DNA of 64,000 bases from Photorhabdus khanii NC19 (GTDB lineage Bacteria > Pseudomonadota > Gammaproteobacteria > Enterobacterales > Enterobacteriaceae), in assembly GCF_000517265.1 (NCBI RefSeq), contig NZ_AYSJ01000014.1, positions 670,740 through 734,739 on the forward strand, written 5' to 3'. Made by a program: the position numbers and the translations under genes. Below the pieces are notes generated by a model. It saw only the letters and a program-made list of their open reading frames with translations, was not told the origin of the DNA and did no database searches. This document shows, one piece after another, positions 1 through 64,000 of this stretch. Positions within the stretch are counted from its first letter, which is position 1, and every line of letters begins with the position of its first letter.

Positions 1-1300
1 CTGCTGATGCGGTCAGGCCAATAATAAAGCCAATCCAAAATCCTTGTGGCCCCATAGCGGGTACAACATAGTCGGTTAATCCCAGAATGTAACCACTTGG
101 CAGCCCCAGAATCCAGTAGGCGATGAAAGTGATATAGAAGATAGAACGCGTATCTTTATAGCCACGTAAAACACCGGAACCCACCACCTGTATGGCATCA
201 GAGAGTTGGTAAAAAGCGGCAAACAGCATCAGATTGGACGCCATGATGATAACTTCAGGGTTGTCGTTATACATCAAGGCAATTGGCTTTCGCAAAATGA
301 CAGTAAAGGCTGCGGTTAAGCAGGCAAACATCAAACCGACGGCAAGACCGGCATAAGCTGATATCCGGGCATTTTCGGTAGATTTTTTCCCCAGGTTGTA
401 GCCAATGCGGATAGTGGTTGCCGCGGCTAAAGATATTGGGAACATAAACATCAATGAACTGAAATTCAGTGCAATCTGGTGCCCGGCAACCGCGGTAATG
501 CCTAAAGGGGTGACCAATAATGCCACTATCGCAAACAGCGTAATTTCAAAAAACACGGCCATAGCAATAGGCAAACCAAGGGCCGAAATGCGTTTCAAGG
601 TATGCCATTCAGGTGCCGCAAAACGATGTTTAGGGCGGATATCCTTTTGTGATGATGAATGTTTCACATACCAGCGCATTGACAGGAACATGGCCCAGTA
701 AACACTGGCAGTAGCGACACCGCAGCCAACACCACCCAGAGCGGGAGCACCGAATTTACCGTAAATGAGTACGTAGTTAATCGGAATGTTAAGTAGTAAC
801 CCTAAAAAACCAATGATCATTCCTGGTTTGGTTTTCGATAAACCTTCACATTGATTACGGAGTACCTGATAAAACAGATAGCCCGGTGCACCCCACATTA
901 TTGCGTGGATAAATCCAACTGCTTTTTCTGCCAAAAGCGGGTCTATATTGTGTTGCCTGTCAATAAGAAATTTGCTGTTGTATAAAATAACAATAATGAT
1001 GATTGAGAGGAAAGTCGCTAACCAGAATCCTTGCTGAGTTTGATTGGCAATCAGGTTTCTGCGACCAGAACCGTTCATTTGCGCAATAATGGGTGTCAAA
1101 GCTAATAGTAAGCCGTAACCGAATAAAATCACTGGCAGCCAGATAGAGGTACCAACAGCAACCGCGGACATTTCTGTTGCACTAACGCTACCCGCCATAA
1201 CGGTATCCACAACCCCCATTGCAGTTTGTGAGAATTGGGCAATAATGACGGGGATCCCCAAAGCGAGCAGACTACGCGCTTCTTTTAAATACTTCTGCAC
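1..1300 (-). CDS. mdtK: Multidrug efflux MATE transporter MdtK (NorM), 3' end beyond window
   Basis: Inner-membrane MATE-family antiporter that exports cationic drugs and dyes in exchange for Na+ or H+. The reverse strand reads open from a GTG at 1300 to the window edge. It gives 433 residues that begin [18 protein letters not shown] after the start and contain [15 protein letters not shown], the typical MATE N-terminus. It then runs through repeated hydrophobic segments, in keeping with the family's 12 helices. E. coli MdtK has 457 residues, so about 24 C-terminal residues lie outside. A GGTG-type ribosome site precedes the GTG by a few bases. It is divergent from ribE, the same arrangement as in E. 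coli. Confidence 0.95.
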
Positions 1301-1526
1301 GTATTACACCTTTTTTAAAAGTAAAAGAATATTAAGAAAAACTCCTGCATATAAGAAACGATTTTTGAAAAAGCAACCGTTTACTAACCGGGGTATTGTA
1401 TCTGTTTAATACTATATTAGCCAACAATAATGCTGAGTTTATATTCAAATGCTCAGGTGGTATTTATCAGTGACAACTTGATATAAACTTACTAATAATT
1501 TTACATGGTCATCAAGAGGTTCTTCT

Positions 1527-2183
1527 ATGTTCACGGGTATCGTTCAGGGAAAAGCACCATTAGTTGCTATTGATGAGAAAAATAATTTTCGGACTCATAT
1601 CGTTAAATTTCCGGCTGAATTATTGCGAGGTATTGAAGCAGGCGCATCGGTTGCTAATAACGGTTGTTGTCTGACGGTAACCAAAATAGAAGGCGATGAG
1701 GTCAGTTTCGATTTAATGAAAGAGACGCTGCGATTGACCAATCTTGGCGATTTACAGGTAGGGGATTATGTGAACCTGGAGCGGGCCGCTAAATTTGGTG
1801 ATGAAATTGGTGGACATTTGATGTCCGGTCATATCATCACTGTTGCTGAGATCGCTAAAATTTTCACTTCAGAAAATAATCATCAAATATGGTTCAGGAT
1901 CCACGATAAGCAATTGATGAAATATATCCTGCATAAAGGATTTATCGGCATTGATGGGATTAGCCTGACGATTGGTGATGTTGTGAATAATCGTTTTTGT
2001 GTCCACCTTATCCCTGAAACACTGGAGCGTACAACATTAGGTAAAAAACGTCTTGGCCATAAAGTGAATATTGAGATTGACTCACAGACTCAGGCGCTTG
2101 TCGATACAGTGGAACGCGTTCTTGCTCAGAAAGAACGGGAACGCGTTATCTCTCAGCAGTCAGCCACTGTTATTGGCGAATAA
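1527..2183 (+). CDS. ribE: Riboflavin synthase alpha subunit
   Basis: Catalyses dismutation of two 6,7-dimethyl-8-ribityllumazine molecules to riboflavin, the last step of vitamin B2 synthesis, in the cytosol. The 218-residue product starts [13 protein letters not shown] and has the two tandem lumazine-binding beta-barrels: residues about 1-97 with NNGCCLTV, and about 98-195 with [12 protein letters not shown]. Each barrel carries the conserved G-C/D-G-x-SLTV-type motif. The length matches the family (about 213 in E. coli). An AGAGG site sits about 6 bases before the ATG. The gene is divergent from mdtK as in E. coli, but its downstream neighbour is not cfa directly: a two-gene insert intervenes. 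Confidence 0.97.
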
Positions 2184-2195
2184 TCAATAAATTAA

Positions 2196-2226
2196 GAAGC
2201 GACAGGAAGGCTTGGCTTGTCGCTTC
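2196..2226 (+). terminator. Stem-loop after ribE
   Basis: GAAGCGACA (2196-2204) pairs exactly with TGTCGCTTC (2218-2226) across a 13-base loop, 13 bases after the ribE stop. There is no strong T-run behind it, so it may terminate weakly or protect the 3' end of the message. Confidence 0.55.
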
Positions 2227-2410
2227 CGAACAAAATTAGCCTGTATTCCAACAAGGCTCGTTGAGCCTATTAGTGATTATTTTGTGATTTGCATCTCAGT
2301 ATTCTGGGTATTATGTTACTTAATATAGTTTCTATTGTTATTATTGTGTTAATGCGCTTTTTCGTAAAGTGCAGGTTAACCTTACAATTATATTCTTAGA
2401 GACTACTTTA

Positions 2411-2524
2411 ATGGAAAACGCGATTGAATTAGATGAATGGCTTGAAGAACCTACACATGATGATGCTGTTGAAATGATGAATGCACAAGCTATTGTACCC
2501 TTTGGTACAGCACTTTGGCCTTAA
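2411..2524 (+). CDS. 37-residue peptide, candidate RiPP-like precursor
   Basis: A short gene reading MENAIELDEW at the start and IVPFGTALWP at the end. It is acidic in the first two thirds (Glu/Asp rich, with EW and two EE/DD pairs) and hydrophobic and aromatic in the last ten residues, which contain no acidic or basic side chain. That leader-plus-core polarity is what ribosomally made, post-translationally modified peptide precursors show. There is no signal peptide and no cysteine, so it is not a lanthipeptide or a disulfide bacteriocin. A GAGA element precedes the ATG. It is followed by a perfect stem-loop and then by an M29-like metallopeptidase gene on the same strand. I do not recognise a named family. 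The alternative is a stand-alone regulatory micropeptide or a chance ORF. Confidence 0.6.
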   Translation: MENAIELDEWLEEPTHDDAVEMMNAQAIVPFGTALWP

Positions 2525-2564
2525 TGATTTCTATAATAAAGCCCTTAGCGGTTCTCTATAATTG

Positions 2565-2588
2565 AAGTAAGGGGGCTTCCCCTTACTT
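2565..2588 (+). promoter_or_regulatory. Perfect 10-bp stem-loop between peptide gene and M29-like gene
   Basis: AAGTAAGGGG (2565-2574) pairs exactly with CCCCTTACTT (2579-2588) across a GCTT loop. It is followed by A-rich sequence, not a T-run, and the next gene's ATG is 22 bases on. A leaky terminator or processing/stabilising hairpin here would give more peptide message than enzyme message. Confidence 0.6.
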
Positions 2589-2610
2589 AAAAGTAAATAG
2601 GATTGCCCTC

Positions 2611-3588
2611 ATGGATAAAAGTTTTGAAAATATGTATCGCTGTGTATCATATCACCCCGCAATTTTGGATAAGGTAAAAAAGGGTGAATGTATAAAAATA
2701 TTGATTGGATCTGATACTGAGCATAGCGATATTGCACAAAAGATGCATGGATATGAAAAGAATTTTAATGTAAAATCTGATTTCGCTTCTTTAGAAGAAA
2801 CATCAGTAGACAATATAAAACAAAAAATATCCGATTGTGATTTATTTATCTTTCTTTACGCATCATCAACATTAAAGAATGTATCTCCACAAGGGCCAGA
2901 ATATTTAATCAAAATAAGAAAATTTATTACTGAATCGTGGAAGAAATCAGTACTGTTTAAAGATTATGGTCCTCATTTTATTGAGGCATTCAGTGAACCA
3001 CAAACATCAATAACAGAAAGGAACCAAAAGCTGATTGAACTATCAAGTCAATCACAGAAGATTCAATATACAGATAATCAAGGAAACTCAATTATAGGTT
3101 ATTTGGAGAAAGACCATAAGTGGACGTCCATTGATGGTAATGGAAATCTTGATGTTATTCCTGGGGAAATTGCGAGCCATATAAAGAGTCTTAACGGTAG
3201 TGTTAGTTTTAGTGGCACCTTTTTGAGTACTGCGCCATTTGCCATAAAATATGGGGTTGTCAATGATATGATGACGATCAATATAAAAGAGGGTGAAATC
3301 ATTGGGTTTGATTGTGACAATGCAGAATTTAATAGAGACTTTAATTTATATCTAAACCATAATCACGGAAATCGTATTGTTGAAGAATTTGGTATTGGCA
3401 CCAACACGGGAGTGAAAGCGCTTTACGGCAGAAATGCAGGTTTTGAAGAACGCCATCCTGGTTTACATCTTGGCTTAGGGGGCGGTGTAAAGGGAAGCCA
3501 TCATTTAGATTTGATATTTTCTGGTGGAAAAATAGCATTTGATCAAACGACCTTTTTTGATAATGGCTATGTTGGTTATTTTCGTTAG
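2611..3588 (+). CDS. M29 (aminopeptidase T-like) metallopeptidase family protein
   Basis: A 325-residue cytosolic protein with no signal peptide. The C-terminal half carries the ordered metal-ligand motifs of the M29 aminopeptidase / NicX-like fold: PGEI at 184-187 (Glu186), EEFGIGTN at 258-265 (Glu259), FEE at 278-280, GLHLGLG at 284-290 (His286) and SHHLDL at 296-301 (His298, Asp300). The N-terminal half has the family's KKGECIKILIGSD strand. Members cleave N-terminal residues, or in the NicX branch open pyridine rings using iron. It is shorter than classical M29 enzymes (about 410). It lies downstream of the 37-aa peptide gene, so the natural hypothesis is processing or modification of that peptide; this is inference. 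The pair is absent from the equivalent E. coli interval, and the base composition is richer in A+T than the flanks. Confidence 0.7.
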   Translation: MDKSFENMYRCVSYHPAILDKVKKGECIKILIGSDTEHSDIAQKMHGYEKNFNVKSDFASLEETSVDNIKQKISDCDLFIFLYASSTLKNVSPQGPEYLIKIRKFITESWKKSVLFKDYGPHFIEAFSEPQTSITERNQKLIELSSQSQKIQYTDNQGNSIIGYLEKDHKWTSIDGNGNLDVIPGEIASHIKSLNGSVSFSGTFLSTAPFAIKYGVVNDMMTINIKEGEIIGFDCDNAEFNRDFNLYLNHNHGNRIVEEFGIGTNTGVKALYGRNAGFEERHPGLHLGLGGGVKGSHHLDLIFSGGKIAFDQTTFFDNGYVGYFR

Positions 3589-3604
3589 TGAAAAATACAT
3601 CTAT

Positions 3605-3632
3605 AAGCCACAGTGGGTTCCCACTGTAGCTT
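3605..3632. terminator. Stem-loop between M29-like gene and cfa
   Basis: AAGC-C-ACAGTGGG (3605-3617) pairs with CCCACTGT-A-GCTT (3620-3632) with a two-base gap in the middle. It sits between two converging genes and probably serves both. Confidence 0.65.
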
Positions 3633-3640
3633 TGGGTTAA

Positions 3641-4792
3641 TTACCGGGCTACTCGTAACCCGCCTTCGATACCTTTTGGGCTGAACATGATTTGCCATAA
3701 TTGAATATCGCGCGCACGAAATGCACCTGCACTGGCATTCAGGTAATAGCTAAACATGCGTTTAAATGTTGGGCTATAGTTATCTTGTATTTCCGGCCAA
3801 CGGGCAATAAATCTTTCATGCCAGGCCATCAGTGTGCGATCATAATCTGCACCAAAATTATGCCAATCTTCCATAATAAAACGGCTTTTGCTGGTGTGTG
3901 CTATTTGCTCAATAGAAGGTACGCAGCCATTGGGAAAAATATATTTGCTGATCCATGGGTCAGCGCTGACTTTGCTTTTGTTGGAGCCGATGGTGTGCAG
4001 CAGGAATAAACCATCAGGTTTTAGGTTTCTTTGAACAACGTCGAAGTAGGTCAAATAATTTTTAGGCCCAACGTGTTCAAACATACCAACAGAAACAATT
4101 CTGTCAAATTGCTTATGTAAATCCCGATAGTCTTTCAGAATAATGTTTACGTCCAGATCTGCACATTGTTTCTGGGCATATTTCTGTTGTTCAGCTGAAA
4201 CGGTTACTCCGGTTACGGAAACACCATAGTTTTTCGTAGCATAACGCGATAGCCCTCCCCAACCACACCCAATATCCAGCAAGGTCATACCTGGAGAAAG
4301 TTCTAACTTCTCGCAGATGAGCTTCAATTTATCAAGTTGAGCTTGTTCCAATGTTTCTGCTTGTTTCCAATAGCCGCAGGAATATTGCATATAAGGGTCA
4401 AGCATATGGGTAAAAAGATCATTGCCTAAATTATAATGTTTATGACCGACAATCCATGACCGTTTTGGTGTTTGTAAATTACGTAAGCGGGTTACTGCGA
4501 TTTTCAGTGTATCTTTGAAATTATTGGGCATTTTATTTTCTAATCCAGCACGTAAAACGCGATAAAAGAAAATATCTAATCGCTCACAATCCCACCAGCC
4601 ATCCATATAGCTTTCACCTAATCCCATTGAGCCCTGTTGTAAAACTCTTTTATAGAAATCAGAGTTTTTTACCTGGATATCATAGGGATTGTGACCATTA
4701 ATCTGAATCCCTGCTTCTTGTAGCATTTCATTAGCAATTCGCTGCCAGGAATTAGTGACGGTTTTTTGGTTTTCAATGTGCGATGAACTCAT
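3641..4792 (-). CDS. cfa: Cyclopropane-fatty-acyl-phospholipid synthase
   Basis: Transfers a methylene from S-adenosylmethionine onto cis double bonds of membrane phospholipid acyl chains, which protects stationary-phase or acid-stressed cells. The 383-residue product matches the E. coli length (382). It has the SAM motif LDIGCGWGGLSRYA, the FEHVGPKNY active-site segment and the C-terminal YYLNASAGAFRARDIQLWQ, typical of CFA synthases. GGAGAG lies 5 bases before the ATG. In E. coli cfa follows ribE directly; here the peptide/M29 pair separates them. About 290 bp upstream to punC leaves room for its own promoter. Confidence 0.97.
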   Translation of the reverse strand: MSSSHIENQKTVTNSWQRIANEMLQEAGIQINGHNPYDIQVKNSDFYKRVLQQGSMGLGESYMDGWWDCERLDIFFYRVLRAGLENKMPNNFKDTLKIAVTRLRNLQTPKRSWIVGHKHYNLGNDLFTHMLDPYMQYSCGYWKQAETLEQAQLDKLKLICEKLELSPGMTLLDIGCGWGGLSRYATKNYGVSVTGVTVSAEQQKYAQKQCADLDVNIILKDYRDLHKQFDRIVSVGMFEHVGPKNYLTYFDVVQRNLKPDGLFLLHTIGSNKSKVSADPWISKYIFPNGCVPSIEQIAHTSKSRFIMEDWHNFGADYDRTLMAWHERFIARWPEIQDNYSPTFKRMFSYYLNASAGAFRARDIQLWQIMFSPKGIEGGLRVAR

Positions 4793-5025
4793 ATACTCTC
4801 CAAGGTTAGGGGGGGAATATTGAGGGGCTCGTTTTAGCTAACAAAGCAGAATGCGAGGGAGCAAAATGCAAAAAATAGCAAAGAATTAAAGCGAGAAACC
4901 CTAAAAATGACTAATCCATAAGCTTAATGGGGGTCATCATTGCTCCTGAAAACCTCAAATTCAGGTTATTTAGAATAAGGAACTTGTATGAGTATAAAAG
5001 CGGAAAATTGTTTCATCAATTAATA

Positions 5026-5065
5026 AATAAAGACTGTAATTAATTGATAATTAACAGTCTTTATT
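5026..5065 (-). terminator. Inverted repeat downstream of punC
   Basis: AATAAAGACTGT (5026-5037) is exactly repeated inverted at 5054-5065 with a 16-base AT-rich loop. It starts 21 bases beyond the punC stop. The tract after it on the minus strand is only moderately T-rich. Confidence 0.55.
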
Positions 5066-5086
5066 GAAGTAACGATTTGATTAATA

Positions 5087-6286
5087 TCAGGAATGTTTTT
5101 CAACAGCTTGAATATAGCGATCAGCTTTTTTTTTCCACTGTATAAAATATCCTAGGGCCATCAGAATAACGGTAGAAGCCATGACAGTGGTTGTCGATAT
5201 AAGTGGATTGTTGACGAATGCTGAAACAACCAGGCTGGCAATAAAACAGAGCCCTAATTGGAGGGTGTTTTGCAATGCGGCGGCTTTTCCACTGTCTTGT
5301 GGGTAAACGGATAAAGCATTAGCGACTGCAATGGGATATGAAGCTCCATTCATAGCGGCCATAAAACAGAAAGGAATCAGAATCGTCAACATGGTTGGTT
5401 CGCTGAATTTTGCGATTAAATACAGCACAATCATGCTGACAGCATAGCCAACCAACAAATAAGGGAAAACAATTTCACTTCTTATTTTGCTCAAGATACT
5501 GCGGCATCCATAACCACCGGCCATAAAGGCTAATGTTTGTGGCACGTAACTTAGGCCGATGTCATTTGGGCCATATCCCATCTTGCCAAGAATAAAAGGT
5601 GAACCTGTTAGCCAAGCGAAAAAACCAGCGCTACATGATGCAAATATCAGGACGTTGCCACTGAACACCGGCGATTTTAGTAACGTAAAAAAAGATACAT
5701 GGTTTTTCTGCGTTTCAGTCTCACTGTTTTTTTTGCGGTTTTCTTGCAGAAATAGCGTAGGCAACAGCAGTAATAATGTAATTGCCAGTAATACCAGGAA
5801 AATGATGCGCCAGCTGCCATGTTGTAACAGCCAGGCTCCCATCAAAGGTGCCAGAGCAGGGGAAAGTGCGACCAGTGGCATGATCGTGGCAAAAACGCGT
5901 TTGGTACGGTTAGCGTCATAACGATCAATAACTAATGCTTGCCATGAAACAGCGGCTGAACAAACACCTATGGCTTGGATAAAACGCAAAACTAAAAGTT
6001 GCGTGGTGTCTGTTATCCAAAGCATACCCAGACAGCCAACAGAAAACATTAATAACCCGGTGATGATAATCGGTTTTCTTCCAAAGCGATCTGAAAGAGG
6101 CCCCCATAAAAGCTGAGCAAAGGCAAAGCCTGCAAGAAAGATGCTCAGGCTAGCACTGATTGCTCCCGCCGATGTGCCCAATTCTTGTTGCATAGGGCCG
6201 AATGCCGGTAGATACATATCAATAGCCAGGTAACCCAGCATACTCAAGCCTGCAAGGTAGAACATGAACTGACTTGAGTTTTTCAT
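5087..6286 (-). CDS. punC: Purine nucleoside MFS transporter PunC (YdhC)
   Basis: Inner-membrane major facilitator (Bcr/CflA-like, 12 helices); E. coli PunC imports purine nucleosides. The family signature LLWGPLSDRFGRKP lies between helices 2 and 3, and DMYLPAF lies at the end of helix 1. The chosen start, MKNSSQFMFYLAG at 6286, gives 399 residues (E. coli 403) and has AAGAGAA 8 bases upstream. Upstream in-frame ATGs have no ribosome site and would add about 23 polar residues ahead of the first helix. Divergent from its activator gene punR, as in E. coli. Confidence 0.93.
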   Translation of the reverse strand: MKNSSQFMFYLAGLSMLGYLAIDMYLPAFGPMQQELGTSAGAISASLSIFLAGFAFAQLLWGPLSDRFGRKPIIITGLLMFSVGCLGMLWITDTTQLLVLRFIQAIGVCSAAVSWQALVIDRYDANRTKRVFATIMPLVALSPALAPLMGAWLLQHGSWRIIFLVLLAITLLLLLPTLFLQENRKKNSETETQKNHVSFFTLLKSPVFSGNVLIFASCSAGFFAWLTGSPFILGKMGYGPNDIGLSYVPQTLAFMAGGYGCRSILSKIRSEIVFPYLLVGYAVSMIVLYLIAKFSEPTMLTILIPFCFMAAMNGASYPIAVANALSVYPQDSGKAAALQNTLQLGLCFIASLVVSAFVNNPLISTTTVMASTVILMALGYFIQWKKKADRYIQAVEKHS

Positions 6287-6432
6287 TTGATTATTCTCTT
6301 TGGATGTCATGATTGAAATAATTTGCTGTGTAGGTAGATAAGAATATTTATACATATTCTATATGCCGTGATTTTTACTTGTGAAACGGTAATATTTGGA
6401 TAATGCTATGAAAAAAATTGAAAGGTAAAATT

Positions 6433-7341
6433 ATGTGGTCAGAATATTCACTTGAAGTTGTGGATGCTGTTGCCAGAACGGGAAGTTTTAGTGCCGCTGC
6501 ATCAGAACTCCACCGCGTCCCTTCTGCAATCAGTTATACCGTAAGACAATTGGAAGAGTGGCTTGCCGTCCCGTTGTTTGAACGTCGTCATCGGGATGTG
6601 GAATTAACTGAGTCAGGCACTATTTTTATCAAAGAGGCTCGCGCTGTTATCAAAAAAATGATTGACACTCGTCATCAGTGCCAGCAGGTTGCAAATGGCT
6701 GGAGAGGGCAATTCAGTATTGCTATTGACCGGGTTGTTAAACCAGAACGCAGTCGTCAGCTTATCCTTGATTTTTATCATCATTTTCCTGATATAGAGCT
6801 GTTTATTCATCAGGAAGTATTCAATGGTGTATGGGACGCGCTGGTGGATGGTCGGGTTGATGTTGCAATTGGTGCCACCCGGGTAGCGCCGGTAGGGGAA
6901 AGGTACAGTTTCCGGGATATGGGATTTATGCCCTGGTTGTGTGTCGTCAGCATCGGTCATGCTTTGACTCAGTTGAACGGTCCATTGTCTGATGATCAAA
7001 TGCGACCTTATCCTAGCTTGTGCCTTGAGGATACATCCCGCAATTTACCAAAGCGTGATACCTGGACTCTGGATAATCAGCGCAGGTTGGTGGTTCCTGA
7101 TTGGGAATCTGGTCTGGCTTGTCTGAACAAGGGCTTATGTGTGGGGATGGTGCCTAAGCACAGGGCAATGCCGCTGATCCGGCAGAAGAAACTGGAAGCA
7201 TTGGGATTAGAGCAGCCTTTGCCTGATAGCCCATGCTGTTTGACATGGGTGCAAAATAGCCATTCTCCGGCATTAAGTTGGCTTCTGGACTATCTTGGCG
7301 ATAGTGAAACACTTAATGCTGAATGGCTTCAGGATGAATAG
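6433..7341 (+). CDS. punR: LysR-type activator PunR (YdhB)
   Basis: DNA-binding activator of punC in E. coli. The winged-helix domain spans residues about 1-60 (SFSAAASELHRVPSAISYTV and the VPLFERRHRDVELTESG wing), followed by the periplasmic-binding-protein-like effector domain to residue 302. I start at MWSEYSLEVV, which matches the E. coli start and has AAAGG 7 bases upstream; a TTG five codons earlier is less likely. The close match to YdhB extends to the C-terminal LDYLGDSETLNAEWL. It shares a 146-bp divergent promoter region with punC. Confidence 0.94.
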   Translation: MWSEYSLEVVDAVARTGSFSAAASELHRVPSAISYTVRQLEEWLAVPLFERRHRDVELTESGTIFIKEARAVIKKMIDTRHQCQQVANGWRGQFSIAIDRVVKPERSRQLILDFYHHFPDIELFIHQEVFNGVWDALVDGRVDVAIGATRVAPVGERYSFRDMGFMPWLCVVSIGHALTQLNGPLSDDQMRPYPSLCLEDTSRNLPKRDTWTLDNQRRLVVPDWESGLACLNKGLCVGMVPKHRAMPLIRQKKLEALGLEQPLPDSPCCLTWVQNSHSPALSWLLDYLGDSETLNAEWLQDE

Positions 7342-7347
7342 GGAAAA

Positions 7348-8373
7348 TTAACGGCGATAGTCGATAAATGGGCCATCTGCGACAGAACGCCGTTCAACCA
7401 AACGTGGATGTACTTCGATAGTTTGTGCATCTTCACGTTTACTGACTATTCTGTCCAGTAACATAGAAAATGCCATTTGCCCCAGGCGTTCTTTTGGCTG
7501 ATGAATCGTTGTCAATGCCGGAGAGAAATAACGGGCGTTGCGTATATTATCGTAACCGATCACAGAAATATCTTGTGGGACGCGTAATCCTAATTCATCA
7601 GCAGCACAAATAGCTCCCATTGCCATAACATCGCCACCACAGAAAACCGCAGTCGGGCGCTGTTTTTGATTCAGAATTTGATGCATAGCTTTGTAGCCCG
7701 ATTCTGGTTCAAAATCCCCCTGAACAATCCACTCTTCTTTGATTGGAATGCTGGCTTCTTTTAATGCTTTCAAGAATCCCTGATGACGGCCACCACCGGT
7801 ATTTCGTGCCAGGGGACCAGGGATTGCACCAATATCACGATGACCACGCTCAATAAGATAACGACCAGCCAGATAACCACCGTGGAATGCGTTATCAATA
7901 ATGGTATCAGTGAAATCACTTCTGGCTTGCCCCCAATCCATGACGACCATGGGAATATTGCGATAATCTTCTAACATTCCCAACAACTGTTCCGGGTATT
8001 CTGAGCACATCACCAGCAACCCATCCACCCGTTTTTGTGCCAGCATGGACAGATAGGCTTTCTGTTTATCAATGTTATTGTGTGAGTTACACAAAATCAG
8101 CGTATAGCCTTTGCTATAACAACTATTTTCAACAGATTCAATAACTTCAGCAAAATAGGGGGCTTCGCTGGACGTTGCCAGTAATCCGATCGATTTTGTA
8201 TGGTTAACTTTCAGGCTGCGGGCAACGGCACTGGGTGAATAATTCAGTTCTTTGATAGCAGCCCAAACGGCAGCCTTAGTATCTTCGGCGACGAAACGGG
8301 TTTTATTAATAACATGGGATACGGTAGTGGTTGAAACGCTAGCGTGTTTAGCCACATCTTTGATCGTTGCCAT
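7348..8373 (-). CDS. purR: Purine repressor PurR (LacI family)
   Basis: Hypoxanthine/guanine-responsive repressor of purine and pyrimidine synthesis genes. 341 residues, the same length as E. coli PurR. The N-terminal helix-turn-helix is [20 protein letters not shown], the hinge helix is [16 protein letters not shown] (residues about 48-63), and the ligand-binding core ends [14 protein letters not shown]. It is convergent with punR, with only 6 bp between the stops. A PurR-box-like sequence 46 bases upstream of the start suggests autoregulation, as in E. coli. Confidence 0.97.
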
Positions 8374-8418
8374 GAGATGAAAGACTCCTGACCTTTTGGT
8401 CTAAATTTAAAGCACTTT

Positions 8419-8434
8419 GTTAATCGTTTGCCAG
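8419..8434 (-). promoter_or_regulatory. Candidate PurR operator upstream of purR
   Basis: The minus strand reads CTGGCAAACGATTAAC. This keeps the GCAAACG-x-TT core of the PurR consensus, with a degenerate right half. It lies 46-61 bases upstream of the purR ATG. Confidence 0.55.
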
Positions 8435-8641
8435 TATCCTTATACATTAGGGTGTCTGCTGGCAATAAGTTAGCGATAAATCCTGAATTTTGTCTGATCT
8501 GGCTCAAAAGTGAAAGCAATAATCAATGTTATAAAATACAGGGTAATCGCTATTTTATGTTTTTTCCTTAATGTTAAGGATAATTAACCATGTTAACTGA
8601 ATGGTATTTGTGGTTATAGACTTCTATTCTGAGGGGGATCG

Positions 8642-8734
8642 ATGAATACCGATTTGAAGCTTGGCTTATTTACTGCGGTGAGCACGTTGGTGATGATTGC
8701 CATTTTTGCCGCTGTTTGCGTGATCTTTGCCTGA
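8642..8734 (+). CDS. ynhF: Small membrane protein YnhF
   Basis: A 30-residue protein starting MNTDLKLGLFTAV with one hydrophobic helix (residues about 8-29) and no charged residue after Lys6. It matches E. coli YnhF (29 residues, starting MSTDLKFSLVTT) in its N-terminus and position between purR and grxD. YnhF is an inner-membrane stress-linked small protein of unknown role. A very strong GAGGGGG ribosome site lies 5 bases before the ATG, which supports real translation. It is too short for ordinary gene callers. Confidence 0.88.
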   Translation: MNTDLKLGLFTAVSTLVMIAIFAAVCVIFA

Positions 8735-8962
8735 TGTTTTGAATTGATTAGGTGATGTAAAAATTGGGTTTTTATATTGAAAGGAAAGAGGGCAGGCAGC
8801 TTCAATGGCTTATCTGCCCTTTGAATATAACAGTCAAAAAGAGACCATCTGTTCAAGGATAAGAAAATATCAGGATGCATATTGGTGAAAGAAAATGGTA
8901 TTCTCCGCCAATATTGTGACGATGTTGGTTATCAACATACTGTTGGTTTAAAGGAAATAAAA

Positions 8963-9310
8963 ATGACGACTATTGATAAGATTGAGCGCCAAATTAAAGA
9001 GAACCCGATTCTACTGTATATGAAAGGCTCTCCTAAATTACCAAATTGTGGATTTTCTGCACAGGCTGTTCAGGCTTTATCTGCATGTGGTGAACGTTTT
9101 GCTTATGTAGATATTTTGCAAAATCCAGATATTCGTGCAGAATTGCCAAAATATGCTAACTGGCCGACTTTTCCTCAGCTTTGGGTCGAGGGTGAGTTGG
9201 TCGGTGGATGCGATATTATCATTGAGATGTATCAGCGTGGTGAGTTACAAACATTAATTAAAGAAACCGCTGATAAATATCGTGTTCAGGACGAAAACGC
9301 GACAGAATAA
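8963..9310 (+). CDS. grxD: Monothiol glutaredoxin 4
   Basis: CGFS-type glutaredoxin that binds and delivers a [2Fe-2S] cluster with glutathione and BolA partners. The motif PNCGFSAQAVQAL holds the active cysteine (residue about 30), with WPTFPQLWV and GGCDI downstream for glutathione binding. Start chosen at MTTIDKIERQI, with AAAGGA 8 bases upstream, giving 115 residues as in E. coli. An upstream in-frame extension to 8882 has no homology to the family. Confidence 0.97.
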   Translation: MTTIDKIERQIKENPILLYMKGSPKLPNCGFSAQAVQALSACGERFAYVDILQNPDIRAELPKYANWPTFPQLWVEGELVGGCDIIIEMYQRGELQTLIKETADKYRVQDENATE

Positions 9311-9343
9311 TTTTTAAATTAGCGACAGGCTATTATGCTATCT

Positions 9344-9371
9344 CCCCATATGCTGATATATGGGGGTTTTG
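9344..9371. terminator. Terminator between grxD and rnt
   Basis: CCCCATAT (9344-9351) pairs with ATATGGGG (9358-9365), followed by GTTTTG. The gene on the other strand ends immediately beyond, so it may act both ways. Confidence 0.7.
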
Positions 9372-10079
9372 TTATTGCTTAAATTTTAATTTGATTGTAT
9401 TAATCTTATAGTTAGCTATAAGTTTATCCGATTTTTTTTCTTCTGTTGTCGCTAAGGGCCAGCCACCAAGTTGTTTCCAGCGATTAACCATTTCACAGAA
9501 TAATTTAGCGGTACGTTCAGTATCATATAAGGCGCTGTGAGCCTGATTATTGTCGAATGGGATCCCGGCTGTAGCGCAGGCTTTTGCTAAAATCGTTTGT
9601 CCTAATACCAGACCGCCTAAAGCAGCTGTATCAAAAGTCGCAAATGGATGAAATGGATTCCGTTTCAGTCTGGCGCGTTCTGCGGCAGCCATAACAAAGC
9701 TATGATCAAAGTTAGCATTGTGCGCAACGATAATGGCCCGGCTGCAATGATTGTTTTTTATTCCTTTACGAACCATTTTAAAAATAGCGTGCAAAGCTTC
9801 ATACTCGCTCACTGCTCCACGTAGCGGATTTGATGGATCGATGCCGGTAAACTCCAGGGCTGCTGGTTCAAGATTTGCTCCCTCAAATGGCTCAATATGG
9901 AAATGAAGTGATTCGCTGGGCGCCAGCCAACCTTGATCATCCATCTCCAGTGTGATAGCGGCAATTTCAAGTAACGCGTCTGTTTTGGCACTAAAGCCGC
10001 CAGTTTCAACATCAATAACGACAGGGTAATAACCTCGAAAACGCCCACTAAGGACGTTTAGCTCTTTTTTGTCAGACAT
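9372..10079 (-). CDS. rnt: Ribonuclease T
   Basis: Exoribonuclease that trims 3' ends of tRNA and other stable RNAs and turns over the tRNA CCA end. DEDD-fold residues are visible: VIDVETGGF near residue 20, [10 protein letters not shown] near 120, and [11 protein letters not shown] near 180 (catalytic His and Asp). At 235 residues it is longer than E. coli RNase T (215), mainly through a lysine-rich tail after GGWPLA. Its ATG overlaps the gloA stop by one base (TGATG), so the two are co-translated, as in E. coli. Confidence 0.96.
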
Positions 10080-10492
10080 CAGATTGAGTTACCCAGGGCG
10101 TTGCTGGCATTTGTGTTTTCAATAAGTTCAATTTTGTAACCATCCGGATCTTCAACGAAAGCAATAATGGTTGTTCCACCTTTTACCGGGCCGACTTCAC
10201 GGGTAATGTTACCACCTGCTTTGCGAATAGATTCGCAAGTGGCTGCGACATCATCGACACCCAATGCAATATGACCAAAGGCATCTCCCATTGCATAATG
10301 GTCAACTCCCCAGTTATAAGTTAACTCGATCACCGCCCCTTCGCTTTCATCTGTGTAGCCAACGAAGGCGAGTGAGTACTTATATTCTGTATTTTCACTG
10401 ACGCGCAGTAGGCGCATTCCGAATACTTCAGTATAAAAATCAATGGAGCGTTGCAGATCACCAACGCGGATCATGGTATGGAGTAAGCGCAT
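10079..10492 (-). CDS. gloA: Lactoylglutathione lyase (glyoxalase I)
   Basis: Converts the methylglyoxal-glutathione hemithioacetal to S-lactoylglutathione. The Ni-dependent vicinal-oxygen-chelate fold is shown by the four metal ligands: His5 (RLLHTMIRV), Glu56 ([10 protein letters not shown]), His74 ([10 protein letters not shown]) and Glu122 (YKIELIEN). 137 residues against 135 in E. coli. It is first gene of a two-gene unit with rnt and divergent from ydhL. Confidence 0.97.
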
Positions 10493-10664
10493 AATTACCT
10501 CTCATTTAATGGTTTTACCAGTATTTTTGTGCGGTCTGCCGTACAAAAACCACTAACTATAACGTGTCTTACGGTTACAGTTCAATTTATCCATAATTAT
10601 AATTTATTCTCATCTGGGTTTATAATTAAATATAGTATATGAATTGTATAGGAAAGGGGATGTG

Positions 10665-10904
10665 ATGGTCGAGCAACTGGAGTTCTTTGCTATTCCCAGC
10701 CCTTGTCGAGGAATCTGTCAGGCTAATGAGCGGGGTTTTTGTTTGGGATGTTATCGCAGCCGGGAAGAAAGGTTTAATTGGATGAAAATGTCAGACGGGC
10801 AAAAGCGTGAAGTATTGAGATTGTGCCGGCAAAGATATTTACGTACAGTGAGAGCACAAAATCAGACAGATGAAGAACTCCCTGAGCAGCCATCACTATT
10901 TTAA
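10665..10904 (+). CDS. ydhL: DUF1289 protein YdhL
   Basis: A 79-residue soluble protein with the DUF1289 cysteine pattern SPCRGIC-x8-CLGCYRSREERFNW (four cysteines, possibly metal binding), then a basic helix and the conserved C-terminal QPSLF. It matches E. coli YdhL along its length. Start chosen at MVEQLEFF, 6 bases after GGAAAGGGG; a TTG seven codons upstream is unlikely. The biochemical role is unknown in the family. Confidence 0.92.
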   Translation: MVEQLEFFAIPSPCRGICQANERGFCLGCYRSREERFNWMKMSDGQKREVLRLCRQRYLRTVRAQNQTDEELPEQPSLF

Positions 10905-11463
10905 TTAGAAAATTTTGAGGTTATTAGAGTTAACAATTCAATGATTTACTTATATAGGGTTATATTTTTGGCGAAGTTATAAATGTTCTACTATAATTTA
11001 CGGTGTTTTGTTTGTTATTTTTTTATTTATTGCTTAGCGTGAAGGCTAACGGTTTTTATTTTGAGTGTTTTTATAACTTTATGTTTTAAATGGAATTTTT
11101 AGTTTGATTGTGTGACAAATGTAAAATAAAAACAACATTAATGTAAAAATAGATAGCTTAGCATTTAGATGACAGCTATCCTTATAGTACTTGGAATAAA
11201 GTATTGAATGATATTTATTGGTTTCTATTTGTTTGTATTCATAGTTCTGATAGTTTTTGTGTTAAAAATATTGTATGTTAATTGTTTTGTTCTGAATTGA
11301 ATTTAAGTTTAGTTGTTCTTGGTTATAGTTACCTGAATTAGTTAGTTACTAAGAGTTTACTGTGATTGCACAGAAGTTATATATACTTTTTTAAGGCTAA
11401 TTAGCCTGATTTAGAAAAATTTGGCTGTTATGTTTAGTAGGCTAGTTATTTAAGGAGGGACAA
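10905..11463. other. 559-bp AT-rich regulatory interval before slyA
   Basis: No ORF of note. The stretch is strongly AT-rich. It contains a GCTTAGCA element near 11156 and two AGGCTA-type elements close to slyA, one of them a perfect 14-bp palindrome (see the separate entry). Long AT-rich leaders of this kind are typical H-NS/SlyA-controlled promoters. Confidence 0.5.
11394..11407. promoter_or_regulatory. 14-bp palindrome AGGCTAATTAGCCT, candidate SlyA operator
   Basis: A perfect dyad 56 bases upstream of the slyA start; a half copy (AGGCTAGTTA) recurs near 11440. It resembles the TTAGC...GCTAA SlyA consensus in its half-site content but with the halves in inverse order, so the assignment is tentative. 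Confidence 0.4.
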
Positions 11464-11895
11464 TTGGAATCTACATTGGGATCAGATCTGGCACGGTTAG
11501 TCCGTATTTGGCGTGCTTTAATTGATTATCGTTTAAAGCCGTTGGAATTAACTCAGACTCATTGGGTAACGCTATACAATATTAGCCGGCTACCCCAGGA
11601 GCAATCTCAGATACAGTTGGCGAAAGCTATCGGTATTGAACAACCATCTTTAGTCAGAACATTAGATCAGCTTGAGGAAAAAAGACTTATCACTCGGCAT
11701 ACTTGTGCCAATGATCGTCGTGCAAAAAGAATCAAGCTGACTGAAGACTCTGCATCAGTTATTAGGGAGTTAGATGGTGTTATTGCATCGACAAGAAATG
11801 AGATTCTGGATGGTATTTCACGCGAGGAACTTGCTTTTCTTTCCACTTTAGTGCAGAAACTAGAGCAAAATATTATCCAATTACAGAGTAGATAG
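11464..11895 (+). CDS. slyA: MarR-family regulator SlyA, TTG start
   Basis: Dimeric winged-helix regulator that counters H-NS and controls virulence and envelope genes in enterobacteria. The 143-residue product begins with TTG ([15 protein letters not shown] after the start), with AAGGAGGG 4 bases upstream. Salmonella slyA is also reported to start with TTG. The DNA-binding helix-wing is [20 protein letters not shown] to [11 protein letters not shown] (residues about 48-100). It is convergent with slyB. In insect pathogens SlyA is a plausible switch for virulence functions; that is inference. Confidence 0.95.
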
Positions 11896-11930
11896 TAATT
11901 ACGATATCCATGAAATGCTAACCGGATGAA

Positions 11931-11970
11931 AGAAGACCGCGACTTACAAAGATGAAGTCACGGTTTTCTT
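11931..11970. terminator. Bidirectional terminator between slyA and slyB
   Basis: AGAAGACCGCGACTT pairs with AAGTCACGGTTTTCTT around a short loop, with one mismatch, between two converging genes. It has T-runs on both strands. Confidence 0.7.
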
Positions 11971-11979
11971 ATCTATATT

Positions 11980-12450
11980 TTATTGTCGAGGTGAAACCGT
12001 CAGATTATTGCCCTGGCCTGCGATTCTGACACGTTGGCCTTTACTGAAGACTGTTTTGCCTTGTTTTTGAACAACAATGATGCTTTCACCACTGTCACGA
12101 CGAATTTCCAATTCTACACCTTTAGTTGTGTTGAGTGCCCCCTGAATGTTTTGGCCTGCAACGCCACCGGCAACTGCACCCGCAGCAGTCGCCAATGTGT
12201 TGCCGCTGCCACCACCAATAGTATTACCAACCAGGCCACCCAGAACTGCGCCACCGATAGCACCTAATACATTCTCATTGCTGCCTGCTTGAATATTGAC
12301 AGGACGAACGGAAACAATCGTACCGTAAGAGACTGTCTGGACTTGTTTAGCTTGTCCGGCAGTATAGGTATCACCAGAAAGGGAATCGGTGTTGACACAG
12401 CCTGATAATGATGCGACTGCAACCGCGCTAACTAAAAAATGCTTAAACAT
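11980..12450 (-). CDS. slyB: Outer-membrane lipoprotein SlyB
   Basis: A 156-residue glycine-zipper lipoprotein. The signal peptide MFKHFLVSAVAVASLSGC ends in the lipobox LSGC (Cys18). Two glycine-rich hydrophobic stretches follow (GAIGGAVLGGLVGNTIGGG and AAGAVAGGVAGQNI, residues about 60-105), then a soluble beta-rich tail. In E. coli SlyB is PhoPQ-controlled and stabilises outer-membrane proteins under envelope stress. Start at 12450 is chosen for the signal peptide and an AGGAG site 7 bases upstream; the longer frame begins without either. Confidence 0.95.
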   Translation of the reverse strand: MFKHFLVSAVAVASLSGCVNTDSLSGDTYTAGQAKQVQTVSYGTIVSVRPVNIQAGSNENVLGAIGGAVLGGLVGNTIGGGSGNTLATAAGAVAGGVAGQNIQGALNTTKGVELEIRRDSGESIIVVQKQGKTVFSKGQRVRIAGQGNNLTVSPRQ

Positions 12451-12788
12451 AATAACTCCTGATTTTAATGCCTGACTGCGGAAATCTGATAGCTTATGGG
12501 CAACCAAGCTACAACCGGCATTGGCAACAAGTAATAAAAAATTTATTCGGATAGAATAGTCGGTACATTAGCAATCTAGTGCTAAACATATATTAAACGT
12601 CAATAGAGATTTTTAAAAGAAATAGCTATTAATGAAAAATTCCACATTTTTGTGAAGTTGTTTCCAAAACTTAGGTTTTATTCCTTTGTTTTCCTATTAA
12701 CCATATACAGCTAAAACCACTGCGCTTTATAGTTATTGGCGTGGTTTCTGATTTTATCAAGACAGATTCTAAGCAGGAAGGCAAATTA
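12451..12788. other. Divergent slyB/anmK promoter region (338 bp)
   Basis: AT-rich non-coding interval between two divergent genes. I see no RNA gene or repeat in it. Confidence 0.5.
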
Positions 12789-13907
12789 ATGGTTATGAAG
12801 TCAGGTCGTTATATTGGTGTTATGTCGGGTACAAGTCTGGATGGGGTTGATGTGGTGCTTGCAGCAATCAGCGATAAAGTTGTTGCTCAACAAGCCAGTT
12901 ATTCACATCCATTTCCATATGAACTGAAGCAAAAAATTCTCGCAGTTTGTCAGGGGCAACAAACGACATTATCTGCGATAGGCCGGTTAGATTATGAACT
13001 GGGTTCTTTATTCGCTGAAGCCGTACAAGGTTTACTGGTTAAAACAGGGTTAACTTCAAATGAGATTATTGCTGTGGGGTGTCATGGGCAGACCGTTTGG
13101 CATGAGCCGGACAGTCACATGCCTTTCACCATGCAGCTTGGCGATAATAACCGTATCGCGGCTTTAACCGGGATGACCACTGTTGGTGATTTTCGCCGGC
13201 GGGATATGGCATATGGTGGGCAGGGCGCGCCATTAGTGCCGGCTTTTCATTTCGCTGTGTTAGGTCATCCAACAGAACGCAGGATAATTCTCAATATCGG
13301 TGGTATTGCTAACATAACGACGCTGTTACCTGGATCGTTAGTTAAAGGGTATGACACCGGTCCGGGTAATATGCTGATGGATAGCTGGGTATGGTGCCAT
13401 CAGAAAAAACCTTATGATAAAGATGGTCAATGGGCACGAGAGGGTGCCGTCAATAACAGCTTACTCAGACAAATGCTCTCTGATCACTATTTTTCGCGGC
13501 CCGCCCCTAAAAGCACCGGCCGGGAGTATTTCAATATGAGTTGGTTGGAAGCACAATTAGTTAACTTTCCTGATATATTACCCGTTGATGTTCAGGCCAC
13601 ACTGGCCGAGCTGACAGCGGTATCTGTGTCACAGCAAATCATGTTGAGTGGTGGGTGCGAACGTCTGCTGGTTTGTGGTGGTGGCGCGCGTAATCCACAA
13701 ATAATGAGTCGACTTTCTGCATTATTGCCGGGGACAGAAGTGTGTCCGACAGATAAATATGGTCTTAGTGGTGATGATATGGAAGCACTGGCATTTGCCT
13801 GGTTAGCATTCCGTACGATGTCAGGAGCTTCAGGGAATTTACCTTCTGTTACCGGCGCCAGCAGTAAAACTATTTTAGGTGCAATTTATCCTGTTACTAA
13901 TGAATAA
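12789..13907 (+). CDS. anmK: Anhydro-N-acetylmuramic acid kinase
   Basis: Phosphorylates and opens 1,6-anhydroMurNAc recovered from the cell wall, giving MurNAc-6-phosphate. Kinase motifs: [11 protein letters not shown] near the N-terminus, [55 protein letters not shown], and the C-terminal [11 protein letters not shown]. 372 residues from the ATG at 12789 (AGGAAGG 7 bases upstream); MKSGRY two codons later is the E. coli start and cannot be excluded. In E. coli mliC lies between anmK and pdxH; here there are only 48 bp. Confidence 0.96.
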
Positions 13908-13955
13908 CAATGGTAAGCTGTCTGGTATTTGATAAATCATAAGCAGAGCTACATA

Positions 13956-14609
13956 ATGTCAGAACGTAATGAATTTGATGTTGCAGAATTACGCCGCGAA
14001 TATGTCCGTGGCGGGTTAAGACGTAAAGATTTGACTAAAGAACCCATCGAACTTTTTGAACGTTGGCTAAAGCAGGCATGTGAAGCCAAATTGTATGATC
14101 CAACGGCAATGTGTATCGCAACGGTCGATGAGAATGGTCAACCATATCAACGTATTGTTCTATTGAAGCATTTTGATACCAATAGTTTGGTTTTTTATAC
14201 AAATTTAGGCAGCCGAAAAGCAAAACATTTGGCGCAGAATAACAAAATCAGCCTTCATTTCCCTTGGCATCCACTGGAAAGGCAGGTTTCTTTTCTGGGT
14301 AAAGCTGAACGCCTTTCTCCTGTTGAAGTGGTGAAATATTTCCATAGTCGCCCCAAAGATAGCCAGATTGCTGCATGGGTGTCGCAACAATCTTCCCGTA
14401 TTTCCACACGTGGTGTTTTGGAAGGGAAATTCCTTGAACTAAAACAGAAATTCCTAAATGGTGAGGTTCCTTTACCCAGCTTTTGGGGGGGATTTAAAGT
14501 GACCTTTGATTCTGTTGAGTTTTGGCAGGGTGGTGCAAATCGGCTCCATGACCGGTTTATTTATCAACGGGAAGGCGATAGCTGGCATATTGACAGGCTT
14601 GCACCATAA
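13956..14609 (+). CDS. pdxH: Pyridoxine/pyridoxamine 5'-phosphate oxidase
   Basis: FMN enzyme that oxidises PNP and PMP to pyridoxal 5'-phosphate. 217 residues with [43 protein letters not shown] and the C-terminal [17 protein letters not shown]...WHIDRLAP that forms the FMN/substrate site. Start at MSERNEFDV matches the family length (218 in E. coli). It forms a B6-related cluster with pdxY, with tyrS between them, as in E. coli. An ERIC element follows it. Confidence 0.97.
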
Positions 14610-14691
14610 ATCGTGGATTACTATTTTTAGTACTGGCACTTATAGTATTGGCGCTTTATGCTATGCCGCACTCTTTTTGAATCGCGATTTA

Positions 14692-14818
14692 TATACCCTA
14701 TAGATTTCAAGATGCATCGAGACGGCAAGGGAGCGAATCCCCGGGCGCATAGCGAACTATGTGACCGGGGTGAGCGAGTGCAGCCAACAAAGAGGCAACT
14801 TGAAAGATAACGGGTATA
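14692..14818 (+). repeat. ERIC element, copy 1 (pdxH-tyrS)
   Basis: Exactly 127 bp, bounded by TATACCC and GGGTATA. It contains GTGACCGGGGTGAGCG and GCAGCCAACAAAGAGGCAAC, the core of the enterobacterial repetitive intergenic consensus. It ends 35 bases before the tyrS ATG, so it is part of the tyrS leader if transcribed from pdxH. Confidence 0.95.
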
Positions 14819-14853
14819 CAACAGACAAAATAAATAAACTGATGGAGCCATTA

Positions 14854-16128
14854 ATGTCTAGCAATAACCTGATAAAACAACTGCAAGAGCGGGGCCTCAT
14901 TGCCCAGGTTACGGATGAAAATGCGTTAGTAGAGAGACTGGCGCAAGGCCCTGTTTCCCTCTATTGTGGTTTCGATCCGACCGCTGACAGCTTGCATTTG
15001 GGGCATCTGGTTCCTTTGCTGTGTTTAAAACGATTCCAGCTGGCCGGGCATAAGCCTGTGGCGTTGGTTGGTGGGGCTACGGGTTTGATTGGCGATCCAA
15101 GCTTCAAAGCCACTGAACGTAAATTGAATACCGAAGATACCGTTAAAGAGTGGGTAGAAAAAATCCGCCGGCAGGTTTCACCTTTCCTGGATTTTGATTG
15201 TGGTGAGAACAGCGCTAAAACAGCCAATAATTATGATTGGTTTGGCAACATGGATGTTTTGACTTTCCTGCGTGATATCGGCAAACATTTCTCGGTTAAT
15301 CAGATGATTAACAAAGAAGCGGTTAAACAGCGTTTGAACCGTGATGATGTGGGTATTTCTTTTACTGAGTTTTCTTATAATTTGCTGCAATCGTATGACT
15401 TTGCCCGCCTGAATGAAGTGCATGGTGTTGAGTTGCAGATTGGTGGTTCTGACCAGTGGGGGAATATTACTTCAGGTATTGATTTAACCCGTCGTATCAA
15501 CCAGAAACAAGTATTTGGTATGACTGTTCCTCTGATTACTAAATCTGATGGCACTAAATTTGGTAAGACAGAAGGTGGGGCTGTTTGGTTGGATCCGAAG
15601 AAAACCAGTCCATACAAATTCTATCAATTCTGGATTAACACTGCGGATGCTGATGTCTATCGCTTCCTGAAATTCTTTACCTTTATGAGTCTTGAAGATA
15701 TTGATGCTTTGGAAGAAGAAGACAGAAATAGCGGCAAAGCGCCTCGTGCTCAGTACGAGTTGGCAGAACAGGTCACCGGCATGGTGCACGGTGCAGAAGG
15801 GGTGGCAGCCGCTAAACGTATTACAGAAAGTTTGTTCTCCGGTGCAGTCGCTGATTTGACCGAAGAGGATTTTGCTCAACTGGCACAGGATGGTATGCCT
15901 GTAATCGAGTTGGAAAAAGGCGCAGATTTGCAACAAGCTTTGGTTAATGCCGGGTTAGTCCCTTCCCGTGGTCAAGCACGGACTATGATTAGTTCCAACG
16001 CTGTTGCGGTTAATGGTGAAAAGCAGTCTGAACCTGAATATGTGTTTACTAACAGTAATTGTCTGTTTGATCGTTACACATTGTTGCGTCGTGGCAAAAA
16101 ACACGATTGCTTGATCTGCTGGAAATAA
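14854..16128 (+). CDS. tyrS: Tyrosyl-tRNA synthetase
   Basis: Class I synthetase charging tRNA-Tyr. [15 protein letters not shown] holds the HIGH-type motif (HLGH), [12 protein letters not shown] holds the KMSKS equivalent (KFGKT), and the C-terminal S4 RNA-binding domain covers about residues 350-424 ([19 protein letters not shown]). 424 residues, equal to E. coli. Start chosen at MSSNNLIKQ (GGAG 8 bases upstream). The frame stays open backwards into the ERIC repeat, which can mislead start prediction by 31 codons. Confidence 0.97.
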
Positions 16129-16141
16129 CCAATATTGCGTA

Positions 16142-16268
16142 TATACCCAATAGATTTCAAGTTGCAGCGCGGCGGCAAGTGAACGCATCCCCAGGAGCAT
16201 AGATAACTTTGTGACTGGGGTAAATGAAAGCAGCCAACAAAGCAGCAACTTGAAAAATGAAGGGTATA
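16142..16268 (+). repeat. ERIC element, copy 2 (tyrS-pdxY), diverged
   Basis: 127 bp with the same TATACCC/GGGTATA ends and the GCAGCCAACAAAG core, but many substitutions compared with copies 1, 3 and 4. An older insertion. Confidence 0.92.
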
Positions 16269-16352
16269 AATGGGCAACGGTAATGTTGCCCTTTTTCTTA
16301 CCCTAACTTTATCTTACAAACAGAAGCCAGAATAAAAATATAGGCCACAATT

Positions 16353-17216
16353 GTGAAAAATATCCTTTCGATTCAATCTCATGTTGTTTTTGGGCACGCT
16401 GGTAACAGCGCTGCGGAATTCCCTATGCGTCGGATGGGGGTAAATGTCTGGCCGTTGAACACCGTCCAGTTTTCAAATCACACCCAATATGCTCAATGGA
16501 AAGGGTGTGTTATGCCGGCTAACCATCTCACCGAAATCGTTCAGGGTATTGAAGAAATTGAACAGCTCAAATCTTGTAGTGCAGTTTTGAGTGGATATAT
16601 CGGTTCACCAGAGCAGGGTAGTCATATTATCGATATAGTGAAACGGGTAAAGGCGGCGAATCCTGATGCTTGGTATTTCTGTGATCCTGTTATGGGACAT
16701 CCAGAAAAAGGTTGTATTGTTGCCCCCGGGGTTGCTGAATTTTTGTGTGAAAAAGCGCTCCCTGTGAGTGATGTCATTGCACCAAATTTGCTGGAGCTTG
16801 AAACGCTCAGTATGCAGAAAGTGACCAATGTAGAACAGGCGGTTACGGCTGCCCGATCTCTGTGCGAAAGAGGTCCGGATGTTGTACTGGTTAAACATCT
16901 TAGTCGTGCTGGTTATCGGGCTGATCGTTTTGAAATGCTATTAGTGACTCAAGAGCATAGTTGGCATGTTAGTCGGCTTTTAGTGGATTTTGGCGAACGT
17001 CAGCCGGTTGGTGTTGGTGATTTAACCAGCGGTTTGCTATTAGTTAATCTATTAAAAGGAGAGTCTTTACAAACGGCTCTTGAACATGTCGCTGCTGCGG
17101 TTTATGAAGTTATGATAACAACCAAAGATATGGATGAATATGAGTTACAGATTGTAGCTGCTCAAGACAGAATGGTGACGCCTGACCATGAATTTCGTGC
17201 GACACAATTAGATTAA
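16353..17216 (+). CDS. pdxY: Pyridoxal kinase PdxY
   Basis: Ribokinase-fold enzyme phosphorylating pyridoxal in vitamin B6 salvage. 287 residues, the E. coli length. [16 protein letters not shown] near the N-terminus contacts pyridoxal, [11 protein letters not shown] is in the middle, and [11 protein letters not shown] (catalytic Asp and anion hole) is near residue 225. GTG start at 16353; no upstream alternative with homology. The second ERIC copy separates it from tyrS. Confidence 0.96.
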
Positions 17217-17242
17217 TACGTAATTAGATTAATAATGTATTT

Positions 17243-17280
17243 AACCGTTCCACTGATGTTGTGTGGAACGGTTTGTTTAT
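17243..17280. terminator. Strong terminator after pdxY
   Basis: AACCGTTCCAC (17243-17253) pairs perfectly with GTGGAACGGTT (17263-17273), followed by TGTTTAT. It lies between converging pdxY and gstA. Confidence 0.85.
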
Positions 17281-17287
17281 CTGTAGA

Positions 17288-17893
17288 TCAAATTAATCCT
17301 TCAGCTTTCAATGCATCACGAACGTTTGGACGTTCTGCAATTTTTTCCTGATAGGCTTTAAGATGTATCAGGCCGGATAAATCTAACTGAACCAAAGGTG
17401 CCCAGTTGCTGACCGTAAATAAATAGGCGTCAGCAACAGTAAAATTATCTCCGGCAATGTAGGGCTGGTTTGCCAATACTTCATCTATATAATGGAATTT
17501 TTTAAGTAGATAATTAATAGCAACAGGAAGATAATTGTCTGGTGTTCCTGGTAAAAATAGTGGTGAATACCCTTTATGAATCTCACTGGAAATATAACTA
17601 AGACATTCAAGCTGGTGATATCGCTCCATCGTCCCGGCGGGTGCAATTAATTTTTTCTCCGGTTTCTGGTCTGCAATATATTGAACAATAACAGATCCTT
17701 CGGTAAGGATCTCATTGTTATCTAACAGAAGAGTTGGTACCTGGCCTTTTGGGTTAACTGCGAGAAAATCGTCGCCGTTCTCTGTTTTTTTCGTTTTTAG
17801 ATCAACTTTAATAACGCTGAAATCAAGCCCTGCTTCACGGAGTATGATGTGAGGAGATAGGGAACACGTTCCAGGTTGGTAATAAAGTTTCAT
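17288..17893 (-). CDS. gstA: Glutathione S-transferase
   Basis: Beta-class cytosolic GST conjugating glutathione to electrophiles. [22 protein letters not shown] is the thioredoxin-fold start with the catalytic Cys10 region, [13 protein letters not shown] holds the cis-proline, and [13 protein letters not shown] binds glutathione; the helical C-terminal domain follows. 201 residues, equal to E. coli GstA. Start chosen at 17893 with AAGGAGC 6 bases upstream. It sits next to pdxY as in E. coli. Confidence 0.95.
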
Positions 17894-18029
17894 GTATCGC
17901 TCCTTAAAAGTTTCCGGTAGTAAATACAATTTAAATTACAGGTTCTGGGACAAAGGAACTCAGCAAGGCTTTTGTCATAGCCTTGATATATATTATCACG
18001 ATATATGGAAATATGTTATGTCAAATTGA

Positions 18030-18156
18030 TATACCCGTTATCTTTCAAGTTGCCTCTTTGTTGGCTGCACTCGCTCATCCCGGTCACATAGTTCGCTATG
18101 CGCCCGGGGATTCGCTTCCTTGACGTCGCGATGCATCTTGAAATCTATAGGGTATA
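18030..18156 (-). repeat. ERIC element, copy 3 (inverted orientation)
   Basis: 127 bp, the reverse complement of copies 1 and 4 with only about four substitutions by eye against copy 1. It marks the edge between the conserved gstA block and an AT-rich accessory stretch. Confidence 0.95.
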
Positions 18157-18285
18157 ATTAAATAAATATAAGGTGTGTGATTGTATTGTGATGAGATTTT
18201 TTTATCTCTTTGTTTATATCATTGGTGTTCTGTTTTTTTATAATATTTCCGAATAGATTGGTGGCTAATATAGAAGTTTAGTGTT

Positions 18286-18315
18286 AGTTCTGGATGCAGT
18301 TACTTATCCAGAACT
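18286..18315. terminator. 10-bp perfect stem-loop in AT-rich region
   Basis: AGTTCTGGAT (18286-18295) pairs with ATCCAGAACT (18306-18315). It lies 93 bases downstream of the unrecognised gene's stop. No strong T-run on that strand; function uncertain. Confidence 0.45.
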
Positions 18316-18407
18316 GACTTGTATTTTGTGTTATATAGCATATTTTCAACTAATTATATTATAAAAAGTAAATAATAGAGATTGTTGATAATTTCATCTT
18401 ATATTGG

Positions 18408-19166
18408 CTATAAGATAATTAATACATTATTCTTATTAAATAACTTATAATCATAAGAAAATAAATTGAATTTATCCGTAAAGTTACTAAAGTAAACCAT
18501 GCATTGTCTATAGTTTCTTGTGAAAATATTTTTTTTATTTTCCTCGTTAAAATATTCAATTAACTCATTGTAAATGTCGTTAATTGCTTTTATTTGTCCA
18601 TTAAGCCTATTAACTGAATTGTTTATAGTTTCCAAGCTAAATGAAACATCTGATATGTTTAAAATGATTTCTTCCATCAATAGGGAAATTTTATATATTT
18701 GATTTTTATCTTCTCCGTTGGGAATGTTTTTTAATAATTTATGAATTTTTATATGTGTTTTTCTGGCGAAATTTTTCTTATGCTCAAAGTTAATTTTAGA
18801 TATTTCAAATGATTGTGGTATTTTTGAAATAAAACTATTTACTTTACTAAAATCTGATTCAATTTCTTTCAATGCATGACTGACTATGGCAATATAGCCA
18901 TGACCTAAATATCCACAGCTAAGTGATCCTAAATAAGTTGTTACTTTTTTTATATTCTTAATAATTGTGTCAATATCTTGTTCATCGAAATTATATGCAT
19001 ATTCATAATTTTCCAGTGCTGATGGCCAGCCATATAATGATCCACTAAATTCACGCCAAAAAGAATCAATTTCTTGTGATGGGTCATAATTTTTAAGACA
19101 TTCGGGTAGTTTTATATTCGTAATTGATTTGAACATATTGGATATAATTAAAAAGTCATTTTTCAT
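18408..19166 (-). CDS. Unrecognised 252-residue AT-rich protein
   Basis: I do not recognise this protein. It starts MKNDFLIISNMFKSI (AAGGTG 7 bases upstream of the ATG at 19166; a GTG three codons earlier is possible). It is rich in Lys, Asn, Ile and Phe. A moderately hydrophobic segment YLGSLSCGYLGHGYIAIVSHAL lies at about residues 82-103, and an extended helical, heptad-like stretch covers about 145-215. There is no signal peptide. The overall all-helical look with one hydrophobic hairpin recalls alpha-pore-forming toxins, but no family motif supports that. Its A+T content is well above the flanking core genes, and there is no counterpart at this locus in E. coli, so acquisition by transfer is likely. 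Confidence 0.6.
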   Translation of the reverse strand: MKNDFLIISNMFKSITNIKLPECLKNYDPSQEIDSFWREFSGSLYGWPSALENYEYAYNFDEQDIDTIIKNIKKVTTYLGSLSCGYLGHGYIAIVSHALKEIESDFSKVNSFISKIPQSFEISKINFEHKKNFARKTHIKIHKLLKNIPNGEDKNQIYKISLLMEEIILNISDVSFSLETINNSVNRLNGQIKAINDIYNELIEYFNEENKKNIFTRNYRQCMVYFSNFTDKFNLFSYDYKLFNKNNVLIIL

Positions 19167-19578
19167 TTTATGCACCTTGCTAAAATAATAAACATTATTA
19201 AACCCTATAAAAGTATGAAATATAATATCTGAACTAAAAGGTTAAAATGATAATAAAAAAATATTGTACTGGTAATCGACTTTATAAAAGTTAACTTATT
19301 GATTATATTAAAGGACAGATTACTGATTAGTGCAAGAAAATGAGATGATATTTTTTATTTCATTAAAATAATTATAAGGTGATATCATTTAACTCTTTAA
19401 TTACAAAAGCTTTAATCGATTTTTTAAATATTTTTTATATTTTAATTTAAAACTGATTCTTATCTATTAGTGATAATTTAATTAAGTAATTAATCTATTG
19501 TTTTTATCTATAATATAAAGCCCAAAAAATTCACTTTTCGGGCCTTATTAAGTTAATAATCAATGATTATTAACCAGA
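19167..19578. other. 412-bp very AT-rich interval
   Basis: No gene seen. It includes a 23-bp perfect palindrome at 19552-19574 (GTTAATAATCA, one central A, then its complement), five bases beyond the fabI stop on the minus strand. No T-run is visible after it. Confidence 0.5.
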
Positions 19579-20367
19579 TTATCTTAATTCCAGCTCATTC
19601 ATTGCTGCAATGCTAAAACCGCCATCCACATGCAGGATTTCACCGGTAATACCGCCGGACAGATCCGAGCATAAAAATGCCGCAGCGTTACCGACATCTT
19701 CAGTTGTTACCGTACGGCGAATTGGGTTAATGGATTCACAGTGAGCCAGCATTTTACGGAAATCTTTGATGCCGGAAGCGGCCAAAGTACGGATAGGGCC
19801 AGCAGAGATACCGTTAACACGAATACCTTCCGCACCCATGGTGTTAGCCATATAACGAACGTTAGCTTCCAGAGATGCTTTTGCCAGGCCCATCACGTTA
19901 TAGTTAGGGATTGCACGCTCTGCCCCTAAATAGGTGAGGGTCAGTAAAGCAGAATTTGGGTTCAGCATTTCACGGCAAGTTTTTGCCATAGCAACAAAGC
20001 TATAAGAGCTGATGTCGTGTGCGATTTTAAAGCCTTCGCGGGTAACGGCATTTACATAGTCACCATCCAACTGATCAGCAGGTGCAAAACCAATGGAGTG
20101 AACAAAACCATCAAATTTTGGCCAGATTTTACCCAATTCAGTGAACAGGGTTTCAATACTTTTATCTTCAGCAACATCGCAAGGCAGAACGATAGTTGAG
20201 CCTAGGGAAGCCGCAAATTCTTCAACACGAGGTTTCAACTTGTCATTCTGATAAGTGAAAGCCAGTTCGGCTCCCTGATCATGCATTGCTTTTGCAACAC
20301 CATAAGCAATGGAGAGTTTACTGGCAACGCCAGTGATCAGAATGCGCTTGCCGGTCATAAAGCCCAT
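19579..20367 (-). CDS. fabI: Enoyl-[acyl-carrier-protein] reductase (NADH)
   Basis: Last reduction step of each fatty-acid elongation cycle; triclosan target. Short-chain dehydrogenase fold with the FabI-type [15 protein letters not shown] cofactor motif and the Tyr-x6-Lys pair in [12 protein letters not shown] (residues 156 and 163). Start MGFMTGKRI at 20367 gives 262 residues, equal to E. coli, with AAGGA 8 bases upstream. It lies downstream of sapF as in E. coli, 174 bp apart. Confidence 0.97.
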
Positions 20368-20541
20368 AACAGTATCCTTGTGTGATAAAGCCAGTAATGA
20401 TATTAATGGATTAGAATTGCTAACAGAGATAATATCAATATGGCATTTTATTGTTAATAAACCCAGTGATTCTATCACGCTGGAGAGAAATGTGCTGTAT
20501 TTTGCGTTCTGCTCCGAGCAGTGATTATCGTTTTGTATGCG

Positions 20542-21351
20542 TCAAGGAATATCCTGTCGCCAAGCATCAGAGGTGAGTGGCTCACCGAAATGGCTGGCGA
20601 TCAGGCGGCGGGTTATATCATGCAGAGGAGAAGCCAACACTTCAGCTGTATTTCCCCGTTCGATAACTTCGCCTTGATGCATGACTAGGACCTGATCGCT
20701 GATATGTTTCATCATGCCAAGATGCTGGGTAACATAGAGGTAAGAAATACCCTGCTTTTCCTGTAATTCCAACATCAGATTAATTATTTGAGAGCGCATA
20801 GACATATCAAGTGATGCTAATGCTTCATCGGCAATAATAATCTGAGGCTGTAATATTAATGCCCGCGCCAGTGCTACCCGCTGTTTTTGGCCTGAGGCTA
20901 ACATATGTGGATAATAATTGGCATGGTCAGGCAGCAGGCCAACTTGCCGCAATGTTTGATTGATCCGTTTTTCCCGCTCGGTTGTATTGAGTTCTGTATT
21001 GAGCAGAAGAGGAACGTCAAGAATTTGCCCAATCCGCTGGCGAGGATTCAGTGAGGTGCTTGGATCCTGAAATATCATGCGAATGCGTTGACTGCGATAA
21101 CTATAGTCACCATAAGTGAGTTTATGCCCTTCAATCATGATTTCGCCGGAAGTGGGTTCCATGACACCTGAAAGCATTTTTGCCAGGGTTGATTTGCCAG
21201 AACCGTTTTCACCAATAATCGCCAGGGTCTGTTTTGCCTTTAAGGTAAAGCTGACAGGTTTTACTGCGTCAAGATGCTGACGATGAAAAAAACCGGTACG
21301 ATAACGGAAAGTTTTAGCTAAATTCCTGACTTCCAGCAGAGTATTAACCAA
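20542..21351 (-). CDS. sapF: Sap transporter ATPase SapF
   Basis: ABC ATPase of the Sap (sensitivity to antimicrobial peptides) system, also linked to putrescine export in E. coli. 269 residues. Walker A is GENGSGKST (near residue 46), the signature is LASGQKQRVALARAL, and Walker B is IIIADEALASLD. Last of a five-gene unit, starting directly after the sapD stop. Confidence 0.96.
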   Translation of the reverse strand: MVNTLLEVRNLAKTFRYRTGFFHRQHLDAVKPVSFTLKAKQTLAIIGENGSGKSTLAKMLSGVMEPTSGEIMIEGHKLTYGDYSYRSQRIRMIFQDPSTSLNPRQRIGQILDVPLLLNTELNTTEREKRINQTLRQVGLLPDHANYYPHMLASGQKQRVALARALILQPQIIIADEALASLDMSMRSQIINLMLELQEKQGISYLYVTQHLGMMKHISDQVLVMHQGEVIERGNTAEVLASPLHDITRRLIASHFGEPLTSDAWRQDIP

Positions 21352-22344
21352 TTACTGCTCCTCCAGATTTAATGGAAAATGGCAGGCAAAAGCATGGTTT
21401 TTAATTACCCGCAACCGTGGTGTTTCAATACAGGTTTTTTGTGCGTAAGGGCAGCGTGGACCTAAACGGCAGCCAATGGGCAGGTGCTCAAGGGATGGAA
21501 TGGTACCGGGTAATGTATTTAATCTGCTTTTATGGGGCAGCGAGCTGCCGAAATCAGGAATCGCACGGCTTAACGCTTGTGTATAGGGATGGTGTGGTGT
21601 TACCAGCAATTCATTGGGCGCGGCGCTTTCGACAGTTTGACCACAATACAGAACATTAATGCGATCCACCAGTTTACTCATGATTTGCAAGTCATGGCTT
21701 ATCAGTAAAATTGTGGTGTTATTGTTCTGATTCAATCGTGCTAACAGACGGAAAATCTGAGCTTGCGTGGTTGGTTCCATCGCATTAGTGGGTTCATCTG
21801 CAATCAGCAAGCGTGGTTGGTTAGCCAATGCGATAGCAATCATCACTTTCTGGCATTCCCCTTCAGTTAATTCGTAAGGGAAGCTACTCATAATATCTTT
21901 ATGATCTTTAATTCCCACACGGTGAAGTAACTCGATGACCCGGCGTTTTCGCCATTTGAAGCGTTGCCACCAACGGCCTTTATAAGTCCAGCCGGGAATT
22001 GCCTGAATAAGTTGCTGACCAATATTTTCAGAAGGATCAAGACAAGATTGTGGCTCCTGAAAAATCATTGAGATATTGTGGCCGATCACTTTTCGGCGCT
22101 GTCGGGGAGTCAGGCGCAGCAGATCAATATCATCGAAGCGAAAACGGTCAGCGGTCACTTTGAGATTATCTTTAGTGACCCCGCTTATCGCTTTGGCAAT
22201 CAGGCTCTTGCCAGAGCCTGATTCACCAACCAGACCGCGTATTTCACCTTCTGTCAGTGAGATACTGACGCGATCAACGGCTTTAACTGGCCCTTTGGCA
22301 GTCATAAATTCAATAGTGAGATTGCGAATATCAAGTAATGGCAT
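21352..22344 (-). CDS. sapD: Sap transporter ATPase SapD
   Basis: ABC ATPase; E. coli SapD also binds ATP for Trk potassium uptake. 330 residues with Walker A GESGSGKS, Walker [14 protein letters not shown], and the oligopeptide-transporter C-terminal cysteine segment [15 protein letters not shown]. The signature is the degenerate LTEGECQKV, as in E. coli SapD, so that is not a local defect. Its ATG overlaps the sapC stop by one base (TAATG). Confidence 0.96.
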
Positions 22345-23234
22345 TATTCCACCCCGGAATTAATTGCACGGTGTAATCCATTACCCAGCAAATTGATTAA
22401 CAAGACACTCACCATTATCGCCGCGCCGGGCAACATAACGGTCCAGGGCGCAACATAGATTAGCTCCAGCGAATCGCCCAACATAGCTCCCCATTCAGGT
22501 GAGGGAAGTTGGGCACCAAGATCAAGAAAACCAAGAGAAACGATATCAAGTATGGCAATCGAAAGGGCGCGGGTCAGCTCGCTGACCAATACGGCGGTAA
22601 TGTTTGGTAATACGGCATACCATAGAATATGGTAATTGGAGGCACCATCCAAGCGCGCGGCAATGACATACTCTTTATCCAGTTCATCATGAACCGCACT
22701 GTAAACTGTGCGAACGATACGTGGTAATAGCGCCAGCCAAATAGCGATTATGGCATGGGACAAACTGGCGCCGACAAAGGCGACGACAATAATTGCCAGC
22801 AATAATGAAGGGATAGAAAGTAATGAATCAAGAATATGATTGAGTACGGCGGATTTCAGTCCCCGTGTCATACCTGCCAGACAACCGATGATCAGACCGC
22901 ATAAAGCCGCTGCCAACGTGACCAGTAGTGCTGAACCGAACGTGGATGCCGTACCTATCAATAATCGGCTGAGAATGTCGCGCCCAAGATCATCGGTACC
23001 TAAAAAAAAGGCGATATTACCGTGATGTGACCACGAAGGTGGCAGCAACTGATGCCCAAGAAATTGTTGATCAAGCTGATAGGGTGCCAGATACCCCCCA
23101 AACAGACTGAGGGCAACCAGAATAAGTACCCCATAGAATCCCGTCATTGCCAGTATATCGGAAGAGAAAAAATGCCAGATGACCTTTATCGGTGACGGCA
23201 TTTTCTTTTCACGATAAAAATTATCTAAGGGCAT
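22344..23234 (-). CDS. sapC: Sap transporter permease SapC
   Basis: Inner-membrane DppC/OppC-type permease, 296 residues with an N-terminal helix, five further helices and the EAA loop ([24 protein letters not shown]). The start overlaps sapB by 14 bases and is supported by AAGGA and by the match of [11 protein letters not shown] to the E. coli N-terminus. Confidence 0.96.
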
Positions 23235-24186
23235 ACCATTCCTTATGCTTCAGAGGGGTAGTCATCGCGCCAATGATATCAGACAGAACATTGACTAAAA
23301 TAACCAGCGTGCCAATAACCATCACACCCGCAGAAATGGTGGAGTAATCTTGCTGGCGGATTGCACTGACTAACCAGTGACCAAGCCCCGGCCAGTTAAA
23401 TACCAGTTCTGTCATCATAGCCAGTGTCAGCATGGTGGAAAATTGTAATCCCAGTTTCGGAATGATAGGAGGCAGCGCATTATGCAGGACATGACGACGG
23501 ATAATTGTCAGCCTTGATAAACCCCGGGTTGAAGCGGCTTTAATGTAGTTTTCACCAAAAACTTCCTCTGTGCTGTTTCTCATCAGCCGGATAACTTCGG
23601 TTGTTGGTGCCACCGCGAGTGTGATCACGGGTAAGAGCAAGTGTTGCATGGTACTGATAATCATCTCATTGCGATAGGGTGATGTTGATAACCAGGCATC
23701 AATGAGTGAGAAACCTGTCACAGTCTCAATCTGATATAGCAGATCAAAGCGGCCAGAAACCGGTAGCCAGCCAAGATAAAGGGAAAAAAACAGGGTCAGT
23801 AATAACGCCAGCCAAAAAATTGGAATAGAAAACCCAACTAAGGCGATGGAAGTGATAACAGTATCCGCTGTTTTGTTACGCCACACCCCCGCAATAATAC
23901 CCAGTGGAATACCGGCCAGTAAGGCGGCAGAGAAAGCCAGAATACAGAGCTCCATTGTGGCAGGAAACACTTCCCTTAGTTGTTCACTGATGAGTTCACC
24001 ATTAATACTGGATACACCAAAATCCCATAACAATAAACTGTGGAAATAGAATGTATAAGCGTCAAACAGCGATGCGCCGCCGAGAGGGGCATTGGGGGTA
24101 AAGTAACTGAGGCTGAAACTTATCAGCGACAGGAAAAATAGCGTGATAATCAGTAATAGCAGACGACGGAGAATGTAAATAATCAT
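23221..24186 (-). CDS. sapB: Sap transporter permease SapB
   Basis: DppB/OppB-type permease, 321 residues, six predicted helices, with the EAA loop [23 protein letters not shown]. Its start overlaps the sapA stop by four bases (ATGA), indicating coupled translation. Confidence 0.96.
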
Positions 24187-25847
24187 TTGTCGTCCTTCTG
24201 AGTTGTTGGGTGAGTCTCTTTTTCCCGGTAAACACCGGCAAAAGAGGTATTCCCAAATGGACTGAGTATCAGCCCTTTAATATCGTAACGGTAAGCTTGC
24301 AAGCGCAAGGAGTAGGCTAATGGTAATACCGGTAATTGCTGTTCAAGAATTTGTTGAGCAGCATGATAATACTTTATTCGGGATAATAATTGTTGGTTAA
24401 TCAAAGCCTGTTGCAAAATCTTATCAAATATTGGATGACACCAATGGCTGAAATTTGTCTGTGAAGCGATCGCAGCACAACTTAACAATGGTCGGAAAAA
24501 ACTGTCTGGATCATTACTGTCAGTAGACCAGCCTGATAGCGTCATATCATGGGATTTATCCATCAGTTTGGTTTCCTGAAAGCGGCCTTCAACAGGTTTG
24601 ATATGCATGGTAATACCTACCTGCGCTAAATCAGCCTGGATCAATTCTGCCATTTTAAGTGGACTTGGATTATAAGACTGAGAAGTGGAAGGGACCCATA
24701 AGCTCAATTGCATCCCATTCAATCCAAGGTCATTGAGCATTTTGCGGGATTTTTCCGGGTTATATTCTGTAATTTCAGCTTGATTATCATAAGCCCATGA
24801 TGCCCGCGGTAAAATTGATGCGGCGGTTTCCGCCGTTCCATAATAAATGGATTGCATTAACCGCTGGTTATTAATTGCGTAGGCAATGGCTTGTCGAACC
24901 TGTAATTTATCAAGTGGTGGTTTGCTGGTATTGAAAGCCAGATAAGCGATATTCATTCCTGGGCGTAAAGTGAGGCGCAGGCGGGGATCGTCCCGCAGGA
25001 CTTTAAGCTGACTGGCCGCAGGATAAGCTAATACATCACATTCGCCAGTTAAAAGTTTAGACATTCTCCCGGTGCCGCCGGCACCGACGTCAATAACGAT
25101 TTGTTGCATCTGCGGCTTGCCTTTCCAGTATTTATCATGGCGAACCAGACGGATAAATTGCCTGGTTCGATGATTTTCCAGCATAAATGGGCCTGTGCCG
25201 ACAGGTTTCCAGTCAATTTGCTCGTGGCGGTTCATTTCATGCAATTGCTGCCCATATTCTTGTGAAAGTATCGGGGCATAATGGGTTGCCAAATGCCAAA
25301 GAAAAGAAGCATCGGGTTCGTTCAGACGAAATTCCACCGTATATTTATCAATTTTACGGATACTTTGAATAGAATCGGCCAGTTGGAGACTGTCAAAATA
25401 GGGATAATGCCCGCCATTGACGTAATGATAATAGTGTTGCTTATCAAACAAACGTTTAAAGCTAAAAATGACGTCATCGGCATTCATTTTACGGGTCGGA
25501 GTAAACCAGCCTGTTGATTGAAATGAGACATTATGGCGCAAATAAAAACGGTATGTCGCGCCGTCATCCAGCGTTTCCCAGCGGGAGGCTAATTCAGGCA
25601 GCAGACGGTAAGTATAAGGGTCGACATCCAATAGACGTTCATAGAGTTGCGCTGCCAGAGTATCGACCGTTAAACCGCTGGTGGTCAGTTGCGGGTTAAA
25701 GGTATTCAGGTTGCCACTAACGCAATAAACAAATCCTTGCTGCCGGATATCAGCTGGAACCCGGGGCTTTTTTTCAGGCGTAGCCATTGTCTCTGCAATA
25801 GCCGGAGCTGAGAGGGATAATATGATCCAATAAATCAAACTACGCAT
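24183..25847 (-). CDS. sapA: Sap periplasmic binding protein SapA
   Basis: Family 5 extracellular solute-binding protein that captures antimicrobial peptides, and in some species heme, in the periplasm for delivery to SapBC. 554 residues with signal peptide [19 protein letters not shown], then [40 protein letters not shown] and the C-terminal [25 protein letters not shown] shared with E. coli SapA. An ATG three codons upstream (25856) is possible. Neither start has a clear ribosome site. The region upstream holds ryhB on the other strand, with Fur-box-like sites that could also touch the sapA promoter. Confidence 0.95.
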
Positions 25848-25930
25848 ATAAGGCATCTGTTATTAATTAGAATTGACACATTGTATCTCAATTAGCGCTT
25901 GAGCCCAAAAAAACCGGGCGATGACGATAA

Positions 25931-25983
25931 TGAGAAAAATTCTCAATAAAGTGCTTTACAAATCGTATTGAGAAACATTATCA
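25931..25983 (+). promoter_or_regulatory. Two Fur-box-like sites and ryhB promoter
   Basis: TGAGAAAAATTCTCA (25931-25945) and TGAGAAACATTATCA (25969-25983) fit the 15-bp Fur motif TGATAATGATTATCA at 11 and 12 positions. The second covers the -10 element TATCAT (25979-25984); a -35 TTTACA lies at 25955-25960. This is the layout of an iron-repressed promoter. Confidence 0.75.
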
Positions 25984-25990
25984 TTTGTAT

Positions 25991-26090
25991 CGCACTTCCG
26001 GGGAACAGTCTTTGTTATCCTAGGAAAGGCACGACATTGCTCACATTGCTTCCAGTGTTTTTTAGCCAGCTCGGGTGCTGGCTTTTTTTT
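25991..26090 (+). ncRNA. ryhB: RyhB iron-stress small RNA
   Basis: The core GCACGACATTGCTCACAT and TTGCTTCCAGT are essentially identical to E. coli RyhB, the segment that pairs with target mRNAs such as sdh and sodB. It ends in the same Hfq-type terminator: GCCAGC (26065-26070), loop, GCTGGC (26077-26082), then eight T. The 5' end is set by the -10 element and is approximate; the length of about 100 nt is near the E. coli 90 nt. The genomic site, between sapA and pspF, differs from E. coli (yhhX-yhhY). Confidence 0.92.
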
Positions 26091-26104
26091 ATCTGTCATT
26101 CGGA

Positions 26105-27109
26105 TCACTTATCGTCTGTACTGATATTATGTTTCTTTATTAAGCCGCGCAATTGATGATAGGTCAGTCCTAGCTTTTCTGCCGCTTTTCTCTGATTAAA
26201 CCTATTTGCCTTTAATGATAATTCTATTAATTGTCGTTCGCTGTCGTGTTGCCATTGTTTCAGATTAACCGGCAGGGAAGGCAGAGGCGGTAAAGATGAA
26301 TCGTTATTGTCATCAACATTGACGATAGAATGCGGCGCAGAAACGAATGGATTAATAATGATATTATCAAGTTGATCGAAATTTTCACCGTGACGATAAA
26401 CAGAGCGTTCCACCACATTTTTCAGCTCCCGGATATTACCGGGCCAGTTGTAATTTTGTAATCGTTGTTTTGCCTGTTCAGTGAAGCCGGGAAATAATGG
26501 CAAATCCAACTCGCGGCACATCTGAATAGCAAAATGTTGTGCCAGTAACATAATGTCCTGCTGCCTTTGGCGCAATGGTGGGATTTGAACCACATCAAAC
26601 GCTAATCTATCGAGTAAATCAGCGCGGAATTTACCCTTAGCTGCCATGGCGGGCAGATTATCATTGGTCGCGCATATCAATCGAACATCGACCTGCAATG
26701 GTTGGCTGCCGCCAACCCGTTCAAGATGCCCATATTCAATGACGCGCAACAACTTTTCCTGAACCTGCATGGGGGCGGTTGCCAGCTCATCAAGAAATAA
26801 CGTTCCGCCATCAGCACGCTCAAATCTTCCTTGATGTCTTTTTTGTGCGCCAGTAAATGCGCCAGCCTCATGACCAAATAACTCTGAATCCAATAAATTT
26901 TCATTCAAAGCAGCGCAGTTTAGGGAGATAAATGGTCCTTGCCAGCGGGGGGATAAATAATGCAAACGGCGGGCAATCAGCTCCTTGCCTGTTCCGCGTT
27001 CACCAATAACCAGCGCTGGTTTATTTAATTTTGCCAGCGCGGATACCTGCTCCAGAATTTCAATAAAGCTGTTTGCTTCACCTAATAGGTTTTCTGTAAC
27101 TTCATTCAT
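26105..27109 (-). CDS. pspF: Sigma-54 activator PspF
   Basis: Enhancer-binding AAA+ protein that activates pspA transcription and is inhibited by PspA. 334 residues with no regulatory receiver domain. Walker A is GERGTGKE, the sigma-54 contact loop is GAFTGA (in GHEAGAFTGAQKRHQG), Walker B is GGTLFLDE, and the C-terminal Fis-type helix-turn-helix is RKAAEKLGLTYHQLRGLIKKH. Divergent from pspA as in E. coli. Between its end and sapA lies ryhB on the opposite strand. Confidence 0.97.
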   Translation of the reverse strand: MNEVTENLLGEANSFIEILEQVSALAKLNKPALVIGERGTGKELIARRLHYLSPRWQGPFISLNCAALNENLLDSELFGHEAGAFTGAQKRHQGRFERADGGTLFLDELATAPMQVQEKLLRVIEYGHLERVGGSQPLQVDVRLICATNDNLPAMAAKGKFRADLLDRLAFDVVQIPPLRQRQQDIMLLAQHFAIQMCRELDLPLFPGFTEQAKQRLQNYNWPGNIRELKNVVERSVYRHGENFDQLDNIIINPFVSAPHSIVNVDDNNDSSLPPLPSLPVNLKQWQHDSERQLIELSLKANRFNQRKAAEKLGLTYHQLRGLIKKHNISTDDK

Positions 27110-27217
27110 GACTATTTTCGCTAACAGTTGGTTATTATGACCACTCTATTTCGTTATGATAAAAAATCAAATAAAAAAATTTATTTATATTTCATGTGGA
27201 TAAAACGAATAAAAAAG

Positions 27218-27233
27218 TTGGCACGACTCTTGA
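27218..27233 (+). promoter_or_regulatory. Sigma-54 promoter of pspA
   Basis: TTGGCACGACTCTTGA carries the -24 TGGCAC and -12 TTG elements with the required spacing; the usual GC at -12 reads GA. The start of transcription would be near 27244, about 50 bases before the pspA ATG. AT-rich sequence at 27160-27200 is suited to IHF bending between it and the PspF sites. Confidence 0.85.
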
Positions 27234-27292
27234 TAGTATGTCATTAGCAGTACAACAAATCTAAAAATCTTAATCAAAGAGGATAATTTACT

Positions 27293-27967
27293 ATGGGTAT
27301 TTTCTCTCGTTTTGCCGATATCGTGAACGCCAACATCTCTTCATTACTGGATAAAGCGGAAGATCCGCACAAAATGATTCGCCTGATGATTCAGGAAATG
27401 GAAGATACTTTGGTTGAAATCCGCTCAACTTCTGCGCGCACGCTGGCAGAGAAAAAACAGTTATCTCGTCGCATTATGTCAGGCGAACAGCAAATACATG
27501 ACTGGCAGGAAAAAGCTGAATTAGCGCTGAATAAAGACAGAGAAGATTTGGCGCGGTCAGCACTGATTGAAAAACAGAAAGTTGCTGCTTTAGTGGATAC
27601 ATTGAAGCATGAATTAACCATACTGGAAGAAACCCTTGAGCGCATGAAAGGGGAAGTCACTGAGCTTGAAAACAAACTCGGTGAAACTCGGGCAAGACAG
27701 CAGGCATTGGCTTTGCGTCATCAGGCTGCCGCTTCTTCGCGACAGGTTCGTCGCCAGTTAGACAGCGGTAAAATTGATGAGGCAATGGCTCGCTTCGAGC
27801 AATTTGAACGCCGTATTGATCATATGGAGGCTGAAGTGGAAACTGTGGGCATGGGAAAACAAAAATCCCTGGATCAACAGTTTGCTGAATTAAAAGCAGA
27901 CGATGAAATTAGTGCGCAGTTAGCAGCAATGAAAGCTAAAATAAATGCTAATAAAGAACAACATTAA
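27293..27967 (+). CDS. pspA: Phage shock protein A
   Basis: Peripheral inner-membrane ESCRT-III-like protein that binds damaged membrane and otherwise inhibits PspF. 224 residues: amphipathic helix [22 protein letters not shown] at the N-terminus, then a long coiled coil from about residue 25 to 185 and a charged tail. It is first in pspABC and served by the sigma-54 promoter just upstream. Confidence 0.97.
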
Positions 27968-28003
27968 ATACTGGTGTACTCAACTCACCATTAAGGAAAA
28001 GTG

Positions 28004-28222
28004 ATGAGCTCTATATTTATTAGCATTCCACTGATTATCTTTGTACTTTTTGTTTTACCCATCTGGCTGTGGTTGCATTATAACAGCCGGAATTCAAGCC
28101 AAAGTCAGTTGGATCAGAATGAAGTTCAACGCCTGGCAGAGCGTGTACAGCATATGCAGGCACGAATCAAAACGTTGGAAGATATTCTGGATGCGGAGCA
28201 TCCTGACTGGAGGCAATCATAA
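28004..28222 (+). CDS. pspB: Phage shock protein B
   Basis: A 72-residue inner-membrane protein: one helix (residues about 4-24, ending LPIWLWLHY), then a cytoplasmic leucine-zipper-like helix ending LDAEHPDWRQS. It senses envelope stress together with PspC and relieves PspA inhibition of PspF. ATG at 28004 with AAGGA upstream; its TAA overlaps the pspC ATG. Confidence 0.96.
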   Translation: MSSIFISIPLIIFVLFVLPIWLWLHYNSRNSSQSQLDQNEVQRLAERVQHMQARIKTLEDILDAEHPDWRQS

Positions 28223-28575
28223 TGTCGAATTATAACCGCCGGAAACTGTACCGAATACCTGAAAAAGGCAAGATTAAAGGTGTTTGCGCTGGGTTGGCTT
28301 ACTATTTTGATGTACCCGTAGGTTTAATTCGTGCAATGACTATATTGTCACTATTCTTTGGCCTGTTTGGTTTAGTCGTTATTGCTTATATTGTACTGGT
28401 TTTCGTCTTGGATCCGGCACCGGCCAGTTATACCGAAGAAGCCAGTTTTTCGGTACAGAAATTACTGAATGAAGCAGATTATCAATTGAAAGCGGGTGAG
28501 CTTCGTCTGCGTCAAATGGAACGTTATGTCACCTCAGAAACATTCAGTGTTCGCAGTCGTTTCAGACAACTTTGA
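28222..28575 (+). CDS. pspC: Phage shock protein C
   Basis: 117 residues. The PspC domain begins YRIPEKGKIKGVCAGLAYYFDVPVG, then a hydrophobic segment (LFFGLFGLVVIAYIVLVFVL, residues about 45-65), then a charged C-terminal helix. Partner of PspB. E. coli has pspD and pspE after it; here ycjX follows after 66 bp and neither is present. Confidence 0.95.
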   Translation: MSNYNRRKLYRIPEKGKIKGVCAGLAYYFDVPVGLIRAMTILSLFFGLFGLVVIAYIVLVFVLDPAPASYTEEASFSVQKLLNEADYQLKAGELRLRQMERYVTSETFSVRSRFRQL

Positions 28576-28641
28576 GAGTAAGAATGGCATATTGCTTAGC
28601 TGATATAATAAAATTGTCGTAAGACCTACCATAGGACAGAC

Positions 28642-30039
28642 ATGAAACGGCTACAACATGAATTAACGGCGCTTGTTAACCGCGGGATGGATCGTCATTT
28701 ACGGTTAGCTGTTACAGGATTAAGCCGTAGTGGTAAAACAGCGTTTATCACATCTTTGGTTAATCAGTTACTTCATCTCCATAGCGGTGCCCGGTTGCCG
28801 CTATTTTCCGCTGTGCGTGATGGTCGCCTGCTGGGGGTGAAACGGGTTCCTCAACGGGATTTGGGTGTTCCTCGTTTTGCTTATGATGAAGGATTGACTG
28901 CGCTTTATGGTACACCTCCCGCCTGGCCGACACCGACTCGCGGTGTCAGTGAGATCCGTTTGGCGCTTCGTTATCGTTCTCAGGATTCCCTGCTGCGCCA
29001 TTTTAAAGAGACTGCCACGTTATATCTGGAAATTGTCGATTATCCCGGCGAATGGCTATTGGATTTGCCGATGTTGGCACAAAATTATTTAGTATGGTCA
29101 CGCCAGATGAATGGTTTATTGCAGGGACAGAGAGCCGAATGGGCAAAACCCTGGCTGGAACTGTGTAAACAGTGCGATCCACTGGCACCGGTGGATGAGA
29201 ATCTATTGGCTGCTATTGCTCAGGCATATACGGAATACCTGATTAAATGCAAAGAACAAGGATTACATTTTATTCAGCCGGGGAGATTTGTTCTGCCGGG
29301 TGAAATGATGGGGGCTCCGGCTTTACAATTTTTTCCGTGGCCGGATATCGGTCATATCACTGAGTCACAGTTTGCTCAGGCAGATCAACACACTAATATC
29401 GGTATGCTGCGTAAGCGTTTTGAATATTACTGTCAGTCGGTCGTGAAAGGGTTCTATAAAGAACATTTTCTGCGTTTTGATCGGCAAATTGTGTTGGTAG
29501 ATTGTTTACAGCCATTAAACAGCGGGCCACATGTGTTTAATGATATGCGTCTGGCGCTGACACAATTAATGCAGAGTTTTCATTATGGTAAACGAACACT
29601 CTTTCGCCGCCTGTTTTCCCCATGCATTGATAAGTTAATGTTTGCTGCCAGTAAGGCTGATCATGTCACCGCAGATCAGCATGCCAATCTGGTTGCTTTA
29701 CTACAACAGTTGGTGCAGGAGGCCAGACAAAATGCGGCTTTTGAAGGTATCAGCATGGATTGTGTTGGTTTGGCATCGGTACGGGCGACAGAAAGTGGAA
29801 TGATTGAACATCATGGCGAAAACGTGCCGGCGCTGAAAGGACATCGCCTGACAGATGGTCAATTACTGACATTTTTCCCCGGTGAAGTGCCGCGGAGTTT
29901 ACCGGGGGATGATTTCTGGCAAAAGCAGGGCTTCTGTTTCGAAGAATTCAGCCCCCGGCAGGTGAATATTGATGCACCATTGCCGCATATCCGGTTGGAT
30001 ACCGTGCTGGAGTTTTTACTGGGAGATAAAGTGAAATGA
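28642..30039 (+). CDS. ycjX: YcjX family GTP-binding protein
   Basis: DUF463 protein, 465 residues, with a P-loop [14 protein letters not shown] near residue 30 and [15 protein letters not shown] as a switch-like segment. It is a member of the PspF regulon in E. coli. Function is not firmly defined; it behaves as a stress-associated predicted NTPase. Its stop overlaps ycjF by four bases (ATGA). Confidence 0.94.
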
Positions 30040-31100
30040 CAGATTCCCTGAAGCCAAGAATTGACTTTGAAGACCCCTTATTGGAGTCGCAAGAACCGGT
30101 TTTAAAACCTGCTCAGATCTTTGATGGAAAAGACACGACGAATTTCTGTCCTGCTTCACCAGAGCTTGAGGCTGAAGAGTGCGAAGGCCAGGTAGAAGGA
30201 ATAGTGAATGCGGCATTGAAACCCAGGCGCAGTTATTGGCGTAAAATGGTCTATGGCGCTCTGATTTTACTGGGAATGAGTGTTGTTGCTCAGTCTGTGC
30301 AGTGGATTTATCGATCATGGCAGCAACAGGATTGGATCGCGTTAGGTGTGGCAGCGGCGGGGGGAATGATAGTCTTTGCCGGTATTGGTTCTGTGGTCAG
30401 TGAATGGCGTCGTCTTTACCGGCTAAGAATGCGTGCTGAAGAACGTGATACAGCGAGAGAGTTATTGCAAAATCATGGTGTGGGTAAAGGCCGGGTATTT
30501 TGCGAGAAGCTGGCAAGTCAGGCAGGTATTGAACCGCATCATCCGGCGTTACAGCGTTGGCAGGCTGCTTTACATGATGCACATAACGATCGTGAAGTAG
30601 TGGCGTTGTACGGTAAATTGGTTCAGCCTGTTTTGGATTCTCAGGCGAGAGCTGAGATCAGCCGCTATGCGGCGGAATCAGCATTAATGATAGCGGTCAG
30701 CCCGTTGGCAATTGTCGATATGGCATTTATTGCCTGGCGCAATATCCGGCTGATTAACCGTATTGCGGCACTGTATGGCATTGAACTGGGATATTTCAGT
30801 CGTATTCGGCTTTTCCGTCTTGTTCTGCTTAATATTGTTTTTTCGGGTGTTTCCGAGGTGGTGCGGGAAGTTGGGATGGATTGGCTATCTCAGGATATCG
30901 CGGCGCGTCTTTCTGCCAGAGCTGCTCAAGGGATCGGTGTGGGGTTACTGACAGCCCGGCTTGGCATTAAAGCCATGGAGTTATGCAGGCCATTGCCTTG
31001 GATAGAAGGTGATAAACCTAAATTAGGAGATTTCCGTCGTCAGTTAATCACCCAACTTAAGAATATCCTGCCAAATAAATCTAAGAACATAGTTGATTAA
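30036..31100 (+). CDS. ycjF: YcjF (DUF697) inner-membrane protein
   Basis: 354 residues with two N-terminal membrane helices (about 70-90 and 105-125: [20 protein letters not shown] and [19 protein letters not shown]) and a C-terminal DUF697 region. Translationally coupled to ycjX, as in E. coli. Role unknown; co-regulated with psp genes in relatives. Confidence 0.94.
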
Positions 31101-31261
31101 ATGATATATACTTTAATTCTATACTAACGCACAAAATATCCAGATAACGGCGGCATTTTACGTTATTTTATTAAACCGTTTTATAGTTAATCTTAGAATC
31201 TGTTTATTTTAGTGAAAGTTTCAAATGCTGTGTTATTTACTCCACTAAAAAACTGGATTCT

Positions 31262-31279
31262 TGTCAATTTTTACTGACA
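31262..31279. promoter_or_regulatory. Possible TyrR box upstream of tyrR
   Basis: TGTCAATTTTTACTGACA is an 18-bp imperfect dyad resembling TGTAAA-N6-TTTACA, 78 bases upstream of the tyrR start. E. coli tyrR is autoregulated through such boxes. The fit is moderate. Confidence 0.4.
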
Positions 31280-31356
31280 GAATGCTTCATATGAATAATC
31301 GTAGAGAGTAGTATTTAGAAAAATTATATGCATTAGTGTAAATAAGGTCAAAACAG

Positions 31357-32940
31357 ATGCGCTTAGAAGTTATTTGCCATGATCGAATCGGGTTGACCCG
31401 GGAATTGCTTGATCTACTGGTATTACAGAATATTGATTTGAAAGGGGTGGAAATATCCCAAACTGGCCGGATTTATCTTAATTTTTCACCCGTTGATTTC
31501 AACATATTCCGTAGATTAATGGCAGAAATTCGCCGTATTAATGGTGTTATTGATGTTCGTACGGTCTCTTTTCTACCTTCGGAAAGAGAACACAAAGCGA
31601 TGTGCGCACTGTTGGAATCTTTGCCTGAGCCTGTTTTTTCAGTTGATCTAAAAGGAAATATTGAGCTTGCTAACTCTGCGGTGTTCAAGCTGTTTGGCGT
31701 TAGTGAGGAAGAAATCTATCAAAAACCTATCGGGCAGTTTATTAGCGGTTATAACTTCACGCGCTGGTTTGAAAATAAAAATAGCCAGCATCGTGCGGAA
31801 AGGATAACGCTCAAAGGTTTGGACTACCTGATGGATATTATGCCAATCCAACTGACTGACGAAAAGCAGCAAATACAGTGTGTCGGCACGGTGATTATGC
31901 TCAAATCCGCTGCCCGGATAGGTCATCAACTGAAAAAACTGACTGTCAATGAGGGTGGCGAGTTTAGGAAAATTATCTCTGTTAGCCCAAAAATGGCTCA
32001 TGTTATTGAGCAGGCCCGCAAAATGGCGATGTTGGATGCGCCACTGCTTCTGATTGGTGAAACCGGAACCGGTAAAGATATTTTGGCGAAAGCTTGTCAT
32101 TTGCACAGTTTGCGCGGGAAACAACCCTTTCTGGGTTTAAACTGTGCATCTATGCCGGATGATGTCGTAGAAAGCGAACTGTTTGGTTATGCAGCCGGGG
32201 CTTATCCTAATGCCATTGAAGGGAAAAAAGGTTTCTTCGAGCAGGCCAATGGTGGCACTGTTTTGCTGGATGAAATTGGCGAAATGTCGCCACAGATGCA
32301 GATTAAGCTGCTGCGTTTTCTTAATGATGGGACTTTCCGCAGAGTAGGGGAAGAAAACGAAGTTAAAGTGAATGTCAGAGTCATCTGTGCTACACAGAAA
32401 AACTTGGTTGAATTAGTGCAGCGGGGGGAATTCCGCGAAGATCTCTATTATCGCCTTAATGTACTGACGATTATGCTTCCGCCACTGCGTGATCGTAAAG
32501 CGGATATTATGCCGCTGGTGGAATACTTTATTGAGCGCTTTGCTGAAGAACAAGGGGTACCGAAACCTAAATTGTCTCCTGAACTTTCTCACTTTTTGGC
32601 TAGTTACAGTTGGCCCGGTAACGTAAGGCAGTTACAAAATGCCATCTATCGGGCATTGACTCAGCTTGAAAATATGGAGCTGGCTCCGCGGGATATACAA
32701 CTGCCGGAATTTGAAACAGAGATCTCTTTTAGTGAAGATGTGTTCAATGGTTCCCTGGATGAAATCAGTAAACGTTTTGAACGCTCGGTGTTAACGCGTC
32801 TTTACCGGCACTACCCAAGCACTCGTAAACTGGCTAAACGCCTTGGGGTATCACATACTGCGATTGCCAATAAATTGAGAGAATATGGCCTGAGTAGCAG
32901 GAAGCATTCTACCGGGCATGAATTGGATAATGATGAGTGA
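31357..32940 (+). CDS. tyrR: Aromatic amino-acid regulator TyrR
   Basis: Controls aromatic amino-acid synthesis and transport with tyrosine, phenylalanine or tryptophan as effectors. Domains in order: ACT (MRLEVICHDRIGLTRELLDLL, 1-75), PAS (about 78-190), AAA+ (Walker A GETGTGKD near 234, Walker B GGTVLLDE), and a C-terminal helix-turn-helix (TRKLAKRLGVSHTAIANKL). The sigma-54 loop reads AGAYPN where GAFTGA would be, which fits a sigma-70 regulator as in E. coli TyrR. In Photorhabdus TyrR also governs stilbene and antibiotic precursors (established for the genus). Confidence 0.97.
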   Translation: MRLEVICHDRIGLTRELLDLLVLQNIDLKGVEISQTGRIYLNFSPVDFNIFRRLMAEIRRINGVIDVRTVSFLPSEREHKAMCALLESLPEPVFSVDLKGNIELANSAVFKLFGVSEEEIYQKPIGQFISGYNFTRWFENKNSQHRAERITLKGLDYLMDIMPIQLTDEKQQIQCVGTVIMLKSAARIGHQLKKLTVNEGGEFRKIISVSPKMAHVIEQARKMAMLDAPLLLIGETGTGKDILAKACHLHSLRGKQPFLGLNCASMPDDVVESELFGYAAGAYPNAIEGKKGFFEQANGGTVLLDEIGEMSPQMQIKLLRFLNDGTFRRVGEENEVKVNVRVICATQKNLVELVQRGEFREDLYYRLNVLTIMLPPLRDRKADIMPLVEYFIERFAEEQGVPKPKLSPELSHFLASYSWPGNVRQLQNAIYRALTQLENMELAPRDIQLPEFETEISFSEDVFNGSLDEISKRFERSVLTRLYRHYPSTRKLAKRLGVSHTAIANKLREYGLSSRKHSTGHELDNDE

Positions 32941-32941
32941 A

Positions 32942-32968
32942 ATAATGCCCACATTAAGTGGGCATTAT
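32942..32968. terminator. Bidirectional terminator between tyrR and tpx
   Basis: ATAATGCCCAC (32942-32952) pairs perfectly with GTGGGCATTAT (32958-32968) with loop ATTAA. Confidence 0.8.
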
Positions 32969-32981
32969 AAAATCAATGGAT

Positions 32982-33485
32982 TTATTTCAGTGCCGCCAGT
33001 GCGCTGTCATAATCTGGCTCATTAGTGATTTCATCAACTAATTGGCTGTAGATCACGTTATCGTTTTCATCAAGCACAACGACTGCCCGGGCAGTGAGAC
33101 CACTCAAAGGACTGTTGCTGATAGCAATGCCATAATCTTCAGTGAAAGTACCGCCACGCAGAGTAGAAAGAGTGACCACATTAGATAACCCTTCTGCGCC
33201 GCAGAAACGTGACTGCGCAAAAGGCAGATCGGCGGAAATGCACAGTACAACGGTGTTTTCCAGGTCATTCGCGACCTGATTAAATTTACGGACTGATGTT
33301 GCGCAAACACCGGTATCAATGCTTGGGAAAATATTTAGCACCTTACGTTTTCCGGCATAGTGGCTGAGAGAGACATCGGAGAGATCTTTGGCTGTCAGAG
33401 TAAAATCTTTCGCTTTTTCCCCTGATTTTGGGAAATGGCCGCTTACGGAAATATCATTGCCTTGAAATTTTACTGTTTGTGTCAT
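32982..33485 (-). CDS. tpx: Thiol peroxidase
   Basis: Atypical 2-Cys peroxiredoxin that reduces lipid and organic hydroperoxides with thioredoxin. 167 residues. Peroxidatic Cys61 is in [15 protein letters not shown] and resolving Cys95 is in [13 protein letters not shown]. Start [10 protein letters not shown] at 33485 is supported by AGAGGAAG upstream and family length; the longer frame has no homology. Adjacent to tyrR as in E. coli. Confidence 0.97.
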
Positions 33486-33655
33486 AGTTTTCTTCCTCTG
33501 ATAAATGAACCACAGCCTCCCAGTGTAGAAGAATAGTCGGCTCTTGCCCATCAAAATAGCGTCTGTGAAGTAAAATTGTCTGATTGTGTCACTTTGACAA
33601 TGGCTTATAATTCGGTTCTGGAATAATTATTTTACATACAGAGCAGATTACCTTA

Positions 33656-35278
33656 ATGCGCTATTTCAGCTTGACTTCATGTGCACTACTTATCAGTGGC
33701 TCCTTTCTCATGGCTTCTGCCTTCGCTGCGGAAGTGCCTCCTGGTACTCATCTTAATGACAAACAAGAACTGGTGCGTCATCTAAAAGACGAACCGGCAT
33801 CCTTAGACCCGATTAATGCGGTGGGCTTGACTGAAGCTCAGGTTCAGCGTGATCTGTTTGAAGGGCTGGTAAATCAGGATGCGTATGGCAATGCAATTTC
33901 CGGCGTCGCGACAGCGTGGAAAACGGCGGACAACAAAACCTGGCTTTTTACCTTGCGTTCTGATGCCCGTTGGTCAAATGGGGAACCGGTTACTGCGACG
34001 GATTTTGTGTATAGTTGGCAGCGATTAGTCACCCCGGTTAATACCTCTCCTTTTGCCTGGTTTGCCGCACTGGCGGGTATTGAGAATGCGCAGGAAATTA
34101 TTGACGGGAAATTGCCTGCTGTAAAACTGGGTGTTAAGGCCATTGATAAGCACATATTACAGGTGACGCTAAACCGGCCTGTGCCTTACTTCCCCAATCT
34201 GACCGCGAATTTCAGTCTCTATCCGGTCAATAAGAAAACGGTAGAAAAATATGGGAAAGAGTGGATAAAGGTGGGTCATTTGGTGGGGAACGGTGCTTTT
34301 AAATTACATGATCGGGTTGTGAATGAGAAAATCGTTCTGACGCCAAATTCTTATTACTGGGATCATAAAAAAACCATTCTGACCAAAGTCACATTCGTAC
34401 CCATTAATCAGGAATCACACGCGACTAAACGCTATCTGGCTGGTGATCTGGATATTACCGAATCCTTCCCGAAAAATATGTATAAAAAGTTGCGCCATGA
34501 ATTACCTGGGCAGGTTTATACGCCGGATCAATTGGGCACCTATTATTATGCTTTTAACACCCAACGTGCACCAACCAATGATGCCAGAGTGCGTAAAGCG
34601 CTTTCTATGGCGATTGACCGTAAGATTATTGCGGAAAGAGTATTGGGGACAGGAGAGAAACCTGCCTGGCATTTCACGCCGGATGTGACCGCCAGCTTCC
34701 ATCCTGTGACCGGTGATATGGAACAACACACACAAGCAGAGCTGGATCAACAGGCTAAGACGTTGTTACAGGCGGCAGGTTATGGTTTGAACAACCCACT
34801 GAAACTTTCTCTGCTCTATAATAGTTCTGAAAACCATCAGAAAATTGCTATTGCTGTCGCCTCTATGTGGAAGAAAAAACTGGGTGTGCAGGTGAATCTG
34901 GTGAATCAGGAATGGAAAACGTATATTGATAACCGTAACACCGGCAATTTTGATGTTATTCGTGCATCTTGGGTGGGGGATTACAACGAACCATCCACGT
35001 TTCTGAGCCTGTTGACTTCAACGCATAGTGGCAATATTGCCAAATTCCATCAGGCTGATTATGACAAGTTGTTGCAATCTGCCAGTTTGCAAACGGATGA
35101 TGCCCGGAGAAACGATGACTATAACAAAGCGGAACAGATGATTGCTGAACAGGCACCCATTGCACCGATTTATCAGTATACGAACGGCAGGTTGATAAAG
35201 CCCTGGTTAAAAGGATACCCGATCACCAATCCTGAAGATGTGGCCTATAGCCATACTATGTACATTATCAAGCACTAA
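33656..35278 (+). CDS. mppA: Periplasmic murein peptide-binding protein MppA
   Basis: Family 5 solute-binding protein that captures L-Ala-D-Glu-mDAP released from the wall and hands it to the Opp permease. 540 residues. Signal peptide runs to about residue 25 (SGSFLMASAFAA), followed by KQELVRHLKDEPASLDP, the OppA-family start. The C-terminal YTNGRLIKPWLKGYPITNPEDVAYSHTMYIIKH matches MppA. In E. coli several genes lie between tpx and mppA; here they are directly divergent. Confidence 0.93.
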   Translation: MRYFSLTSCALLISGSFLMASAFAAEVPPGTHLNDKQELVRHLKDEPASLDPINAVGLTEAQVQRDLFEGLVNQDAYGNAISGVATAWKTADNKTWLFTLRSDARWSNGEPVTATDFVYSWQRLVTPVNTSPFAWFAALAGIENAQEIIDGKLPAVKLGVKAIDKHILQVTLNRPVPYFPNLTANFSLYPVNKKTVEKYGKEWIKVGHLVGNGAFKLHDRVVNEKIVLTPNSYYWDHKKTILTKVTFVPINQESHATKRYLAGDLDITESFPKNMYKKLRHELPGQVYTPDQLGTYYYAFNTQRAPTNDARVRKALSMAIDRKIIAERVLGTGEKPAWHFTPDVTASFHPVTGDMEQHTQAELDQQAKTLLQAAGYGLNNPLKLSLLYNSSENHQKIAIAVASMWKKKLGVQVNLVNQEWKTYIDNRNTGNFDVIRASWVGDYNEPSTFLSLLTSTHSGNIAKFHQADYDKLLQSASLQTDDARRNDDYNKAEQMIAEQAPIAPIYQYTNGRLIKPWLKGYPITNPEDVAYSHTMYIIKH

Positions 35279-35293
35279 AGTAAGGAGCTGGAT

Positions 35294-36277
35294 GTGGAAA
35301 CAATTTATGGTTCATCATTTAAAGATGCCGATGCAGTCTATACTTGTCAGTTTGATGGTCAAGGTGGAATGACACTGATAGAGATGAATGCATTAGCCAC
35401 ACCAGCTCAACCTTTCTGGCAACATCTGGATTACCGTAATCCCAAGAGTTATCGCTGGATAATAGAGACGGATTTATTACCAGAATCGGTTAAAGAGGGG
35501 CTGGCTGGGGAAAGCTTGAGGCCGAAAATAATCCGTACCGGCGATGGTACGATGATCACGCTGCGAACAATTAATAGTAATGAAAGTGAACGCCCCGATC
35601 AGCTGGTGGTGTTCCGCATTTATATTAATTCTAAAATGGTTATTTCCAGCCGCCATCGTAAAGTTCATTCCCTTGAACAGGTTTTGAATGATTTGCAAAA
35701 TGGCATTGGCGCGCAAACTACCGGGCACTGGCTGGTCGACATGGTTGATGCAATCACTGATGAAGTCGGTAATTTTATTGAAGATCTTCATGACAATCTT
35801 ATTGAGCTTGAAAATATGATCCTGGAGCAGCGGATACCGGGGCGGGGTGGATTGGCCTTGCTGCGTAAGCAATTGATTGTTTTGCGCCGTTATATGGCAC
35901 CTCAGAGAGATGTATTTGCCCGTCTTGCCAGTGAAAAATTACCTTGGATGAGTGATGAAGATCGTCGCCGGATGCAGGAGATTTCCGAGCGTCTGGGAAG
36001 GGAATTGGATGATTTGGATGGTTGCATTGCCCGTACCGCCATTATTTCAGATGAAATTACATCAATGATGGCGGATGCGATGAATCGTCGTACTTATGTC
36101 ATGTCATTATTTGCGATGGTTTTTTTGCCAACAACATTCCTGACCGGATTATTTGGCGTCAACCTGGGTGGTATTCCTGGCAATGAATATTATTTGGGTT
36201 TTAGCGTTTTTTGCTTGTTGTTATTGGGGTTGATTATATTTGTTGCGTGGTGGTTAAGACGCAGTAAATGGTTATGA
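35294..36277 (+). CDS. zntB: Zinc transporter ZntB (CorA family)
   Basis: Pentameric inner-membrane Zn2+ transporter. 327 residues: a large cytosolic N-terminal funnel with a long helix, then two C-terminal helices. The GVN signature is in LFGVNLGGIPGN between them, and WLRRSKWL ends the protein as in E. coli. GTG start at 35294 with AAGGAG 7 bases upstream. Confidence 0.96.
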   Translation: METIYGSSFKDADAVYTCQFDGQGGMTLIEMNALATPAQPFWQHLDYRNPKSYRWIIETDLLPESVKEGLAGESLRPKIIRTGDGTMITLRTINSNESERPDQLVVFRIYINSKMVISSRHRKVHSLEQVLNDLQNGIGAQTTGHWLVDMVDAITDEVGNFIEDLHDNLIELENMILEQRIPGRGGLALLRKQLIVLRRYMAPQRDVFARLASEKLPWMSDEDRRRMQEISERLGRELDDLDGCIARTAIISDEITSMMADAMNRRTYVMSLFAMVFLPTTFLTGLFGVNLGGIPGNEYYLGFSVFCLLLLGLIIFVAWWLRRSKWL

Positions 36278-36346
36278 AAATTAAACGATTGCTCAGAGAA
36301 ATAAAACACAACTACCGGGAAATATTGCTAAAATTGGTCCTTAAAT

Positions 36347-36360
36347 TTGAGATATATCAA
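36347..36360 (+). promoter_or_regulatory. FNR site upstream of fnrS
   Basis: TTGAGATATATCAA, one mismatch from TTGAT-N4-ATCAA, centred 42.5 bases before the predicted fnrS start; the -10 is CATTAT at 36383-36388. This is class II activator spacing for anaerobic induction. Confidence 0.85.
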
Positions 36361-36395
36361 TACTCACCTGGCATTATTCAGGCATTATGACTCCC

Positions 36396-36521
36396 GCAGG
36401 TGAAAACAACGTTAAGTGATGAACGTTGTTCTCCATAATTGTAGTTTTTCTCACATGAGTCTTTATATAGAATAATTGCCCATTCTTGTGCCGATATTAC
36501 TTTTTAATATCGGCTTTTTTT
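36396..36521 (+). ncRNA. fnrS: FnrS anaerobic small RNA
   Basis: Begins GCAGGTGAAAACAACGTT and continues with CTCCATAATTGT, close to the 5' half of E. coli FnrS. A perfect 9-bp stem (AACAACGTT 36405-36413 with AACGTTGTT 36422-36430) comes first. It ends in a rho-independent terminator: GCCGATATTA (36490-36499), TAATATCGGC (36505-36514), then T7. The length of 126 nt is near the E. coli 118-122. Position next to zntB matches E. coli synteny. FnrS represses aerobic metabolism mRNAs when oxygen is absent. Confidence 0.9.
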
Positions 36522-36628
36522 CATTGTTGTCATAAGCCGAATAGGGAAATAGCAAATAAAAATGGCAGTGAAAAATAAAAAGAAATTACCGCCCTGAAAT
36601 ATATCTGGAGCGGTATTACTAAGAATAA

Positions 36629-37543
36629 CTATTTTACTTCGACAATATCCAGCCGTTCTGATTGATAATCGGGTTGATCTTCTATATCACTGGCGGGCTG
36701 TACCGGTAATTCTTCGCGGTCAAAAGCGAGATCACCACCATTAATAATTTCACTTCCATGAGTGATATTTTTAAAATCAAACAGATTAAAATCACTGAGA
36801 TGGGATGGAACGACATTTTGAACCGCACGGAACATCGTTTCAATTCTTCCCGGATAGCGTTTATCCCATTCCCGTAACATATCTTTGATAACTTGGCGCT
36901 GCAAATTGGGTTGCGAGCCACAGAGATTACAAGGAATGATAGGAAACGTTTTGGCGGTTGCATAGCGCTCAATATCTTTCTCACGGCAATAAGCGAGGGG
37001 ACGGATCACAATATGCTTACCATCATCACTCATCAACTTCGGTGGCATCCCTTTTAGTTTGCCGCCGTAAAACATATTGAGAAACAGGGTTTGCAAAATA
37101 TCATCGCGGTGATGGCCTAATGCAATCTTAGTTGCGCCCAACTCGGTCGCTGTGCGATATAAAATGCCCCGCCGCAGACGGGAACAAAGAGAACACGTTG
37201 TTTTACCTTCGGGTATTTTTTCTTTCACAATGCCGTAAGTGTTTTCTTCGACAATTTTATATTCGACACCCAGTTCGTCCAGATAAGCGGGAAGAATATG
37301 CTCAGGAAAACCTGGTTGCTTCTGATCCAGATTAACTGCAACAAGTGAGAAATTAATTGGAGCGCTTTTTTGCAGATTTTGCAGGATGGACAACAGGGTA
37401 TAGCTGTCTTTACCACCGGAAAGGCAGACCATAATACGGTCGCCTTCCTCAATCATATTGAAATCAGCGATGGCCTGACCGACATCACGGCGTAAACGTT
37501 TCTGTAATTTGTTCTGGTTATATTGTGCTTTCTGATCCACCAC
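36629..37543 (-). CDS. ttcA: tRNA 2-thiocytidine synthetase TtcA
   Basis: Inserts sulfur at C32 of some tRNAs using an [4Fe-4S] cluster. 304 residues. The PP-loop is [12 protein letters not shown] (near residue 40), the cluster cysteines are in [12 protein letters not shown] and the fourth-ligand region is [17 protein letters not shown] start at 37543 is followed by a second GTG codon. The start region forms the left edge of a duplicated sequence that recurs at 41.5 kb. Confidence 0.96.
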
Positions 37544-37689
37544 GGACGCTCTGTAAATAATGTTTAAATGGAATTTAGGGGGGAGAGTATACCATTTTTA
37601 TCACCCGGCACCTTAAAAGAGTTTGTGACAGATTCCGCTCGTTTTTACCCGTTAATACTGATGAATTGACAGTTCTTTCTGTTATAGAA
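37541..37689 (+). repeat. Imperfect direct repeat A (ttcA upstream region)
   Basis: CTGTAAATAATGTTTAAAT, then TTTAGGG, a conserved CATTTTT, TTTGTGA-AGATTC-GCTCGTTTTT and CTGTTATAGA recur in the same order at 41545-41691. Identity is roughly three quarters by eye. The two copies bracket the hcp island. Confidence 0.85.
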
Positions 37690-37835
37690 GCAGAGGAACA
37701 CGGCTTCTGATTGACTATAGGTATTCTATATTTACATTTATATAAGATATCTAACTGTTTTTTACAATTTTATCATTGAAATATAAAGAAAGCAGTTCAG
37801 AATGAAAGATTAAGCAGAAATATAGGATAAATAGT

Positions 37836-38315
37836 ATGGCAAATATGATTTATGTAACGATAAAAGGTGAAACGCAAGGGCTTATTTCTCAAGGATGCTC
37901 AACTCTGGATTCTATTGGTAACCGGTATCAGAATGGACATGAAAATCAAATTATGGTACTGCAATTTAATCATGGCCTGACTGTCGCGCAGAATGTAAAT
38001 TATCAGCCGGTAAACTTCATTAAACCATTAGATAAATCTTCACCATTACTCATGATAGCGGCGGCTAACCATGAAAAACTGGAATTGACATTTGATGTTT
38101 ATCGGACCTCACAAATAGGCTCACAAGAACTTTTCTATTCCATCTTGCTCACTGGGGCAAAAATTTGCGGTTTAAATGTTAATTATCCGCATGTTATTAA
38201 TGATAATAAAGGTCAACCGGAGGAAGTTGTTTCAGTTCAGTATGTTAATATTACTTGTCGGCATTATATGGCAGGAACATCAGGATATTGCATCTGGGAT
38301 GAGATGGTTTATTGA
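37836..38315 (+). CDS. hcp: Orphan Hcp, type VI secretion tube protein
   Basis: A 159-residue Hcp-family protein: MANMIYVTIKGETQGLISQG at the start, SIGNRYQNGHENQIMVLQF, KPLDKSSPLL and the C-terminal GTSGYCIWDEMVY typical of the enterobacterial Hcp group that travels with effectors. Hexamers form the T6SS inner tube and carry small effectors. No other T6SS structural gene is in the window, so it is an orphan copy relying on an apparatus encoded elsewhere. It converges on a minus-strand effector/immunity-like cluster. Confidence 0.93.
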   Translation: MANMIYVTIKGETQGLISQGCSTLDSIGNRYQNGHENQIMVLQFNHGLTVAQNVNYQPVNFIKPLDKSSPLLMIAAANHEKLELTFDVYRTSQIGSQELFYSILLTGAKICGLNVNYPHVINDNKGQPEEVVSVQYVNITCRHYMAGTSGYCIWDEMVY

Positions 38316-38329
38316 TAACTATAATTTAT

Positions 38330-38366
38330 ACGCTTAGTTTTTATTTAATAATTAAGCGTGTTTTTT
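38330..38366 (+). terminator. Terminator after hcp
   Basis: ACGCTTA (38330-38336) pairs with TAAGCGT (38353-38359), then GTTTTTT. The same segment, read on the minus strand, also resembles the 3' end of the neighbouring membrane-protein genes, so it may be a relic. Confidence 0.6.
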
Positions 38367-38452
38367 GAATAAACATATTAATATAAAGAAATTGTGGTTA
38401 TTATAATCCTAACTCTAAAATACAATTCATACGTTTAGATTTTAGTTAGTAG

Positions 38453-38860
38453 TTAAGCATACTTTTCGAATAAGCCAATGACTATTGATATAAAGAAGAA
38501 TACAAAACTTATATTAATGGTAATGAAATAAATTTTTATCCAATGAGTTAAACGGGAAGGTAAACTTTGAATAAAGTCGTAAGATTCTTGGTACATGTAT
38601 TTGCTATCAGGTTTATTTATTCTCATTCTTTTTCCAGTTAATAACATGTAGAAAAATGTAGCAACCTGAAACTGACCATAAACACCTAGAAATCGGCCAA
38701 TATTCACGCCTGTCGACAAGCAAAGCCCTTTTCCTATATATAATTCAATAATTTCATCCATTTTTTTCTGATTTATTTTGTAAATGGCTATAGATATAAC
38801 GAGAAAAAGAATGGCGGAAATATAAGAAATAAGTAAGATGGTAAAAGTGGTTCTATTCAT
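38453..38860 (-). CDS. Small membrane protein, probable T6SS immunity paralogue 1
   Basis: 135 residues with an N-terminal helix (TFTILLISYISAILFLVISIA), a central positively charged motif IYKINQKKMDEIIE, GRFLGVYGQF, TGKRMRINKPDSKYMYQESYDFI, and a C-terminal helix (about 105-130). It shares this layout with the proteins starting at 40270 and (less closely) 39843, and with the broken copy at 39375. Membrane immunity proteins commonly guard against pore-forming effectors; the broken effector upstream on the same strand supports that role by context only. AGGA lies 8 bases before the ATG. Confidence 0.7.
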   Translation of the reverse strand: MNRTTFTILLISYISAILFLVISIAIYKINQKKMDEIIELYIGKGLCLSTGVNIGRFLGVYGQFQVATFFYMLLTGKRMRINKPDSKYMYQESYDFIQSLPSRLTHWIKIYFITINISFVFFFISIVIGLFEKYA

Positions 38861-39074
38861 ATTATTATCCTATTGAGAATTTAACAGATTTGATTTTTCT
38901 TAGTTTTTACTTTAGAAATAAACGTATTTCATAAATAACTCCATAGTTATTGGTGTGGAAAAAGATAATAAAGAGGGAGTAATATAGGTGTCTGTTATTA
39001 TGATAGATTTATACATTGATAATCCTCAGTGAATTTTCTATTTTAAAATAAAAATACTCTTGGTTAATAGTTTC

Positions 39075-39375
39075 TCAGGTGTATTTGAAACATAAAGCAA
39101 ATAATATTGCAAAGGCGAAGGATAACAGGCTGATAGAGATAGTTAAAATATAAATTTTCAACCAATTTGTCATATTTTTAGGTAATTTTTCAATAAAATC
39201 ATAGGACTCCTTATACATATATTTACTATCTTTTTCATTTATTCTCATCCTCATACGATTCAATAATTTTATCTATCTTCTTCTGATTTATCTTGTAAAT
39301 AGCTACTGATATAATAAAAAATCCAATAAAGAAAATATAAGAGATAACAATGATGAGAGGAATTATTCTGTTCAT
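39075..39375 (-). pseudogene. Internally deleted immunity-like paralogue 2
   Basis: Starts MNRIIPLIIVISYIFF and keeps the helix and the INQKKIDKIIESY motif. It then jumps straight to RMRINEKDSKYMYKESYDFI in a different frame and finishes with the paralogue C-terminus LLSFAFAILFALCFKYT. Compared with the 135-residue copy at 40270, the block from INEGLYLST to QLLIGKK (about 35 residues) is missing and the frame is lost at the junction near 39255. Confidence 0.8.
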
Positions 39376-39414
39376 GTTAATTTCCTATCGGTCATTAAAT
39401 TAATAGGGTTTGCT

Positions 39415-39843
39415 TTATGTATTCGTTAACCACTTGTATAACAAGACAAGTATACTACTTAATGTGAATAAGAATAGAGAAATAGAAAATGAATAATAAT
39501 AGATAATTATTATTGAAGCGAATTTTTTAGGTATATTCTTTGCTAACTCATATGCTTCTTGCGGTATGGAATTACCTATGTAAACATAAGACATGATTGT
39601 TTTTCTTCCAGTTATTATCTGGTAGAGGAAACATGATAGATAATAACTGTCAAAAAAACCAAAAAAAGATGTTGCATATATAATTTGTGGTATAAAAAAG
39701 CCCTCCTGTGTATATTTTTCTCTGATTTCTGTGAAAGCCTTCTTATTTATTCCATAAAAAATCAATAAAAATAATAGCAAAAATATGCTGATTGAAAATA
39801 AAGAAATCATGATACAGTTAATTGCGTTAGTTAGAATATTCAT
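39415..39843 (-). CDS. Small membrane protein, divergent immunity-like paralogue 3
   Basis: 142 residues from MNILTNAINCIM. N-terminal helix, then the YGINKKAFTEIREKYTQEGFF segment, which corresponds to IYKINQKK...SYINEGLY of the other copies. Next come TGRKTIMSYVYIGN, QEAYELAKNIPKKF and a long C-terminal helix. Clearly the same architecture but much less similar. An upstream in-frame start (39888) would overlap the preceding gene and lacks homology. It starts 20 bases after the paralogue at 39863 ends. Confidence 0.65.
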   Translation of the reverse strand: MNILTNAINCIMISLFSISIFLLLFLLIFYGINKKAFTEIREKYTQEGFFIPQIIYATSFFGFFDSYYLSCFLYQIITGRKTIMSYVYIGNSIPQEAYELAKNIPKKFASIIIIYYYSFSISLFLFTLSSILVLLYKWLTNT

Positions 39844-39862
39844 ATTATTCACTTGTGGTCTC

Positions 39863-40270
39863 TCAGAAGTATTTGAAATATAAAACAAATATCATTCCAA
39901 TAGCAAAGGATAACAGGCTGGTAGAGATAGTTAAGATATAGATTTTCAACCAATTGGTCATGTTTTTCGGTAATTTCTGAATAAAATCATAAGACTCTTT
40001 ATACATATATTGACTATCTTTTTCATTTATTCTCATTTTCTTGCCGATTAATAATTGGTAAAAAAACACTGCGACATAAAATTGACCATGGATACCCAAA
40101 AACCGGCCCAATTTTACACTTGTTGATAAATAAAGTCCTTCGTTAATATATGATTCAATAATTTTATCCATCTTTTTCTGGTTTATTTTATAAATGATTA
40201 CAGATACAGCAAGTGAAGTAAGAAATAAAATGTAAAGGATAAGCATGATAGTATAAATTATTCTATTCAT
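39863..40270 (-). CDS. Small membrane protein, probable T6SS immunity paralogue 4
   Basis: 135 residues with the full family layout: helix at 5-28, IYKINQKKMDKIIESYINEGLYLST, KLGRFLGIHGQFYVAVFFYQLL, KKMRINEKDSQYMYKESYDFIQKLPKN, and a C-terminal helix. Its ATG is one base after the TAA of the effector gene, the tight coupling expected of a toxin-immunity pair. Closest to paralogues 1 and 2. Confidence 0.75.
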   Translation of the reverse strand: MNRIIYTIMLILYILFLTSLAVSVIIYKINQKKMDKIIESYINEGLYLSTSVKLGRFLGIHGQFYVAVFFYQLLIGKKMRINEKDSQYMYKESYDFIQKLPKNMTNWLKIYILTISTSLLSFAIGMIFVLYFKYF

Positions 40271-40271
40271 A

Positions 40272-41263
40272 TTAATCTTCTATTAAGTGTTCAACAATGA
40301 ATTCACTAAAAAATTCTCCACCTTTACTTCCAATATAGCCTCCTGTTAGTCCGCCTCCAGCTACGCAGAGAAACCTCCCGTTGCCGCTCCAAGAGCGAAA
40401 CATGCCGCACCTGCTGCTATACCGCCATAATATCCTCCTGCCATCCCACCTCCCGTTCTACCAGCAAATTTACTATATTCCTTAATTGCCACTTTTTCAC
40501 ATTGTCCTGATTGTCCATAATTACAGGCATCAATAACTTGTCCGGTGGTATCAATAAAATCCAGACCAATCGCAATACGACCACCGTATTTCATCCATTT
40601 AACCATTTTTGCACTTTGGATAATTGTTTGACTATATCCCTTTATTGCACCAATCCCTGCTTTATCTCATTGATGAGCAATGGATTTAGTTGATAACTTT
40701 AGTGCATGTTTTAAGTTAGGATGTTCTTCGATTTTTAAAGAAAGTCGCCCAACTTTATTCAATAGTCTCTTTAGGTTACCCATGATCTTCTGTCTTTCTA
40801 GATAAAAATCGGGGCTGGCATACTTCTGATTTAGCCCATTTAACCTATATTCTTTCTGATAAAGAGACTGTAACCTTGACAGGTTTTTATTAATTTCAGA
40901 AAAATAGCTTTCACTCAGTGATGAAGCGGTGCTGATAAGCGTCCCACCCTGATCCAGTAAATAATGAAACAGACCAAAATGACGATGCAAAAATGTGGCA
41001 TATTCATCAGGCAAGGGAGCAACGGATTGATTTATTTCATACTGAGATTGCTTTAAGAGCTGCATTATATGCGGCGGATTATAAGAATCGGGATCGGCAA
41101 CAAGCAGGATCTGCCCTGGTTTTAGGAATCGGTTGTCTGAGTTCAGCGCCATAAAATAATGAGCTGCTTCGCTATTTGAATGGCTGAACAGCAGGTTTGC
41201 CTGAAAGCTTAATCCTCCGGGTTGTTGTACTACACAGAAACCGGGTTGAATGTTCCTCTCCAT
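40272..41263 (-). pseudogene. Broken LysM-like / glycine-zipper effector gene
   Basis: Originally about 330 residues. Starts MERNIQPGFCVVQQPGG (AGAGG upstream). The N-terminal part includes ALNSDNRFLKPGQILLVADP, which resembles a LysM repeat, followed by a helical middle. An in-frame TGA at 40667-40669 follows KSIAHQ. The frame stays open beyond it (GIGAIKGYSQTIIQ) into a glycine-rich hydrophobic region GGGMAGGYYGGIAAGAACF. One base is then lost near 40365-40375, and the sequence resumes as VAGGGLTGGYIGSKGGEFF with a stop at 40272. The glycine-zipper end suggests membrane insertion. Proximity to hcp and the immunity-like genes suggests a T6SS effector; no family is named with confidence. Confidence 0.75.
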
Positions 41264-41544
41264 ACTATTTTGCCTCTCAAAGCATTTTGAAATAAGATTA
41301 CTCGAATTCAGACAGTATAAGTTTATTTTAGTTTCACGATTATTGCTTAATCAGATAATAGGATTATTTTTAATTTATAAATATATCGGTTCTTAATCTC
41401 TCGACGCTATATTTCATCAGGTGATGGTAAAGGTTATCGCGCTGAATGATTTTGGTCTGAATCGCAAAACTGGAAGCTATCATTAGCACTTTTCCATATT
41501 TCTTGTAAAATCTTTACAACGATCTTCTTGTCATCAGGACACTT
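41264..41544. other. Interval between broken effector and repeat B
   Basis: About 280 bp, AT-rich, no intact gene. A short stretch near 41420-41488 reads on the plus strand VMVKVIALNDFGLNRKTGS before a stop. This could be a scrap of a zinc-type alcohol dehydrogenase, but it is too short to call. Confidence 0.35.
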
Positions 41545-41691
41545 CCACGGGCACGCTGTAAATAATGTTTAAATTGGATTTAGGGAACGAAATATATCAT
41601 TTTTGTTACGTTACTCTTGCCAGAATTTGTGATAGATTCAGCTCGTTTTTGTCTATTAGTATTGTTCAATTTATGTTTTTCTGTTATAGAG
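41545..41691 (+). repeat. Imperfect direct repeat B (emrE-like upstream region)
   Basis: Second copy of the sequence at 37541-37689. It shares CTGTAAATAATGTTTAAAT, TTTAGGG, the GCTCGTTTTT block and CTGTTATAGA. It ends 9 bases before the SMR transporter ATG. Confidence 0.85.
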
Positions 41692-41700
41692 AGTAAAGTT

Positions 41701-42033
41701 ATGAATGGATTTGTATATTTAGCAATGGCAATTGTTGCTGAGGTTGTGGCAACCGCTTCATTAAAAGCTTCCGATGGGTTTAGTAAATTATTCCCTTCTA
41801 TACTGGTCATTGTTGGATATGGCATTGCTTTCTGGGCATTATCTCAGGTAGTTAAAGTTGTGCCATTGGGCGTTGCCTACGCGATATGGTCTGGTCTTGG
41901 TATTGTGCTGGTTTCTGTTGCGGCGATATTTTTATATCAGCAGAAGTTGGATTGGGCGGCGATGTTAGGTATGGCGCTTATCATTGCGGGCGTTATGGTA
42001 ATAAATTTGCTTTCTGACAGCGGTGCGCATTAA
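41701..42033 (+). CDS. Small multidrug resistance (EmrE-type) transporter
   Basis: 110 residues, four membrane helices, starting MNGFVYLAMAIVAEVVATASLKAS with the essential Glu14 in the first helix. Includes WSGLGIVLVSVAAI and the fourth helix ALIIAGVMVINLLS. It exports quaternary cations in exchange for protons as an antiparallel dimer. Start fixed by length (110 in EmrE) and a GAGAG site; the longer frame runs back into repeat B. Confidence 0.92.
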   Translation: MNGFVYLAMAIVAEVVATASLKASDGFSKLFPSILVIVGYGIAFWALSQVVKVVPLGVAYAIWSGLGIVLVSVAAIFLYQQKLDWAAMLGMALIIAGVMVINLLSDSGAH

Positions 42034-42081
42034 TTAATGATGCTGCATGGTTTTCCCTGAATTGTTTTTCGGAGAAGAGAT

Positions 42082-42387
42082 ATGTTAAATATCGACGATA
42101 AGAAAGGATTCAACAAAGCCTTATTAGGAGGAGTACTCTTTAATTTTGCTTTATTGGCTGGCTGTAGTAGCCAAACAGGGAAAACATTTGTCCAATATCA
42201 GGCGATGCAATATTCTCCGCCAGAAATTGGTCTTGGAATTAATGCCAGAGCAACGTGTATTTATGCAGGTGGTACACCCGCATTAGCCGTACAATTAAAT
42301 GGTACACAAACACCGGTTTGCCAGTTGGTAAATGGCAAGCGTTGTAACGAAAGGGCGTTGCTGCAAGGTTCTTGCGCACCAATTTAA
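42082..42387 (+). CDS. DUF333 putative lipoprotein
   Basis: 101 residues. The signal sequence with a long polar lead ends in the lipobox LLAGC (Cys28). The mature part has CIYAGGTPALAVQLNGTQTPVC and GKRCNERALLQGSC, the cysteine-rich DUF333 pattern of small enterobacterial lipoproteins such as YoaF. GGAGAAGAG precedes the ATG. Function unknown. Confidence 0.8.
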   Translation: MLNIDDKKGFNKALLGGVLFNFALLAGCSSQTGKTFVQYQAMQYSPPEIGLGINARATCIYAGGTPALAVQLNGTQTPVCQLVNGKRCNERALLQGSCAPI

Positions 42388-42513
42388 GGTTGAAGCAACT
42401 GCCTGTTATGAGCAGGAACATGCCGTTGGGATCACTGTGGTAGACACCTTTAGGCATGATTCTGCGAGTATATTGGATTCACCAGCCAACCGTTTTAGCG
42501 TCTGAATGGGCAA

Positions 42514-43023
42514 TTATTTCCGATTAAAAAATTGGCTGACCAATACTAATACAGCAACAACCAGATAAGCGGCAAAAATACCGACTAACCATTGTGGCAT
42601 CTCTAATGACAGAAATTGCCATTGTCTTGCTGAACAGTCACCGGAGGCTTCAAACACCGAAGGGAGCCATTTATCTAATGCCAGCCATGAAGGAAAGTTT
42701 ACAAAAAAATCACATGTATTAAATGGGGAAGGATATAACTGGATCATCGTATGTTCCCATGCCAATTGCAGGCCACGCCAGGCACTGTAGATCCACAAAA
42801 TAATAGCCAACCAACGTAACGGCGTTTTTGGTGCGATCGCGCCCAGTAATCCAGCACCTAACACACCAAACAGAGCAACCCGCTCATAAATACACATCAC
42901 ACAGGGCTGTAATTTCATCACGTGCTGAAAATATAAGGCTGAACCTTCCAGTATCAAGGCAATAAAAGTCATTAACAGCCATGCGTTTCGTCCTTGGGAA
43001 TAGTGGTTTAAAAATCGCATCAT
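42514..43023 (-). CDS. dsbB: Disulfide bond formation protein B
   Basis: Inner-membrane quinone reductase that reoxidises DsbA. 169 residues, four helices, with the two periplasmic cysteine pairs: CVMC near residue 41, and Cys104 (FNTCDFF) with the later Cys in [10 protein letters not shown]. The quinone-contact arginine follows CVMCIYER. Adjacent to nhaB as in E. coli. Confidence 0.97.
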
Positions 43024-43202
43024 GTCCTTTTTTCCATGCAGATAAGATAAATAATTGAACGTCTATTTTGCCGCCTAAAATGGAACAAAAAAAGTCAATT
43101 AAAGTAAATCTGTTTTTTCGGGTAAAAAATAAAGTCGGATTGAGCGTAATTTGCGTTCAATCCGGTGTTAGTAATAACGTTATGAAATAAATTTGTGGCC
43201 GA

Positions 43203-44750
43203 CTATGCCAAAGCGATTAAACCCCAATGAACCATGATGTCAGTCACCGGAATTAACAGAAATTCCACACATAGTAAACCGACCAGTGTCATCACGATGG
43301 TATAGGGTAATGCCATCATGACCATGCGGCCATAAGACAGACGGATTAAAGGTGATAATGCCGAGGTCAGCAGGAACAGGAATGCGGCTTGTCCGTTAGG
43401 TGTTGCGACAGAAGGCAGGTTAGTACCGGTATTAATGGCAACAGCTAGATATTCATATTGTTTATGTGAGATCAGCCCTTCTTGCAGTGCTGCTTTGGCT
43501 TCATTGATATAAACCGTACCAACAAACACGTTATCTGACACGGCTGAGAGCAGGCCATTAAACAGATAGAACAGAGAAAGCTGAGAAGTTTCTGAAGCTT
43601 GCAAGACGAACTGAATAAATGGTGTAAACAGTTGTTGGTCAACGATCACGGCAACAATGGAAAAGAAAACCGTTAATAATGCCGTGAATGGCAATGCCTC
43701 TTCAAACGCTTTGCCCAGCGCATGTTCTTCCGTGATACCGCAAAAAGAGGTGGTCAGAATGATAACTGACAGACCGATCAGACCAACCTCTGCCAAATGA
43801 AATGCCAGAGCGACAATTAACCATAGGCCAATCAGTGCCTGAGCAATAAGCTGCGCTTTTTCCTGGCGGGTTCGTTTTACGCTGGTTTTTTTATCATAAT
43901 TTTCCAGTACTTGCCGGACACGTTCCGGCAATTCTGCACCATAACCGAATATCTTAAAGTGTTCGACCAGAAAACAGACCAGCAGTCCACAGATAAAAAC
44001 AGGCAAGGTAACCGGAGCCATGCGAATAAAGAAGGTGACGAAATCCCAGCCAACATTTTTGGCGATAATCAGATTTTGGGGTTCTCCCACCATGGTCATC
44101 ACACCACCGAGCGCAGTCCCTAAACCTGCATGCATCATCAGGCTGCGTAAAAAAGCACGAAACTGGGCGAGCGTTTGTTTCCTTTTCTCTGCATCAATGT
44201 GACGATCATTATTCGGCTTCAGTGCATCATGCTGATCAGAGATAAAATTGTTATAGATAGAATAGAAGCCAAGGGAAACACTAATAACCACGGCGATAAC
44301 CGTCAGGGCATCAAGAAATGCCGAGAGGAATGCACTGGCTAAACAAAATGCCAGGGCAAGCATCCGTTTAGATTTTATGGATAGAAGGAGTTTAGTGAAC
44401 GCAAATAATAATAGCTGCTTCATGAAGTAAATTCCTGCAACCATAAATATCAGCAGCAGAACAACTTCCAGGTTATTAGCAATTTCATGACCAATTTGTT
44501 GAGGTGAGGTCATGCCGATGAGGACCGCTTCAATTGCCAACAGGCCACCGGGTTGTAACGGGTAACATTTAAGTGCCATTGCCAACGTAAAGATAAATTC
44601 GACAACCAGCAGCCAGCCGGCAACAAATGGGTTGATGAAGAAGAATACAAGCGGATTGATGATGAGAAAAACGATGATAGCTAACTTATACCAATTCGGC
44701 GAGTTGCCGAGAAAGTTTTTTATCGCCGCTTTCCAAATATTGGTTTCCAT
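43203..44750 (-). CDS. nhaB: Na+/H+ antiporter NhaB
   Basis: Inner-membrane antiporter exporting Na+ at neutral to alkaline pH. 515 residues (E. coli 513) with about 12 helices and the family segments [47 protein letters not shown] and [34 protein letters not shown]. Divergent from fadR, exactly as in E. coli. Confidence 0.97.
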
Positions 44751-44972
44751 GGTAATTAAAATTCCTCTAAATTCGTAAAGTCGTGTTCTCTAAACAATAG
44801 TACGCTTTAATACAAAATATTTTAAGGGAGATGAAGCACAATTAAACAATTCGTGTGCTTTTTTCGTGACCGTTTTTGCGGTTTCTAGACTAGACAGCTA
44901 TATTGGAGGGGCGCATTCTGATATAATTTCATCTATTATTAGTTGAAAAATTCACGTTGGAATAACAAAAAT

Positions 44973-45692
44973 ATGGTCATTAAGGCTCAAAGTCCCGCAG
45001 GTTTTGCGGAAGAATATATTATTGAGAGTATATGGAACGGCCGTTTTGCTCCTGGCTCTATTCTTCCAGCAGAACGTGAATTATCTGAGTTAATTGGTGT
45101 AACAAGGACTACCCTGCGTGAGGTATTGCAGCGTTTGGCACGTGATGGTTGGTTAACTATTCAGCATGGCAAGCCAACAAAAGTGAATAACTTTTGGGAA
45201 ACATCAGGTCTTAATATTTTAGAAACACTGGCTCGCCTTGATCACGATCGCGTTCCTGAATTGATTGATAACCTGCTGGCCGTGAGAACGAATATTGCTG
45301 CAATATTTATTCGTACGGCTTTTAGGCATAATCCAAGTCAGTCATTGGAAGTGTTGGCAAAAAAAGAGAATGTGGAAGATAACTCAGAGTCTTTCAGCGC
45401 TCTGGATTATGATATTTTCCGTGGTTTGGCTTTTGCTTCAGATAATCCAATTTACGGCCTTATTATCAATGGGTTAAAAGGGTTATATACCCGTGTAGGG
45501 CGTTATTACTTCTCTAATCCTGAGGCACGTAAATTGGCATTGAACTTTTATCAGCAGCTGGCGACGTTATGCCGTGATAAATCCTACGATAAAGTCATGG
45601 AATGTGTGCGTAACTATGGCAAAGAGAGCGGTATCATCTGGCACAGTATGCAAAGTACGATGCCAAGTGATTTAGCTGAAGTTTGTCGTTGA
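44973..45692 (+). CDS. fadR: Fatty acid metabolism regulator FadR
   Basis: GntR-family dimer that represses beta-oxidation and activates fabA/fabB, released by long-chain acyl-CoA. 239 residues from [16 protein letters not shown] (E. coli 239). Winged helix: [44 protein letters not shown]. All-alpha acyl-CoA domain follows. A start ten codons upstream lacks homology. Confidence 0.97.
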
Positions 45693-45769
45693 TACCCCGT
45701 CAGTATTTTTACTTAATGCCAAGTCTTAATCCAATTCATTAGTTTCAAATCAGAACTATTTTGAATTGA

Positions 45770-45810
45770 CCCGGGTCAGAATGCGCTGCCCCGGGAATTT
45801 TGTTGTTTTT
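45770..45810 (+). terminator. Terminator after fadR
   Basis: CCCGGG at 45770-45775 pairs with CCCGGG at 45790-45795 (self-complementary), followed by AATTTTGTTG and a run of T. Confidence 0.65.
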
Positions 45811-46099
45811 TTCCTCATATCTTAAGGCAATCACAAGGTGTCAATTTTAGAATATTATTCCAAAATTATGGATTTTTTTTGGACTTTTATTTCGATTAAT
45901 TGATGGTTATTGGTATCTTGTGGTTGTTTAATTGAATCATTATTTTCGCTGAAAAACTAAGAATAATTACTGGATATTCAATAGTTATCTTACGACATGA
46001 ATCGTAATTTTTATTTTAATTTCATCATCTTAGTACCATTTTTTGTTAGTTGCTTGTATACAGGCAATAAATATTCTTGTTGCATAAATGTAATATTAT

Positions 46100-46115
46100 T
46101 GTGACCTAAATCATA
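46100..46115 (+). promoter_or_regulatory. CRP-like site upstream of dadA
   Basis: TGTGACCTAAATCATA fits TGTGA-N6-TCACA at nine of ten positions. It is centred about 105 bases before the dadA start. E. coli dadAX is CRP- and Lrp-controlled. Confidence 0.6.
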
Positions 46116-46212
46116 AATGTAGATTATTGACGTTACCGAGGATTGTCCTATATTGGTTTTTTTTAGGCAGCATATTATGCTTGGCTAAATTTTTAATCAT
46201 CAGGGGACCATG

Positions 46213-47523
46213 ATGAAAATCCTTGTTTTAGGTAGCGGCGTTATTGGTGTAACCAGCGCCTGGTATTTGGTACAGCAAGGTCATGAAGTAACTGTTATTG
46301 ATCGTCAGGGAAGTGCTGCTCAGGAGACCAGCGCGGCGAATGCCGGTCAGATTTCGCCGGGATACGCGACGCCGTGGGGAGCGCCGGGCATTCCACTGAA
46401 AGCCATTAAATGGATGTTTCAACGTCATGCTCCACTGTCTATCCGTCCTGATGGTTCGCTGTTCCAGTTACGTTGGATGTGGCAGATGCTGCGCAATTGT
46501 GATGCAAATCACTATGCAACCAATAAAAGCCGGATGGTACGGCTGGCAGAGTACAGCCGCGACTGTATCAAACAGTTAAGGGCCGATACCGGTATTCAAT
46601 ACGAAGGTCGTCAGGGGGGCACGCTTCAATTATTCCGCACCAATAAGCAGTTTGATAATGCGATGAATGACATCGCGGTTCTTGAACAAGAAGGTGTGCC
46701 TTACAACCTGTTAACGGCAGATAAGCTGGCGACAGTCGAACCGGCATTGGCCCATGTTGCTCATAAACTGACGGGAGGCTTACAGTTACCGAATGATGAA
46801 ACGGGTGATTGTCAGCTTTTTACCAAAGAACTGGCAAAAATGGCAGAAGCGGCTGGGGTTACGTTTCTGTTTAATAAACAGGTCAAACAGTTGCTGGTAG
46901 AAGGGCATCGTATTACGGGTGTCCAGTGCGAAGATGGCGTCATGACGGCAGACAGCTATGTTGTTGCGATGGGAGCCTATTCCACTGAACTGTTGAATGG
47001 TCTTGTCAAAATCCCGGTATATCCATTGAAAGGTTATTCATTAACTATGCCGATTGTAGATGCAGAACGGGCTCCGGTCTCGACTGCGTTGGATGAAACA
47101 TACAAAATTGCGATCACCCGGTTTGACAATCGTATTCGTGTTGGCGGCATGGCAGAAGTTGTGGGCTTCAATTTGAATGTGCTTAAAACACGTTGTGAAA
47201 CATTAAAAATGGTCGTGCAGGATCTCTATCCGGGAGGGGGCGATATTGCTCAGGCTAATTTCTGGACGGGCTTACGGCCAATGACACCCGATGGGACTCC
47301 AATTGTTGGTCCGACTGAATATAACAATCTCTACCTCAATACAGGGCACGGCACGTTAGGATGGACGATGGCATGTGGTTCCAGTCAGTTACTGGCGGAT
47401 CTTATTTCAGGTAAGAAGCCCTCCATTGCATCTGATGATTTGTCAGTATTCCGTTATATTAATGGTTTTAATACGAAATTGGGGCCATTGGGCCATCAAT
47501 TGCACACTGAACTGAGGAACTGA
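46213..47523 (+). CDS. dadA: D-amino acid dehydrogenase small subunit
   Basis: Membrane-associated FAD enzyme oxidising D-alanine to pyruvate and ammonia with electrons to quinone. Rossmann dinucleotide motif [28 protein letters not shown] at the N-terminus, [20 protein letters not shown], and the C-terminal [16 protein letters not shown]...[18 protein letters not shown] at 46213 chosen by alignment and spacing from AGGGGA; the ATG at 46210 would add one residue. One base separates it from dadX. Confidence 0.96.
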
Positions 47524-47524
47524 T

Positions 47525-48601
47525 ATGCCACGTCCGATTTCGGCAACGATCCATCTTGATGCGTTGAAAAATAACCTGGCTATTATTCGTAATAAGGTCG
47601 GCAATAGCAAAATCTGGTCTGTAGTTAAAGCAAATGCTTATGGGCATGGTCTGCGTTGTTTATGGCGGTATCTCGATCAGACAGATGGATTTGCTTTACT
47701 TGAGTTTAATGAGGCCATTTTATTGCGGGAACAGGGTTGGCAGAAGCCGATCTTGCTGTTGGAGGGTTTTTTCAAACCTGAAGATTTGCCGATAATTGAT
47801 CAGTATCAGTTGACAACAGTGGTGCACAGTCATTGGCAACTTAAAGCAATAGAGATGGCTAATTTGAGTAGGCCAATCGATATTTATCTAAAACTAAACA
47901 GCGGCATGAATCGATTGGGTTTCCCTGCGGATCAATATAGAGAGATTTTATCGCTGGCAAGGGGTATCCGGCAAATTGGGCAAATAACGTTGATGTCGCA
48001 TTTTGCGAATGCAGATAATAAAGAAATCGGCGTTACTGAACAACTTAACGTTATTAATTCAGTCAGTCAGGGGTTGGATATTGCTCAATGTTTGGCTAAT
48101 TCAGCCGCTTCTCTGTGGTATCCGCAAACGCATCGGGATTGGGTACGTCCTGGTATTGTGCTTTATGGCGCTTCTCCTAGTGGAAAGTGGAAAGATATTG
48201 CGGATATTGGGTTGAAAGCCGTGATGAGTCTGCAAAGTGAGATTATTGCTATTCAGCATCTCAAGGCTGGGGAAAAAATCGGTTATGGCGGTAAATATAC
48301 AGCATCAGGTCCTATTAGAGTCGGCACTGTTGCCTGTGGTTATGCTGATGGTTACCCCCGTAAAGCAATGACAGGAACACCGGTTATTGTCGATGGCGTC
48401 AGAACTCAGGTATTAGGGGCAGTATCAATGGATATGTTGTCAGTGGATTTAACACCTTGCCCGCAGGCCCAAATTGGCAGCCCTGTCGAACTGTGGGGGC
48501 AAAACCTGCCGGTGGATGATGTGGCAGAGATCCCTGGCACTATTGGTTATGAATTGTTGTGTGCATTGGCGGATCGGGTCCCGGTATCTATATGTCGTTA
48601 A
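47525..48601 (+). CDS. dadX: Catabolic alanine racemase
   Basis: PLP enzyme converting L- to D-alanine to feed DadA. 358 residues. PLP lysine is Lys35 in SVVKANAYGHG; the catalytic Tyr lies in KIGYGGKYTA (near residue 255), and AVSMDMLSVDL is near 300. In one unit with dadA, as in E. coli. Confidence 0.96.
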   Translation: MPRPISATIHLDALKNNLAIIRNKVGNSKIWSVVKANAYGHGLRCLWRYLDQTDGFALLEFNEAILLREQGWQKPILLLEGFFKPEDLPIIDQYQLTTVVHSHWQLKAIEMANLSRPIDIYLKLNSGMNRLGFPADQYREILSLARGIRQIGQITLMSHFANADNKEIGVTEQLNVINSVSQGLDIAQCLANSAASLWYPQTHRDWVRPGIVLYGASPSGKWKDIADIGLKAVMSLQSEIIAIQHLKAGEKIGYGGKYTASGPIRVGTVACGYADGYPRKAMTGTPVIVDGVRTQVLGAVSMDMLSVDLTPCPQAQIGSPVELWGQNLPVDDVAEIPGTIGYELLCALADRVPVSICR

Positions 48602-48896
48602 ATATCAATGTCGTTAAAATCAGACAGGACGGTTTTGCTCTAATAAAGGGAATGATAAATAATAATTTATTGCTGGTATTATTATAGAATATAAGTTATC
48701 GATTTCACTAAATTAATATATCTGTGTTTTACCTATAATTTGTCTGTTTTTGCTAGGAAAATTAAGCAGAATTTAGACATATAGTGCTTTTTGGACAAAA
48801 ATACTACGTTATTACTTGGAAATAAGGGAAATGATCTTTTACACTTACACTTGATAATAGCCAATCGCATAATTGTTTTATAGGAAATAGTTAATA

Positions 48897-49649
48897 ATGA
48901 TCAACAAAGCAAAAGTTCTAGCGGCAGCCATCACTTTTTGTTTTTCTTCATCGGTAGCTTATGCAGGGCAGTGGTCAGTTGGCGTATCTGTTCTGGCTCA
49001 GTCACTACCTTATAAGGGAGTAAAGAGCGAAGATAAAGTGCTACCTGTTCCAATGGTTAATTATGAAAATGACAATTTCTATTTTCATACTTTAGCTGCT
49101 GGATATTATTTGTGGAACGAACCGAAAGATCAATTATCTTTAGACGTGTATTATTATCCTCAAAGTTTCAGTCCAAAAGACAATGAAGATAAGCAGTTGA
49201 AAAAGCTGGATAAACGTCGCGATACTATGATGGGTGGTTTTAGTTATCGTCATAATGAAGATTGGGGGACATTACGTAGTGCTTTTGCGGTGGATACTTT
49301 AAGTAAAAGTAAAGGTATTACGGTTGACCTGGCTTATTTATATGACTTTGACATGGGGAGTTGGTCATTACAACCAGGGTTAGGTGTGGTCTGGAATAGT
49401 AAAAAACAAAATCGTTACGAATATGGTATTAAGGAGAGGGAATCACATCGTAGCGGGTTGGAAAAATATACTCCAGGTGATAGCTGGACTCCTTATTTGG
49501 AATTATCTGCCAATTATGAATTTAGTCAGAAATGGTCTGCATTCATGATGGGGCGTGTTGAGTGGCTACCGAGTGAAATTAAAGATAGCCCAATGGTTAA
49601 TAAATCATATTCAAGTATTGTCTGGACAGGTATTACATATAGTTTTTAA
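48897..49649 (+). CDS. mipA: MipA/OmpV family outer-membrane protein
   Basis: 250 residues. Signal peptide MINKAKVLAAAITFCFSSSVAYA, then a beta-barrel-like mature protein with alternating aromatic strands, ending in a C-terminal phenylalanine (WTGITYSF), the outer-membrane assembly signal. E. coli MipA links MltA to PBP1B; OmpV relatives act in adhesion. Its position near yeaD and gapA matches E. coli mipA. The 295 bp before it shows no gene. Confidence 0.82.
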   Translation: MINKAKVLAAAITFCFSSSVAYAGQWSVGVSVLAQSLPYKGVKSEDKVLPVPMVNYENDNFYFHTLAAGYYLWNEPKDQLSLDVYYYPQSFSPKDNEDKQLKKLDKRRDTMMGGFSYRHNEDWGTLRSAFAVDTLSKSKGITVDLAYLYDFDMGSWSLQPGLGVVWNSKKQNRYEYGIKERESHRSGLEKYTPGDSWTPYLELSANYEFSQKWSAFMMGRVEWLPSEIKDSPMVNKSYSSIVWTGITYSF

Positions 49650-49676
49650 TTACCCGAAACGATAATACCGGATAGA

Positions 49677-49710
49677 GACTGAGTCCACCGGATTGTATTC
49701 AGTCTTTTTT
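49677..49710 (+). terminator. Terminator after mipA
   Basis: GACTGA (49677-49682) pairs with TCAGTC (49699-49704), followed by TTTTTTG. Convergent with yeaD. Confidence 0.65.
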
Positions 49711-49729
49711 GTGGCTTTTTTTGAGATAT

Positions 49730-50608
49730 TTACTGATGGTCTTTCCGGCAACGAATGACAACCGAAATGTGGGCTGGGCTATCATCTTTGGCAATTAACG
49801 GTTTATTTATACGAGCTGTTTCTACACAAATCATATTTTTGTAACCTTCATCACACATATCTTTCATATTATTCGATAATTCAGCGCCTGGATTCCAGCA
49901 TACAACATCACTGTGATGGTAATGGTGAATTTCAATGGTTCGTTTCAGTGAGTTATCTCTTATCAGATTAAAATCTTCTGGCTCTGTATAGATGCGATCA
50001 GTACGGCCGGTGAAAATAAGATCTTCTCCTGTTGTGTATTGCTCTTTGTCAGCAACAGTATCAATAAAATGTTTACCCAGGCCACTGACTGAAATTTGAT
50101 TAATATTGCCTACATTCAGGTAAGTGTGCAGGGCGCAGGTTGCCTGATAATCACCATAGGCTTCCAGCTCCACTTCACAGGTTTCACACAGTTTAAAACG
50201 GGCAATCAGGGTAAAATCATAAGGCCACAATTTACGGCTATATTCATTGCCTTTCAGCATGAAAGTTAATATTACGCCATTTTCATGTTCATTATGTGCA
50301 CTAAATTCCCAAGGAAGCGTTCTGGCAAAACCATGTTTTGGTGCTCCTGTGGGGCCAAACCAGGGCCAACAAATAGGAATACCCCCGCGGATAGCGGTGC
50401 CGGCTTTAAATGCTGTTTTCCTGCTCAACCACAATCCCGGTTCTTCATCACAGGGTTGCCAGGCGATAAGGTGCGCCCCTTGCAGGCTGATTGCGCCCCG
50501 AACTTTAGGATGAGATACGACTATCAATGGGAAGCCATCTATATTCCGTTGACTGATAGAAGGGGAGATCTGTTCTGCAACCGGTAATGCAAAAATTTTA
50601 TCGTTCAT
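49730..50608 (-). CDS. yeaD: D-hexose-6-phosphate mutarotase YeaD
   Basis: Galactose-mutarotase-like beta-sandwich that interconverts anomers of hexose 6-phosphates. 292 residues with GAHLIAWQP, AIRGGIPICWPWFG, PKHGFARTLPWEF (catalytic His) and DVVCWNPGAEL (C-terminal acidic segment). Downstream of gapA as in E. coli. Confidence 0.94.
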   Translation of the reverse strand: MNDKIFALPVAEQISPSISQRNIDGFPLIVVSHPKVRGAISLQGAHLIAWQPCDEEPGLWLSRKTAFKAGTAIRGGIPICWPWFGPTGAPKHGFARTLPWEFSAHNEHENGVILTFMLKGNEYSRKLWPYDFTLIARFKLCETCEVELEAYGDYQATCALHTYLNVGNINQISVSGLGKHFIDTVADKEQYTTGEDLIFTGRTDRIYTEPEDFNLIRDNSLKRTIEIHHYHHSDVVCWNPGAELSNNMKDMCDEGYKNMICVETARINKPLIAKDDSPAHISVVIRCRKDHQ

Positions 50609-50686
50609 GTGTCATGACCTTATGAACCCAAGGCAGTCATATTGCATGGCCCAAGAATAACGCATGTTGTACGCAGATTAAAATAA

Positions 50687-50713
50687 AAGAGCCGCCAGGA
50701 AAGGCAGCTCTTT
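50687..50713 (-). terminator. Terminator after gapA
   Basis: On the minus strand AAGAGCTGCC pairs with GGCGGCTCTT around TTTCCT, followed by TTATTTT. It separates gapA from yeaD. Confidence 0.85.
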
Positions 50714-50734
50714 TCAGGCAAGGTAATAACTCAG

Positions 50735-52195
<1,461 letters not shown>

Positions 52196-52606
52196 ATGGC
52201 TAAGAATCCTGATGTTTCCCTTTATACAGAGCTTACTGATATTCAGCGTCATGTTACCCAGAATGCCGGGACGGAACCGCCATTTTCGGGGAAATTGCTA
52301 CATAATAAAAAAAGTGGCGTGTATCATTGTCTGTGCTGTGGGCAGCCGTTATTTATGTCCGATACTAAATTTGATTCTGGCTGCGGTTGGCCGAGTTTTT
52401 ACCAGCCTGTCAGCGATGATGCAATACTGTATCTTGATGATAATAGTCATAATATGCAGCGTATTGAAGTTCGTTGCCGCCATTGTGACGCTCATTTGGG
52501 GCATGTGTTCCCTGATGGCCCGAAACCGACAGGAGAACGTTTTTGTATTAACTCGGTTGCGTTAAGTTTCACTGATGAAAATACAGGTGAAAAAACAGTA
52601 GGTTAA
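52196..52606 (+). CDS. msrB: Peptide-methionine (R)-S-oxide reductase
   Basis: Repairs methionine-R-sulfoxide in proteins. 136 residues. Zinc cysteines CLCC and [15 protein letters not shown]; catalytic cysteine in [16 protein letters not shown] at 52196 with AAGGTGG 7 bases upstream; the longer frame begins inside the ERIC repeat. Confidence 0.96.
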
Positions 52607-52690
52607 TCATTTTATCATTGCCGGCATTGCCGTTAATTTATGTAAGAAAAATCGTTTCAGCTAATTCTGGAAAATAATGAGGAAATATCA

Positions 52691-52960
52691 ATGGAACTGG
52701 ATGATCTGTTATCAGTAATGACACCAGAGATATATCAACGCTTGGTTCAGGCAGTCGAACTGGGTAAATGGCAGGATGGTGTGCCTTTAACTGTGGAGCA
52801 GAAAGAGAATAGCCTGCAAATGATTATGTTATGGCAAGCAAGGCATAACCATGAACCTGAGCATATGACAATCGGTACTGATGGTCAGTTGGTGATGAAG
52901 AGTAAACAAGAACTGAAAGCGGCCTTTCAGTCTGAAATGGTGGCAACATTCAAGACATAA
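52691..52960 (+). CDS. yeaC: DUF1315 protein YeaC
   Basis: 89-residue soluble protein with YQRLVQAVELGKWQDGVPLTVEQKE and MLWQARHNHEPEHMTIG, the DUF1315 signature. Downstream of msrB as in E. coli. Function unknown. Confidence 0.92.
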   Translation: MELDDLLSVMTPEIYQRLVQAVELGKWQDGVPLTVEQKENSLQMIMLWQARHNHEPEHMTIGTDGQLVMKSKQELKAAFQSEMVATFKT

Positions 52961-52982
52961 TCTTCGCAAGATGGATATGAAA

Positions 52983-53007
52983 AGGCTGAGTTTGTTGAAC
53001 TCAGCCT
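52983..53007. terminator. Bidirectional terminator between yeaC and pncA
   Basis: AGGCTGAGTT (52983-52992) pairs perfectly with AACTCAGCCT (52998-53007), loop TGTTG. Confidence 0.75.
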
Positions 53008-53021
53008 GGCCTTGATTGTTC

Positions 53022-53660
53022 TCAGAAAAGGGTGCTTTCCAGTTGGGCAAGTTCTATCAGTATTGCACCTTGCGCTTTTATCTCTTTGAATGCGGATTGG
53101 CTGTCGCCTGGACTGAGATTAACCCCCCGGCAACCATCAGCAATTACCCAGGTTTCATAACCTAGTGCCAGCGCATCTAGCGCGGTAAACTTCACACAAT
53201 AATCAGTGGCGATACCAATAATAAACAGGCGCTCAATTTGCTCTGTTTGCAACCAGTCATCAAGCCGGGTTTTACTCTGATAGCCGTTGTCAAAGAAAGC
53301 ACTGTAGCTGTCTATTTGTGGATTTTCGCCTTTGTAGAAAACCTCAATAATGGCCTGCTTGTTCAATTGTGGATGGAAATCAGCGCCATGTTGCCCCTGT
53401 ACACAGTGTTCCGGCCACCATACTTGTGGAATACCGTTCAGTATACCGATATCCCCGATCTTCTGGCCGGAGTTGACTGCGAAGCTCATATGTTCAGCAG
53501 GGTGCCAGTCTTGGGTGGCAAGAATGCTGATATTGTGTTTCAGACAGATATCAATTGCCTGATTTGCAACATCAATGACGTGCTCACTCTCTTTTACGGC
53601 TAACGCACCGCCGGTACAGAAATCGTTCTGTAGATCAATAAGTAATAGGGCTGTTTTCAT
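53022..53660 (-). CDS. pncA: Nicotinamidase PncA
   Basis: Hydrolyses nicotinamide to nicotinate for NAD salvage; isochorismatase-like fold. 212 residues. Catalytic Asp in LIDLQNDFCTGGAL, Lys in EVFYKGENP, Cys in GIATDYCVKFTALDAL; metal site around the DWHP motif. Follows ansA by 12 bp, so co-transcribed, as in E. coli. Confidence 0.95.
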   Translation of the reverse strand: MKTALLLIDLQNDFCTGGALAVKESEHVIDVANQAIDICLKHNISILATQDWHPAEHMSFAVNSGQKIGDIGILNGIPQVWWPEHCVQGQHGADFHPQLNKQAIIEVFYKGENPQIDSYSAFFDNGYQSKTRLDDWLQTEQIERLFIIGIATDYCVKFTALDALALGYETWVIADGCRGVNLSPGDSQSAFKEIKAQGAILIELAQLESTLF

Positions 53661-53672
53661 CTCTTTCTCGGA

Positions 53673-54692
53673 TTATTTGTCGGCATAACTTAATTCACCA
53701 CGTAAATTTTGTTGCATTAAATAACGAATTTTTTCACTGCTATAGGGTTGACTGAGTAAATAGTGCAACTTAGTTAAAGTGGCTTCAAAGGTCATATCGT
53801 AGCCACTGATAACACCGGCTTCAGCCAGAGCATGACCGGTTGCGTAACCATCCATGTTTACCCTGCCAGAAATGCACTGAGTCAGATTGACAACCACAAT
53901 CCCTCTCTCTGTTGTCTGTTTTAGCTCTTTCAATAATTCAGGATGTTGTGGCGCGTTGCCGACGCCATATGAGCGCAGGATTAAGGCTTTAACCGGTTGC
54001 ATTAAAATATTATTCACAACCTGACTGGAAAGGCCGGGATAAATGGTTATCACGCCAATGGGCTGAGGGGTGATCTGATGAGTGATAAATTCGTCATGGT
54101 TGGCAGGGGCCGGACATGCATTGAAGGTTTTGATGTTAATACCTGCTTCCATCAATGGGGAACAGTTTGGTGAGGCAAAAGCATCAAAACCGTCTGCATG
54201 TGCTTTGACCGTCCGGTTCCCACGGAACAATTTATTATTGAAAAACAGACTGACCTCGTTAACCGGGTAGTTAGCAGCAAGGTAAAGCGCATTCAGCAAG
54301 TTTGTCTGCCCGTCAGAACGCAGTGCTTCCAGTGGAATTTGCGATCCTGTCACAATTACCGGCTTACCCAGATTCTCAAACATAAAAGAGAGAGCGGATG
54401 CGGTAAATGCCATCGTGTCCGTGCCATGCAGGATCACGAAACCATCATAATCATCGTAATTTTGCCGGATATCATCAGCGATAAGTTGCCAGTCTTCTGG
54501 CGTCATATCAGAAGAATCAATCAGTGGTTGATGTTCACGGAGGGTGAATGTCGGCATTTCAGACCGGTGGAATTCGGGCATCTTGGTGAGTTGGCGCTGT
54601 AAATGCCCGGAAACGGGAATATATCCCTGAGATGAGCGTTGCATCCCAATGGTTCCGCCGGTATAGACGACATAAATAGATTTCTTCTGCAT
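53673..54692 (-). CDS. ansA: Cytoplasmic L-asparaginase I
   Basis: Deamidates L-asparagine in the cytosol. 339 residues, no signal peptide. First catalytic Thr in VYTGGTIGM, second site in ILHGTDTMAFTASAL. Upstream gene of pncA. Confidence 0.96.
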   Translation of the reverse strand: MQKKSIYVVYTGGTIGMQRSSQGYIPVSGHLQRQLTKMPEFHRSEMPTFTLREHQPLIDSSDMTPEDWQLIADDIRQNYDDYDGFVILHGTDTMAFTASALSFMFENLGKPVIVTGSQIPLEALRSDGQTNLLNALYLAANYPVNEVSLFFNNKLFRGNRTVKAHADGFDAFASPNCSPLMEAGINIKTFNACPAPANHDEFITHQITPQPIGVITIYPGLSSQVVNNILMQPVKALILRSYGVGNAPQHPELLKELKQTTERGIVVVNLTQCISGRVNMDGYATGHALAEAGVISGYDMTFEATLTKLHYLLSQPYSSEKIRYLMQQNLRGELSYADK

Positions 54693-54739
54693 GACTGTGC
54701 CTCCTAAAAAGATCAGCTGGATTATAGGAGTATTACAAA

Positions 54740-54772
54740 ATAAAAAAAGCCTGACAGGGTATCTGTCAGGCT
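54740..54772 (-). terminator. Terminator after sppA
   Basis: AGCCTGACAG pairs perfectly with CTGTCAGGCT around a five-base loop; on the minus strand a TTTTTTTATTTTG tract follows. It separates sppA from ansA. Confidence 0.9.
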
Positions 54773-54861
54773 AAAAACATCATTAATTAAGTTATCACCA
54801 GAATCATACCGGGGGATTCTAACGGCATGTTTCTGCTAATATTATGCATTATTATGGTTTT

Positions 54862-56727
54862 TTAGCGAATATCTCCGCAGTTTAAACAGAACGCATAACG
54901 ATTTTGTGGATCATTCAAATGGCGATAAAACTCAGCTTGCTGTTTTACTGCTTGCGCGACCTGCGTCAGTGGCGCAGGCAACCATGCCTGAATTGCTTCC
55001 GGTACAATCGCTTGAGCGGTTGTCGTCAACTGGCTCATCAGCAACTCACTGAATGACATTTCCGGCTGCATCCAGTCAAGTTCTGGATTATCCAGTTTTG
55101 CTAATTCAGCCGCTTTGGCAACTGCGTCGTCGAAATCACCTAATTGGTCGACCAATCCATTGGTTTTAGCATCATTTCCAATCCACACATGCCCTTGAGC
55201 AATTTTATCGACCTCTTCTGATGTCTTATTGCGTGAGTCAGCAACAAGGCCGATAAAGTTCTTATAGCCGCTCTCAATATTAAGCTGTATCAGCTCTGAG
55301 AACTCTTTACTGAGCCCTTTAGTGACAGAAATACCCGCTAGTGGTGTCGTGGAAATGCCGTCAGTGTGGATACCAATATGATCCAGACTGTTTTCATAAG
55401 TGGTAATGACGCCGAAGATACCAATAGAACCGGTCAACGTACTTTGGTTTGCGATAATGTAATTCGCAGGGGTAGAGATCCAGTAGCCACCGGATGCAGC
55501 CATTCCACCCATAGAAACAACGATCGGTTTATTCGCTGCACGCAGAGCGGCCAGCTCAGTGCGGATAACATCGGAAGCGCTAACACTGCCGCCAGGACTG
55601 TTTACTCGCAGAATAACGGCTTTGATATTATTATCTAAACGCGCTTGACGGATTTGAGCGGCGGTTGTATCACCACCAACCATTCCTGGAACCTGTTGCC
55701 CATCAACGATCGCGCCCTGCGCTATGATAACGGCAATATTGCCTTTGGATGGTGATTTGTTTGCCAGCAATTGTGGCGCGTAATCATAAATACTGATGGC
55801 ATTGAAATGTTGGTTTTTTTCATCCCAACCAAAGGCTTTTGTCATCTCACTTTCAATGATATTGCGTGGGGCGACATAATCGACCAGTTTGCGTTTAAGT
55901 GCATATTGGGCATTGTCTCCGCCGACAGCACGCAGGCCGGCAATCATCTCATCCGCGCCTGGGAATACTTGATGAACAGAAAGTTTGCGGTTAGCGGCGA
56001 TAGTATTGAGGTAGTTTTGCCAAAGACCGTTGACCCAACGGCTGTCAGCTTCCCGTGCTGCCGGAGACATATCATCACGCATAACCGGCTCGACGGCTGA
56101 TTTATACGTCCCGACCCGGAAAATATGTGTGGTGACTTTCAGCGAATCCAGCAGGGATTTGTAATAGAGGTTATTGGTCGAATAGCCATAAAGACCAACT
56201 GCACCTTGTGGTGACAGATAAATTTTATCGGCGAAAGTGGCCAGATAATATTGCGGCTGGTTGTAATTATCACTGATCGCGTAGACGGGTTTGCCTGAGG
56301 TTTTAAACTCATTAATCGCTTTACCGATATACTGCATAGATGGCTGGTCAGCGCCGATGAAATCGTCAAGTTTCAACACCAGACCCGTGATTTTGTCATC
56401 GGTTTTTGCCAGGCGAATGGTATCAACAATATCAAACAGAGAATTTTCCTGTAATTTATTGCCGGATGAACCAAACAGTTCACGTCCTAATTGATTCAAT
56501 GGGTTACGGCTGGAAACCTGATCCACAACAACACCGGTGAGATTGACATATAATGCTCCCTGATAACTATCCACCGTTTTATTGGGCTGTTGATAAAGCA
56601 TAAAGCCCCCAACAATCACCAAGATGAGCAGGATAAAAATCAGGTTTGAAATGACTTCCCGAACAAAATTCAGCAGTCGCCAACTCCATTTAAATAATCT
56701 TGCGACCCACTTCCATAAAATACGCAT
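54862..56727 (-). CDS. sppA: Protease IV (signal peptide peptidase SppA)
   Basis: Inner-membrane serine protease that digests cleaved signal peptides; tetrameric periplasmic bowl. 621 residues from MRILWKWVARLFKWSW (E. coli 618). N-terminal helix SNLIFILLILVIVGGFMLY; catalytic Lys in FRVGTYKSAVEP and Ser in GGMAASGGYWIS. GGAGAT is 5 bases upstream of the chosen ATG; the longer frame lacks homology. Confidence 0.96.
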   Translation of the reverse strand: MRILWKWVARLFKWSWRLLNFVREVISNLIFILLILVIVGGFMLYQQPNKTVDSYQGALYVNLTGVVVDQVSSRNPLNQLGRELFGSSGNKLQENSLFDIVDTIRLAKTDDKITGLVLKLDDFIGADQPSMQYIGKAINEFKTSGKPVYAISDNYNQPQYYLATFADKIYLSPQGAVGLYGYSTNNLYYKSLLDSLKVTTHIFRVGTYKSAVEPVMRDDMSPAAREADSRWVNGLWQNYLNTIAANRKLSVHQVFPGADEMIAGLRAVGGDNAQYALKRKLVDYVAPRNIIESEMTKAFGWDEKNQHFNAISIYDYAPQLLANKSPSKGNIAVIIAQGAIVDGQQVPGMVGGDTTAAQIRQARLDNNIKAVILRVNSPGGSVSASDVIRTELAALRAANKPIVVSMGGMAASGGYWISTPANYIIANQSTLTGSIGIFGVITTYENSLDHIGIHTDGISTTPLAGISVTKGLSKEFSELIQLNIESGYKNFIGLVADSRNKTSEEVDKIAQGHVWIGNDAKTNGLVDQLGDFDDAVAKAAELAKLDNPELDWMQPEMSFSELLMSQLTTTAQAIVPEAIQAWLPAPLTQVAQAVKQQAEFYRHLNDPQNRYAFCLNCGDIR

Positions 56728-56897
56728 ATCATCTCCAAAGATAGGATCAAGTAGGGCTATCCTAATGACCAGACATATAAATGTCAGCTTCAAATAGTGT
56801 CAAATTGTCCGAAAAGGCCGCTTTTGGGCTTTTATTCGTTAACAAATAAACAGAAAATGTTAGCTTATAACAAAATAACTTATTCAGGAGAAAAAAT

Positions 56898-57449
56898 ATG
56901 AATGCATTAGAACTCTTGTTGAACCGACGTTCAGCATCACGTTTAACGACATCTGCGCCTCAAGGTGAAGCATTACAGAATATTCTGGCCGCGGGTATGA
57001 GAGTGCCTGATCATGGCGCCTTACGGCCGTGGCGCTTTATTGTCATGCAGGATGAGGGTATTGATCGGTTTAGCCAATTACTCCACCAGGCTGCCGTTGA
57101 CAGTAATCTGGGGGTTGAAGCGGAAGAAAAAGCCAAAAGTGCGCCTTATCGTGCACCATTAATTATCGCGGTTATTGCAAAGGTAATGGAGAATTCCAAG
57201 ATACCGGAATGGGAACAAGTGGTTTCTGCCGGCTGCGCTGTGCACGCGATGCAGATGGCTGCGGTGGCGCAAGGGTTTGGTGGTATCTGGCGTACAGGTT
57301 CATGGACTGATGATGATACGGTGCGTACTGGTCTGGGTTGTAATGAGCATGACAAGGTAGTAGGTTTTCTCTACCTTGGAACGCCTGTTTTGAAAGCGCC
57401 AGGCAAAGTTGCCACGCCGGATATGACTAATTTTGTCAGCTACTTCTGA
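56898..57449 (+). CDS. ydjA: Nitroreductase-family protein YdjA
   Basis: 183-residue FMN-dependent oxidoreductase, the smallest nitroreductase subgroup. NRRSASRLTTSAP binds the FMN phosphate; VPDHGALRPWRFIVM and GFGGIWRTGSWTD complete the site. Physiological substrate unknown. 12 bp before selD, as in E. coli. Confidence 0.95.
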   Translation: MNALELLLNRRSASRLTTSAPQGEALQNILAAGMRVPDHGALRPWRFIVMQDEGIDRFSQLLHQAAVDSNLGVEAEEKAKSAPYRAPLIIAVIAKVMENSKIPEWEQVVSAGCAVHAMQMAAVAQGFGGIWRTGSWTDDDTVRTGLGCNEHDKVVGFLYLGTPVLKAPGKVATPDMTNFVSYF

Positions 57450-57461
57450 CCGGAGTCTGTT

Positions 57462-58505
57462 ATGTCAACAGAAGTTCGTCTTACCCAGTACAGCCACGGT
57501 GCTGGATGCGGCTGTAAAATTTCACCGAAAGTTCTGGAAACCATTCTGCATAGTGAGCAGGAAAAATTTCTTGATCCTCACTTACTGGTGGGTAATGAAA
57601 CGCGTGATGATGCTGCGGTTTATGATATTGGCAATGGTACGGGCATCATCAGTACGACAGATTTCTTCATGCCGATCGTTGATGATCCGTTTGATTTTGG
57701 ACGGATTGCCGCGACAAATGCTATCAGCGATATTTATGCCATGGGCGGTAAGCCCATTATGGCGATAGCGATCCTGGGATGGCCGATGGATAAACTGGCG
57801 CCGGAAATTGCCCGCAAGGTGATTGAAGGTGGTCGGGCTGCTTGTAAAGACGCGGGAATTTCACTGGCTGGAGGACACTCTATTGATGCACCTGAGCCTA
57901 TTTTTGGTCTGGCTGTAACCGGTATCGTTAATATTGATCGGGTGAAACGGAACAGTACAGCAAAAGCTGGTAGCCAGCTATTTCTGACAAAGCCGCTTGG
58001 CATTGGGGTATTGACCACGGCGGAGAAAAAAAGCCTGTTGTTGCCTGAGCATCAGGGCGTCGCGACAGCAACCATGTGTCGCTTAAATAAACTGGGGTCT
58101 GATCTTGCCGAAATTGCGGGTGTTACAGCAATGACTGATGTGACCGGGTTTGGTTTGTTAGGGCATTTGAGTGAAATTTGTCAAGGATCGGGTGTCCGGG
58201 CAACTCTCCGTTTTGCAAAAATTCCTAAACTACCGGAAGTGGGATCCTATATTGAAAAGGGGTGTGTTCCGGGGGGCACTGGGCGTAATTTTGACAGTTA
58301 TGGTCATCTTATTGGTGAAATGACAGCGCTTCAGCGTAACCTGTTATGTGATCCGCAAACATCAGGCGGCCTGCTGCTGGCCGTTCTGCCAGAAGCGGTA
58401 GATGAAGTGAAAGTGATTGCACGATGTCATGGCATTGAACTGACAGCAATGGGTGAGTTGTCTGAGCAACAGTCAGGCAGAGTGCTGATTGAGGTTAATG
58501 AATAA
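57462..58505 (+). CDS. selD: Selenophosphate synthetase
   Basis: Makes selenophosphate from selenide and ATP for selenocysteine and seleno-tRNA. 347 residues. The active-site [10 protein letters not shown] near residue 13-22 carries cysteine where some homologues have selenocysteine; [10 protein letters not shown] and [18 protein letters not shown] are family motifs. Between ydjA and topB with short gaps, an operon. Confidence 0.97.
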
Positions 58506-58510
58506 TATCC

Positions 58511-60439
58511 ATGCAGCTTTTTATTGCAGAAAAACCAAGCCTGGCCAGGGCGATTGCTGATGTTTTACCGAAACCGCATCGCCGTGGTGATGGCTTTATT
58601 GCTTGTGGAAATAACCAGTTTGTGACCTGGTGTGTTGGGCACTTGCTGGAACAGGCGGAACCTGATGCTTATGACAGTCGCTTTGCCCGTTGGTCACTGG
58701 CTGATCTTCCCATCATTCCGGAAAAATGGCAGCTAAAACCGCGGCCTTCTGTGGCGAAACAGCTCAACATCATCCGGGAGTTGCTGGGAAAAGCAGATGA
58801 AGTGGTACATGCGGGTGACCCGGATCGTGAAGGGCAATTGCTGGTGGATGAGGTTCTGGATTTTTTGAAATTGGATGGTGAAAAGCGAAAAAAAGTTCGC
58901 CGTTGCCTGATAAGTGATCTAAATCCACAAGCGGTTACCAGAGCTATTGATAGGTTAAGGGATAACCGGGATTTTATTCCGCTATGTGTTTCCGCTCTCG
59001 CCAGAGCCAGGGCTGATTGGTTGTATGGTATTAACATGACCCGGGCTTATACCTTGCTTGGACGCAATGCGGGGTACCAGGGCGTATTATCTGTCGGGCG
59101 GGTTCAGACACCGGTTTTGGGGTTAGTTGTTCGCCGGGATGAAGAGATTGAACATTTCGTACCAAAAGATTTCTTTGAGGTGAAAGCCCATATTGTTACG
59201 CCAAAGGATGAGCGTTTTACCGCTCTCTGGCAGCCAAGTGAATCTTGTATTGATTTTCTGGATGACGAAGGGCGATTGATACATCGGCCTCTGGCTGAGC
59301 ATGTTGTTGCCAGAATCACCGGCCAGCCGGCCTATGTGACATCTTATCAGGATAAGCGGGAATCTGAAGTTGCTCCTTTGCCGTTTTCATTATCTTCGTT
59401 ACAGATTGAAGCTGCTAAACGTTTTGGCCTGAATGCACAGCAAGTGTTGGATATTTGCCAGCGATTGTATGAAACGCATAAACTGATTACTTATCCCCGT
59501 TCTGATTGCCGTTATTTGCCCGAAGAACATTTTGCAGGGCGCCATGCGGTGCTTAATGCAATCTCTGTTCATACAACCAATTTGTTGCCACAAGCATTAC
59601 TGGAAACCGACAGAAAGAATCGTTGTTGGGATGATAAAAAGGTTGATGCCCACCATGCAATTATTCCTACGGCACGAAGTAACCATATAAATCTGACAGA
59701 CAACGAGGCTAATATTTATGGTTTGATTGCCAGACAATATTTGATGCAATTTTTCCCAGATGCCATATTCCGCAAATGTATTATTGAATTGGAAATTGCC
59801 GGTGGAAAATTTATTGCTAAAGCGCGTTTTCTTGCTGAGGCAGGTTGGAGAACATTGCTTGGCAATAAAGAGCGTGATGAAGAAAATGATGGAACGCCAT
59901 TACCGGTTGTTGCTAAGGGTGATGAATTATTGTGTGAAAGAGGAGAGGTGGTAGAACGCCAAACTCAACCACCAAAGCCATTTACTGATGCAACTATCCT
60001 TTCTGCTATGACGGGGATTGCCCGTTTTGTGCAGGATAAGGAATTGAAGAAAGTCCTTCGCGCAACGGATGGGCTGGGTACTGAAGCAACACGTGCCGGC
60101 ATTATCGAACTGTTGTTTAAACGGGAGTTTCTTTATAAAAAAGGGCGTCATATTCATGCAACGCCTGCGGGTAGGGCACTCATTCATGTATTACCTGATA
60201 TGGCTGCTTTACCGGATATGACAGCCCACTGGGAGTCCCGATTAACGCAAATCAGCGAAAAACAGTTCCGCTATCAAGATTTCATGGGGCCACTTGAGGA
60301 GACATTGCAGCAATTAATTTGGCAGGCTAAACAGAACCGTAACTTAAAAGCTTTTCGTGATTTGCCCCCGGTTCCGATTAAAGAGAAAAAAGGGAAAAAA
60401 ACAAAATCGACAAAAAACGCTAAAGCAATTGCGCCGTAG
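58511..60439 (+). CDS. topB: DNA topoisomerase III
   Basis: Type IA topoisomerase that decatenates DNA during replication with RecQ. 642 residues. TOPRIM domain starts [17 protein letters not shown]; catalytic Tyr in [17 protein letters not shown]; the decatenation-type family arrangement follows. Lysine-rich tail at the end. Five bp after selD. Confidence 0.97.
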
Positions 60440-60496
60440 GGCGCAGTTGCTACGTTATTTTAAAGGAAATGATTGATATTCGGCGTTAACAGAATA

Positions 60497-61303
60497 TCAC
60501 ATTTCAAATTCTACCCAGACAGGCGCATGATCTGACGGTTTTTCCATTTCACGGATTTTATAATCAATACCTGTCGCAATACAGCGCTCCATCAAGGGCT
60601 TACTGGCAAGAAGTAAATCTATACGTAGCCCGCGATTATCATCAAACCCTTTTGATCGATAATCAAACCAGGAAAATTGGTCGATACATTCAGGATTCAT
60701 ATTCCTGAATGTATCGACCAGACCCCAACTTTTCAGGCGATCCATCCAATCTCTCTCTTCTGGCAGGAAAGAACATTTACCTGTTTTTAACCAGCGTTTT
60801 TGGTTGTTCTCTCCAATGCCGATATCCAGATCCGTCGGACTGATATTCATATCCCCCATAATAATCACTTGTGATTGAGGCGATAAATTTTGTTCCAGAT
60901 AGCTTTGCAGGTCCTGATAAAATTTCTCTTTTGCAGGAAATTTCACTGGATGGTCACGGCTTTCTCCCTGTGGAAAATAACCATTAATGACTGTCAATAG
61001 CCCGTGTGGGGTTTCCATATCTGCCATGATAATACGGCGTTGAGCATCTTCATCGTCCCCGGGAAAACCATGGCGCACAGTAAGAGGAGCCTGACGTGTT
61101 AACAGTGCAACGCCGTAATGGGCTTTCTGACCGTAATAAAACACATGATAGCCAAGCTTCCTAACTTCTTCTAAAGGAAACGCCTCATCATGGACTTTTG
61201 TTTCCTGTAGGCCGATAACATCGGGTTGATGTTGCTCGACGATCGCAGCTAACTGATGGGGGCGGGCACGTAATCCATTAATATTAAAAGAGATCAATTT
61301 CAT
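60497..61303 (-). CDS. xthA: Exonuclease III
   Basis: Main AP endonuclease and 3' repair exonuclease. 268 residues, equal to E. coli. Metal Glu34 in [10 protein letters not shown], Asp151 in [13 protein letters not shown], catalytic His259 in [10 protein letters not shown]. Convergent with topB. Confidence 0.97.
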
Positions 61304-61804
61304 CTTTTACAGCCATCCAGTAAAAAGACACAAGAACAATAATAACAGATGGATCTTAAAAAGTAACTATTGACAATGGTCAGGACGAAATAGTAACGGA
61401 ACCCTAATATTATAATTAATTGTGAAAAATATAATAATTTATGGTGAGAAAACACTGAGGTTAGACCGTTTTTATCTCTAGTGTTACAAAAATTGATTAC
61501 TGAAAAATGTAGAACCCTATCCTAATCTTTGATAGAAAATTGAGCTCGTTAGTAATGTTTATATTTTCTAATGGTTGATTGGTTGAGATTAATTTTTGAA
61601 CCATGATAAACATGAATAAATAGAGTTTATTGAGCCACCTATGTATTGAACATAAGCTTTTTTTATGTGGTATATGTTTGAGAAGTATTTGTTTTTTTGT
61701 ACAAAATTTACGCCTTCACAGTATCGAACTGATTTATCTGTCATTTGGTGAAGGCTATTTCAAAGAAATTATTTTAGCCACAAGTTATATAGGAACGGTG
61801 AATT
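61304..61804. other. 501-bp AT-rich interval, no gene
   Basis: No coding sequence, RNA or repeat that I can support. A 63-codon open frame at 61630 has no ribosome site and overlaps the next gene. It marks the switch from core to accessory sequence. Confidence 0.5.
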
Positions 61805-62668
61805 ATGTTTTTTTCTCGTAAATTAGAAGCATTCATGGCAGTGGTGGAAAATGGTTCTTTAAGTAAAGCGGCAAGAGTGATGAACCGAACAACTCCTCCA
61901 GTAGCTAAATCAATCAAAGACTTCGAAGCAACATTAGGGAAGCGCCTTTTCAAAAGGGAGAAATTTGGGATGAGTCTGACTAAAGATGGTTTAGAATTAT
62001 ATAATGATCTTAAAGATCTTTATTTACAAGAAAAAGAAATAACTAAAAAACATATCAGTGGTAGTATATGTAACATAGTTAATATTTATTACGATTGGGG
62101 GAAAAACAAACACCTAATTTATTTATATAAGGCAGCTGACAGAAATAGCTCCCAAGTAAATATATTCCGGTTTAGTTATGATAACATTGAAGAAATAGTG
62201 GATTACGACGGCAACACGCTCATTATGAGCTCAGAAAAGATACTAAGTGACCGTTTTAGTCTTATTCGTAAAATAAAAGGACCAGAATTGGGAATTTGCT
62301 GCCGAAAAGAGTTATTGGATATTGCTGGTGGTGATGTGATGCAATTGCTAAAAAATAATACTTGGTTGTGTGATCCTGTACTTTATAAAAGCAGTTTCAT
62401 TAAAAATCTGGAAGAAGAAGTTATTCAAAGTGGTGGGAAAGTGAATATGCGTCAGATGGATAATATGGGGTGCTGCATGAATTTCATTTATTCAAGAGAC
62501 TATATTTTCATTACAGATTCTCATCCTGATGAATTGGAAGGAGGTGATGCTTTAAGTTTTGTTCCTATTGAAAAACCGGGTACAGCAAACCAATGTTATA
62601 TTTATAAGTCTAAATCACATTCAAGTGTACTTAATCGTTTTATCGATTCAGTAAATGATATGAGTTAA
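61805..62668 (+). CDS. LysR-family transcriptional regulator, accessory
   Basis: 287 residues. The N-terminal winged helix is clear: FSRKLEAFMAVVENGSLSKAARVMN, then TTPPVAKSIKDFEATLGKRLFKREKFGMSLTKDG (residues about 4-65). The effector domain is divergent, with a cluster of cysteines (GICCRKEL, NMGCCMNF) that I do not recognise as a known sensor. More AT-rich than the core genes. The target is unknown; the secreted protein gene that converges on it is a candidate by position only. Confidence 0.85.
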   Translation: MFFSRKLEAFMAVVENGSLSKAARVMNRTTPPVAKSIKDFEATLGKRLFKREKFGMSLTKDGLELYNDLKDLYLQEKEITKKHISGSICNIVNIYYDWGKNKHLIYLYKAADRNSSQVNIFRFSYDNIEEIVDYDGNTLIMSSEKILSDRFSLIRKIKGPELGICCRKELLDIAGGDVMQLLKNNTWLCDPVLYKSSFIKNLEEEVIQSGGKVNMRQMDNMGCCMNFIYSRDYIFITDSHPDELEGGDALSFVPIEKPGTANQCYIYKSKSHSSVLNRFIDSVNDMS

Positions 62669-63045
62669 ATTTATTTTACGCGGAGTAGATTATTGTAAGC
62701 TCCGCGTTGTTGTTTTGCGGAGATGACGATAGAAAGTTTTCACTGTACCCAGATGATAAATTTATATTTGTTATTTTTTGTTATACCCGGAATAATTTTT
62801 CATGGTAGTAGGGAAAGATAGACTGTTTCCTCGCCTTTTGGACTAACACGCTGCAAGCACTACGTTGTTATTTTGCTTTGCTTAATTCGAACCTTGCTCG
62901 AAGTGCAAAGCATCCTGCATGTGAGTACCATGTATTCATTGAGATGGGTGATACATGATTTCTAAGCCGGGGTTCTCCCGGCTTCAGGCTTTCAGGGACG
63001 TTCCTGGTGATACTTACCCTCTGGCGCGTTTACCACAACCTTGTC
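62669..63045. other. Structured intergenic region, 377 bp
   Basis: Contains two strong inverted repeats. TGCTTTGC (62874-62881) pairs with GCAAAGCA (62905-62912), with an inner TTCGA/TCGAA stem. AAGCCGGG (62964-62971) pairs with CCCGGCTT (62977-62984). Base composition is markedly less AT-rich than the regulator gene. No ORF. Possible small RNA, MITE-like relic or terminators. Confidence 0.45.
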
Positions 63046-63999
63046 TTATTGTTTTAGCCACGGCGTTGCCGTACTCCAAAAAATGATGTTCGCCCCCAGG
63101 TAGTTTTCAGCGAAATCAGCAAACTCCTCCTGAGTGAAGGGTTTCTTGGTTTTTGGGTTAGTGTAGGTCAGAGTCGGTTCCTGGACCGCCATTGCGACCA
63201 AATCTAGCTTGCCTTTGTAACGGTTGAAAAAGGGATAGGCGTTTTTCATCTGTGCGGATTGATATGGCACGATATCGGGGCCACCCAGGCCGATCTTATT
63301 TTTTGACGCGAAATTAAATAGGCGGGACATGTATTGGTGATCATTATTCCATTCGCATGGCCAGAAGTTAACGTATTGCACCACGTAGGATTTTTTGAAT
63401 ACCTGGCGGGCAAATTTAATGTTATCAAGTTCAGCGGCAAAATAGTGGTCGCAACTAAAACCGGTTGTGTCGTGCTTCATGTCAATATCAATGGCGGTTT
63501 CTGGCAGATTAATGCCGGTAATACGGCCATCAAACTCTTTTGCTAATGCAGAAAGGAGATTCTGATAGCGTTTGCGCAGATCGGTATTCCACTGAATAGC
63601 AACCCAGCCATAACCTTGCGCTTTACCTTCACCGGGATTATCAACTTGTGCAACTAAACCACCTTGATATTTCGAGCTCTGTTGAAGATAAAACGGGATA
63701 TAGCGGGCATCTTTCTCAAAAAAGCGATCCTGAATCTGGATAAACAACTTCTTTTGGATTTTACTAAGCAATGCGAGATCTTTTTCGATCGCGGAAAAAT
63801 CATATTTTCCCGGCGCACTCTCCAGTTGTTTCCAGTTATAAACAATTTGTACACCATCGATGTCCTGACGTTCCAGCAATTCATGTAGCTGGTTGAGGTC
63901 ATCAGATGAAGTGTAGAGATAGTTTCGAGGTTTCGCTGCTAATGCAGCAGTTGACAGTAAACTAAAAATCAGGCTGGTGGAGATAAGTTGTCTTAGCAT
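63046..63999 (-). CDS. Secreted glycoside-hydrolase-like (TIM barrel) protein
   Basis: 317 residues with signal peptide MLRQLISTSLIFSLLSTAALA. The mature part shows the alternating strand-helix pattern of a TIM barrel. DGVQIVYNWKQLESAPGKYDFSAIE resembles the early strands of GH5/GH42-type enzymes. GRITGINLPETAID and VAMAVQEPTLTY place Glu residues at the ends of strands 4 and 7, where retaining glycosidases keep their acid/base and nucleophile. The substrate cannot be told; an extracellular or periplasmic polysaccharide role is inference. The start codon is two bases from the window edge. Confidence 0.7.
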   Translation of the reverse strand: MLRQLISTSLIFSLLSTAALAAKPRNYLYTSSDDLNQLHELLERQDIDGVQIVYNWKQLESAPGKYDFSAIEKDLALLSKIQKKLFIQIQDRFFEKDARYIPFYLQQSSKYQGGLVAQVDNPGEGKAQGYGWVAIQWNTDLRKRYQNLLSALAKEFDGRITGINLPETAIDIDMKHDTTGFSCDHYFAAELDNIKFARQVFKKSYVVQYVNFWPCEWNNDHQYMSRLFNFASKNKIGLGGPDIVPYQSAQMKNAYPFFNRYKGKLDLVAMAVQEPTLTYTNPKTKKPFTQEEFADFAENYLGANIIFWSTATPWLKQ

Positions 64000-64000
64000 T

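Follow-up and report, generated by a model that had tools for sequence, protein, structure and literature searches.

In Photorhabdus khanii NC19, two co-directional genes of 37 and 325 codons lie between ribE and cfa, and it is proposed here that they form a minimal, self-contained cassette of the RiPP kind, in which the peptide encoded by the first gene is a substrate matured by the metalloprotein encoded by the second (a reading to which we give a probability of about 0.6). That the two genes work together is almost certain. The pair is common in the sampled genomes, yet scans of Pfam and NCBIfam identified neither gene: both proteins of the pair in the window, 29 metalloprotein sequences and 19 peptides gave chance matches only against these two collections. 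ORFs as short as that of the peptide are easily omitted from annotation.

The ribE–cfa locus and the spread of the gene pair

The window, i.e., the whole stretch of DNA analysed, is 64,000 nucleotides long. The genes flanking the pair, named ribE and cfa in the sequence-only reading, were indeed identified as such by NF009566 (1527-2183, 1.6e-90) and NF008686 (3641-4792, − strand, 1.7e-201), and the two ORFs between them lie on the + strand where that reading had placed them. The first ORF, MENAIELDEWLEEPTHDDAVEMMNAQAIVPFGTALWP (2411..2524), supported by the profile matches, dN/dS values and invariant positions described below, encodes a precursor-like peptide of 37 aa. After a spacer of 86 bases it is followed by the gene for a CgnB-like, M29-fold protein of 325 aa (2611..3588) predicted to hold two metal ions. 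Just ahead of the latter, an AGGA (2599..2602, + strand) can be read as its possible ribosome-binding site. The nearest named relative found of this protein belongs to P. tasmaniensis (97% identity).

The metalloprotein gene was found in all 12 genomes of the window's genus (with one match to the family in the window's own genome), in 9/30 genomes of the sister genus g11 (at a guess, Xenorhabdus), in 73 of the 199 genomes of genus g369 (at a guess, Pseudomonas) and in 51 of the 65 genomes of genus g399, as well as in G651 and three named Burkholderia replicons. Genus g399 is taken as Burkholderia because two named Burkholderia records encode the very peptide found at several of its loci. A weak 28-position match (G1058) and a fragment of 85 positions (G1274) are included in the tallies of g369 and g399, respectively; both were kept out of the pair counts given below, and nothing was recognised in their surroundings. 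In an order sample of 295 genomes, the gene was present in three, namely the window's own and two of g11. Among plasmid records, relatives occurred only in the three large Burkholderia replicons, and none was found in a scan of viral contigs.

The profile of the peptide gave a congruent picture, with matches in 12/12 genomes of the window's genus, in 8 of the 30 g11 genomes, all of them among the nine that carry the metalloprotein gene, and in 6 of the 398 genomes of a phylum sample, all within the seven with a strong metalloprotein match (the phylum samples for the two genes were equal in size and seemingly comprised identical genomes). G177 is both the seventh of the latter genomes and the ninth of g11; its metalloprotein gene stands at a contig end, and the peptide profile did not find the peptide anywhere in the assembly. 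A weak seventh peptide match, in G1023, proved to lie out of frame within a transporter-like gene and was discarded.

The peptide gene adjoins the metalloprotein gene on the same strand in 72 of the 75 loci whose surroundings were read, so that the expectation of a peptide conserved next to M29-like homologues, raised in the sequence-only reading, is borne out, and there is good support for treating the precursor-like peptide and single metalloenzyme described in that reading as a functional unit. The adjacent loci comprise 11/12 in Photorhabdus (the window and eleven named ones), 8/9 in g11, 3/3 in Burkholderia records, 1/1 in G651, 21/21 of those read in g399 and 23/23 of those read in g369, together with all five diverged copies in g399 (a second copy in four genomes and the sole copy in G1243). 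In the twelfth Photorhabdus locus, that of P. noenieputensis, the contig begins 166 bases upstream, and in G331, which matches P. noenieputensis, the peptide is encoded on another contig, close to its end. The relic of G360 (0/1) was counted as a miss; it is a 148-residue remnant of the metalloprotein (L040, 6863-7309), with no peptide gene noticed nearby. Five g11 loci have the peptide gene downstream of the metalloprotein gene, not upstream. Where one genome yielded duplicate loci, only one entered the count; three genomes with more distant M29-like proteins without this peptide (G1024, G1061, and G1131) were left out, and so were G323 and G328 of the window's genus, where the peptide is next to the metalloprotein gene by coordinates. 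In a pattern search of 39 loci, two peptides were found by reading instead, and the metalloprotein strand at L117, whose ORF was not caught by the pattern, was taken from the g399 search match.

In P. akhurstii DSM 15138 (L011, 8001-9500), the metalloprotein gene is broken into two parts after about residue 249, with an IS200/IS605 transposase gene between them. The upstream peptide gene is intact, so loss of the protein seems to be tolerated.

Aside from the pair, no third gene common to all lineages was found when ORFs of at least 60 codons were compared among 19 loci of five lineages at E 1e-8; among the matches listed, which for each pair of lineages cover at most 12 queries but are complete for the comparisons with Photorhabdus, a few connect two lineages, e.g., one 480-residue ORF shared by g369 and g11. 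Thus, the lineages have no transporter, leader peptidase, or tailoring enzyme in common beside the pair, and either one protein does the whole job or unlinked genes help.

The sequence-only reading had also pointed to a hairpin between the two genes, and folding by minimum free energy does place one 3′ of the peptide gene (2565..2588, + strand), with a 10-bp stem (2565-2574 / 2579-2588) and a 4-nt loop, which, taken alone, is modestly better than shuffled sequences (z −1.93; 8/200 shuffles fold equally well). A hairpin is present in all 15 spacers folded from the five lineages, with stem sequences that differ among the lineages, and ten of these spacers gave z values from −0.7 to −3.4. Since a single hairpin is only modest against shuffles, the evidence lies in its recurrence across lineages. 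At L021, with a spacer of 203 bases, the hairpin does not follow the peptide gene immediately. Where the peptide gene is downstream, a compact hairpin is again found 3′ of it in 5/5 loci (folding without shuffles), and no equally compact one stands out behind the metalloprotein gene. The window hairpin lacks a T-run and was for this reason not scored as a terminator. Such structures may protect or terminate the peptide message, and the peptide would then exceed the enzyme.

A conserved peptide and a metalloprotein with the M29 ligands

The N-terminal part of the peptide (residues 1 to about 27) is acidic, with 9–11 Asp/Glu and 0–1 Lys/Arg in the whole of each of four representative peptides, while the tail (I/V)VPFGTALWP is uncharged and nearly invariant. 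Positions L7, W10, T15, A19, M23, A27, V29, P30, G32, T33, W36, and P37 do not vary in 19 aligned rows. Beyond these rows, P30A was met once (L081), and the diverged g399 copies (L135-L139) bear G32A and P37A, so that the peptide ends in AVIPFATALWA; these copies represent a natural core variant in five g399 genomes, as a second copy in four of them. The Trp is unchanged in every peptide seen, and the tail ends in LWA or in LWP, MWP, or FWP, the last three in some cases followed by one further residue. In Photorhabdus (except L032, which has His) and in G651, nothing follows Trp-Pro; other lineages have Val, Ile, Leu, Phe, or Met there. Four tail strings searched in the PMC literature were not found there.

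Codon-level constraint, also called for in the sequence-only reading, is evident in four lineages. Pooled pairwise estimates of the Nei–Gojobori type, made per lineage, gave dN/dS of 0.068 for 11 distinct peptide genes of Photorhabdus, 0.064 for eight of g11, 0.146 for 17 of Burkholderia and g399 together, and 0.095 for 21 of g369. Judged by these low values and by the profile matches across genera, the peptide ORF is not a chance one.

The metalloprotein has a predicted M29-like fold without additional domains, and the E, E, H, H, and D metal ligands of M29 proteins are in place. As the sequence-only reading had claimed, the predicted ligands are all kept: Glu186 (3166..3168), Glu259 (3385..3387), Glu280 (3448..3450), His286 (3466..3468), and His298 with Asp300 (3502..3510), all on the + strand, are invariant in 29 aligned sequences, and Glu258 and Glu279 are invariant too. 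They follow the ligand order of CgnB, in which Glu161, Glu252, Glu274, His280, His291, and Asp293 correspond to the six of the window. The distance from Glu280 to His286 is six residues, like that from Glu274 to His280 in CgnB, and the distance from His286 to His298 is 12, where CgnB numbering gives 11. Thus, on sequence grounds, the protein resembles CgnB in its His–His loop.

This picture needs one amendment, for the catalytic Tyr of M29 enzymes is missing. Five M29 proteins have 33–34 residues between the two His, and Tyr is present in 5/5; here the spacing is 12, and the residue seven positions after His286 is A, V, E, Q, or I in 29/29 sequences and never Tyr. In LmAmpII, the corresponding Y352 (H345+7), a member of the EEHYHD set, is reported to be a residue whose mutation abolishes activity (PMC7023490). 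The protein is derived from M29 but, with this loop gone, should not be an ordinary M29 aminopeptidase.

PF02073 matched neither the window protein nor any of the 29 sequences at E up to 0.1, and it had no match in the window's genome at 0.001. Comparison of profiles with M29 was weak (hhalign probability 2.2, E 0.021), and sequence-profile searches of the PDB found neither CgnB (6zsv, 6zsu) nor M29 chains, giving unrelated or weak matches only.

Proposed maturation of the peptide and competing readings

According to the reading preferred here, the small gene would encode a precursor in two parts, the leader ELDEWLEEPTHDDAVEMM, which is acidic and probably helical, and the roughly 10-residue core VVPFGTALWP, and the second gene a single CgnB-like protein of the M29 fold, devoid of the catalytic Tyr loop, with two metal ions bound. 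The metalloprotein would bind the leader and carry the core to the metal site, where the core may be altered near the invariant Trp by ring closure, oxidation, or a cut; trimming of the leader may fall to a housekeeping protease. For binding of the peptide by the protein, the adjacency of the two genes in 72 of the 75 loci is indirect evidence. The core changes so little from genus to genus that the probable product is a single conserved small molecule, perhaps a signal, a cofactor, or a metal ligand, rather than an antibiotic under rapid evolution. PQQ and mycofactocin are peptide-derived cofactors, and the near-invariant core points to a conserved product comparable with them and not to an antibiotic arms race. 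A bolder form of this proposal, in which a single M29-fold dimetal protein is a complete peptide-tailoring enzyme that performs oxidation or ring closure at the core Trp and yields one signal or cofactor that Photorhabdus and Burkholderia have in common with several more genera of proteobacteria, is offered only tentatively; oxidation or ring closure is suggested because the fold hosts the aromatic-ring dioxygenase NicX, the best structural match.

Several observations speak against a RiPP cassette. No gene besides the pair is common to all lineages, one of the two genes is lost or broken in some of them (G177, P. akhurstii), and the profile searches described above missed CgnB and M29 or linked them to the protein only weakly. 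The charge of the leader is opposite to that of the crocagin precursor CgnA, and the Tyr-Trp end is missing; moreover, CgnB and CgnE without CgnC are reported to have given no observable product from CgnA (PMC10070186). Finally, a regulatory or inhibitory peptide would yield the same genomics.

Such a peptide could be a pseudo-substrate, an inhibitor, or an activating subunit, the tail of which plugs the metal site of a protein acting on other substrates. In its favour, an inhibitory plug would be expected to vary as little as the tail does, the lineages have no tailoring or export gene in common, and docking on the protein could be the task of the acidic part. This is nevertheless an unlikely reading, given that the Tyr loop by which M29 peptidases act is gone, that hairpins 3′ of the peptide gene would suggest an excess of peptide, and that the described relatives of the fold with a peptide partner, CgnB and CgnE, belong to RiPP synthesis (PMC10070186).

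Less likely still is that the protein is a dedicated metallopeptidase which only cuts the peptide and frees an unmodified fragment for signalling or metal binding. Its M29 descent would fit, and a variable residue or none follows Trp-Pro, as if that position were dispensable; against this, the protein has no catalytic Tyr, aminopeptidases take N-terminal residues whereas the conserved part of the peptide is C-terminal, and CgnB and CgnE are reported to have shown no aminopeptidase activity (PMC10070186).

A toxin–antitoxin or immunity pair, consisting of a cell poison and the partner that neutralises it, is very improbable. Two small linked genes of patchy distribution, with the protein gene in 9/30 genomes of g11, might recall such systems, but the same gene is found in 12/12 genomes of the window's genus and in 51/65 of g399, mostly in one copy, and, in contrast to toxins and antitoxins, the peptide has a tail that scarcely differs between genera. 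In addition, a PADLOC scan of four proteins gave no convincing family, the one match being to Cas2 (0.004 over 38 residues). The idea that the short ORF regulates the metalloprotein gene as an attenuator leader, invited by the upstream position of the ORF with an intervening hairpin in most lineages, has next to no chance and was rejected, as selection acts on the amino acids and the peptide gene is downstream in five loci.

Relation to known systems

The sequence-only reading could match the layout to no known class, which is partly right; the closest described combination of the fold with a peptide partner is that of CgnB and CgnE in crocagin synthesis. PMC10070186 states that both proteins are thought to derive from M29 enzymes and that they bind the 21-residue precursor CgnA; CgnB is a dizinc protein, and CgnB, CgnE, and CgnC together build a tetracycle on the core Ile-Tyr-Trp. 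The part played by the metal in CgnB could not be tested because metal removal denatured the protein. Homologues of CgnB/CgnE are reported there from about 100 genomes, which include Gamma- and Betaproteobacteria, at identities of 21–42%, and those present as a single copy have intact metal sites, with candidate precursors predicted nearby by RiPPER. The peptide described here may already be one of the RiPPER predictions in the supplementary list of PMC10070186. PMC12710340, which also names crocagin, does no more than cite that work.

A search of the PMC literature for M29 combined with RiPP or biosynthesis found nothing. At L063 (6655-9003), an M29-like protein of 402 residues has a short ORF upstream and a homologue of the aKG-HExxH peptide beta-hydroxylase downstream (TIGR04267, E 4.3e-10, 39.9 bits against a cut-off of 40). 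It was found as a relative with the A3 profile (9.6e-17, profile positions 138-319 of 330), and differs from the pair in its length, in its short ORF, and in the hydroxylase homologue. L063 is apparently a separate RiPP locus, and its setting hints independently that such M29-like proteins belong to peptide tailoring. At L140 (3850-5246) and L141 (3670-5131) of g369, M29-like proteins of 394 and 376 residues each have a different short ORF closely upstream, of 64 codons and of 84 (or, from an inner ATG, 55) codons, for which no NCBIfam or Pfam family was obtained at 0.01; these are possibly other pairs of a peptide and an M29-fold protein.

NicX belongs to the iron extradiol enzymes and is not known to work with a peptide partner. 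This 2,5-dihydroxypyridine dioxygenase (7cn3, 7cup) is alike in fold, with 12% identity, and acts on a small aromatic ring according to the PDB titles. The M29 aminopeptidases AmpT, PepS, and AmpS (2ayi, 4icr/4ics, 1zjc; PF02073) have chains of 397–413 residues, whereas the protein of the window has 325, lacks the loop with the catalytic Tyr at His+7, and has no Pfam match.

Compared with CgnB and CgnE (6zsv, 6zsu; 13% identity in structural alignment), a single copy is present here instead of two, and its metal site is intact. The crocagin cluster contains the dioxygenase gene for CgnC, whereas no CgnC is linked to the pair in the window, where the neighbours are ribE and cfa, and no oxygenase gene is common to the loci. 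The leader is acidic, that of CgnA being basic, and the core ends in Leu/Met-Trp-Pro(-x) instead of Ile-Tyr-Trp. The arrangement is thus not that of a crocagin-like cluster, and what it shares with RiPP systems is a short precursor-like gene kept beside the gene of a putative modifying protein. On the reading preferred here, the pair is a variant of RiPP-like maturation that uses an M29-fold peptide-binding protein; its breadth and its near-constant core are the surprising points, and it provides a stripped-down system for asking what chemistry the dimetal proteins of the CgnB type perform.
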